Source: Lachnospiraceae bacterium (GTDB taxonomy: Bacteria > Bacillota > Clostridia > Lachnospirales > Lachnospiraceae). Taken from it: a stretch of DNA of 39,349 nucleotides. Location: contig JAFZOW010000118.1 of NCBI GenBank assembly GCA_017552715.1, positions 1 to 39,349 on the forward strand. The letters are read 5' to 3'. The position numbers were made by a program, and so were the translations under genes. This document shows, one piece after another, positions 1 to 39,349 of the stretch (position 1 is the stretch's first letter; each line of letters begins with the position of its first letter). The notes below the pieces were generated by a model, which was not told where the DNA came from, did no database searches, and saw only the letters and a program-made list of their open reading frames with translations.

Positions 1-242
1 AGGTTCGCCCCCAGAAAGGGGATACGGCTTCCCTCCTCTGCTGTGACCAGAGCCGCCCGGCCGGCAGACTGCCTGTTTTTGGCCTGCTTTTCCGCGATCC
101 ATTTCTGCTTTTCGGCTACAAAGGCGTCGATCTCGGCCCGGGAGGCGTGGTGGGGAGCACGCACCACGAGTTCACCCCCCGGGCGTATCTCCAGGGCGAT
201 GCTCCTCCTTCGGCTTCGGATGATCTGTTCTTCCTTTATCAT
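1..242 (-). CDS. YgjP-type metallopeptidase domain protein, N-terminal part (runs off window)
   Basis: Reading the minus strand from the ATG at 242 gives 80 open codons that continue past the window edge. The protein begins MIKEEQIIRSRRRSIALEI and goes on with RPGGELVVRAPHHASRAEID. This basic strand-rich start followed by the 'VRAP' segment and a helix ending in QKWI is characteristic of the YgjP/SprT-like (DUF45, M48-like) zinc metallopeptidase family, recognised from memory. The HExxH zinc motif expected near residue 170 lies outside the window, so catalytic competence cannot be judged. The gene diverges from the large surface-protein gene at 367. No ribosome site precedes the ATG; the -10 box sits six bases upstream, suggesting a leaderless mRNA. 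The plus-strand ORF in the same place is its shadow. Confidence 0.8.
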   Translation of the reverse strand, partial: MIKEEQIIRSRRRSIALEIRPGGELVVRAPHHASRAEIDAFVAEKQKWIAEKQAKNRQSAGRAALVTAEEGSRIPFLGAN

Positions 243-248
243 GGGGCT

Positions 249-259
249 ATTATAGCAGA
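249..259 (-). promoter_or_regulatory. Extended -10 promoter for a predicted leaderless mRNA
   Basis: On the minus strand TGCTATAAT is a perfect extended -10 element (TATAAT at 254-249). It is followed by six bases and then the ATG at 242. Transcription normally starts about seven bases after the -10 box, which falls on the A of the start codon. No Shine-Dalgarno sequence lies in between. No good -35 is visible, as is usual for extended -10 promoters. Confidence 0.6.
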
Positions 260-277
260 TATTTCGCCAAACTCATA

Positions 278-333
278 TAGACGGAAGGCTGTGATTATGA
301 GATAATATACATCAAATGGGGCGCAGATGCCCC
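278..333 (+). promoter_or_regulatory. Promoter and 5' stem-loop of surface-protein cassette 1
   Basis: A weak -35 (TAGACG, 278-283), a 17-base spacer and an extended -10 (TGAGATAAT, -10 at 301-306) predict a start near 313. Directly after it lies a 5-bp GC hairpin, GGGGC-GCAGAT-GCCCC (318-333), then a T-run and the GGAGA ribosome site of the gene at 367. The same arrangement with the same bases occurs upstream of the second giant gene (5918-5986). The hairpin would sit at the very 5' end of the mRNA and could protect it. Because of its dyad symmetry it could also be an operator. Confidence 0.6.
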
Positions 334-366
334 GGTACATACTTTTTTCAAGGAAGGAGAAGAGTC

Positions 367-3300
367 ATGAAAAAAAGCGGTAAGGTAATGAGACGTCTGG
401 TGGCGTGGCTGTTGACTGCATTCCTGCTGGCCGGAGAGTTCGGCGGCAGCGGACTGCGGGTCTATGCAGGCGACACGGACGAAGCCGAAGTCGCGGCGGA
501 AGAAGCAGCTGTGGCAGCAGGAACGGAAGCTGAAGAGGGAACGGAGGCTGAGGTACCTGGGACGGAGGAAGATGAGGCAGTCGGTGCCGACCCGACGGAA
601 CTGTGGCTGTATATCAATGGGGAAAAGATAGATGTTCTTACGAACCCCACCAATATGCCTCCTGGACCCAACCCAAGCGGCTATTCCTATAGTGACGGTG
701 TCCTCAAGCTGGTCGGGATCGACATCAAAGCCGGGGGCGATAATATCGGCATTTACAGTAAGGGGGATCTGACCATCGAAGTGGAAAGAGAATGCACGAT
801 ATCTCTTGAGGGTGATCCCAACAAGGAATTCTATGGGATCAAGGTGGAAGGAAATCTGACGATAAAGGGACAGGCCGGGAACGGTCTTCCCGGTTCCCGG
901 ACAAAGCTGACGATCGCGGCCGGGAAGGATGCGAAAGCCGGCGGTTCCGGTATCTATGCCACCGGGAATCTTACGATCACTGCTGCGGATATGCGGCGCA
1001 GTTTTCAGCTGGAGAGCAACGGCAGTGTGTTTGCCAAAGAGGCTATTGTTGATTCCGCAAGCTGCGGGCTCCGTGCAGACGGCTCGGTCCGTATCGAGAA
1101 GGCCGAGCTCACAGCCCAAGGGGCAGAGAGCTCCTCTTCCAGCATAGGGGTATTCTCCGGTACCGGAAATATCGATATCGTTTCCGGAGAGCTCAGCGCA
1201 AGCGGCGGCAAGGTTTCGAACAATGTGGATCGCGGCTATACCTTCGGTATCTGGTCCATGAACGGGAACATCAGTATAGGGGCGGAAGCAAGCGTTGAAG
1301 CCTCCTGTGATAATACGGGGACAGGCAAGGAAGGAGCGCCCATCGAAGGGGCTGCCATCAGTGCGGCGGAGATCATCACCATCAGCGGGACCGTCACCGC
1401 CTCCTGCAAAGGAAACGGATGCGCGATCGAGAGCTATAAGAAGAATGGGATCGTCTTGAACGGTGTGAACATTGAAAAACCCGAAGGCGGTACCGTTTCG
1501 GAAGAAGATGGTGGCTGCTTTATCCTGGATAGGTATGGGGATCCTGCCCTGGATGTCGAGATCAAGCCCGGCCCGAAAGCCTACTGGCTTTGGATCGGGA
1601 ATACCCGTATCACCGATGAAAACTGCGGGGAACTGCCTCTGGAGAGCGGCAGCGGAAGCTATGATCCGGCAACGGGAGTGCTGACGCTGAACGGAGAGAT
1701 CGGGATCAGTGACAGGAAACAGATGAAAACGGATAACGGCGTCCTGATCACAGCTATGGGCATGCCGGTCACGCTGAGTGGTGATGCCATTCTGAAGAAT
1801 GATCGCGGCGGTGCTTTTTATGGCATTAACGCGGACCTGAATATAGAGGGTAAGTTTGATATCCAGTCCACTTATGAAGGGATCCAGCTTTATCAGTTCG
1901 GAAATGATGAGGCGAAAGACGGTATAGCACTGAAAGTTGACGGAGCGGGCAGCTCTCTGAAGGTGGAGACGACAAAGAGCCATGCCGTCAATCTTACGGG
2001 TGACTATGCCGACTATATCCAGAAGAACGGTGACGTGGAGCTGCACGGAGCAAGGGACGTCACGAATATCTGGGGTCTTTCCGTGGGTGGGAAAGCCCGG
2101 ATCGAAGCGGGCACTCTGATCGCGGATTCCATGGACTGGGCATTCAGCGCTAAAAAAGGTATCACGATCGTGGATCCTCTCAAGATCCTGGATCCGGAAG
2201 AGGGTCAGGTGAAAGACGGATATATCGCGGATAAGGAAGGCAATATCGCAAAGAGCACAAAGATCGGTGTGCCTTTGAAGCCTCTGACCGTTTCCGTTTC
2301 CGCCGTGGACCGTTTATACGAGAAAGGTAATAAGGAAGTAGAGCTCAAGGTGGTGCTCACCGGCAGTCCGGCGGCAGGGGATGATGTGAGCCTGGATGCC
2401 AGTCAGGCCAAAGGCCTTATGGATGATGATAAGGCCGGTGAAGGGAAAACGGTCCATCCCATGAACATCAAGCTTACCGGGGCGGATGCGCAGAAGTATG
2501 AGATAAAGTATAACGATGTAAAGGTCAACATCGGAAAGATCGCCTGGGAGAATAATAACCTGATCTATGTAGTAAAGAACATCCCCATACAGGTGGTGGC
2601 ACTGGGGGACTATATCGCCGAGGGCGGCGAACTGGGAGATAAGCTGGTACAGGATCCCCAGAGCCAGCTGGACGGGGAGGTCAATATCCTGCCCATGACG
2701 AAGACCATCGAGTTTAAGGTCAAGTCTTCGGTTGCCATGGACGATATCAATGCCCTGATCATGGTGGAAGTAAAGAATGCGACCAATTATGAGGATTACA
2801 AGATCCTGGTCAAGCTGGTCGGGGAACATGAGCACAACGAGAGCAATCTGACGGCGGTAGCTGAGGAGCCTGCCGGCTGCGAGACCGAAGGCTGCAAGGA
2901 ACACTTTGTCTGCTCGAAATGTAATAAGCTCTTTGTAAAAGTGGGACATCATTATGAGGAGAGAACGAAGGAAGAGCTGAAGACCGCTCCTCTCGGACAT
3001 AAGTGGGAAAGATGGCAGGACGGGGAAGGCGAACTGGCCGAAGAATATGATCCTACGAAACCCTGCCTCTGGGTCGGCCACTGCAAGCGCTGCTGGAAGG
3101 AGATAACAGAGACCATCCCTGCGGGAAGTCCTGTTCCTTCCAAACTGACGGAAGCAGGCATCCATATCTATTTTGAGGATGATATGCTCGGGGAAAGGGT
3201 ACTGGAGGACGGCAGCAAGCGCTACGAGACCGTCTATACCGGAGCCGCCATCCGGCCGAATGTGGTGGTAAAGAACAATGGGAAATCCCTGGTGGAAGGC

Positions 3301-4704
3301 CGGGATTATATCCTGAAATACAGCAACAACGTGAAAGTGAGCGATAAGAAGGCGGCCACTGTTACGGTAAAGGGTAAAGGAAACTATAATAAGAAAACGA
3401 TCCTCTCGTTCTATATCACGCAGAAGGATATCTCGGCTCCGGATGTGCTGGAGGGGACTGCGCAGACCGTAGAAGGAAAGAAAGCAGGCGGACCGATACT
3501 GGCCTTTAACGGACAGCTTCTGAAGAACAAGAAAGATTACAGCTTCGAACTGAAGGACGGTTTCTACGTAGTCACAGGTAAAGGCGGCTTTACGGGGACG
3601 CGGAATGTGACGATCGATAAGGTGACTGCCGCAGTTGCCCGGGAAAGTGCTATGAAGGTCACGCTGGCAAATGGTGTCTCAAAAACCTATAACGGAAAGT
3701 CCCAGATGCTGAGCGCGGAGGAACTTAAGGTAAGCAATGCCAGGGGCGATTCACTTAGCTATATGCTGGACTACATTGTAACTTATTCTGCCAATGTGAA
3801 TGCCGGTACGGTGAAGCTGGCGGTGGTGGGTATCAGTGACAGGTGCTGCGGCAAGGCCTCCAAGAGCTTTAAGATCAATCCGCTGAAGAGCTCCGACATC
3901 ACGGAAAAGCTGGACAAGGAAAGCTATGTTTACAAGAAGAGCGGCGTAAAGCCGACCGTCAGCGTAAAGACCAAGCTGGACGGAGTGACGGTCACCCTCA
4001 AGGAAGGAAGGGATTTCAAGGTGACCTATACTTCCAATAAGAAGGTCGGTACCGGAAAAGCCAAGGTGAGCTACATCGGTAACTATAAAGCATCGGAATC
4101 GAAGACTCTGAACTTTACCATCACGGCAGCCCCGGCCAATGTGAGCGATGTGCGTATCATCGTGGGAGACATCTTCTTTAAGAAAGCCAATAAGACCTAC
4201 AGACCCAAGGCCTGGGTGCTGGTGAACAACAGCCTCTTAAAGAGCAGTGAGGTAAAGCTGACCTATGATGATGCCAGTAAGAAGATGGCTGCACCGCTGA
4301 ACAATGTTTCCCTGAATGCCGCTTCCAAGGGCAAGAACTACAAGTTTGAGAATGTGAAAACGACTTACGATGTGCTGCCCTACAATGATCCTTCCAAGGT
4401 GGATGTGAGCAAGGCGAAAGTGGTCCTGGTGCAGGGCGGTAAGACCGTGAAGAAGGTGCCCTATACCGGCAAGTCGATCCGCTTTACCAGTCTGGCGGAG
4501 GATGCCGTGCAGCTTACGGTGAAGATCGACAAGAACACGACCCTGTCGGCGGCTGATGTGAAGGCGAACTTCGACATCTACTATGCGGACAATACCGAAA
4601 GGGGCCGGGCTACCGTGATCCTGAAGGGGAAGGCCGGTTCTGTCTACGTCGGTGCGATAGCCGGAAGCTTTACCATCACGGCGGAGCCTATGGAGAAGAA
4701 GTAA
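367..4704 (+). CDS. Giant secreted multidomain surface protein (1445 aa), cassette 1
   Basis: The ATG at 367 follows AAGGAGAAGAGTC. An upstream in-frame ATG at 316 lies inside the leader hairpin region and is rejected. Residues 1-34 form a signal peptide with likely cleavage after VYA, followed by a Glu/Ala-rich acidic stretch. Residues of roughly 80-640 hold repeated short strands ('GIYSKGDLTIE', 'GIYATGNLTITA') that look like a right-handed beta-helix carbohydrate-binding fold. Around 820-925 there is a Cys/His segment with CSKC and several His, of the kind repeated in gut Firmicute surface proteins. About 930-1445 are Ig/MBG-like repeats ('GRDYILKYSNNVKVS', 'GRDFKVTYTSNKKVGTG'). There is no LPXTG motif, SLH domain or C-terminal membrane segment, so attachment is unclear. 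It is paralogous in design to the gene at 6011. Adhesion or glycan binding is inferred; no enzyme motif was seen. Confidence 0.85.
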   Translation: MKKSGKVMRRLVAWLLTAFLLAGEFGGSGLRVYAGDTDEAEVAAEEAAVAAGTEAEEGTEAEVPGTEEDEAVGADPTELWLYINGEKIDVLTNPTNMPPGPNPSGYSYSDGVLKLVGIDIKAGGDNIGIYSKGDLTIEVERECTISLEGDPNKEFYGIKVEGNLTIKGQAGNGLPGSRTKLTIAAGKDAKAGGSGIYATGNLTITAADMRRSFQLESNGSVFAKEAIVDSASCGLRADGSVRIEKAELTAQGAESSSSSIGVFSGTGNIDIVSGELSASGGKVSNNVDRGYTFGIWSMNGNISIGAEASVEASCDNTGTGKEGAPIEGAAISAAEIITISGTVTASCKGNGCAIESYKKNGIVLNGVNIEKPEGGTVSEEDGGCFILDRYGDPALDVEIKPGPKAYWLWIGNTRITDENCGELPLESGSGSYDPATGVLTLNGEIGISDRKQMKTDNGVLITAMGMPVTLSGDAILKNDRGGAFYGINADLNIEGKFDIQSTYEGIQLYQFGNDEAKDGIALKVDGAGSSLKVETTKSHAVNLTGDYADYIQKNGDVELHGARDVTNIWGLSVGGKARIEAGTLIADSMDWAFSAKKGITIVDPLKILDPEEGQVKDGYIADKEGNIAKSTKIGVPLKPLTVSVSAVDRLYEKGNKEVELKVVLTGSPAAGDDVSLDASQAKGLMDDDKAGEGKTVHPMNIKLTGADAQKYEIKYNDVKVNIGKIAWENNNLIYVVKNIPIQVVALGDYIAEGGELGDKLVQDPQSQLDGEVNILPMTKTIEFKVKSSVAMDDINALIMVEVKNATNYEDYKILVKLVGEHEHNESNLTAVAEEPAGCETEGCKEHFVCSKCNKLFVKVGHHYEERTKEELKTAPLGHKWERWQDGEGELAEEYDPTKPCLWVGHCKRCWKEITETIPAGSPVPSKLTEAGIHIYFEDDMLGERVLEDGSKRYETVYTGAAIRPNVVVKNNGKSLVEGRDYILKYSNNVKVSDKKAATVTVKGKGNYNKKTILSFYITQKDISAPDVLEGTAQTVEGKKAGGPILAFNGQLLKNKKDYSFELKDGFYVVTGKGGFTGTRNVTIDKVTAAVARESAMKVTLANGVSKTYNGKSQMLSAEELKVSNARGDSLSYMLDYIVTYSANVNAGTVKLAVVGISDRCCGKASKSFKINPLKSSDITEKLDKESYVYKKSGVKPTVSVKTKLDGVTVTLKEGRDFKVTYTSNKKVGTGKAKVSYIGNYKASESKTLNFTITAAPANVSDVRIIVGDIFFKKANKTYRPKAWVLVNNSLLKSSEVKLTYDDASKKMAAPLNNVSLNAASKGKNYKFENVKTTYDVLPYNDPSKVDVSKAKVVLVQGGKTVKKVPYTGKSIRFTSLAEDAVQLTVKIDKNTTLSAADVKANFDIYYADNTERGRATVILKGKAGSVYVGAIAGSFTITAEPMEKK

Positions 4705-4732
4705 GTCTTCAGATCGGAGATGATCGATACCT

Positions 4733-5890
4733 ATGAACAGAAAAGTGCTTATCCTGTTTCTGTGTACATTAATAAGCGTCTTAAGCCTCACGGGCTGTAT
4801 GCCTCCCGGATACAGCAGCTCTCAGGTGCAGTCTGTGACGGAGGAGCATTCCGATGAAGCGAAAACCTGGTTTGCCGATAATATGCCGGACGCGGACGTG
4901 GAATCTGCCAGGGCATATAAGGACGGGATCCATCTCTATGCCCTGATCGGCGGCACATACCGCAGGAACGGGGCGGTGCACGATTACTTCTATGATTACG
5001 AGAGCGGGCAGATGTATACGGATGAACCCTACCAAAAGGCCCTGAACTATGCAAGACGGGAGCTGGCGGACACGTTGGGGGTGGACGAGGCGCAGATCGA
5101 GCTGTATCCTGCCGACTGGCATATCGCTACCCAATCCCTGGATGACCGGGATCCGGATGAGTATGTGAACTCGGCTGCCGGCAGCATATTTACCAACGGC
5201 CTGGAGGTACTGCCCTGGGATGCGGATCCGAAGGAATGGGGAAAGAGGATGGTCTATGAGGGACTGGATGACGGGCAGGCGGACCATCCCCAGACCAGCT
5301 TTGCCATGATCTACGTGGAGACGATCCCGGCTTACGATGCGTCGGTCTTTGAAACATTGAAGGGTATTTCCTCTCTGGATTACATTCAGCCGATCACGGA
5401 GGTCTATGACGGGATCTGCAGGGAAGATCACGCGGCGGATTCACGTAAGATGCGATATGTGCATCTGGAGGAATGGGAGAGCGGGGTGAACATCGGATAC
5501 AGCTATGAAGTGAAGGAGAGTTTTGACGAAAACGGGAATACCACGGAGATCAGCGATCCCCTTGAAGGCAAGGATAAGGATATGCATGCCGCTGACCTCG
5601 GCGGCGGCCGTATCGGCTTTACTCTGCCAAACGGCGCGGAAGCCCTGCTGCTGGCTCCGGAGGCAAAAAAGGGTAAGGAGTATACGGATGAGTATACTCT
5701 CACCAACGGCGAGGTAAAGCATCCCGTCTGGGAGGAAAGTCTTTATTTTGACTGCGAATACATGCCCGGCAGTAATCTTGTTTATTTCAGCCGTTACAGT
5801 ATCCTGCTGCCCCGGGGGGACGCACGGCTTTACTATCGTTATGAATGGGGCCAGAATGAGTATTATGATTTCAGTGTGAACATCCGTTAA
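4733..5890 (+). CDS. Uncharacterised lipoprotein (385 aa), cassette 1
   Basis: The N-terminus MNRKVLILFLCTLISVLSLTGC is a type II signal peptide with lipobox LTGC and the lipidated Cys at position 22, so the mature protein should be tethered to the outer face of the membrane. The remainder is hydrophilic and rich in Asp, Glu and Tyr, without a domain I recognise. It starts 28 bases after the stop of the 1445-aa protein, with a GGAGATG-type ribosome site, so the two are probably co-transcribed. The second cassette has the same order (giant secreted protein, then lipoprotein), although the two lipoproteins are not obviously similar in sequence. A role as partner or anchor for the surface protein is inference only. 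Confidence 0.8.
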   Translation: MNRKVLILFLCTLISVLSLTGCMPPGYSSSQVQSVTEEHSDEAKTWFADNMPDADVESARAYKDGIHLYALIGGTYRRNGAVHDYFYDYESGQMYTDEPYQKALNYARRELADTLGVDEAQIELYPADWHIATQSLDDRDPDEYVNSAAGSIFTNGLEVLPWDADPKEWGKRMVYEGLDDGQADHPQTSFAMIYVETIPAYDASVFETLKGISSLDYIQPITEVYDGICREDHAADSRKMRYVHLEEWESGVNIGYSYEVKESFDENGNTTEISDPLEGKDKDMHAADLGGGRIGFTLPNGAEALLLAPEAKKGKEYTDEYTLTNGEVKHPVWEESLYFDCEYMPGSNLVYFSRYSILLPRGDARLYYRYEWGQNEYYDFSVNIR

Positions 5891-5917
5891 GGCATTATAA
5901 TACCTACCTTTGGCGGG

Positions 5918-5986
5918 TATACAAGGGTAAGAAAGTATGAGATAATGCATCCTGTGGGGCGCAGATGCCCCCGGGGTGCATTTTTT
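5918..5986 (+). promoter_or_regulatory. Promoter and 5' stem-loop of surface-protein cassette 2
   Basis: A -35-like TATACA (5918-5923) lies 17 bases before an extended -10 TGAGATAAT (-10 at 5941-5946). The predicted start near 5953 is followed by the hairpin GGGGC-GCAGAT-GCCCC (5956-5971). The DNA dyad is longer here: ATGCATCC (5945-5952 region) pairs with GGGGTGCAT (5973-5981), and TTTTTT follows. Seventeen bases around the hairpin are identical to those at 317-333, and TATGAGATAAT is shared too. The gene at 6011 has its AGGAGGAG ribosome site just downstream. Confidence 0.6.
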
Positions 5987-6010
5987 GTAACAGAATAGCA
6001 GGAGGAGTTT

Positions 6011-9000
6011 ATGAAGAAAAGAAGTTTGATCTGCAGACGTATCGCGGCATTTCTGCTGGTATTGCTTCTGGCCGGAGGGGAGCTTTGCGGCAGCGGTTTT
6101 TCCGTGCAGGCGGCGGATCCGGAAGACGCGGAGCTTACGGAGGAAGACCCTGAGGAGGCAGAGCAGCTCGAAGGGACAGAAGAGCCGGATGCCGGGGAGG
6201 AGTTATATGACGGGAGCGGTGAGGTAAACCCCAGCGGGATTCCCACCATGCTTTATGTGGGGAATACAAACCTGGTCACTGCAAGGAGCATGAAAGTAGG
6301 GGACGGGGAGCTGATCTACGATGCTTCTTCCTGTACCCTTACCATGAAGAATGTCTCCATTTCTCAGTTATATAAAAAGGGACAGTCTGAATATTACGGG
6401 ATCTTCTGTGACGGCAAGCTCAATATCGTCGTAGACGGAGATTGCAGTATCGGGGGATCGGCTCCCGGCGGTGCTACGGTCATTGAAGGGATACATGTGG
6501 ATCAGCTGCTGAGCATCAAGCCGGCAAGTACATCCCTAAGTACACTGACAGTATCTGTGGGCGGTACTTCGGACGGGACGGCTACGGGGATCTCCGGCGG
6601 CTATGCGGTTACGATCGCCGACAGTGCCACCGGGATGATCAGTGTCATCACAACGGCGGCTTCGGCTAAGCAGGACAGCTACGGTCTTCGTGCCGGCCGG
6701 GGGCTCAATATGAGTTCCGGTACGCTGGTGGCGAACGGCGGGTCGGTCCTGTCCAGGGGCCGCAACAGCTACGGTATCTATTCCAAGGACGGGATCTTTT
6801 CCGTGACCGGGGGCTCCATCACAGCGGTCGGAGGCTCGGTGAAGGATTCCACGGCAAAGAGCTGCGGGCTTTATGTGGCCGGAGACCTGAAGGTGAGTAA
6901 CGGTACCCTGACCCTGGAGACCGCCTCCGTATCCGGAGATTATTTCACGGAAAGCTGTGCGCTCTATGTCACGAAGTCCACCACCATAAGCGGCGGTACC
7001 GTGAATGCCACCGCGGGGAATGCCGGCAGCAGCGCCCAGAGCCACGGGGTATACAGTACGGGCCTGCTCACCATAAGCGGCGGAAAGCTCAATGCAAAGA
7101 GCGGAAAAGCATCCGGTGAAAGCAGCGTGGCTGTGGATGCGGGAACCTTCAGTATGAGCGGCGGGACCCTCAGTGCCGTGGCGGGAGACGCTTCAAAGGA
7201 GAGCTACGGTCTGCGCCTTGCGGATAAGGACAGCCGGGAGACAAAGATCACCGGGGGCACCATTACGGCTACCGGCGGAAATGCTGCCACCAGCTACGGC
7301 ATCAAGGTGAATACCTATCTGACGCTGACGGGCGGGAAATGCACGGCCAGCGGAAAGACCGAATCCATCAGCGCGGCCAAGCCCAGGACCGGGACCCAGG
7401 AAGTGACCATCAAGGCGCCGGTATTCAAGTGCGGGGACAGTGCCTCAAACGCTGTGACGGTTAAGGATTATGTATACGGTTCAAAATATGCGGTGCTGGA
7501 TGCCACCATAGCCGTGGTACTGCTTAACAACTGGACCTACGGAGATACGCCGAACAGTCCTTCCGTTATGAACCTGGAGCGCTACGGAAACGGGAGCGTG
7601 ACGGCTTCCTACGCATACAAAAAGAGCGGCGCGGAGGACAGCACCTATAGCAGCAGCGTGCCTTCCAATGCAGGGGATTATGTGGTGAGAGCATCCCTTT
7701 CCAACGGAATCAAAGCCACGAAGTCTTTCAGGATCCTGCAAAGAGATCTGTCGGAGGTAAAGGCTACGGTCACGGGCGGTACCTATAACGGCAGTGAACA
7801 GACGGCTTCCTGCAAGCTTGTGTATAAGGAAAGGCAGCTGGTCGCGGGCACGGATTACGATGTGACGGGAAATAAGGCCACCAATGTGGAGAACGTCACG
7901 GCGAAATTTACCGGGAAAGGGAATTTCAAGGGGACGAAGCAGCAGAAATGGAGTCTTTCCAAGGCGGAGCTGAAGGCGGAGTATTTTAATCTTCCGGGCA
8001 GCGTTTCCCTGACCTATGACGGAAGCGGCAGATCCGTGGCAAGACCGACCCTGAAAGGGACATACTCGGGCTGCGGAAATATCACGCTGTATTATGACGG
8101 TAATACGGATAATCCCGTGAACGCCGGAAGTTATGCAGTGACTTTTGATGTGGCAGAGGGAAAGAACTTCAAGGCGGCTGCAGGACTGAACTACGGAACC
8201 ATGGTCGTTAATAAGGCGGATAATCCCCTCGTGGTACGGAATCTCACTACCGTAAACGGCGGCAGGGAGCTGGATCTGAACAGTGCCGTGCAGAATGCGC
8301 AGGGGGCCGTGAGCTTCCGCATTGACGGTCCGCAGCTGGGCTGCAGCCTGAACGGGAGCATCCTTAAAACAGGCAGTGCCACGGGAAGCATCACGGTGAA
8401 GGCAACCGCTGCCGGGGACGCGAATCATAAAGCTTCGGAAGAACTGCCCATCACGGTCACCATACGGCAGCTGAAGTATGCGAGCCTGACGGTGACTATG
8501 CCTTCTTCCGTTACATACGGAGATGCCCTGCCCGATCCGGTCTATACTACACCCTCCGGAGGCTGGGTGGAAGGACCGGTGATCCGGTATACCGGAAGAC
8601 GTGCCAACGGGGAAGAATACAATGAGAGTGACGACAAACCCCGGGATGCGGGGACTTATACCGTGACTGTGGAAGGGCTGACAGCGGATACAGTATACAG
8701 CGGCAGTGCGGAGTTCACTATCGTACAGCGGCCCATCACAGGAGTGAAGGATTTTACGGTGAAGAACCGTCCTTATACCGGGGATACCTGGGCGGAAGCG
8801 GATTATTCCGGTGCAAGGCTGGAGGGCGTACTTCCGGTCGACAATGACTTGTGGTTCATCGTGGACGCGGCCTTTGAAGATCCTGCTGTGGGAACGGGGA
8901 AAAAGGTTGTCATCACAAATGTGGATCTGGATGCACCGTCGGCTTCCTATGCATTGAATAACTATGTGCTGGCGGATTCCTGCTACACCACGGAAGTCAC

Positions 9001-11800
9001 GGCGGATATCCTGCCTTACCCCCTGAAGATCACGGCAGAGGATCAGATCGTCGAGGCGGGAACAGCGGTGATCTCCTCTGCGGATAAGGTGAGCGTAGAG
9101 GAGCTGGACGGATTTTATCATATGCCTGCGGATCACCGGCTGACGGCTGTAAGCCTTTCCGCTGATACCTCGGCAGCCGGCGTAAGCGTGCCGCTGACTC
9201 CTTCGGCGGCGAAGATCACGGACGCCGAAGGCAATGACATGACGGCAAACTACAGCTTTACCTATGTGGCCGGAGAAGTCAGCGTGGTGGCGCGGAGCCT
9301 GGAGTCGGCTGTCGTTTCGGTGGAGGGTGCATATACCTTCGGAGATAAGACCGAACCCGAAAACTCCGAGGTGAAGGTCACCCTGGACGACGTGCTGCTG
9401 GCTTACGGCAGCGATTATACCCTCTCCTTCAGCGGGAATGACCATGCCGGCACCGCGACGGTCACGGTAAACGGAAAGGGCCAATACTCCGGGCAGGCCA
9501 TAGGGAACTATACCATCGCTCCGAAGGAACTGAGTGACCCGGTGATCAGCGTGGCGAAGGCCGCATGGACCGGTTCCGCCCTGGAACCGAATGTGGAGCT
9601 TCGTGATACGGATGACCGGCTGATCAATCCCATGGAGTACACTCTGATTTACAGCAATAACGTAAATGTGGGGACGGATACCGCTGTTGTGACGGTACTG
9701 GACCGTGAAGGCGGGGATTATACCGTAAGCGGCAGCAAGCACTTCACCATCGAGAAGGGGGCGATGCGCACGCTGGATACCATTACCCGCTATATCAGCG
9801 CCTCTGACAGATCACCGCGTGTGTCCATCGCATCCATGCTCCCGCTTGACGCCGGAAACGCGACGGGTTTTGACCTTTGGGAAGAGGCCATCGCGAACGG
9901 TGTGCATCTGACGGACTATCTGGTTAATGCCGGCGGCGAGATCGAACTGGAGATCGCCTCGGGAGTGGTCAGTGACTGGGTCATGGTCTCGGTCTGGATC
10001 AAGGGAGAAAACTATGATGTGAACTTCTGGGTGAAGCTCATCATGAGCAATCTGAAAAATCCTGAGTATACCGCACCGAAGGCGGCGGCCTTAAGTTATA
10101 CGGGAGAGGAACAGGCCCTGCTGATCCCCGGGTCGGTGACGAAGGGCGGCAAGCTGGAATACAGTGAGGATATGTATGAGTGGAGTGAGACCATCCCCGT
10201 GGGGATCGAGGTGGGAGAGTATACGGTATACTACCATATCACATCCACGGATGAGTATAACAGCGTTGAGGCCACACCTGTTTACGTTCGTATACGGAAT
10301 GCTGCCTATAAGCTTACGGTGGAGAAGGGCGAAGGCAGCGGGGAGTACGAGGCCAGTGAGAGGGTGACCATCAGGGCGGAGGCCGCTCCGGCAGGACAGG
10401 TCTTTGACAGCTGGGTCAGTGAGGAGGAGCTGCTCTTTGCGGACCAGGGTGCGAGCATCACTACTCTTACGATGCCTGCGCAGGCGGTGACGGTGACAGC
10501 GACTTATAAAAACGATGAAAAGCCCCAGCCGGTGCTTAAGAAGGAGCCGGTGGCGAAGGATCTGAAATACAACTGGCTCAGCCAGGTGCTGATCGAGCCC
10601 GGTGTTGCTGAGGGGGGAACCCTGCACTATGCCCTGGGAAGCAGTGAGACAAAGGTTCCGAGGGAGACGGAATTCAGCTCGCAGCTGCCGAAGGGAAAGG
10701 AGCCGGCATACTACTTTGTGTGGTATTATATCAAAGGGGATTCCACTCATGGGAATACGGCTCCGGCCTGCATCACGGTGATCATGAAGGATAAGGACGG
10801 AAACATGCCCGAGAGACCCTCCCAGGGCGGCGGCGGAGAGGATTCGCCCCTGGATCCCGTGGTGGTGGTAGACAATCTGACGACAGAGCTGCATCTGGTG
10901 AAGGGGCAGAAGTTCACGATACCGAAGAGCCTTTGGAGCAGCAAGAAGAGCTGCGGCTGGAAGAGCAGTAATAAGAAGATCCTCTCGATCTCGAAAAAGG
11001 GATCGGCAGCGGCGAAGAAGGCGACAAGCGAGGGCAGCTGCGTATATCTGATGAATGAGAGCCTCGGAAAGAGTATACCGGTCTATATCGATGTTCCGGC
11101 ATATTCGTCGAAAAAAGCCCTGAGCCTGGAGGCCGGCGCTGAGGACAGTATAGGCTTCAGCTGCAGGGATACGGAACTTGCGGTCTTCTATGCCTCTTCC
11201 GCACCGGATGTGGCGTGCGTGGACCAGAGCGGAAGGGTACATGCCATCTCCAGAGGTACGGCCACCGTTACGGCCTATGTAAACGGCAAGGCCTACAATC
11301 GAAAGGTGAAGGTGACGGAGAAGAGCGTGGCGCTGACACGTACCCTGCATATCACCAGGGGCGAAAGCAAAAAGCTCAGCGTAAAGGGCCTTAAGAAGGT
11401 GCAGTGGGAAGTGGAGAGCGGTACGGCGGTGAGCTTTGTGAAGAAGAACAAGCTGAAGGCCGATAGCGTCGGTACGGCAGTGGTGTATACCACATATAAG
11501 GACACGGTATACCGGATCAGGGTGATCGTGGAGGATCCCGCCATCACAACGGAGGGGATCGCGGCAGCCAGAGGGAAGAACAAGTATACGGCCGCTCTGA
11601 AGGTCGGTGATAAAAAGAAGATCGCATTTGCGGGAATTTCCTTTGAGGATCCGGAGCGTCAGATCGTGTTTAAGAGCAACAAGCCGTCGGTGGCCTTTGT
11701 GGATACCGACGGGACCCTGGTGGTCCGGGGGAAGGGCAAGGCAAGACTTACGGCCAAGCTGAACGGTAAGACCATAACCATCAATGTGAAAGCAGACTGA
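6011..11800 (+). CDS. Giant secreted multidomain surface protein (1929 aa), cassette 2
   Basis: The ATG at 6011 is preceded by AGGAGGAGTTT. Residues 1-35 are a signal peptide (cleavage after VQA) resembling that of the 1445-aa protein (LLAGG.. against LLAGE.., then GSGF/GSGL). An acidic stretch follows. Residues of about 75-490 are beta-helix-like repeats with recurring 'SGGTVNATAG', 'SGGKLNAKSG' and 'SYGI/SYGL' units. Residues 500-1400 are a string of MBG/YDG and Ig-like units ('TYGD..', 'NAGDYVV', 'NAGSYAVTFDV', 'DAGTYTVTV'). Around 1430-1500 is a divergent InlB-type repeat ('YKLTVEKGEGSGEYEASERV' through 'TMPAQAVTVTATY'). The C-terminal third has BIG2-like units ('SRGTATVTAYVNGKAYNRKV'). 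No LPXTG or SLH anchor was found. It is probably an adhesin-like stalk protein; the ligand is unknown. Confidence 0.85.
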   Translation: MKKRSLICRRIAAFLLVLLLAGGELCGSGFSVQAADPEDAELTEEDPEEAEQLEGTEEPDAGEELYDGSGEVNPSGIPTMLYVGNTNLVTARSMKVGDGELIYDASSCTLTMKNVSISQLYKKGQSEYYGIFCDGKLNIVVDGDCSIGGSAPGGATVIEGIHVDQLLSIKPASTSLSTLTVSVGGTSDGTATGISGGYAVTIADSATGMISVITTAASAKQDSYGLRAGRGLNMSSGTLVANGGSVLSRGRNSYGIYSKDGIFSVTGGSITAVGGSVKDSTAKSCGLYVAGDLKVSNGTLTLETASVSGDYFTESCALYVTKSTTISGGTVNATAGNAGSSAQSHGVYSTGLLTISGGKLNAKSGKASGESSVAVDAGTFSMSGGTLSAVAGDASKESYGLRLADKDSRETKITGGTITATGGNAATSYGIKVNTYLTLTGGKCTASGKTESISAAKPRTGTQEVTIKAPVFKCGDSASNAVTVKDYVYGSKYAVLDATIAVVLLNNWTYGDTPNSPSVMNLERYGNGSVTASYAYKKSGAEDSTYSSSVPSNAGDYVVRASLSNGIKATKSFRILQRDLSEVKATVTGGTYNGSEQTASCKLVYKERQLVAGTDYDVTGNKATNVENVTAKFTGKGNFKGTKQQKWSLSKAELKAEYFNLPGSVSLTYDGSGRSVARPTLKGTYSGCGNITLYYDGNTDNPVNAGSYAVTFDVAEGKNFKAAAGLNYGTMVVNKADNPLVVRNLTTVNGGRELDLNSAVQNAQGAVSFRIDGPQLGCSLNGSILKTGSATGSITVKATAAGDANHKASEELPITVTIRQLKYASLTVTMPSSVTYGDALPDPVYTTPSGGWVEGPVIRYTGRRANGEEYNESDDKPRDAGTYTVTVEGLTADTVYSGSAEFTIVQRPITGVKDFTVKNRPYTGDTWAEADYSGARLEGVLPVDNDLWFIVDAAFEDPAVGTGKKVVITNVDLDAPSASYALNNYVLADSCYTTEVTADILPYPLKITAEDQIVEAGTAVISSADKVSVEELDGFYHMPADHRLTAVSLSADTSAAGVSVPLTPSAAKITDAEGNDMTANYSFTYVAGEVSVVARSLESAVVSVEGAYTFGDKTEPENSEVKVTLDDVLLAYGSDYTLSFSGNDHAGTATVTVNGKGQYSGQAIGNYTIAPKELSDPVISVAKAAWTGSALEPNVELRDTDDRLINPMEYTLIYSNNVNVGTDTAVVTVLDREGGDYTVSGSKHFTIEKGAMRTLDTITRYISASDRSPRVSIASMLPLDAGNATGFDLWEEAIANGVHLTDYLVNAGGEIELEIASGVVSDWVMVSVWIKGENYDVNFWVKLIMSNLKNPEYTAPKAAALSYTGEEQALLIPGSVTKGGKLEYSEDMYEWSETIPVGIEVGEYTVYYHITSTDEYNSVEATPVYVRIRNAAYKLTVEKGEGSGEYEASERVTIRAEAAPAGQVFDSWVSEEELLFADQGASITTLTMPAQAVTVTATYKNDEKPQPVLKKEPVAKDLKYNWLSQVLIEPGVAEGGTLHYALGSSETKVPRETEFSSQLPKGKEPAYYFVWYYIKGDSTHGNTAPACITVIMKDKDGNMPERPSQGGGGEDSPLDPVVVVDNLTTELHLVKGQKFTIPKSLWSSKKSCGWKSSNKKILSISKKGSAAAKKATSEGSCVYLMNESLGKSIPVYIDVPAYSSKKALSLEAGAEDSIGFSCRDTELAVFYASSAPDVACVDQSGRVHAISRGTATVTAYVNGKAYNRKVKVTEKSVALTRTLHITRGESKKLSVKGLKKVQWEVESGTAVSFVKKNKLKADSVGTAVVYTTYKDTVYRIRVIVEDPAITTEGIAAARGKNKYTAALKVGDKKKIAFAGISFEDPERQIVFKSNKPSVAFVDTDGTLVVRGKGKARLTAKLNGKTITINVKAD

Positions 11801-11816
11801 ACGGGGGAAGCTTGAA

Positions 11817-13472
11817 ATGAAAACTGGCATTTTACTGGCGGGATCCGCGATCCTCTTCACAACACTGAGTGCACTGGCACTGGGGGGCTGCGGAAATGAC
11901 GGAGAGAGCGGAAACGGAAAGAAAAGTTCCGGGGGCATGACCGGCACCTGGTACGAGCAGTCAGCGGACGGAGGGATCCTTACCGTTACGGAGGATGAGT
12001 TTACCTATTCGTACAACGATCATTCGGTGAGTTGTACTTACAGCACAAAGAGGAACAAGGAAGGGCTGGAGATCATCCCCGATGACGAAGACTGGTGGTA
12101 TCCGGATATCCAGTATTACAAGAAAGAGGATAAGATCACCATGCATACCATGCCCCATACGGACGGGGATGGCGGTTATCATCTGATGACCTTCCTGCGT
12201 ACCGAATATGTGGCTCCGCCCCCCGTGACTTACGGCGAACGTATCGATAAGTCGGATGCTTCCGCACCGAAGAGCTTTTCGGAGCATGGGGTGCAGGAAC
12301 TGAGCCTGGCGGTCTGTGAACCCAGCCGGGTGTACGGGGATATGGCCCCGGAAGAACCCCGGGAAGGTTCTTACGCTTACCGGATCAGCCGGAAGGAAGA
12401 CGGGGGCGGTATCATCGATTATGAGCCCTGCCCGGAGCGTGTGGAGCTTTCGGCGGAAGAGATGGAGGAACTGGCGGAGCTGCTTGCTGACAGCCGCCTG
12501 GATAGCTTAAACGGCGTGGATATCTGGACCGAGGATACGCCGGAGGATACGACACGCTACGAACTGAATATTACTTTTACCGACGGGGCGAGCTACCATT
12601 CCCGGGCCAACTGGAAGGATGTGAGCGATGTATGGCTGGAGGACGGCTATGTCCTGCACCAGTTTATCTATGAAAAGCTTACCGCGGCAGGCTATAGCTA
12701 CTGGGACAACAGTTTTCATTCCACGAAGCCCATGCTGCGCCTGGGACCGGAGGAGGATGCAAAGCCGGATTACAGGATCCTGACCGAGGATAAGCCCCAG
12801 GAGAAGAAGGGAACGGCTTACGATTACACTGTTTCCACCCAGTATACGGTCTTTACGGCAGAGGGGATGGTACCGAAGGCGCTCATGGATACGTTGGAGG
12901 ACTTCTCGGAGCGTTACAGGAAGATCTCGGAGCAGACTCTTGCGGAGGATGATGCACTGATGGCAGCTGTGCCGAAGAAGACCTGGCAGAAGGAGGACCG
13001 CTGTTCCGCCCGCTCCCTTTATGTGTCGGATCAGGAAAACTTGAATGAGATGTTCTACAGTTTTTACTTTAATACCGGACGGGCAAATTCCTTCGGCCTC
13101 CCGCCTGCGGGTTACGGGCTCTATATCGATTTTCATGTCTATATCGATGTGAATAATGGGAAGATACTGTCCGCGGCGGATCTTTTCACCGATGCCTCGG
13201 AGATCAAAAAGCAGCTTAAGGAAAGAGTGGAGAGCTGGTATAAGGATCCGAAATACGGCATAGATTTTAACAGTTTCGAAGCGGATTTCGAGAAGGCCTT
13301 CAACACACCGGCCTGCGACGGAGGCGTGGATATACGGATTGAAGATGACTGCGTGAACCTGAGCTGGTGGAAGCCGGAAGATGAGGATCATGAAAAGGTC
13401 TGGTGCAATATGGAGTTTTACTATGACGAACTGCAGTCTGTACTGAACCCGGATTACGCAGTGATGCGCTGA
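11817..13472 (+). CDS. Uncharacterised lipoprotein (551 aa), cassette 2
   Basis: The signal peptide MKTGILLAGSAILFTTLSAL continues to lipobox LGGC with the lipidated Cys at 25, then a Gly/Ser/Asn-rich linker. Residues of about 40-110 contain 'GTWYEQSADGGILTVTEDEF', a small beta-domain pattern common in Firmicute lipoproteins. The C-terminal half has 'YIDVNNGKILSAADLF' followed by a helix and alternating strands, resembling the DUF3298/RsiV-type domain; this is only a family-level guess. It starts 16 bases after the 1929-aa protein with a GGGGAAG ribosome site, so it belongs to the same transcript. No catalytic motif is evident. Confidence 0.8.
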   Translation: MKTGILLAGSAILFTTLSALALGGCGNDGESGNGKKSSGGMTGTWYEQSADGGILTVTEDEFTYSYNDHSVSCTYSTKRNKEGLEIIPDDEDWWYPDIQYYKKEDKITMHTMPHTDGDGGYHLMTFLRTEYVAPPPVTYGERIDKSDASAPKSFSEHGVQELSLAVCEPSRVYGDMAPEEPREGSYAYRISRKEDGGGIIDYEPCPERVELSAEEMEELAELLADSRLDSLNGVDIWTEDTPEDTTRYELNITFTDGASYHSRANWKDVSDVWLEDGYVLHQFIYEKLTAAGYSYWDNSFHSTKPMLRLGPEEDAKPDYRILTEDKPQEKKGTAYDYTVSTQYTVFTAEGMVPKALMDTLEDFSERYRKISEQTLAEDDALMAAVPKKTWQKEDRCSARSLYVSDQENLNEMFYSFYFNTGRANSFGLPPAGYGLYIDFHVYIDVNNGKILSAADLFTDASEIKKQLKERVESWYKDPKYGIDFNSFEADFEKAFNTPACDGGVDIRIEDDCVNLSWWKPEDEDHEKVWCNMEFYYDELQSVLNPDYAVMR

Positions 13473-13482
13473 AGGGGGAGCG

Positions 13483-13736
13483 CAGGGACGGCCCGTTGTC
13501 AGGATCCGTTTAAATACCTGAAAAAAAGACGGGCATATGTATTCAATGCGGCGACCGTATTTTGCCGTCGGCGCTTAGCGAGCAGGCCGGATGCCGTTCT
13601 ATCTAACATCCGGCCGTTTTGCGAGCTTAGCGTCCGCTACTGGCAAAATCCGAGCGGAAGCGTGTCGCAGCATGAATACATATCCCGTCCTTCCTTTATG
13701 AAAAGTTAACGGATTCTGACAAAAGGGCCTTCCCTG
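13483..13736. repeat. 254-nt giant imperfect palindrome filling the intergenic region
   Basis: Left arm CAGGGA (13483-13488), GGCCC (13490-13494), TTGTCAG (13496-13502) and ATCCGTT (13504-13510) pair in order with AACGGAT (13708-13714), CTGACAA (13716-13722), GGGCC (13725-13729) and TCCCTG (13731-13736), interrupted only by 1-2 base bulges. Inside it, starting at GACGGG (13528-13533), a second long stem begins, which is the repeated element described separately. The whole gap between the 551-aa lipoprotein and the TPR lipoprotein therefore folds as one long hairpin. It lacks a terminal T-run, so it is not an ordinary terminator, though it could hinder read-through. There is no coding sequence in it. 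Confidence 0.75.
13528..13689. repeat. Structured palindromic intergenic element, copy A
   Basis: The ends GACGGG-c-ATATGTATTCA-a-TGC and GCATGAATACAT-ATCCCGTC are complementary. Two inner blocks are identical in copy B at 39162-39310: a 23-base block at 13564-13586 (contains GGCGCTTAGCGAGCA) and a 22-base block at 13619-13640 (contains TGCGAGCTTAGCGTC). The two blocks pair with each other: GGCGCT/AGCGTC, AGC/GCT, a tandem GA/GA mismatch, then GCA/TGC. The central hairpin GGCCGGATG/CATCCGGCC and the side stem ATTTTGCC/GGCAAAAT differ in bases from copy B but remain paired. This could be a miniature inverted-repeat element or a structured RNA. There is no transposase or ORF inside. Confidence 0.75.
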
Positions 13737-13740
13737 TGGC

Positions 13741-13770
13741 TTGCAAAAGAACAGGATATTGTGGTAGAAT
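13741..13770 (+). promoter_or_regulatory. Promoter of TPR lipoprotein, predicted leaderless
   Basis: TTGCAA (13741-13746), an 18-base spacer and TAGAAT (13765-13770) preceded by TGG form a good extended -10 promoter. Only six bases (GGCTTC) separate the -10 from the ATG at 13777, so the expected start site is the A of the start codon. No ribosome site can exist on such a message. The same geometry is seen for the gene at 1-242. Confidence 0.6.
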
Positions 13771-13776
13771 GGCTTC

Positions 13777-14826
13777 ATGAGCGCAAAAATCAGGAAAATC
13801 TTGTGTATATCACTCTGTGCATTATCTCTCGCGGCCTGTGGGGCGGATCAGGAAGAACTGACAAAGCAGGGCATGGAAGCCGTGGCGAGACAGGAATACC
13901 GCAGCGCCAGGGACAGCTTTGACCGGGCCTTAAATGCCGGCGGGGATAAGGAGCAGATCTACCGCGGCATCGGCCTGTCCTATATGGGGCAGCAGGATTA
14001 TGCAAAAGCCCTCAGCAGTTTTTCGAAAGCCCTGAAGGAAGCGGGCCCGTCCCCCGGAGAGATGGAATTCGATATCAATTACTATATGGCCATCTGCCAC
14101 TATAAACTGGGGGAATACGATGCGGCCATCGGCTGTTACGATGCCATCACCGAGCTGAAGCGCAAGGAAACACGGGCCTGGTATCTGAAAGGGAGCATGA
14201 AGCTCTATCTGAATGATGTAAAGGGAGCCGTGGAGGATTTTGATACGGCCGTGTCCGTGAAGAAGGGCGATTATTCCCTGTATATCGATATCTACGACAG
14301 CATGCTGCAGCACGGTTATAATGCCGAGGCGCAGAAATATCTGGATGTGGTGCTGGCAGCGGATGTCAAGGATATAGGGGATTACGATAAGGGCCGTCTG
14401 TGCTATTTCCGCGGGGAATACGGCCAGGCCTGCAATTATCTGGAGCGTGCGCGTTCGGAGGGAAAGGTGGATTCCGGCCTGATCACCCTTCTGGGAGAAT
14501 GCTACAAGCGGCAGGACCAGTATGATTATGCTGCGGTGGTCTACGGCGGTTATGTGGATGATTTCGGTGATGCCGCCATCTGTAACCAGCTGGGGCTCTG
14601 CTATGTGGAGCAGGGGGATTACGAGAACGGACTTGCGGCCTTCCGCAGGGGGCGGGAGATACGCGAGAACAATACCTGCCTGCAGGCCCTGCGGCTCAAC
14701 GAGATCGTGTGCCTGGAACATCTGGGACAGTACAAGGAAGCGGCGAAAGAGCTCTCGGACTACATGGAAACCTACGGGGACAGCGAGCTGCTGAACAAGG
14801 AATACGCCTTCCTCATCACAAGGTAA
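13777..14826 (+). CDS. TPR-repeat lipoprotein (349 aa)
   Basis: A type II signal peptide with lipobox LAAC (Cys 21) is followed by about eight tetratricopeptide-like helical pairs. Examples are 'ARQEYRSARDSFDRALNAGG', 'IGLSYMGQQDYAKALSSFSK', 'YKLGEYDAAIGCYDAI' and 'NQLGLCYVEQGDYENGLAAF'. TPR proteins are protein-binding scaffolds; here the scaffold would sit on the outer membrane face. The partner is unknown. The gene has its own promoter ending six bases before the ATG and no Shine-Dalgarno sequence, so it is set apart from the lipoprotein cassette upstream, from which it is separated by a giant palindrome. The start choice rests on the signal peptide. Confidence 0.85.
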   Translation: MSAKIRKILCISLCALSLAACGADQEELTKQGMEAVARQEYRSARDSFDRALNAGGDKEQIYRGIGLSYMGQQDYAKALSSFSKALKEAGPSPGEMEFDINYYMAICHYKLGEYDAAIGCYDAITELKRKETRAWYLKGSMKLYLNDVKGAVEDFDTAVSVKKGDYSLYIDIYDSMLQHGYNAEAQKYLDVVLAADVKDIGDYDKGRLCYFRGEYGQACNYLERARSEGKVDSGLITLLGECYKRQDQYDYAAVVYGGYVDDFGDAAICNQLGLCYVEQGDYENGLAAFRRGREIRENNTCLQALRLNEIVCLEHLGQYKEAAKELSDYMETYGDSELLNKEYAFLITR

Positions 14827-14875
14827 AAAATTACCAAAAAAATAAAAAAATTTCGGTAAGCTTGTATAAAAGCCC

Positions 14876-14891
14876 CTACAAGATATAGTGG
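14876..14891. promoter_or_regulatory. Probable NrdR box 1
   Basis: CTACAAGATATAGTGG matches the NrdR consensus (ACAC-W-A-Y-ATAT-W-GTGT) at 12 of 16 positions. It lies 32 bases upstream of box 2, about three helical turns, which is the usual spacing for paired NrdR sites before ribonucleotide reductase genes. It also lies in the loop of a weak AGCCC/GGGCT stem (14871-14899). Together the boxes predict ATP/dATP-dependent repression of nrdD. Confidence 0.7.
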
Positions 14892-14907
14892 AACGGGCTT
14901 TGAGATG

Positions 14908-14923
14908 ACATAATATCTTGTGT
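14908..14923. promoter_or_regulatory. Probable NrdR box 2
   Basis: ACATAATATCTTGTGT matches the NrdR consensus at 14 of 16 positions. It ends eight bases before the -35 box of the nrdD promoter, so bound NrdR could block polymerase. No nrdR gene is present in this window. Confidence 0.78.
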
Positions 14924-14930
14924 GCGCGAC

Positions 14931-14959
14931 TTGACTTTTCATTTTTCCTTTGTTATGAT
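14931..14959 (+). promoter_or_regulatory. nrdD promoter
   Basis: TTGACT (14931-14936), a 17-base spacer and TATGAT (14954-14959), with TG one base upstream of the -10 (TGTTATGAT). The predicted start is near 14966, which leaves an untranslated leader of about 205 bases before nrdD. Confidence 0.75.
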
Positions 14960-14965
14960 ATGCGT

Positions 14966-15171
14966 GCACGGTCTGAAAGAGACTTATGTAAACATCCTTT
15001 CCGGCGGCCCCCAGGGCGCCGGGCAAACACAAAACGAAGCTGATACGGGAATTTAACATACACAGGCTTTTATGGCTTCGCTCTCCAAAATGGTTTACAT
15101 AACTTGGCAGGACCGGGTGGAAACAAGAGGGAGAATAGTGAATCTTAGGTAAGAGAGGTAAACTTAAATCT
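14966..15171 (+). promoter_or_regulatory. Structured 5' leader of nrdD (unknown class)
   Basis: A closing stem TTATGTAAAC (14984-14993) pairs with GTTTACATAA (15093-15102), ten perfect base pairs. It encloses two hairpins: CCGGC/GCCGG with inner GCCC/GGGC (15001-15022), and CGAAGC/GCTTCG (15035-15080). The result is a three-way junction in the mRNA. Downstream is a purine-rich single-stranded stretch ending in AAGAGAGG, the ribosome site region. I could not match it to cobalamin, purine, T-box or other riboswitch consensus sequences known to me. There is no coding sequence in it. Confidence 0.55.
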
Positions 15172-17565
15172 ATGTTCAGTGTGATCAAGAGAGACGGGGA
15201 AAGGACAGATTTCATCTTAAGCAAGATCAGTGATGCGATCCGCAAGGCCTTTGATGCCATGGAGATGCAGTACAATAACGACATCATCGACATGCTCAGC
15301 CTTCGGGTGACCGCGGATTTCCAGCCTAAGGTAAAGAACGGCGAGATCCACGTGGAAGAGATCCAGGACAGCGTAGAGAAGGTCCTGGAGACGGCGGGCT
15401 ACACCGAGGTGGCCAAGGCCTACATCCTTTACCGCAAACAGCGGGAAAAGATGCGTACCATGAAGAGCACCATCCTGGATTACAAGGATGTGGTGAACAG
15501 CTATGTGAAAGTGGAAGACTGGCGTGTGAAAGAGAATTCCACGGTGACCTACTCCGTAGGCGGTCTGATCCTCTCCAACTCCGGTGCCGTTACGGCCAAC
15601 TACTGGCTCTCTGAGATCTACGATAACGAGATCGCCGAAGCACACCGCAACGCAGATATCCATATTCATGATCTGGCCATGCTCACGGGCTACTGTGCAG
15701 GCTGGTCCTTAAAGCAGCTGATCCAGGAAGGCCTGGGCGGCATCACCGGCAAGATCACTTCCGCCCCTGCGGCACATCTTTCCGTTCTCTGCAACCAGAT
15801 GGTCAATTTCCTGGGCATCATGCAGAACGAATGGGCCGGCGCGCAGGCATTTTCCTCTTTCGATACCTATCTTGCACCTTTCGTAAAGGTGGATAATTTA
15901 AGCTATCCCGAAGTGAAGAAGTGCATCGAGACTTTCATCTACGGTGTGAACACTCCTTCCCGCTGGGGCACTCAGGCACCCTTCTCCAATATCACCCTGG
16001 ACTGGACCGTTCCCAATGATCTGGCGGAGCTTCCGGCCATCGTGGGCGGCAAGGAGATGGATTTCTGCTATAAGGATTGCAAGGCAGAGATGGACATGGT
16101 GAACAAGGCCTTCATCGAAGTGATGATCGAAGGGGATGCCAACGGCCGCGGCTTCCAGTATCCCATTCCCACCTACTCCATCACCAACGATTTTGACTGG
16201 TCCGATACCGAGAACAACCGCCTGCTCTTCGAGATGACGAGCAAGTACGGTACTCCGTATTTCTCCAACTATATCAATTCCGACATGGAGCCCAGCGACG
16301 TACGCAGCATGTGCTGCCGTCTGCGCCTGGATCTCCGTGAGCTCCGTAAAAAGACCGGCGGCTTCTTCGGTTCCGGTGAGAGCACCGGCAGCGTGGGGGT
16401 TGTTACTATTAATATGCCCCGTATCGCATATCTTTCCGCCAATGAGGACGAGTTCTTCAAGCGCCTGAACCGTATGATGGATATCGCGGCCCGCAGCCTT
16501 AAGGTGAAGCGCGGCGTGATCACGAAGCTGATGGAGGAAGGCCTTTATCCTTACACCAAGCGTTATCTGGGCAGCTTCGATAATCACTTCTCCACCATCG
16601 GTCTGGTGGGTATGAACGAAGTGGGCCTGAATGCCAACTGGCTGCGTGAGGATATGACTTCCCCGAAGACCCAGGCCTTTACCAAGAAGGTTCTGAACCA
16701 TATGCGTGAGCGTCTCTCCGATTACCAGGAGCAGTACGGCGATCTTTACAATCTGGAAGCCACTCCGGCTGAGAGTACCTCCTACCGTCTGGCCAAGCAT
16801 GACAAGGCAAAATGGCCCGGGATCCGTACCGCAGGTCATGACGGGGATACGCCTTACTATACAAATTCCTCTCATCTGCCGGTGGATTATACCAGCGATA
16901 TCTTCGATGCACTGGATATCCAGGACGAGCTGCAGACCCTCTACACTTCCGGAACGGTCTTCCACGCCTTCCTGGGCGAGAAGCTTCCGGACTGGAGAGC
17001 GGCGGCCAAGCTGGTACGTACCATCGCCGAGAATTACAAGCTTCCGTATTACACCCTGTCCCCGACCTATTCCATCTGCCGGGAGCACGGTTACATCGCC
17101 GGCGAGGTCAAGAGCTGCCCGCACTGCGGAAAGAAGACGGAAGTCTACTCCAGGATCACCGGTTACTATCGTCCCGTACAGAACTGGAACGACGGAAAGC
17201 TTCAGGAATACGAGAACCGCGTGGAATACGATATCGAGAAATCCTGCCTGAAACGGCCTACCACAGCCATCATGACCATGAGCGGTCTTGGGGACGGAGA
17301 GGCAACGGTGGAATTCTCACAGCCGGAGGAAGTGATCTACCTCTTTACTACCAAGAAATGTCCCAACTGCAGACAGGCGAAGGAGCTGCTTAACGGTATT
17401 CCCTACATCCTGATGGATGCGGAGGAGAATCCGGAACTGGCATATAAATACAAGATAAGACAGGCACCGACTCTGGTGATCGTGACCAGGGATCAGGTAT
17501 TGAAATTCGCCAATCTATCCAACATCAAAAAATATGTTGAGGAAACGGCGTTAGTTGGAGCGTAA
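15172..17565 (+). CDS. nrdD: Anaerobic (class III) ribonucleoside-triphosphate reductase with C-terminal redoxin domain
   Basis: NrdD reduces ribonucleoside triphosphates to deoxyribonucleotides in the cytosol using a glycyl radical. An ATP-cone lies at residues 1-90 ('MFSVIKRDGERTDFILSKI'). The body carries C381-C382 in 'SMCCRLRLDLR' and a Gly-rich 'GSGESTGSVGVVTINMP'. The zinc-site region has C649-P-H-C652, followed by the glycyl radical loop 'SRITGYYRPVQNW' with Gly 664. After the usual end of the family there is a redoxin-like domain (about 722-797) with C730-P-N-C733 and the cis-Pro-type segment 'RQAPTLVIV'. The built-in redoxin suggests thiol rather than formate as reductant, as described for NrdD subtypes that use redoxins. 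The activase gene nrdG is not adjacent. Expression is probably controlled by NrdR. Confidence 0.95.
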   Translation: MFSVIKRDGERTDFILSKISDAIRKAFDAMEMQYNNDIIDMLSLRVTADFQPKVKNGEIHVEEIQDSVEKVLETAGYTEVAKAYILYRKQREKMRTMKSTILDYKDVVNSYVKVEDWRVKENSTVTYSVGGLILSNSGAVTANYWLSEIYDNEIAEAHRNADIHIHDLAMLTGYCAGWSLKQLIQEGLGGITGKITSAPAAHLSVLCNQMVNFLGIMQNEWAGAQAFSSFDTYLAPFVKVDNLSYPEVKKCIETFIYGVNTPSRWGTQAPFSNITLDWTVPNDLAELPAIVGGKEMDFCYKDCKAEMDMVNKAFIEVMIEGDANGRGFQYPIPTYSITNDFDWSDTENNRLLFEMTSKYGTPYFSNYINSDMEPSDVRSMCCRLRLDLRELRKKTGGFFGSGESTGSVGVVTINMPRIAYLSANEDEFFKRLNRMMDIAARSLKVKRGVITKLMEEGLYPYTKRYLGSFDNHFSTIGLVGMNEVGLNANWLREDMTSPKTQAFTKKVLNHMRERLSDYQEQYGDLYNLEATPAESTSYRLAKHDKAKWPGIRTAGHDGDTPYYTNSSHLPVDYTSDIFDALDIQDELQTLYTSGTVFHAFLGEKLPDWRAAAKLVRTIAENYKLPYYTLSPTYSICREHGYIAGEVKSCPHCGKKTEVYSRITGYYRPVQNWNDGKLQEYENRVEYDIEKSCLKRPTTAIMTMSGLGDGEATVEFSQPEEVIYLFTTKKCPNCRQAKELLNGIPYILMDAEENPELAYKYKIRQAPTLVIVTRDQVLKFANLSNIKKYVEETALVGA

Positions 17566-17569
17566 GGCA

Positions 17570-17596
17570 GGGGCCCGATAAGGGCCCCTTTTCTTT
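17570..17596 (+). terminator. Rho-independent terminator after nrdD
   Basis: GGGGCCC-GATAA-GGGCCCC (17570-17588), a perfect 7-bp GC stem, is followed by TTTTCTTT. It starts five bases after the nrdD stop and separates nrdD from pyrF. Confidence 0.9.
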
Positions 17597-17636
17597 AGGC
17601 ATAAATATTATGTAAATCAGAAAGAAAGGAGCAGCT

Positions 17637-18560
17637 ATGATCGACAGACTGATCGAAGGGATAAAAAAGACCGGGGCCCCCATCGTGGTGGGACTGGATC
17701 CTACCCTGAAGCTCATTCCGGAGCAGATCACGAAAAAGTATTTTGAAGAAATGGGGGAGACACCGGAGGCGGTGGCGGAAGCCATTACGGAGTATAACCG
17801 GGGACTCATCGATGCGGTATATGAGCTGGTGCCGGCAGTAAAACCCCAGATCGCCATGTATGAAGCCTTTGGCATCCCGGGGCTGGTGGCTTTCCAAAAG
17901 ACCGTGGACTATGCCCATGAAAAAGGCCTGCTGGTCATCGGCGACATCAAGCGCGGGGACATCGGTTCCACTTCGGAAGCCTATGCCAGAGCCCATCTGG
18001 GAAAGATCAAAGTGGGGAGTAAGGAGTTCCCGGGTTTCTCGGAGGATTTTGCCACGGTGAACCCCTATCTGGGGACCGACGGGGTAAAGCCCTTCACGGA
18101 TGTGTGCCGGGAGGAAGGCAAGGGGATCTTTGTGCTGGTCAAGACCTCAAATCCCTCCAGCGGGGAATTCCAGGACAGGGAGATTGACGGAACGCCTCTT
18201 TCAAAGCTGGTGGCGGAGAAAGTGGTGGAATGGGGCAGCGAGCTCATCGGAAAGAACGGCTACAGCGCCGTAGGTGCCGTGGTGGGCGCCACTTACCCCG
18301 AGCAGGGCAGGCTCCTGCGCAGTGTGATGCCGAAGAGCTTTATCCTTGTACCCGGTTACGGAGCCCAGGGCGGAAAGGGCAAGGATCTGGCTTACTTCTT
18401 TAATAAGGACGGTCTGGGAGCCATCGTTAATTCCTCCAGAGGGATCATCGGGGCATACCAGCAGGAAAAATACGCAGAGTACGGCGCGGAGGGCTATGCG
18501 GATGCGGCCCGGGCTGCTGTTCTGGATATGAAGGAAGATATAGCGCAGGCACTTGCCTGA
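17637..18560 (+). CDS. pyrF: Orotidine 5'-phosphate decarboxylase (type 2)
   Basis: It converts OMP to UMP, the last step of UMP synthesis. The catalytic motif DIKRGDIGST is at residues 103-112, with the Asp/Lys/Asp network D103, K105 and D108. The N-terminus 'IVVGLDPTLKLIP' and the length of 307 aa fit the longer type-2 subfamily rather than the short Bacillus/E. coli type. The ribosome site AAAGGAGCAGCT precedes the ATG. The terminator after nrdD means pyrF needs its own promoter in the 40 bases upstream, which I cannot define. uraA follows after 18 bases, giving a pyrF-uraA-upp unit that combines synthesis, uptake and salvage of pyrimidines. Confidence 0.95.
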   Translation: MIDRLIEGIKKTGAPIVVGLDPTLKLIPEQITKKYFEEMGETPEAVAEAITEYNRGLIDAVYELVPAVKPQIAMYEAFGIPGLVAFQKTVDYAHEKGLLVIGDIKRGDIGSTSEAYARAHLGKIKVGSKEFPGFSEDFATVNPYLGTDGVKPFTDVCREEGKGIFVLVKTSNPSSGEFQDREIDGTPLSKLVAEKVVEWGSELIGKNGYSAVGAVVGATYPEQGRLLRSVMPKSFILVPGYGAQGGKGKDLAYFFNKDGLGAIVNSSRGIIGAYQQEKYAEYGAEGYADAARAAVLDMKEDIAQALA

Positions 18561-18578
18561 GCAGAAGAGGAGGAGATC

Positions 18579-19985
18579 ATGGGAAAAAGTAAAAAAGAAA
18601 CGGAACAGAAAAAAGAGCAGGCCATCTATGATGCCAAAAGCCTGGGGCTGCCCAGGCAGCTGATCCTGGGTCTGCAGCACATGTTTGCCATGTTCGGCGC
18701 CACCATTCTGGTGCCTATCCTGGTGAACAGCTATTTCCACGGGGAGGGCCTGTCCGTGCAGGTCACGCTCTTCTTTGCGGGTATAGGTACACTGTTCTTC
18801 CATCTGTGCACAAAGCTGAAGGTCCCGGCCTTTCTGGGTTCTTCCTTCGCCTTTCTGGGCGGCTTTGCCACGGTGGCGGAACTGAATGTGGGTAAATTCG
18901 CGGATATGAGCTACGGGGAAAAGCTTCCCTACGCCTGCGGCGGTATCGTGGTGGCAGGCCTGCTCTATCTGGTGCTGGCGGGGATCATCCGCCTGGTGGG
19001 AGTGAAGCGGGTCATGCGCTTCCTGCCCCCTGTGGTAACGGGACCCATCATCATCTGTATCGGCTTAAGCCTTGCACCTTCGGCGGTAAGCAATGCTTCG
19101 GCCTGCTGGCCCCTGGCCCTCATCGCCCTGGTGGTGGTGGTGTGCTTCAACATCTGGGGCAAAGGGATGTTCCGCATCATCCCCATCCTTATGGGTGTGG
19201 TGATCAGCTACGTGGCTGCGCTGATCTTCAACGCCTGCGGCATGACCAATGCCGACGGCAGCGCGATCCTGAACTTCCAGCCCATCAGCGATGCGGCCTG
19301 GGTAGGCCTGCCGCCTTTCCTTATCGCTAAATTCGACATCACCGCCATCCTGGTGATGGCTCCCATTGCCCTGGCTACCATGATGGAGCATATCGGTGAT
19401 ATCTCCGCCATCTCCGCTACTACCGGCCGGAACTTCATCGAGGATCCCGGCCTGCACCGCACGCTCCTGGGCGACGGCCTGGCAACCTCCATCGCGGCCC
19501 TCTTCGGCGGCCCGGCCAACACCACCTACGGTGAGAATACCGGTGTGCTGGAGCTCTCCCATGTATACGATCCCTCCGTGGTACGTCTTGCGGCCATCTA
19601 CGCGGTGGTCCTGGGCTTCATCCCCAAGATGGCACAGGTCTTCGGTACCATGCCCACCGCCATCATCGGCGGCATCAGCTTCGTGCTTTACGGAATGATC
19701 AGCGCCATCGGCGTGCGCAACGTGGTGGAGAACAAGGTGGACTTCACCAAGTCCCGGAACCTGATCATCGCAGCCGTGATCCTGGTATGCGGCCTGGGCT
19801 TCTCCGACGGCCTGACCTTCACCATCGGGAGCACTTCCGTTACCCTTACAGCCCTGGCCATCGCAGCCATCGCCGGGATCCTGCTCAATGCGATCCTTCC
19901 GGGAAATGATTATCACTTCGGCGAGAATCCCAGAGGGGATATCAACCGCGGTGTGAGCTTCAACGAGATGACAAAGGAGGACTGA
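18579..19985 (+). CDS. uraA: Uracil permease, NCS2 family
   Basis: A polytopic inner-membrane nucleobase:proton symporter of 468 aa with a strongly hydrophobic helix pattern after a charged N-terminal tail. Diagnostic segments are '[19 protein letters not shown]', '[19 protein letters not shown]' and '[19 protein letters not shown]', the last matching the UraA/PyrP substrate-site region. '[19 protein letters not shown]' carries the conserved Glu of this family. It is flanked by pyrF and upp, which makes uracil the likely substrate rather than xanthine. The ATG at 18579 follows GAGGAGGAGATC. It lies 18 bases after pyrF and 4 bases before upp. Confidence 0.93.
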
Positions 19986-19989
19986 GGCT

Positions 19990-20634
19990 ATGGATTTTTC
20001 AAAAGAGCAGAACATCTTCATTCTGGATCATCCCCTGATCCAGCACAAGATCACCCGCCTGCGGGATAAGAATACCGGTACGGCGGAATTCCGTCAGGTG
20101 GCGGGAGAGATCGCCATGCTCATGGGTTACGAGGCCCTGCGGGATCTGGAAACGGAGCTCATCGAGGTGGAGACTCCCATCGAAAAGACCATGGCTCCCG
20201 TGATCGCGGGCCGTAAGCAGGCGGTGGTGCCGATCCTGCGAGCAGGCCTGGGGATGACCGAAGGGATCTTAAGCCTGCTTCCCACAGCCAAGGTGGGGCA
20301 TATCGGAATGTACCGGGATGAGGAGACCCATCTGCCTCATTCCTATTACTGCAAACTGCCCAACCCCATCAATGAGCGTATCATCATCGTGACGGATCCC
20401 ATGCTGGCCACCGGCGGCTCGGCGGTGGATGCGGTGAACTTCATCAAGGAAAAGGGAGGAAAGATGATCAAGTTCATGTGTATCATCGCGGCTCCCGAAG
20501 GACTGGAGAAGCTTCATACGGTGCATCCGGATGTACAGATCTATGTGGGGCATCTGGACAGGGAACTGAATGCCAATGCATATATCTGTCCCGGTCTGGG
20601 AGATGCCGGCGACCGTATATTCGGAACGAAGTAA
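19990..20634 (+). CDS. upp: Uracil phosphoribosyltransferase
   Basis: It makes UMP from uracil and PRPP in the cytosol. The PRPP-binding motif [15 protein letters not shown] is at residues 131-145. The C-terminal uracil-binding segment '[17 protein letters not shown]' and the 214-aa length are typical of the family. It begins four bases after the uraA stop with an AGGAGG ribosome site inside the uraA end, so uptake and phosphoribosylation are coupled. A strong terminator closes the unit nine bases downstream. Confidence 0.96.
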
Positions 20635-20643
20635 GATTTCAGG

Positions 20644-20671
20644 GCCCGGAGCGAAAGCTCCGGGCTTATTT
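20644..20671 (+). terminator. Rho-independent terminator after upp
   Basis: GCCCGGAGC-GAAA-GCTCCGGGC (20644-20665) is a 9-bp stem capped by a GNRA tetraloop and followed by TTATTT. It ends the pyrF-uraA-upp unit. Confidence 0.9.
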
Positions 20672-20678
20672 ACGGCGC

Positions 20679-20707
20679 TTGAAATATCCGGCCGCTTATG
20701 GTAAACT
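20679..20707 (+). promoter_or_regulatory. Promoter of the pyrE-led operon
   Basis: TTGAAA (20679-20684), 17 bases, then TAAACT (20702-20707) with TGG just upstream. The start would be near 20714, giving a leader of about 37 bases. No PyrR-type attenuator and no room for one were seen. Confidence 0.6.
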
Positions 20708-20750
20708 GGTTCTGGTCTGCGGGCGGGACCCGGGACCCAAAGGAGAGTTT

Positions 20751-21425
20751 ATGGAAAGCTACAAACAGGAGTTTATAGAGTTCATGGTAGGGGCCGGGGT
20801 GCTGACCTTCGGTGACTTCACCTTAAAGAGCGGCCGTAAGTCCCCTTTCTTTATGAATGCAGGGAAATATGTGACGGGTACGCAGCTCAGAAAGCTGGGC
20901 GAGTATTATGCCCGGGCCATAGAGCAGAACTTTGGGCTGGATTTTGACGTACTCTTCGGGCCTGCCTACAAGGGTATCCCCTTAAGCGTGGCTACGGCCA
21001 TGGCGATCTCGGAGCTGTACGGGAAGGATGTGCGCTACTGTTCCAACCGTAAAGAGATCAAGGACCACGGTGATACCGGGATACTGCTGGGTAGCAGCTT
21101 AAAGGACGGCGACAGGGTGGTCATGATCGAGGATGTGACCACTTCGGGAAAATCCATCGCCGAGACCTATCCGATCCTAAAGGCTGCGGCGGATGTTGAC
21201 ATACGAGGGCTGGTGGTCTCCTTAAACCGTATGGAAAAGGGAAAGGGCGAAAAGAGTGCCTTGAGCGAGATCAGTGAGGAATACGGCTTCCCCACCACAG
21301 CCATCGTTACCATGGCAGAGGTGACGGAATATCTGTACGGCCGCGAGATCGGCGGTACGGTGGTCATCGATGACGAAAGAAAGAAAGCCATTGACGCGTA
21401 TTATCAGGAATACGGAGTCAGATAA
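20751..21425 (+). CDS. pyrE: Orotate phosphoribosyltransferase
   Basis: It converts orotate and PRPP to OMP. The PRPP motif MIEDVTTSGKS is at residues 125-135, and 'FGPAYKGIPLSVATAMAI' and 'RKEIKDHGDTG' are the family's other conserved loops. The protein is 224 aa, the usual length. The ATG at 20751 follows AAAGGAGAGTTT; the longer frame back to 20478 runs through upp and its terminator and is rejected. It heads a run of co-directional genes reaching purD with gaps of at most 101 bases. Confidence 0.96.
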   Translation: MESYKQEFIEFMVGAGVLTFGDFTLKSGRKSPFFMNAGKYVTGTQLRKLGEYYARAIEQNFGLDFDVLFGPAYKGIPLSVATAMAISELYGKDVRYCSNRKEIKDHGDTGILLGSSLKDGDRVVMIEDVTTSGKSIAETYPILKAAADVDIRGLVVSLNRMEKGKGEKSALSEISEEYGFPTTAIVTMAEVTEYLYGREIGGTVVIDDERKKAIDAYYQEYGVR

Positions 21426-21435
21426 AGGAGGCAGT

Positions 21436-21588
21436 ATGGAAGAGAGAACCTATACGATCATGAGCCGCACGGGCGGCTGGAACATCGCCATCGGTATCGC
21501 TACCATGGTGATCGGGATCACGGCCGGTGTGCTGCTGATCATCAGCGGAGCAAAGCTCCTGATCGGCAGAAGAAAAATAATGTTCTGA
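21436..21588 (+). CDS. Small single-span membrane protein (50 aa)
   Basis: The ATG at 21436 is preceded by a strong AAAGGAGGCAGT site ten bases after the pyrE stop. The sequence starts MEERTYTIMSRTGGWNIAIG and has one hydrophobic span of about 24 residues ending in a basic RRK. The next gene begins at the base after its stop. I do not recognise a function. The good ribosome site and tight packing argue that it is real. Confidence 0.7.
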   Translation: MEERTYTIMSRTGGWNIAIGIATMVIGITAGVLLIISGAKLLIGRRKIMF

Positions 21589-21915
21589 ATGTCTTTCTTA
21601 AGTAAGTATAAATTTACAAACAAGCGGCATCCGCTGAAAGCCATACTTTCGGTGAATCTGGCCCTGATCGGGATCGTGGCGTTGTTTTTATCGATCTATC
21701 TCAGCTACCGGAGCGGAGGCGAAGGGAATGCGCGTTACGCTGCTGCACTTTCCCTGAGCTTTCTGATGTCACTGGCGGGGCTGGTACTGGCACTGATCTC
21801 GCGTACGGAACCGGACCGCTATTACCTTTTCCCCAATCTGGGGATCATACTGAATACGCTTGTGATTCTGGCCTGCGGCTGGATCTTTGCTCTGGGCCTG
21901 GGGTGGATAGGATGA
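21589..21915 (+). CDS. Small membrane protein (108 aa), DUF6142-like
   Basis: It begins 'MSFLSKYKFTNKRHPLKAIL' and has three predicted membrane spans separated by short loops ('SYRSGGEGNARYA', 'SRTEPDRYYLFP'). From memory this resembles a small Lachnospiraceae membrane family (DUF6142); that assignment is not certain. Its ATG abuts the preceding stop and its own stop overlaps the next start as ATGA, so three or more genes here are translationally linked. The function is unknown. Confidence 0.75.
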   Translation: MSFLSKYKFTNKRHPLKAILSVNLALIGIVALFLSIYLSYRSGGEGNARYAAALSLSFLMSLAGLVLALISRTEPDRYYLFPNLGIILNTLVILACGWIFALGLGWIG

Positions 21916-23939
21916 AAGAACGTATGGAACTGGCGCTTTCGCGCCTGGCGGAGATAAAAACAGAGAAGGAACTGCCGGGGGACTGGCAGGATTTTTTTGT
22001 GCGTGGAGCACGATTCCTGCTTTTCTTAAATGAGATACTGGAAAGCAGCGGGGAGCCGGATCCCGAATGGAACGGACGGCTCTACGAGGATATACTGCCC
22101 GATAACTACGGGAAGAGCTGGTGCAATCCCGATGCGGCCTGTGAAAGGCTGGGGGCTGAATACGGGCCTCTCTTTGCCTGCGTGGCAGCGGAGCTCAGAA
22201 GTGCCATCCGGGCCGTTTACGAAAAAGAAACGGAAGAGCTGCTCATACGTATGGAGCTTTTGCTGCAGTTCTACCATATGACGGAAAGGGGCTTTGCCGA
22301 GGAAGGGGCGGCACCGGAATATGCCGCATACCGCAGTGTGTTCTATGATTTTGTCAGCGATTATTTCGAGACGGAGTATGCGCTGCGCTGTTCCCAGCTG
22401 GTGGATCCGGAAAGGGATTTTGCGGCACGCATCATAAGGGAAGCGGATCTTTCCGATCCTTCCTATCTGTACCGTTTCGGAGAATACATCACGGATAACG
22501 AGCTGAAGCTGGCGGAATATATCGCTTCGCTTCCGCAGGAGCGTATCGATCAGATGGCCGATACCTATACGGAAGGCTATCGCATGGGCTTTGTAAATAC
22601 CGGTAAGGATCTGGGAAAGAAGCTCAGTGTGAACATCCGTTATCCTCTGGGCTTTGAACGCATCATACGTAAGGCCATGGACAATTTCGAAAAGATGGGT
22701 TTAAAGAATGTGATATGCAGTTCTACCGGCTCGATCTTTACCGGACGCAGTGTGTTAAAGAACGGCTTTTTCGGCGCCAATCCCAATCCCCAGTTCGATT
22801 ATGACCATCGGGAGGATCTGGCCCTCATCCTGGACGGGCAGCTGGTGAGCCGCAGACTGGAATGCATCGAGCAGGGCTTTAAGAATGTGGAAGCACTGGC
22901 CAAAGGGCATGCGGGCCCTGCAGTGGTGGAAGAATTCGGGCGTGCCCCCTTTGTGCCGGAAGATAAAAAGACGGCACCCCGTTATGATGAAAAGCAGCGG
23001 GCACTGGATGTGCGCTTCCGCAGTGAAAATGTACGTATCACCTACCATTACATCCCCGGCGAAGAGAGGAGCTTCACCATCATCGCCTTTCCGGTGCCGG
23101 CTATCGGGGAACGCTTTCCCGAGATCTTTGATGCGGTGGTACGCATCAATACGCTGGATTATAACAGCTATCAGCGCATGCAGGGCTGCATGATCGACGC
23201 ACTGAACGACTGCAGCTTCATGCATATCAGGGGCTGCGGGAAGAACCGCACGGAGCTTACGGTGGCTCTGCAGCAGCCGGAGGATAAGTCAAAGCAGGCT
23301 ATTTTCGAAAACTGCGTGGCGGATGTGAACATCCCCGTGGGAGAGATCTTCACCACGCCGCAGCTTAAAGGGACCAACGGACTCTTACATGTGAGCCGGG
23401 TGTTCCTGAATAATCTGGAGTATAAGGATCTTTCCCTGCGCTTTACGGACGGAATGGTGACGGAGTATGACTGCGCTAATTTCGACGATACGGAAAAGAA
23501 CAGGCATTATGTAGAGGATAACGTGCTCTTCCATCATAAGAGCCTGCCCATGGGAGAGGCAGCCATCGGTACCAACACTTTGGCCTATGTGATGGCCGGA
23601 AAGTTCGGTATAGCATCCCTGCTGCCCATACTCATTGCGGAAAAGACGGGACCTCATTTTGCCGTGGGAGATACCTGCTATTCCCATGCGGAGGATGTGC
23701 CGCAGTACAATCCCGACGGGAAGGAGATTTTTGCAAGGGATAACGAATGCTCCATCCGCAGAAAGACGGATCCCGCGGCAGCGTATTTCGGCTGCCATAC
23801 GGATGTTACCATTCCCTATGATGAACTTGGGCTCATAGAAGGGATAAGAGCAGACGGCAGCAGTATACGTATCATAGAAAACGGACGTTTTGTGCTGCCG
23901 GGTACGGAAGAACTGAACAAGGCGTTTGACGAAGAATAG
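21912..23939 (+). CDS. M29-type aminopeptidase with long N-terminal extension (675 aa)
   Basis: The ATG at 21912 overlaps the previous stop (ATGA). A GTG nine bases earlier is possible but less likely. Residues of about 240-675 resemble the M29/AmpS metallo-aminopeptidase family, which removes N-terminal residues from peptides using two metal ions. The metal-ligand region 'NIPVGEIFTTPQLKG' is near residue 472 and 'PHFAVGDTCYSHAED' near 582. The family is usually about 410 aa. Here roughly the first 240 residues are an added, largely helical and acidic region ('LLIRMELLLQFYHMTERGF') that I do not recognise. It sits between pyrE and purE, and a direct role in nucleotide synthesis is not evident. 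Confidence in the M29 assignment is good; activity depends on conserved ligands I cannot verify by alignment. Confidence 0.78.
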   Translation: MKERMELALSRLAEIKTEKELPGDWQDFFVRGARFLLFLNEILESSGEPDPEWNGRLYEDILPDNYGKSWCNPDAACERLGAEYGPLFACVAAELRSAIRAVYEKETEELLIRMELLLQFYHMTERGFAEEGAAPEYAAYRSVFYDFVSDYFETEYALRCSQLVDPERDFAARIIREADLSDPSYLYRFGEYITDNELKLAEYIASLPQERIDQMADTYTEGYRMGFVNTGKDLGKKLSVNIRYPLGFERIIRKAMDNFEKMGLKNVICSSTGSIFTGRSVLKNGFFGANPNPQFDYDHREDLALILDGQLVSRRLECIEQGFKNVEALAKGHAGPAVVEEFGRAPFVPEDKKTAPRYDEKQRALDVRFRSENVRITYHYIPGEERSFTIIAFPVPAIGERFPEIFDAVVRINTLDYNSYQRMQGCMIDALNDCSFMHIRGCGKNRTELTVALQQPEDKSKQAIFENCVADVNIPVGEIFTTPQLKGTNGLLHVSRVFLNNLEYKDLSLRFTDGMVTEYDCANFDDTEKNRHYVEDNVLFHHKSLPMGEAAIGTNTLAYVMAGKFGIASLLPILIAEKTGPHFAVGDTCYSHAEDVPQYNPDGKEIFARDNECSIRRKTDPAAAYFGCHTDVTIPYDELGLIEGIRADGSSIRIIENGRFVLPGTEELNKAFDEE

Positions 23940-23954
23940 ACGGAGGATGAAAAG

Positions 23955-24455
23955 ATGCCACAGGTAAGTATCGTAATGGGCAGTGATTCGGATATGCCCG
24001 TGATGAAGAAAGCAGCAGAGGTGCTGGAGAAGCTGGGTGTCAGCTTTGAGATGCGCATCATCTCGGCACACCGCGAGCCGGAGGAATTCTTCGACTATGC
24101 AAAGAGTGCGGAGGACAGAGGGATCAAGGTCGTGATCGCCGGTGCGGGCATGGCGGCCCATCTGCCGGGGATGTGTGCGGCGATCTTTCCCCTGCCGGTG
24201 ATCGGCATTCCCATGCATACCACTTCTCTGGGGGGCAGGGATTCCCTGTATTCCATCGTACAGATGCCTTCCGGGATACCGGTGGCTACGGTGGCCATCG
24301 GAGGCGGTGCCAATGCGGGACTGCTGGCGGCAAAGATCCTGGCGGTGAGTGACGGGGAGCTGCTTAAGAAGCTGAAGGCTTACAGTACGGAAATGAAGGA
24401 AGCAGTAATTGCAAAGGATGCGAAGCTTACGGAAACAGGCTACGCGGCATATTAG
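23955..24455 (+). CDS. purE: N5-carboxyaminoimidazole ribonucleotide mutase
   Basis: It rearranges N5-CAIR to CAIR in purine synthesis. The class I hallmarks GSDSDMP (residues 9-15) and SAHREP (37-42) are intact, as are '[12 protein letters not shown]' and the Gly-rich 'AIGGGANAG'. The length of 166 aa is typical. Class I enzymes normally need PurK, which is not in the window. GGAGGATGAAAAG precedes the ATG. No guanine riboswitch lies upstream; transcription probably comes from the pyrE promoter. Confidence 0.96.
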
Positions 24456-24464
24456 CAGAAAAGG

Positions 24465-24540
24465 AAGATTTGCCATGCGGCAAATCTTTGAAGCGCCTCA
24501 AAGCCGGCGCGGGCTCCCCCGTCGCACGGCTCCGGGGGCA
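24465..24540. repeat. Tandem hairpins between purE and purM
   Basis: A perfect 10-bp hairpin AAGATTTGCC-ATGC-GGCAAATCTT (24465-24488) is followed by GCGCC/GGCGC (about 24493-24510) and CCCCCG/CGGGGG (about 24516-24539). No T-run follows, so it is not a terminator. It could set the mRNA level of purM-purN-purD relative to purE, or be an intergenic repeat. It contains no gene: an open frame into purM lacks a ribosome site. Confidence 0.6.
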
Positions 24541-24556
24541 GAAAAGGAGAGACGAT

Positions 24557-25582
24557 ATGGATTACAAGAAAGCGGGAGTGGATATCGAAGCGGGTTACCG
24601 TTCGGTGGAGCTCATGAAGCAGTATGTGAACCGGACCATGCGGCCCGAAGTGCTGGGCGGCATCGGCGGTTTCTCCGGGGCATTTTCCCTGGAGGCCATC
24701 AAAAAGATGGAAAAGCCTGTTCTGGTGTCGGGTACCGACGGCGTGGGCACCAAGCTCAAGCTGGCTTTCCTGCTGGATAAGCACGATACCATAGGCATCG
24801 ACTGCGTGGCCATGTGTGTGAACGACATCGCCTGCGCCGGGGCCGAGCCCCTTTATTTCCTGGATTATATCGCCTGCGGGAAGAACATCCCCGAGAAGAT
24901 CGCGGCCATCGTCAAGGGTGTGGCGGAAGGCTGCGAACAGGCCGGCTGCGCGCTGATCGGCGGTGAGACGGCGGAGCATCCCGGTATGATGCCCGAGGAG
25001 GAATACGATCTGGCCGGCTTTGCCGTGGGTCTGGCAGACGAGACAGAAATGATCAACGGCCGCGATATCAAGGCCGGGGATACGCTGGTTGGTATTGCTT
25101 CCAGCGGCGTGCATTCCAACGGCTTTTCCCTGGTGCGTAAGGTCTTCCCCATGACCACGGATGCGCTGATCCGCTACAATAATGAACTGGGTCAGTCCCT
25201 GGGAGATGCCCTGCTTACCCCTACAAAGATCTATGTGAAGGCCCTGCGTGCCCTGAAGGATAAAGGGATAAAGATCAAGGGCTGCAGCCATATCACCGGC
25301 GGCGGCTTTTACGAGAATATCCCCCGCATGCTGCCGGAGGGTATCGGCGCCCGCATCGAAAAGTCGAGTTATGAACTGCCGGTGATCTTCTCCCTGCTGC
25401 AGAAGAGCGGAGATATTGACTGGCATGTGATGTATAACACGTATAATATGGGCATAGGAATGGTGCTGGCAGTGGATCCGGCGGATGCGGATGCCTGTGT
25501 GAACACCCTGAAGGAAGCCGGCGAGACGGCCTATATCATAGGTGAGACCGTCGCCGGAGAAAAGGAAGCGGTGGTATGCTGA
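24557..25582 (+). CDS. purM: Phosphoribosylformylglycinamidine cyclo-ligase (AIR synthetase)
   Basis: It closes FGAM to AIR using ATP. The ATG at 24557 follows AAAAGGAGAGACGAT. The 341-aa length and the opening '[20 protein letters not shown]' are standard, so the longer frame from 24470 is rejected. Conserved segments include '[15 protein letters not shown]', '[20 protein letters not shown]', '[13 protein letters not shown]' and '[18 protein letters not shown]'. The stop overlaps the purN start by seven bases. Confidence 0.96.
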
Positions 25583-26187
25583 AGATAGCGGTACTGGTCT
25601 CGGGGGGCGGAACAAACCTTCAGGCCATAATGGATGCCATTGACAGCGGGAAGATCAGGGATACGCAGATCGTTTCCGTGATCTCCAACAAGGCGGATGC
25701 CTATGCGCTGGAGAGGGCCAGGCTGCACGGGATAGCGGCGAGAGCGGTGGTCAAAAAGGATTACCCTTCCCCGGAGGAGTTCCATGCTGCCCTGACGGAG
25801 GCCATCGATGAGGCGGCTCCCGATCTCATCGTGCTGGCAGGTTTTCTGCTGGTGCTGCCGGAAGCTCTGGTAAAGAAGTATTCCGGACGTATCATCAATA
25901 TCCATCCGTCCCTGATCCCTTCCTTCTGCGGGAACGGCTTTTACGGGCTCAGGGTGCATGAGGCGGTGCTTAAGCGCGGTGTGAAGGTCACCGGCGCTAC
26001 AGTGCATTTTGTGGATGAAGGAACGGATACCGGACCCATCATCGCGCAGAAGGCAGTGGAAGTTAAGGAAGGAGACACGCCGGAGGTACTGCAGCGGCGT
26101 GTTATGGAAGAAGCAGAGTGGATCATCCTGCCCCAGGTGATCGATGGGATCGCCGCGGGCCGGATCAAAATGGGAGGTGCGGAATGA
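25576..26187 (+). CDS. purN: Phosphoribosylglycinamide formyltransferase
   Basis: It transfers formyl from 10-formyl-THF to GAR. The GGGTNLQ phosphate loop is at about 10-16, and the catalytic Asn108, His110 ('[12 protein letters not shown]') and Asp151 ('[10 protein letters not shown]') are all present. The length of 203 aa is usual. It overlaps purM (ATGCTGA) and is overlapped by purD (ATGA), so translation of the three is coupled. Confidence 0.95.
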
Positions 26188-27455
26188 AGGTACTGATCGT
26201 TGGCGGCGGAGGCAGGGAACATGCCATCGCTGCGGCAGTGGCAAAAAGCGAGAAGTGTGAAAAGCTTTACTGCGCGCCCGGAAATGCCGGCATCGCGCAG
26301 CTGGCGGAATGCGTACCCATCGGAGTAATGGATTTCGGCAAGCTGGTGGGCTTTGCCCAGGAGAAGCGCATCGACTTTGTCATCGTGGCGCCGGACGATC
26401 CTCTGGCAGCCGGCCTGGTGGATGCCTTCGAGGCGGCGGGGGTGAAAGCCTTCGGCCCCCGGAAGGATGCGGCCATCCTGGAAGGAAGCAAGGCCTTTTC
26501 CAAGGATCTGATGAAGAAATACGGCATTCCCACGGCGGAATATGAGAATTTCGATGAAGCCGAGGCAGCGCTGAAATATCTTGAGAGTGCGGCCTATCCC
26601 GTGGTACTTAAGGCCGACGGCCTGGCGCTGGGCAAGGGAGTGCTGATCTGCAAGGACCATGAGGAAGCTGTGGCCGGCGTGAAGGAGATCATGCAGGATA
26701 AGAAGTTCGGCTCCGCTGGAAACCGTATGGTCATCGAGCGCTTTATGACGGGCCGGGAAGTGTCGGTGCTGACCTTTACCGACGGGAAGACCATAAGGGT
26801 CATGGCCAGTGCCCAGGATCACAAGAGAGCCGGTGACGGGGATACGGGCCTGAATACCGGCGGCATGGGAACCTTTTCTCCCAGTCCCTTCTATACGGAA
26901 GAGATCCATAAATACTGCTGCGAGCACATCTATCAGCCTACCGTGGATGCCATGCGTTCGGAGGGACGGACCTTCAAAGGCGTTATCTTCTTCGGACTGA
27001 TGCTCACAGAGGAAGGACCGAAGGTGCTGGAATACAATGCCCGCTTCGGAGATCCGGAAGCCCAGGTGGTGCTGCCCCGTATGGAGAACGACCTGCTCTC
27101 GGTCATGGAGGCCTGTGTGGACGGCAAGCTGGAAGGCGTGGAGCTGAATTTCCGCAAAGAGGCAGCGGTGTGCGTGGTGCTGGCTTCCGACGGCTATCCC
27201 GTAAGCTACGAAAAGGGAAAGGCCATTCACGGCCTGGAGCGCTTTGACGGGCAGAGTGAGTATTTCTGCTTCCATGCCGGCACAAAGGCGGAGGACGGCG
27301 AGGTCCTTACCAACGGCGGAAGAGTACTTGGGATCACCGCTCTCGGCACGGACCTGAAGGATGCCCGAAAGAAGGCTTACGAGGCGGTGGAATGGGTTGA
27401 TTTCTCCAATAAATACTACCGCCACGACATCGGAAAAGCCATAGACGAGGCTTAA
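26184..27455 (+). CDS. purD: Phosphoribosylamine-glycine ligase (GAR synthetase)
   Basis: An ATP-grasp enzyme joining phosphoribosylamine and glycine. The ATG at 26184 has GGGAGGTGC upstream and overlaps the purN stop. The N-terminal 'VLIVGGGGREHAIA', 'VLKADGLALGKGV' and 'NTGGMGTFSPSPFY', and the magnesium-site region 'VLEYNARFGDPEAQVVLP', are diagnostic. The length of 423 aa is typical. It is the last gene of the pyrE-to-purD run. No clear terminator follows; the next promoter starts within 12 bases. Confidence 0.96.
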   Translation: MKVLIVGGGGREHAIAAAVAKSEKCEKLYCAPGNAGIAQLAECVPIGVMDFGKLVGFAQEKRIDFVIVAPDDPLAAGLVDAFEAAGVKAFGPRKDAAILEGSKAFSKDLMKKYGIPTAEYENFDEAEAALKYLESAAYPVVLKADGLALGKGVLICKDHEEAVAGVKEIMQDKKFGSAGNRMVIERFMTGREVSVLTFTDGKTIRVMASAQDHKRAGDGDTGLNTGGMGTFSPSPFYTEEIHKYCCEHIYQPTVDAMRSEGRTFKGVIFFGLMLTEEGPKVLEYNARFGDPEAQVVLPRMENDLLSVMEACVDGKLEGVELNFRKEAAVCVVLASDGYPVSYEKGKAIHGLERFDGQSEYFCFHAGTKAEDGEVLTNGGRVLGITALGTDLKDARKKAYEAVEWVDFSNKYYRHDIGKAIDEA

Positions 27456-27466
27456 GAAAAAAGGAC

Positions 27467-27495
27467 TGGAAATTTTTAAAGGCTTAGGGTATAAT
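27467..27495 (+). promoter_or_regulatory. Promoter of SH3 membrane protein gene
   Basis: TGGAAA (27467-27472), 17 bases, then a perfect TATAAT (27490-27495). The start would be near 27502, some 38 bases before the ATG at 27540. Confidence 0.6.
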
Positions 27496-27539
27496 AAGTA
27501 TTTGGTGTTATGTTTACTTCAACGGAAAGGAAAGAAGAG

Positions 27540-28766
27540 ATGAAAGAAAAAAGGCAAAGCTATGGCAGATACGTGATCGCTCTTCTGCTGGCGGCGGTGC
27601 TCTTTGTGAGTATGCAGCTTTTTGCGCACGCCACCTCGGAGGAGGGAACCGGACAGGTCGCAACGGTCAAGGCCGGTAAGACGGACATCAATGTGCGTGC
27701 TACTGCGGTAGACGGTGGTGTCGTGGCAACTGTGGACGGCGGAGACAGCTTCGACGTACTGGGACAGACCACCGGCAGTGACGGTAAGGTCTGGTATGAG
27801 ATCAGCGGAAAGAAAGGCGATAAGAATATCCGCGGCTATATCCGCAGCGATATGGTGGATATCAGTGAGAAAGAAACGGCACCCGAAGAGCCCGAAGAGG
27901 GAAAAGAGGGTGACGGAGATACGGCGGCTCCCGCAGAAGAGAGCGGCGGGGATGAGACCCCGGTGACCACCACCATGGGCAGCATCCTGGCCATGGATCC
28001 TCCTGCAGGGGAAGACGGCAGCGCAGCCGAGCCTCCTTACCTGCCCAAGGGCTTCAGTGATACACGCATCCGTGTAGGCGAGCGTGAGGTGCAGGCCTGG
28101 ACCAACGAGACCTTCTACATCTTTTATGCTACCTCGCCTTCGGGCAATGTTGGCTGGTTTTTGTATGATTCCGCAGAAGGCCGCTGGGTACGTTATATCG
28201 ATTTCCTGATCGACGGCTCCGGTTCGGGCAGCGTTTCCTCCAACGGAGGAAAGGGCGGTGCGAACAAAGGCCTTGTGATCATTCTGATCGTGGTGATCAT
28301 CCTGCTGGCAGGCGGCTGTGCCTTCCTTGCCTTCAAGCTCTTCTCCGGCGGCAGGGATGACGACTACTATGATGATGACGACGATGATGATTATCGTCCC
28401 GCAAGACGTCAGCAGGCACCGAAGCAGCCCGCTGCACGTTCCGTACAGCCTGCAGGCATGCAGCAGCGCAGCAGCCAGCAGATCCGTCCCCAGGGCCCTG
28501 CGACTTCGGGTCCCCGTCCTCAGGCTCAGCGTCCGGCCGGACAGAGACCTGCAGGAGGTCCCGCACCCCAGCAGAGACCGGCAGGAACACGCCCCGCAGG
28601 TGGCCCTCAGGCTCCCATGCAGCGTCAGTCCCAGCCTGCGGCTCCGGTACATCGCCAGAGTCAGCCCGGTGCTCCCGTGACCAGACGCAGTTCCCAGGGC
28701 GCTCCGGTCCAGAGACAGCAGCCTGTACGTCAGAGCCGCCCGCAGAATCCGGACGATGAAGAGTAA
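27540..28766 (+). CDS. Membrane protein with extracellular SH3 domain and Pro/Gln-rich cytoplasmic tail (408 aa)
   Basis: The ATG at 27540 follows AAAGGAAAGAAGAG; an upstream ATG at 27510 has no ribosome site. A signal/anchor segment (about 12-32) precedes a bacterial SH3-like domain ('VKAGKTDINVRATAVDGGVV' to 'GYIRSDMVDI', about 40-110). Then come a Glu/Pro/Gly-rich linker, a small domain with 'NVGWFLYDSAEGRWVRYIDF', and a second membrane span at about 245-265. The last 140 residues start with a run of Asp (about 271-283) and become rich in Pro, Gln, Ala and Arg, with repeats such as 'QRPAGQRPAGG' and 'RQSQPAAPVHRQSQPGAPV'. SH3 domains of this type bind cell-wall peptide; a wall-sensing or morphogenesis role is inferred. 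The following terminator palindrome ends the unit. Confidence 0.82.
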   Translation: MKEKRQSYGRYVIALLLAAVLFVSMQLFAHATSEEGTGQVATVKAGKTDINVRATAVDGGVVATVDGGDSFDVLGQTTGSDGKVWYEISGKKGDKNIRGYIRSDMVDISEKETAPEEPEEGKEGDGDTAAPAEESGGDETPVTTTMGSILAMDPPAGEDGSAAEPPYLPKGFSDTRIRVGEREVQAWTNETFYIFYATSPSGNVGWFLYDSAEGRWVRYIDFLIDGSGSGSVSSNGGKGGANKGLVIILIVVIILLAGGCAFLAFKLFSGGRDDDYYDDDDDDDYRPARRQQAPKQPAARSVQPAGMQQRSSQQIRPQGPATSGPRPQAQRPAGQRPAGGPAPQQRPAGTRPAGGPQAPMQRQSQPAAPVHRQSQPGAPVTRRSSQGAPVQRQQPVRQSRPQNPDDEE

Positions 28767-28772
28767 AATCAC

Positions 28773-28801
28773 TTGACAAATAATCCCTGATGTTATATTA
28801 T
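28773..28801 (+). promoter_or_regulatory. Promoter of the GntR-clpC operon, inside the terminator palindrome
   Basis: A consensus -35 TTGACA (28773-28778), 17 bases, and TATTAT (28796-28801) whose last bases are the loop of the 28782-28820 palindrome. The start near 28808 lies in the right arm, so this transcript lacks the left arm and cannot form the terminator. The palindrome covers the spacer and -10, which is also an ideal place for an autorepressor operator. Confidence 0.75.
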
Positions 28802-28826
28802 AGATATAACATCAGGGATTTTTTTT
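28782..28826 (+). terminator. Terminator of the SH3 gene / probable GntR operator
   Basis: A perfect 17-bp inverted repeat: left arm 28782-28798, loop TATAG, right arm 28804-28820, then eight Ts. As RNA from upstream it is a strong rho-independent terminator. As DNA the dyad (core CCCTGATGTTATAT) spans the promoter of the downstream regulator gene and could bind that GntR protein. Confidence 0.85.
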
Positions 28827-28861
28827 GTCCCTAAAACTTTCAATATCTTATGGAGGTTAAT

Positions 28862-29230
28862 ATGACGATCGAGATCAATTTTAACAGTGAAGAAGCGTAC
28901 TACATGCAGATCCGCAATCAGGTGATCAGCCAGATCGCATACGGCGAGCTGAAAAAGGGAGAGTCCCTTCCCTCCGTGCGCCAGCTGGCAGAGGAGATCG
29001 GGATCAATATGCATACGGTGAACAAGGCATATTCCCTGCTTCGCCAGGAAGGCTATGTTAAGATCGACCGTCGCCGCGGAGCAATGGTGGATGTGGAATA
29101 TCGCCAGGATGCCGACTTAAAGGAGATCAGCGACGAGATGTATCTGCTTGTGGCCAAGGCACGCTGCAAGGGGATCGACAAGGATCGCGTTCACAAGATG
29201 GTAGACGAGCACTACGCTAAAGGAAATTGA
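28862..29230 (+). CDS. GntR-family regulator, YtrA-type (122 aa)
   Basis: The ATG at 28862 has TGGAGGT six bases upstream; the ATG at 28850 overlaps that site and is rejected. A winged-helix DNA-binding domain fills residues of about 10-75: 'YYMQIRNQVISQIAYGELKK', 'LPSVRQLAEEIGINMHTVNK', 'LLRQEGYV'. Only a short helical tail follows, with no ligand-binding domain, which fits the small YtrA subfamily. These dimeric repressors usually control their own operon by binding a palindrome at the promoter, and such a palindrome covers its -10. The stop overlaps the clpC start (TGATG), so it probably governs clpC and the genes behind it. Confidence 0.9.
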   Translation: MTIEINFNSEEAYYMQIRNQVISQIAYGELKKGESLPSVRQLAEEIGINMHTVNKAYSLLRQEGYVKIDRRRGAMVDVEYRQDADLKEISDEMYLLVAKARCKGIDKDRVHKMVDEHYAKGN

Positions 29231-31695
29231 TGGACAACTCTGGCTTTACAGCAAAAGCGCAGAGAGCGCTGACGCTTGCCGCCCAGTTTTCCCGGGAGAT
29301 GCACAGCGGCTATATCGGTACCGAACATATACTCATCGGACTGATACGCGAGGGCACCGGGGTGGCGGCAGCGATACTCCGTGAGAGCCAGATCTACGAG
29401 AACCGTCTGATCGAGCTGATGCGGGAGACCATCACACCGGCAGGGGATACGCTGATCAAAGAACGCCGGGAATACTCCGCCAAGGCTTCGGAGGTGATCA
29501 GCCGTTCCCAGCAGATCGCCAGGGAGACCAAAGCGAGCCGCGCGGGTACGGAGCATCTTCTGCTGGGTATATTTGCGATGCAGGATTGTGTAGCCCTGCG
29601 TCTTCTTTCTGCGTGCAGTCTCGACATGACCCGCTTTTATAAAGACGTGGTGCGCTTCATGGGAAACGATGCCACGGACTATGTGCGCAGGGCCGTGAAG
29701 AGCAGAAATATGAAAAAAGGCCGCGGGGAAGGCACCCCGATGCTGGAACAGTTCGGTAAGGATCTTACCGCACAGGCCCGGGACGGGCGTCTGGATCCCG
29801 TCATAGGCCGGGAAGCGGAGCTCCGCCGGGTGATACAGATATTAAGCCGCCGCACCAAGAACAATCCCTGCCTCGTGGGGGAACCCGGTGTAGGCAAGAC
29901 CGCCATAGTGGAAGGGATAGCCTCAGCCATAGCTTCCGGAAATGTTCCGGATACGGTGAAAGATAAGCGGCTGATCAGTATGGACCTGTCGGGCATGGTG
30001 GCAGGCAGCCGTTACCGCGGTGAGTTTGAGGAACGCTTAAAACGCCTGATGGGCGAAGTGACGGAATGCGGGGATGTGATCCTCTTTCTGGACGAGATCC
30101 ATACCGTGATCGGCGCCGGCGGTGCCGAAGGTTCCATAGATGCCTCCAATATCTTAAAACCGGCCCTGGCCCGAGGAGAGATCCATCTCATCGGAGCCAC
30201 CACCGTCGGGGAATACCGGAAGTATTTTTCCAGGGATGCCGCCCTGGAGAGGCGTTTTCAGCCGGTGGATGTTGCCGAACCTACCATAGAGGAAGCCATA
30301 GCCATCTTAAACGGCGTGGCTCCCAAGTATGAAGAACATCACGGGATACGTATCCTGCCGGAGGCCATCGAGGCCGCCGTCCGTCTTTCCGAGCGTTATA
30401 TCAACGACCGTTTCCTTCCCGACAAGGCCATAGACCTTATCGATGAGGCGGCTTCCGCCCGGCGTCTTTCCGGGAACGGATCTTCGGAAAAGCTGCAGAG
30501 CCTGAAGGAAGAGATCGCCAGGAAGGAAGACCAGATCGAACGATCCATCCGCATTGAGGCCTATGCCCAGGCGGGTGAACTGCGTCAGCAGCAGGAGCTT
30601 CTGAAGGAACGGCTTAAACGGCTGGAGGGCGGAAAGGGTCGGAAGACCCAGGAGCCTGTGGTGGATGAGAATGCCATAGCCGAGGCCGTCAGCCTCTGGA
30701 CCCATATCCCTCTGAAAAAACTGGCGGAAAAGGAAAGCCAGCGGCTTCTGAAGCTGGAGGAAGAGCTGCACAAGCGCGTGGTGGGACAGGAAGAGGCCGT
30801 AAGTGCCGTTTCCCGGGCCATACGGCGCGGCCGTGTGGGTCTGCAGGATCCCAAACGCCCCATAGGTTCTTTCCTGTTCCTGGGGCCTACGGGCGTGGGT
30901 AAGACGGAGCTTTCCAAGGCCTTGTCGGAGCTGGTCTTCGGTTCCGAGAATGCCCTGATCCGTGTGGATATGTCGGAATATATGGAACAGCATTCCGTTT
31001 CCAAGATGATCGGTTCCCCTCCGGGCTATGTGGGCTTTGAAGAGGGCGGACAGCTTTCCGAAAAGGTACGCCGGAATCCTTATTCCGTCGTTCTCTTCGA
31101 CGAGATCGAGAAGGCTCATCCGGATGTGTTCAACATCCTTCTGCAGGTACTGGATGACGGCCATATCACCGATGCCCAGGGCCGGAAGGTTTCGTTTAAG
31201 AATACCATACTGATCATGACCAGTAATGCCGGGGCCCAGCGTATAATGTCCCCGAAGAATCTGGGTTTTACGGCCCGCAACGATGAACAGCGGGATTATG
31301 AGCATATGCGGGAATCCGTGCTGGACGAGCTGAAGAAGATCTTCAAGCCGGAATTCTTAAACCGTATCGATGAGACCATAGTGTTCCATCCGCTGAACAA
31401 AGCGGATCTTAAGCGTATCATCACGATCCTCACGAAAAAGCTGATCAGCCGCAGCCGGGAACAGCTGGGGATAAAGCTTACCATCAGCCAGGCACTGAAG
31501 GATCATCTGATAGAGAAATATGCGGATATCAAGATGGGGGCGCGTCCGCTGAAACGTGCCATCCAGACACAGCTGGAGGATCCCCTGGCCGAAGAACTGC
31601 TGGCGGGGACGATCCTTCCCGGAGACAGCATCACGGCCGTATACCGGGGCGGAAAGATCGTATTCAGCAAAAAAGCAGAGAAAGAGAGGGAATAA
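29230..31695 (+). CDS. clpC: AAA+ unfoldase ClpC (821 aa)
   Basis: It unfolds proteins for ClpP degradation in the cytosol. The N domain with two Clp-N repeats (about 1-140) is followed by AAA-1 with Walker A GEPGVGKT (217-224) and 'VILFLDEIHTVIGAGGAEGS'. A short coiled M domain (about 415-470, 'LREQQ'-like helices) comes next, then AAA-2 with Walker A GPTGVGKT (552-559), 'GSPPGYVGFEEGGQL' and 'VVLFDEIEKAHPDVF'. An LGF tripeptide at 678-680 occupies the ClpP-docking loop position. Length and layout match Firmicute ClpC. The ATG at 29230 overlaps the regulator's stop; a TTG three bases earlier is in frame. The usual neighbours ctsR, mcsA and mcsB are absent, and a YtrA-type GntR gene takes their place. 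Confidence 0.94.
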   Translation: MDNSGFTAKAQRALTLAAQFSREMHSGYIGTEHILIGLIREGTGVAAAILRESQIYENRLIELMRETITPAGDTLIKERREYSAKASEVISRSQQIARETKASRAGTEHLLLGIFAMQDCVALRLLSACSLDMTRFYKDVVRFMGNDATDYVRRAVKSRNMKKGRGEGTPMLEQFGKDLTAQARDGRLDPVIGREAELRRVIQILSRRTKNNPCLVGEPGVGKTAIVEGIASAIASGNVPDTVKDKRLISMDLSGMVAGSRYRGEFEERLKRLMGEVTECGDVILFLDEIHTVIGAGGAEGSIDASNILKPALARGEIHLIGATTVGEYRKYFSRDAALERRFQPVDVAEPTIEEAIAILNGVAPKYEEHHGIRILPEAIEAAVRLSERYINDRFLPDKAIDLIDEAASARRLSGNGSSEKLQSLKEEIARKEDQIERSIRIEAYAQAGELRQQQELLKERLKRLEGGKGRKTQEPVVDENAIAEAVSLWTHIPLKKLAEKESQRLLKLEEELHKRVVGQEEAVSAVSRAIRRGRVGLQDPKRPIGSFLFLGPTGVGKTELSKALSELVFGSENALIRVDMSEYMEQHSVSKMIGSPPGYVGFEEGGQLSEKVRRNPYSVVLFDEIEKAHPDVFNILLQVLDDGHITDAQGRKVSFKNTILIMTSNAGAQRIMSPKNLGFTARNDEQRDYEHMRESVLDELKKIFKPEFLNRIDETIVFHPLNKADLKRIITILTKKLISRSREQLGIKLTISQALKDHLIEKYADIKMGARPLKRAIQTQLEDPLAEELLAGTILPGDSITAVYRGGKIVFSKKAEKERE

Positions 31696-31698
31696 AGA

Positions 31699-32109
31699 AT
31701 GGCAGTCATCAAGGAATTGTTACGTGCGGAGAAAGACAGCTTGAGTTTCGGGGATTACAGCCTGGAGAGCAAATCCAAGCTGGAGGATTTCAAGTGGGGC
31801 AGTGATGTGCTCAAGGTCAAGACCTTTAAGGAGATCACCCGCCTGGAAAAGAACGGCAGCGTGGTGTACGAGTCCGTTCCCGGGACCAGCGTGATCGATT
31901 TTAAGGAGACGGAAGAGGGCCTGAGCTTTACCGTGGAAGGCCCCGAGGATGCCATGATCACCGTGGGTCTTGCGGAAGACGCAGACTATGAGGTGAAGGT
32001 AGGCGACGGAGATGCCTGGCGCATGAAGACCAATCTGGGCGGCAAGCTGGCTGTAAGCGTGGAACTGGCCGGTGCCGGCGGAGTGGATGTGGTGATCCGC
32101 AAAGTCTGA
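31699..32109 (+). CDS. Conserved small protein of unknown function (136 aa)
   Basis: It begins 'MAVIKELLRAEKDSLSFGDY' and is predicted to be mostly beta strands, ending 'AGAGGVDVVIRKV'. It has no signal peptide, membrane span or Cys. Similar small proteins next to clpC or radA in Clostridia are, as I recall, sometimes labelled 'endosialidase', a label nothing in this sequence supports. It starts three bases after the clpC stop and overlaps radA by one base (TGATG), so it belongs to this operon. Confidence 0.8.
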   Translation: MAVIKELLRAEKDSLSFGDYSLESKSKLEDFKWGSDVLKVKTFKEITRLEKNGSVVYESVPGTSVIDFKETEEGLSFTVEGPEDAMITVGLAEDADYEVKVGDGDAWRMKTNLGGKLAVSVELAGAGGVDVVIRKV

Positions 32110-33491
32110 TGGCAAAGCAGAAGTCCGTATTTTTCTGCAGTGAATGCGGCGCCGAGAGTGCCAAATGGATGGGGCAGTGCCCGGCCTGCCACGCCTGGAA
32201 CACAATGGTGGAGCAGGAGCTGGCTGTTTCGGAACGGGGAAAGAGCGTCCGCCGAAGCGATCGTGCGGTCAAGCCCCAGCTTTTAAGCGAGATCAGCTTA
32301 AGTGAGGAAGACCGGGTGCAGACCGGTATCGCCGAGCTGGACCGTGTGCTGGGAGGCGGCGTGGTCCCGGGATCCATGATCCTGGTAGGAGGGGATCCGG
32401 GCATAGGCAAATCCACCCTGCTCTTACAGGCCTGCAGGGAACTGGCCGCCAGAGGGCAGAAGCTGCTCTATATCTCGGGGGAGGAATCCTTAAAGCAGAT
32501 CCGCATGCGGGCCGACCGTCTTGGGAATTTCCCGGAGGGAGTAAGCCTTCTGTGCGAGACGGATCTGTCCCTGATCGCCGAACTGCTGCGAAGCAATAAG
32601 CCGGATATCGTGGTCATCGATTCCATACAGACCATGTATAACGAGGAAGCCAGCGGTACACCGGGCAGTGTATCCCAGGTGAGGGAGAGTACGGCGGTGC
32701 TCCTGCAGCTTTCCAAGAGCCTGGGGATCTCCGTCTTTATCGTCGGCCATGTTACCAAAGAGGGGACTGTGGCCGGGCCGCGTATCCTGGAGCATATGGT
32801 GGATACGGTGCTGTACTTTGAAGGTGACCGCCATGCCTCTTACCGCATACTGCGTGGAGTCAAGAACCGTTTCGGCTCCACCAACGAGATCGGGGTCTTT
32901 GAGATGGGCTCCGAAGGTCTCAGGGAAGTGAGCAACCCTTCGGAATATCTGCTTTCCGGCAGACCCGAGGGAGAGAGCGGTACCGTTACGGCCTGCAGCA
33001 TCGAGGGGACCCGTCCCATACTTCTGGAGGTACAGGCCCTGGTCTGCAAGAGCGGTTTCGGTATTCCCAGACGGCAGGCATCCGGTGCGGATCTGAACCG
33101 TATCAATCTGCTGATGGCGGTATTGGAAAAACGCCTGGGGCTGCAGCTGGGACAGTGCGATGCCTATGTGAATATCGCCGGCGGTATGCGTATCGTGGAA
33201 CCGGCAGTGGATCTGGCCATCGCCATGGCGCTGGTTTCCAGTTTTCTGAACCTTCCCGTAGGAGACAGGCTGCTGGCCTTCGGGGAAGTGGGGCTTTCCG
33301 GCGAGGTCCGCGGAGTGAACGCGGCGGAACAGAGAGTGAGCGAAGCAGCCAAGCTGGGTTATGAGATCTGTGTGCTGCCCCGTGTATGTGCACAGCGGGC
33401 CGGACAGATCAAAGGGATCAAGCTGATCGCGGTGGATTCCGTCAGGGATGCCATCGAAGTCATAAAGAAACATGGAGGAAAAGAGAAATGA
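32109..33491 (+). CDS. radA: DNA repair protein RadA (Sms)
   Basis: A RecA-like branch-migration helicase for recombinational repair. An N-terminal C4 zinc finger (C10, C13, C24, C27) is followed by Walker [10 protein letters not shown] (95-103). The RadA-specific KNRFG motif is at 252-256, and a C-terminal Lon-protease-like domain ('[20 protein letters not shown]', '[19 protein letters not shown]') completes it. All canonical parts are present at 460 aa. It is overlapped at both ends by neighbouring genes. Confidence 0.96.
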
Positions 33492-34000
33492 CGCTTTTGG
33501 AACAATGGCACAAAATGGCCTATGACACCAACAAAAAGGAACGCAACAATGTGCGGAAGCTTTGGGATCAGTATTTCCCCGAGGAGAAGCGCATCTATGC
33601 GGAGCTTCTGAAGAACCCGGATGAAGCCGTAAAGGGAACGGTAAAGGAACTGGCCGAGAAGTACGGTCTTTCCATCATGTTCATGACCGCATTCCTGGAC
33701 GGCATCAACGAGAGCCTGAAAGAGCCCAATCCCATTGAGGAGATGGACGAGGATACGGAAGTAAGCCTTGATTTCGATAACGAGCTCCTGTATAAGAATA
33801 TGGTGGATGCCGGTGCAGACTGGCTCTATGGCCTTCCCGAGTGGGATGACATCTTCTCCGAGGAGAAGCGCGCCGAGCTTTATCATGAGGCAAAGATCGC
33901 CAATACGGTACATCGCGATACCCCCAAGATCTATCCCAACGATCCCTGCCCCTGCGGAAGCGGAAAAAAATACAAAAAGTGCTGTGGAAAACCGGCATAA
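33488..34000 (+). CDS. SEC-C metal-binding motif protein (170 aa)
   Basis: The ATG at 33488 overlaps the radA stop (ATGA), with AGGAAAAGAG as ribosome site. The protein is acidic and helical and ends in a SEC-C zinc motif, '[16 protein letters not shown]' with C154, C156, C165 and C166. That motif, also found at the end of SecA, binds zinc and often mediates protein or ribosome contact. The N-terminal 150 residues ('[20 protein letters not shown]') match no family I can name. It is the last gene of the clpC-radA run, so a protein quality-control link is plausible but inferred. Confidence 0.88.
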
Positions 34001-34079
34001 ACGCGAGGGCCGGCGAAGCGATGCCCGACACATTTTTGTTTCGGAAACCTGCATGGTTTTGTAAAGGAGGATCGGAAAA

Positions 34080-35240
34080 GTGACTAAGATCGATGTGATC
34101 AGCGGCTTTCTGGGTGCAGGAAAGACGACGCTGATCCAGAAGCTTTTAAAGGAAGCCTGGACAGGCGAACAGGTAGTGCTCATTGAAAATGAGTTTGGTG
34201 AGATCGGTATCGACGGCGGCTTTTTGAAAGAGGCCGGCATTGAGATCACCGAGATGAACAGCGGCTGCATCTGCTGCTCCCTTGTGGGAGATTTCGGCAC
34301 CGCTCTTAAAGATGTGATGAAGCAGTTTACTCCGGACCGTATCGTGATCGAGCCCTCCGGCGTCGGGAAACTTTCCGATGTGGTGCGGGCCATTCAGAGT
34401 GCGGAGCTGGGGGACGATGTGGTACTCAATTCCGCCATCGTGGTGGTGGATGCCACAAAATGCAAGCTTTATCTTAAGAATTTCGGCGAGTTCTACGTGA
34501 ACCAGCTGGAGCATGCGGGCACCATCATCTTAAGCCGTACAGGAAAGATCAGCGATGAGAAGCTGCAGGCGGCCATTGCCCTGATCCGTGAGCATAATGC
34601 GAAAGCCACCATCATCACTACCCCCTGGGAGGAGATAACGGGACAGTCCATCAAAGAGACCATGGAAGGTGTGGATCTGCTGGATGAGCTTCTGAAGGAA
34701 GTGATGGAGCATCATCACGACGAGGAAGAATGTGACGATCCCGAGTGTGAATGCCATCATCATCACCATCATCACGATGAGGATGAGGAGCATGAGTGCT
34801 GTCACCACCATCACCATGACGAGGATGAGGAACACGAGTGCTGCCACCATCATCATGATGAGGATGAAGAGCATGAATGCGGCCATCACCATGATCATGA
34901 CCATGAGGATCACGATCATCATGAGCATCATCACGAACACGGGCATCATCACCATCACCATGCGGACGAGGTCTTCGGAAGCTGGGGAATGGAGACGGCC
35001 TCAAAATATACGAAGGACGAGATCGAAGAGTGCCTGAAGGCTCTCAGTGATGCCGTAACTTACGGGGTGGTGCTTCGCGCCAAGGGCATGGTCCCTGCGG
35101 TGGAAGGCGGCTGGATCTACTTCGATTATGTGCCCGGCGAAAGTAATGTGAGAGAGGGGACGGCGCAGCCCACCGGCAAATTCTGCGTCATCGGTTCGAA
35201 GCTTAACGAAGAGGAACTGGAGGAGCTGTTTAAGAAATGA
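34080..35240 (+). CDS. CobW-family GTPase (COG0523) with histidine-rich metal-binding insert
   Basis: A GTG start at 34080 with AAAGGAGG nine bases upstream. The G3E GTPase domain has Walker A GFLGAGKTT (9-17), the metal-transfer motif GCICC (62-66) and 'IEPSGVGKL' (90-98). 'SRTGK' (152-156) stands where NKxD is usual. Residues 211-294 form an insert with about 40 His plus Asp/Glu/Cys, including three copies of a 'DEDEEHECC/G' unit followed by His runs. The CobW C-terminal domain follows ('VTYGVVLRAKGMVPAVEGGW'). COG0523 proteins deliver Zn, Co or Fe to client enzymes or act in metal scarcity; the metal here is not known. It overlaps the next gene by four bases. Confidence 0.9.
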   Translation: MTKIDVISGFLGAGKTTLIQKLLKEAWTGEQVVLIENEFGEIGIDGGFLKEAGIEITEMNSGCICCSLVGDFGTALKDVMKQFTPDRIVIEPSGVGKLSDVVRAIQSAELGDDVVLNSAIVVVDATKCKLYLKNFGEFYVNQLEHAGTIILSRTGKISDEKLQAAIALIREHNAKATIITTPWEEITGQSIKETMEGVDLLDELLKEVMEHHHDEEECDDPECECHHHHHHHDEDEEHECCHHHHHDEDEEHECCHHHHDEDEEHECGHHHDHDHEDHDHHEHHHEHGHHHHHHADEVFGSWGMETASKYTKDEIEECLKALSDAVTYGVVLRAKGMVPAVEGGWIYFDYVPGESNVREGTAQPTGKFCVIGSKLNEEELEELFKK

Positions 35241-36169
35241 AACCGGTATATTTCATCAACGGCTTTTTGGAGAGCGGCAAGAGCAGCTTTATCCGTTTTA
35301 CGATACAGCAGCCCTATTTCCAGATCAAAGGGCTTACGCTCCTGCTGCTCTGTGAAGAAGGGGAAGAAGAGTACGACGAGAAGATCCTTCGCATGTCCAA
35401 AACGGAAGTGCATGTGATCGAGAACGAGGAGGACTTCAATCCTTCGAATCTCATCGCCATCGAAAAGGAATACAATCCGGAGCGTATCATCGTCGAGTTC
35501 AACGGAATGTGGAACATGAAGGACCTGAAGCTGCCCTTCCACTGGAATCTGGAGCAGCAGATCACCTGCATCGACGCATCCACCTTCCCCACATACTACA
35601 ACAATATGCGTTCCCTGGTGGCGGAGATGGTGCGGCATTCCGAACTGATCATCTTCAATCGCTGTGATACGGTGATGGAATCCCTGGGAAGCTATAAGAG
35701 AAATGTAAAGGCAGTGAATGCCAATGCGGAAGTGATCTTCGAAAATGCGGAGGGCGAGATCAACGAGATCTTTGAAGAGGATCTGCCTTATGACCTGAAG
35801 TCCGATCGCATAGATCTGGATGATTCCACTTTCGGAATCTGGTATATGGATATGATGGATCATATCGAGCGTTATACCGATAAGACTATCAGCTTTGTGG
35901 GTATGGTCATGCATCCCCGCAGTTTTCCGAAGGATGCATTCGTGCCCGGACGTATGGCCATGACCTGCTGTGCCGAGGATATGGCTTTCCTGGGGTATGT
36001 CTGCAAGTTTGACAAAGCGGCTTCCTTCCCCGAGCGCAGCTGGGTGCGGGTGGAATGCCGGCCGAAAAAGGAATTTTTTGCCGATTACAAGGGGGAGGGG
36101 CCGGTGCTCTATGCCTCCAGTGTGGAGCCCTGCGGGAAACCCGCCAATGAAGTCATAGGTTTCGGCTGA
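35237..36169 (+). CDS. CobW-like GTPase fused to a YcgQ/DUF1980-like domain (310 aa)
   Basis: The N-terminus 'MKPVYFINGFLESGKSSFIR' has a P-loop GFLESGKSS (9-17) of the CobW/HypB type. 'IIFNRCD' (about 140-146) is an NKxD-like base-recognition motif. The CxCC metal motif is missing. Residues of about 215-260 ('ISFVGMVMHPRSFPKDAFV', then 'PGRMAMTCCAEDMAFLGYVC') match the conserved core of the DUF1980/YcgQ C-terminal domain, which in other Firmicutes is part of a two-subunit membrane system near CobW genes. It is translationally coupled to the His-rich GTPase (ATGA), so the two probably act as a pair in metal handling. The domain assignment is from memory of the motif. Confidence 0.82.
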   Translation: MKPVYFINGFLESGKSSFIRFTIQQPYFQIKGLTLLLLCEEGEEEYDEKILRMSKTEVHVIENEEDFNPSNLIAIEKEYNPERIIVEFNGMWNMKDLKLPFHWNLEQQITCIDASTFPTYYNNMRSLVAEMVRHSELIIFNRCDTVMESLGSYKRNVKAVNANAEVIFENAEGEINEIFEEDLPYDLKSDRIDLDDSTFGIWYMDMMDHIERYTDKTISFVGMVMHPRSFPKDAFVPGRMAMTCCAEDMAFLGYVCKFDKAASFPERSWVRVECRPKKEFFADYKGEGPVLYASSVEPCGKPANEVIGFG

Positions 36170-36178
36170 GGAAGGCAG

Positions 36179-38671
36179 ATGCAAAGGGCGCAACTTAAGA
36201 ATCTGTTACTGCCCCTTTTTTTCACACTGGCCTTTCTGGGCTGTGTGGTACTGTGGTATAAGTATTTTACCCTTGAGAATTACGGCGGAGACGGCTATCC
36301 CTTATCCGAGGCGGAGGTTTATGTTCCCGCCCTGGGAGAGCCGGCCTTTCCGGAAGCGGACTGCCGTGTACGATGCTGGTGCAGCCGCTGGTCGGATGTG
36401 CTCATCGAAAATGACGGCGAGCAGCCGCTCACGATCACGGTACGCACTTTTGCTGAAGCGGATAAAGCTTCCGTGTATACGACAGATGCACATGGATCCT
36501 GCACGTTCTATAACGAGAACGGGCAGGAGCTTTTTTTGGATCTTTCCGGCAGTTCCGATATGGATCTTTCGCAGCTGCGTTACAGTTACAGCTCTGCCCG
36601 TGCCATGGACAGGCTGAAGATATTTGTGCTCCTGCTTCTGGGCTGTGCTTTTTTATCCGGAGCATTTTTATGTATCCTGCCCCTTATCCCTGCGGCATAC
36701 AGCCGCCGGAAAGGGATCGCCCATGGGCTTCTGGGGCTATCATTCGTACTCGCGCTGATCTCGCTGTTCTTTCGCCTGCCGGCTGAAATGCGCTGGGAAA
36801 CATACTTCCTGGATCTGCTGGGGATCTTTTTACTGCCTCATGCCCTTTTTCTGTGCATGGAAGCAGCAGAAGGTGACGGAGCAGGGAAGGAAAGAGCCCC
36901 GGTCTTTGCGGGACTCATTGGTACGGGAATATCCCTCTTCTTTTATTTTCTTGTGCTGAACGCCCGCCCCGGCAGTCTGCTCTATCATCTTACGGGACGG
37001 GAGAGCAGCTTAAACCGTGTGCTGGGCTACATCGCGGCCTTCTTCCTTTTCCTGGTACTTTTCCTGCTGTTGGGAAATCTGCTCCCTGCCGGAAGTGTCA
37101 TGAAACGTCTCACGGAACTGTCGGCCCTTAAGGAAAGTCTTTTTGCCCTGATCATCCTTATGTTTATCCTTGGCGGCAGGAATATCGCACAGTATCTTGA
37201 ACTTAAGCCGGGGCTTTTCTGGCTGCTGCTTTCGGCTGTGCTCTGTGGCCTTCTGTTCCTTGCAAAGAAGCGCGATCTGCTCAGCTTCAAGCTTCCGAGT
37301 TTTATTGTTCCTGCTGTTTTCGGACTGCTGCTTGTGATCGTCTTTCTGGATCATACGGCCATATACTATCTGGAGCAGTATTCGGATGCGGTACACACCA
37401 CGCTTTTTTACCGTCCCCTGTACTATATCGGGAAGGGGCTGCCCTTTACACCGGGGCTTGACAGTGCCTATGGTCATTATGCCCTGTTTTATCTGCCCTT
37501 CTTCCTGATCTTCGGGGCGGATATTTATTCGGTGGGAGTGCTGACGGGCCTGTTCTCTGCCCTGACATTTTTCTTCCTGCTCTTGTGTATATGCAGGATC
37601 TTCAAGCAGGATCTTTATCGTATCCTTGCGGGAATCCTGTTGCTGAATGCTGTAACACTGAGCTGGCTTTATCTTCAGAATTACCCCTGCCGTTTTCTCT
37701 TCCCTGCCATACTCTTTTATCATATGCTGCGGGAAGGAGAGAAGGAGAGCACAGACCTGAAGGGACGCCTGGCAGGCTATCTCATTGCCGCACTTGGGGT
37801 GATCTGGAATACGGAGAGCGGTATGGTATGTGCGGGAGCCTGGGTGGTATTTATGGTCTTTTCCCGGGAAGATTCCTTCTTCCGTATCGTTTTGGGGATG
37901 ATACGGGAGCTTTTTATCATGGCGCTGGAAGCGGGAGCGGCCTTCGCCTGTATCGCGGCTTATGACCTGCTGGCGGCAGCACGGCATCCCGGAGCAGCTT
38001 CCGAGCTGGTCTCCACCGCTGCCGACAATTATGTGGGAGAGCATATGAGTTCGGGCTCCAACGGAGTACTGCTCTGGGGGAGTGAGCCCTGGCTTTACAT
38101 CATGATCCTTCTGTTCTTGATCTTTATCCGGCTTTTATCGGGAACGGCCCTTTTCGGGAAAAAGCGTCCTACGCGAAGCAGTGCAGCGGATCTGGGGGCA
38201 GCGGTCCTTTTCCTGGGCTATTTCCTGTACTGGATGATACGCCCGGAGGAATATGCCATCGTGGCCGTGGCGCTGCTCTTCGCCGCCTTCATGCTCTATG
38301 CAAAAGGCGGGCCGAAGACGGCACTGGCGGCTTCCCTGGTGATGGCGGTCTATCTCTGTTCCGGAGTGAATACGGTGAAAAACCTTACGGAGGCGCAGTT
38401 TGAAGACAGGCGCTGCGATGCCGCCTATGTGCGTTCGGAGATCGAACGCTTTGCAGCCCGGGTACCCGAAGACTGTTACGGTCTGTCACCCGGACTGCCG
38501 ATGATCTATCTGACGCTGGGCTGGGATCTGCGTTTTGATGAGTTCAAGAGTCTCGACGCCGAAGACTGTTTCATCAGCGACCGGGATTATCTTCAGAAGC
38601 CCGGTTTTGAACGCAGTGAAACAGTGGATTTTGCCGGCTATCGATATTACCTCTACAGAAGAACCCAATAG
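36179..38671 (+). CDS. Large polytopic membrane protein (830 aa), GT-C-like
   Basis: An N-terminal membrane span (about 8-27) is followed by an extracellular beta-rich segment of about 120 residues. At least a dozen further hydrophobic spans come next, then a C-terminal soluble domain of about 110 residues ending 'YRYYLYRRTQ'. A loop 'TPGLDSAYGHYALFYLPFF' between spans resembles the acceptor-side loop of GT-C glycosyltransferases and related 'YGP/YGH' membrane proteins, so transfer of a lipid-linked sugar is possible. No family can be named with confidence. It starts nine bases after the CobW-DUF1980 gene with a weak GGAAGGC ribosome site. Its stop is five bases from the pyrI stop on the other strand, leaving no room for a normal terminator. 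Confidence 0.75.
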   Translation: MQRAQLKNLLLPLFFTLAFLGCVVLWYKYFTLENYGGDGYPLSEAEVYVPALGEPAFPEADCRVRCWCSRWSDVLIENDGEQPLTITVRTFAEADKASVYTTDAHGSCTFYNENGQELFLDLSGSSDMDLSQLRYSYSSARAMDRLKIFVLLLLGCAFLSGAFLCILPLIPAAYSRRKGIAHGLLGLSFVLALISLFFRLPAEMRWETYFLDLLGIFLLPHALFLCMEAAEGDGAGKERAPVFAGLIGTGISLFFYFLVLNARPGSLLYHLTGRESSLNRVLGYIAAFFLFLVLFLLLGNLLPAGSVMKRLTELSALKESLFALIILMFILGGRNIAQYLELKPGLFWLLLSAVLCGLLFLAKKRDLLSFKLPSFIVPAVFGLLLVIVFLDHTAIYYLEQYSDAVHTTLFYRPLYYIGKGLPFTPGLDSAYGHYALFYLPFFLIFGADIYSVGVLTGLFSALTFFFLLLCICRIFKQDLYRILAGILLLNAVTLSWLYLQNYPCRFLFPAILFYHMLREGEKESTDLKGRLAGYLIAALGVIWNTESGMVCAGAWVVFMVFSREDSFFRIVLGMIRELFIMALEAGAAFACIAAYDLLAAARHPGAASELVSTAADNYVGEHMSSGSNGVLLWGSEPWLYIMILLFLIFIRLLSGTALFGKKRPTRSSAADLGAAVLFLGYFLYWMIRPEEYAIVAVALLFAAFMLYAKGGPKTALAASLVMAVYLCSGVNTVKNLTEAQFEDRRCDAAYVRSEIERFAARVPEDCYGLSPGLPMIYLTLGWDLRFDEFKSLDAEDCFISDRDYLQKPGFERSETVDFAGYRYYLYRRTQ

Positions 38672-38676
38672 CTTTT

Positions 38677-39108
38677 TCAGAAGCGCTCCGAGTTCTTTTC
38701 GTCGCAGTAGCGGCAGCGGTACAGTTCCCGCACCGGATCCGCCAGATAAAAGATGTGGGGCAGCTCCTGCTCGATGGAAGTGATGCAGCGAGGGTTCTTG
38801 CATTTCATGATCCCTGTGAGCTCCTTCGGCAGCTCCAGCACCCGTTTCTCCACGATCTCGCCGTCCTTGATCACGTTCACTGTGATGGTATGGTCGATGA
38901 CCGCCAGCACATCCAGGTCCAGGGTGTTGATATCACATTCCACCTTGATGATGTCCTTTTTGCCCATGATGTTGGAACGGGCATTCTTGATGATGGCCAC
39001 GGTGCAGTCCAGCTTGTCCAGTCCCAGATGGTAATAGATGGACATGCTCTTTCCTGCGGGAATGTGGTCCAGTACAAAACCTTCTTCGATCTTGCCTACG
39101 TTTAACAT
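38677..39108 (-). CDS. pyrI: Aspartate carbamoyltransferase regulatory chain
   Basis: PyrI binds CTP/ATP and holds the PyrB trimers in ATCase. The N-terminal allosteric domain ('MLNVGKIEEGFVLDHIPAGK') is followed by a C-terminal zinc domain with C103, C108, C132 and C135 ('CKNPRC', 'CRYC'). The length of 143 aa is slightly short but complete. The ATG at 39108 has a GGAGG site (39120-39116). pyrB is normally directly upstream, but the 240 bases to the window edge hold an intergenic palindromic element and no recognisable PyrB C-terminus. The gene converges on the 830-aa membrane protein. Confidence 0.95.
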   Translation of the reverse strand: MLNVGKIEEGFVLDHIPAGKSMSIYYHLGLDKLDCTVAIIKNARSNIMGKKDIIKVECDINTLDLDVLAVIDHTITVNVIKDGEIVEKRVLELPKELTGIMKCKNPRCITSIEQELPHIFYLADPVRELYRCRYCDEKNSERF

Positions 39109-39164
39109 TATGTTTCCTCCGTTTTGATCAGATAATCGAATACGTGGATGCGGCCGGGCATCAT
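39108..39164 (-). other. 18-codon ORF overlapping the pyrI start
   Basis: MMPGRIHVFDYLIKTEET ends in TAA overlapping the pyrI ATG (TAATG). Its ATG is supplied by the terminal bases of the palindromic element. It has no clear ribosome site of its own. It could be a translational-coupling leader or chance; I do not recognise the peptide. Confidence 0.25.
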
Positions 39165-39310
39165 GTATTCAATGCGAGGACCGTATCGAGCCGTCGGCGC
39201 TTAGCGAGCAGGTCTGTCGCCGTATCATCCGGCGGGCAGACCGTATTGCGAGCTTAGCGTCCGCTACGAGCGAGATCCGTGCGAGAGCTGAGTCCTCGCA
39301 TGAATACATG
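39162..39310. repeat. Structured palindromic intergenic element, copy B
   Basis: The ends CATGTATTCA-a-TGCGAGGAC (39162-39181) and GTCCTCGCATGAATACATG (39292-39310) pair over 19 bp with one bulge. The 23-base block at 39190-39212 and the 22-base block at 39246-39267 are identical to copy A (13564-13586, 13619-13640). The central stem is GGTCTG/CAGACC where A has GGCCGG/CCGGCC. The side stem ATCGAGC/GCGAGAT keeps pairing with a tandem G-A mismatch where A has ATTTTGCC/GGCAAAAT. It lies 53 bases upstream of pyrI. The rest of the stretch to the window end (39311-39349) shows nothing I can identify. Confidence 0.75.
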
Positions 39311-39349
39311 TGCACGGACGCCACAGTATGAGTTATACCAGTTCCAAAA

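Follow-up and report, generated by a model that had tools for sequence, protein, structure and literature searches.

The window analysed here is a 39,349-nt stretch of DNA, contig C16 of the 3.43-Mb assembly of a Lachnospiraceae bacterium (the host genome), and it carries two copies of one palindromic element, recognised by sequence reading and by a within-window repeat search that joined them at 85% (61 nt) and 83% (48 nt). Copy 1 is nested inside a second, outer palindrome, and similar outer arms can be seen by eye at loci L002-L004 of the host genome; copy 2 lies ~45 bp upstream of pyrI (38677-39108, minus strand; PyrI domains found) and is antisense to that gene. The parts of the two copies are as follows.

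~13485..13508, plus strand: left arm of the outer palindrome around copy 1, GGGACGGCCCGTTGTCAGGATCCG (sequence reading)
13527..13694, plus strand: copy 1 whole, basal stem included; match to covariance model R1, 175.8 bits; fold z -7.8
13528..13549, plus strand: left basal arm of copy 1, GACGGGC-AT-ATGTATTCAATGC, partner 13670-13689 (fold, sequence)
13564..13586, plus strand: core block 1 of copy 1, 23 nt, GCCGTCGGCGCTTAGCGAGCAGG, left strand of the U.U / tandem-GA helix (sequence and alignment)
13585..13615, plus strand: variable distal stem of copy 1, GGCCGG...CCGGCC (sequence, fold)
13619..13640, plus strand: core block 2 of copy 1, 22 nt, TTGCGAGCTTAGCGTCCGCTAC, right strand of the U.U / tandem-GA helix (sequence and alignment)
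13654..13661, plus strand: side hairpin of copy 1, GC-GGAA-GC, GNRA-type loop (sequence, loop survey)
13670..13689, plus strand: right basal arm of copy 1, GCATGAATACATATCCCGTC (fold, sequence)
~13710..13734, plus strand: right arm of the outer palindrome around copy 1, CGGATTCTGACAAAAGGGCCTTCCC (sequence reading)
39153..39322, plus strand: copy 2 whole; R1 match, 165.5 bits; fold z -5.4
39190..39212, plus strand: core block 1 of copy 2, identical GCCGTCGGCGCTTAGCGAGCAGG (sequence)
39211..39242, plus strand: variable distal stem of copy 2, GGTCTG...CAGACC (sequence, fold)
39246..39267, plus strand: core block 2 of copy 2, identical TTGCGAGCTTAGCGTCCGCTAC (sequence)
39281..39288, plus strand: side hairpin of copy 2, GC-GAGA-GC, GNRA-type loop (sequence, loop survey)

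Both copies have folding energies below all 200 dinucleotide shuffles each, and both carry ATGTATTCAATGCG on the left side. A first-pass annotation of the window had described a shared terminal sequence, identical blocks of 23 and 22 bases that pair with each other through a tandem GA/GA, and a central stem that differs between copy 1 (GGCCGG/CCGGCC) and copy 2 (GGTCTG/CAGACC); direct reading bears out each of these, with a U.U mismatch in the block-to-block helix as well. The bounds it gave (13528-13689 and 39162-39310) enclose real elements but are too short, the covariance-model ends being wider because the basal stem extends beyond the terminal ATGTATTC. It had also proposed searches of the host and related genomes, a covariance model with a test of covariation, comparison with Rfam, and a look for empty sites in sister strains; the first three were carried out, as was an inspection of sites in a sister species. 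Elsewhere in the window, 28778-28824 is a terminator-like 21-bp inverted repeat with a 5-nt loop and a T run at its end, and 34758-34969 consists of repeated CATCAT/GATGAG codons, which would give a His/Asp/Glu-rich, metal-binding-like segment if read in the frame of ORF 34080-35240.

The count of two copies holds for the window, but the host genome contains about 29: R1, a covariance model built from 18 copies on the strand chosen in the first-pass annotation, gives 29 matches there at E <= 0.01, and blastn with copy 1 gives 28, some being fragments of a single copy. The unit is ~130-280 bp long with copy-specific ends. Outermost is a basal stem of some 15-25 bp, whose sequence differs among most copies; inward of it follow the ATGTATTCAATGCG region, then an irregular helix, the side hairpin GC-NNNN-GC (on the 3' side), the core helix, and a variable tip. 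Read in alignment, the core helix carries the U.U mismatch and tandem GA, and the irregular helix has a second tandem GA (ATCGAGC/GCGAGAT) that is replaced by Watson-Crick pairs (ATTTTGC/GCAAAAT) in other copies. Loops of GNRA type are classically associated with RNA, and 122 of the 127 four-base side-hairpin loops among 133 distinct copies fit this pattern. In at least eight host-genome copies a G-rich hairpin module of 95 nt is added within the hairpin, at either or both of two sites; the module has 15 matches in the host genome, two of them partial, and none in 149 other genomes of the bacterial family. At L213:1501-1594 (host contig C31) the module is followed by a short element remnant with no R1 match, which may be what is left of a decayed copy or else another mobile hairpin. 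A GA-cis RNA (RF02987; 63 bits) at L020:1763-1847 (plus strand) in the host genome adjoins a long-form copy; it occupies a separate stretch and was left out of the account of the element, and a literature search for its name returned nothing.

Among 98 genomes surveyed, which had counts of 0 to 28 copies (at least 28 in G000 and at least 26 in G049, no more than 29 candidates being scored in each genome), 28 have an R1 match. All belong to the same taxonomic family (28/60), with 20 of 35 in the genus and eight of 25 elsewhere in the family; the 38 genomes from other families of the order have none. The plasmids and phages searched gave no element match, and one viral contig bears the core pattern. 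Rfam returned no match at gathering threshold anywhere in the window, a single match far under its gathering threshold for the element stretch at E up to 10, and two matches for the L213 module, both far under threshold. None of the papers listed in searches of mostly non-subscription literature describes the family, and the earlier remark that it is not known as a described family stands as far as Rfam and those listings reach.

The copies are intergenic. With a rough codon-scored gene caller, 20 of the 28 host-genome cases that could be called have an upstream gene running in the same direction as the copy, and 0 of 26 host copies lie in a divergent spacer; by similarly rough calls, other genomes do have copies in such spacers and the copies of G024 are mostly antisense to genes. 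Gene orientation is mixed under both naive and codon-scored ORF callers.

Flanking sequence placed 21 host sites in the genome of the sister species G030, with alignment on both flanks for 15 and on one flank for six; none of the 21 has the element. An R1 search at E values up to 1 found nothing in 24 G030 loci (23 fetched loci and the pgk-tpiA locus L155; 73.5 kb), and the 14 junctions listed (12 gaps, two alignments) show short or unrelated sequence; host copies without a located G030 site include L043, L044, L046, L060, L064, and L065. In the host, two elements lie in the 416-bp pgk-tpiA spacer; in G030, where TpiA is 97% identical to that of the host, the same spacer measures 13 bp. At L050/L200 the extra DNA stops a few bases from the foot of the basal stem, and the basal stem is therefore part of the DNA that differs. 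The inspection of sister-species sites thus yielded sites without the element but no readable target-site duplication, G030 being the only sister species compared and too diverged for exact junctions; the absence is compatible with either losses in G030 or gains in the host.

Among 164 distinct copies, both flanking genes correspond in at least two cross-species pairs (flanks up to 1.3 kb), namely L069/L072 and L051/L300, and one flanking gene corresponds in L089/L092; L051/L300 may be independent insertions rather than one resident copy. L070 (G001) and L074 (G019) have a common core, basal stem, and outer palindrome GTATAATACAGGGGCC; their flanking genes give no support to orthology, and we left them out of the resident pairs. 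A fixed cis-regulatory leader or riboswitch was rejected because gene orientation is mixed, the 24 G030 loci lack the element, and, within the flanks compared, few cross-species positions are kept. Neighbouring copies no more than 1.1 kb apart in fetched loci are divergent in 21 of 21 pairs, with none tandem or convergent. We rejected these pairs as composites with a common cargo, since their middles (32-1048 nt) are AT-rich in all but one and mostly unrelated. One divergent pair (G049, L342:4906-5507) sits in a ribosomal-protein operon between apparent infA and rpsM/rpsK genes (named from their translations). Many copies in G049 have a shared box like TAGAATAGCCAA-n-AAACTAGC, with a -10-like hexamer, directly 5' of the hairpin, and to judge from its sequence this box could drive transcription into the hairpin.

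Covariation is standard evidence for functional RNA. In alignment A3 (78 copies, fitted to the covariance model, as were A2 and A6) 91.8% of cells are paired against 67.4% (sd 0.5) after shuffling, a level that 0 of 500 shuffles reach; structures slid along A3 have pairing of 32-47%. Both sides have changed in 39 of the 43 pairs, and double-changed cells number 823, where shuffles give 238 (sd 18). The MAFFT alignment A1 (18 rows) agrees, with double changes in 24 of 43 pairs, and the structure conservation across copies that the first-pass annotation saw in two is confirmed in both alignments. The element could accordingly be read as a functional structured RNA, either an mRNA cis element or a small RNA with many copies, with its stems kept by RNA selection. 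Covariation favours this, as do the GNRA-type loops and conserved tandem GA on a single strand, together with the co-directional upstream genes and empty divergent spacers of the host as roughly called; against it stand the mixed gene orientation, with G024 mostly antisense, and the located sister-species sites without the element. With the pattern of stem changes described below also taken into account, we consider this RNA reading unlikely, if a serious contender.

RNA accepts G-U far more readily than A-C, whereas DNA copying and duplex maintenance treat both more alike. We counted events with MAFFT, RNAalifold, FastTree, and parsimony, in the same way for the element sets and for two RNAs of the same clade, SRP RNA (28 rows) and the TPP riboswitch (30 rows), two controls being few. 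Identical copies were removed before the counts (141 to 133), gap cells were left out throughout, and copies of 200 nt or more were left out of the per-genome cell counts and four-set event counts. Single-step G-U:A-C events in the element are 6:8 (A1, 18 rows), 33:16 (G049, 31 rows), 4:4 (G024, 16 rows), and 16:9 (G041, 15 rows), which pool to 59:37, versus 61:0 for SRP and 13:0 for TPP; A-C accounts for 37 of 96 such events in the element and 0 of 74 in the two RNAs. Model-fitted alignments (36:27 and 48:31) are in line with the MAFFT sets. On a tree of the 133 distinct copies, for which parsimony is approximate as copies may recombine and blur the tree, there are 624 double changes, and single steps lead from Watson-Crick to G-U 71 times and to A-C 51 times. 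Across copies, the stem changes are not filtered as they are in the two RNAs.

Counts of cells give G-U:A-C as 44:0 for TPP, 150:6 for SRP, and 12:11 for A1, with 148:85 over element copies overall; inside three genomes the counts are 68:22, 24:5, and 42:9 (3-5:1), and two weak sets give 3:4 (G000, 15 consensus pairs) and 42:63 ('rest', 25 consensus pairs). Double changes per G-U event number 7.7 (A1), 2.7 (G049), 8.5 (G024), and 5.2 (G041) in the element, and 2.0 for TPP and 1.2 for SRP (0.8 within the genus), the G049 value being near that of TPP. The transversion share of doubles (0.37-0.49) is also close to that of TPP (0.35), a point in favour of the RNA reading. Sorted by gene orientation, the G-U:A-C cells are 56:33 in co-directional copies, 46:28 in antisense copies, and 30:15 in mixed ones. 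Because co-directional and antisense copies are alike, reading of opposite strands at different sites does not explain the ratio; likewise, we rejected an RNA made from whichever strand is transcribed, which predicts a flip in antisense copies that is not seen. The three apparently resident pairs (L069/L072, L051/L300, and L089/L092, each seemingly at a single position in two species) contain 11 doubles, seven G-U, one A-C, four other single mismatches, and four unclassed changes; these changes are few, and their 7:1 G-U:A-C leans toward RNA-type tolerance.

The element thus has a modest G-U excess, well under that of the control RNAs. For the stems the wobble test points to DNA rather than RNA, for the core it does not decide between them, and the RNA reading is weakened: the excess itself speaks for it, and the distance of the across-copy ratio from same-clade SRP and TPP, unchanged by gene orientation, speaks against it. 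The first-pass annotation took compensatory changes and tandem G-A pairs as typical of selected RNA, and covariation is indeed present, although the pattern of change is unlike that of the controls. Its alternative, a mobile element drifting by arm conversion, fits this pattern better than selected RNA does, although the apparently resident pairs lean the other way.

Basal stem and core follow different regimes. Sequence conservation is highest in the middle of the element and lowest at its ends, declining outward gradually over several pairs. Where cores differ at most once (132 copy pairs), mean identity at the eight outermost basal pairs is 40-68%, falling to 11-15% in the most different of these near-equal-core pairs, yet over all copies the same eight pairs are 82-96% Watson-Crick. 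Being diverged and yet complementary, the outer pairs point to a basal stem that drifts as a two-arm unit while the core is held in sequence. For 47 nearest copy pairs, transitions and transversions stand at 57:57 among basal doubles, a balance like the 259:305 at unpaired sites; inner doubles are biased to transitions (43:9), which the RNA reading would expect. The U.U, the tandem GA, and the side hairpin have been retained although arm copying would erase them, which argues that the core is selected as a folded single strand, whether of DNA or of RNA, and the strand-specific features (GNRA-type loop, tandem GA) suggest that one strand is read in folded form.

We place middling confidence in the explanation that the element is a dispersed mobile non-coding palindrome resembling REP/BIME, ERIC, and BOX, with one DNA strand probably recognised in folded, single-stranded form and the arms kept complementary in DNA. 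One strand would fold into a long hairpin with a conserved core, a variable tip, and a copy-specific complementary basal stem, and a putative enzyme acting in trans would recognise the core on this folded strand and move the element. Template switching between arms during replication, selection on the DNA hairpin, or the two together would keep the arms complementary at the DNA level. A copy placed between or behind genes would often be transcribed and might form an mRNA hairpin, as a secondary effect rather than the cause of maintenance. Considerably more tentatively, we propose a class of mobile elements that inherit a single-stranded DNA fold, in which a recombinase reads a mismatched core and basal arms of free sequence are copied from each other in DNA, mimicking RNA covariation without its full wobble signature.

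When the ORFs adjoining the copies were compared all against all, none of the clusters listed was a recurrent transposase, recombinase, or reverse transcriptase. The host genome has no Y1 (RAYT) transposase; Y1 is present in five of 10 carrier genomes and three of six element-free genomes, and 10 Y1 loci, examined up to ~1.5 kb on each side, contain no element. We rejected RAYT/Y1 mobilisation on these three grounds. Two of three Y1 genes in G049 (C136, C10; L338, L340) lie ~3 kb from an element, which speaks against rejecting Y1 outright.

Alternatively, the element might be an ordinary MITE that derives from a DDE-type insertion sequence and is moved by that sequence's transposase, the covariation reflecting a diverging source history and the copies decaying. 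Terminal inverted repeats, intergenic placement, and presence or absence between species would suit such an origin, which we nevertheless find quite improbable: DDE MITEs have a conservation pattern opposite to a conserved middle and least conserved ends, and no related transposase adjoins the copies among the clusters listed. Least probable, and in our view very unlikely, is that the core alone inserts into existing palindromes (e.g., terminator or REP-like hairpins) that supply the copy-specific basal stems, as copy 1 and three relatives within a GACGGG/CCCGTC stem inside an outer palindrome, and near-equal cores with strongly diverged basal stems (down to 11-15% outer identity), might suggest, since conservation fades outward with no single boundary, four host copies have a common basal stem, and the G030 site of L050 has no palindrome by eye.

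The preferred reading, a mobile palindrome recognised as folded single-stranded DNA, has parallels among known systems. ERIC/IRU sequences of enterobacteria are large imperfect palindromes of ~130 bp, intergenic, and gained or lost between strains; the element resembles them in being a large intergenic palindrome with gain and loss, in a different host, and this likeness, as with BOX, is one of description. BOX elements in Streptococcus pneumoniae are dispersed, intergenic, modular hairpin repeats, some transcribed with their neighbours (PMC3049150). The element shares with BOX strong predicted hairpins, an intergenic position, and modularity with a unit that is absent or repeated, but its optional 95-nt module lies inside the hairpin at two sites and, among the genomes of the family searched for it, was found in the host genome only. 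REP sequences, as treated in a study of the GTAG and CGTC families of REP/BIME, are 20-40 bp, the CGTC families being without a dedicated transposase; its main text contains neither 'clostridi' nor 'lachnospir' (PMC3733652). Like the CGTC families, the element is one for which no dedicated transposase was found; unlike REPs, it is ~130-280 bp, with a conserved middle, copy-specific ends, and no GTAG/CGTC end tag by reading, and unlike RAYT-associated REP/BIME it has no Y1 transposase tied to it (host genome, 10 Y1 loci).

Integron attC sites have recombination boxes at the base of the stem and sit in cassette arrays. They are recognised as a folded single strand through structure, their sequence being little conserved and their terminal structure variable (PMC2727003). 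Recognition of a folded single strand, as proposed here, and a variable tip are common to both, whereas the element has a conserved middle and drifting ends, and its copies are dispersed among ordinary genes. Template switching between hairpin arms has been proposed, in a study of RNA genes, to give compensatory changes in one event (PMC8794818); the model comes from RNA genes, and we invoke it for a mobile repeat as a proposal only.

Matched stem changes of this kind look RNA-like at first and differ when measured against two real RNAs: there are hundreds of paired changes, yet the across-copy balance of G-U and A-C departs sharply from that of these same-clade controls. If our reading is true, RNA screens could use this balance as an inexpensive means of removing mobile palindromes, and the family would lend itself well to tests of template switching between hairpin arms. 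The reading also predicts a mobilising enzyme in bacteria apparently from the gut and rumen.

A scan of named genomes for the core pattern gave eight loci, three in Lachnospiraceae, two in Selenomonadales, and one each in Onthocola, Ruthenibacterium, and Methanoculleus, of which R1 recognises only L033, from an uncultured Lachnospiraceae bacterium. Those read among the other loci, L029, L031, L034, L035, and L036 in other taxa, are smaller hairpins that have the CTTAGCGAGC / GCGAGCTTAGCG helix in common with the element; those at L034 and L035 adjoin, by reading, the apparent end of pgk.
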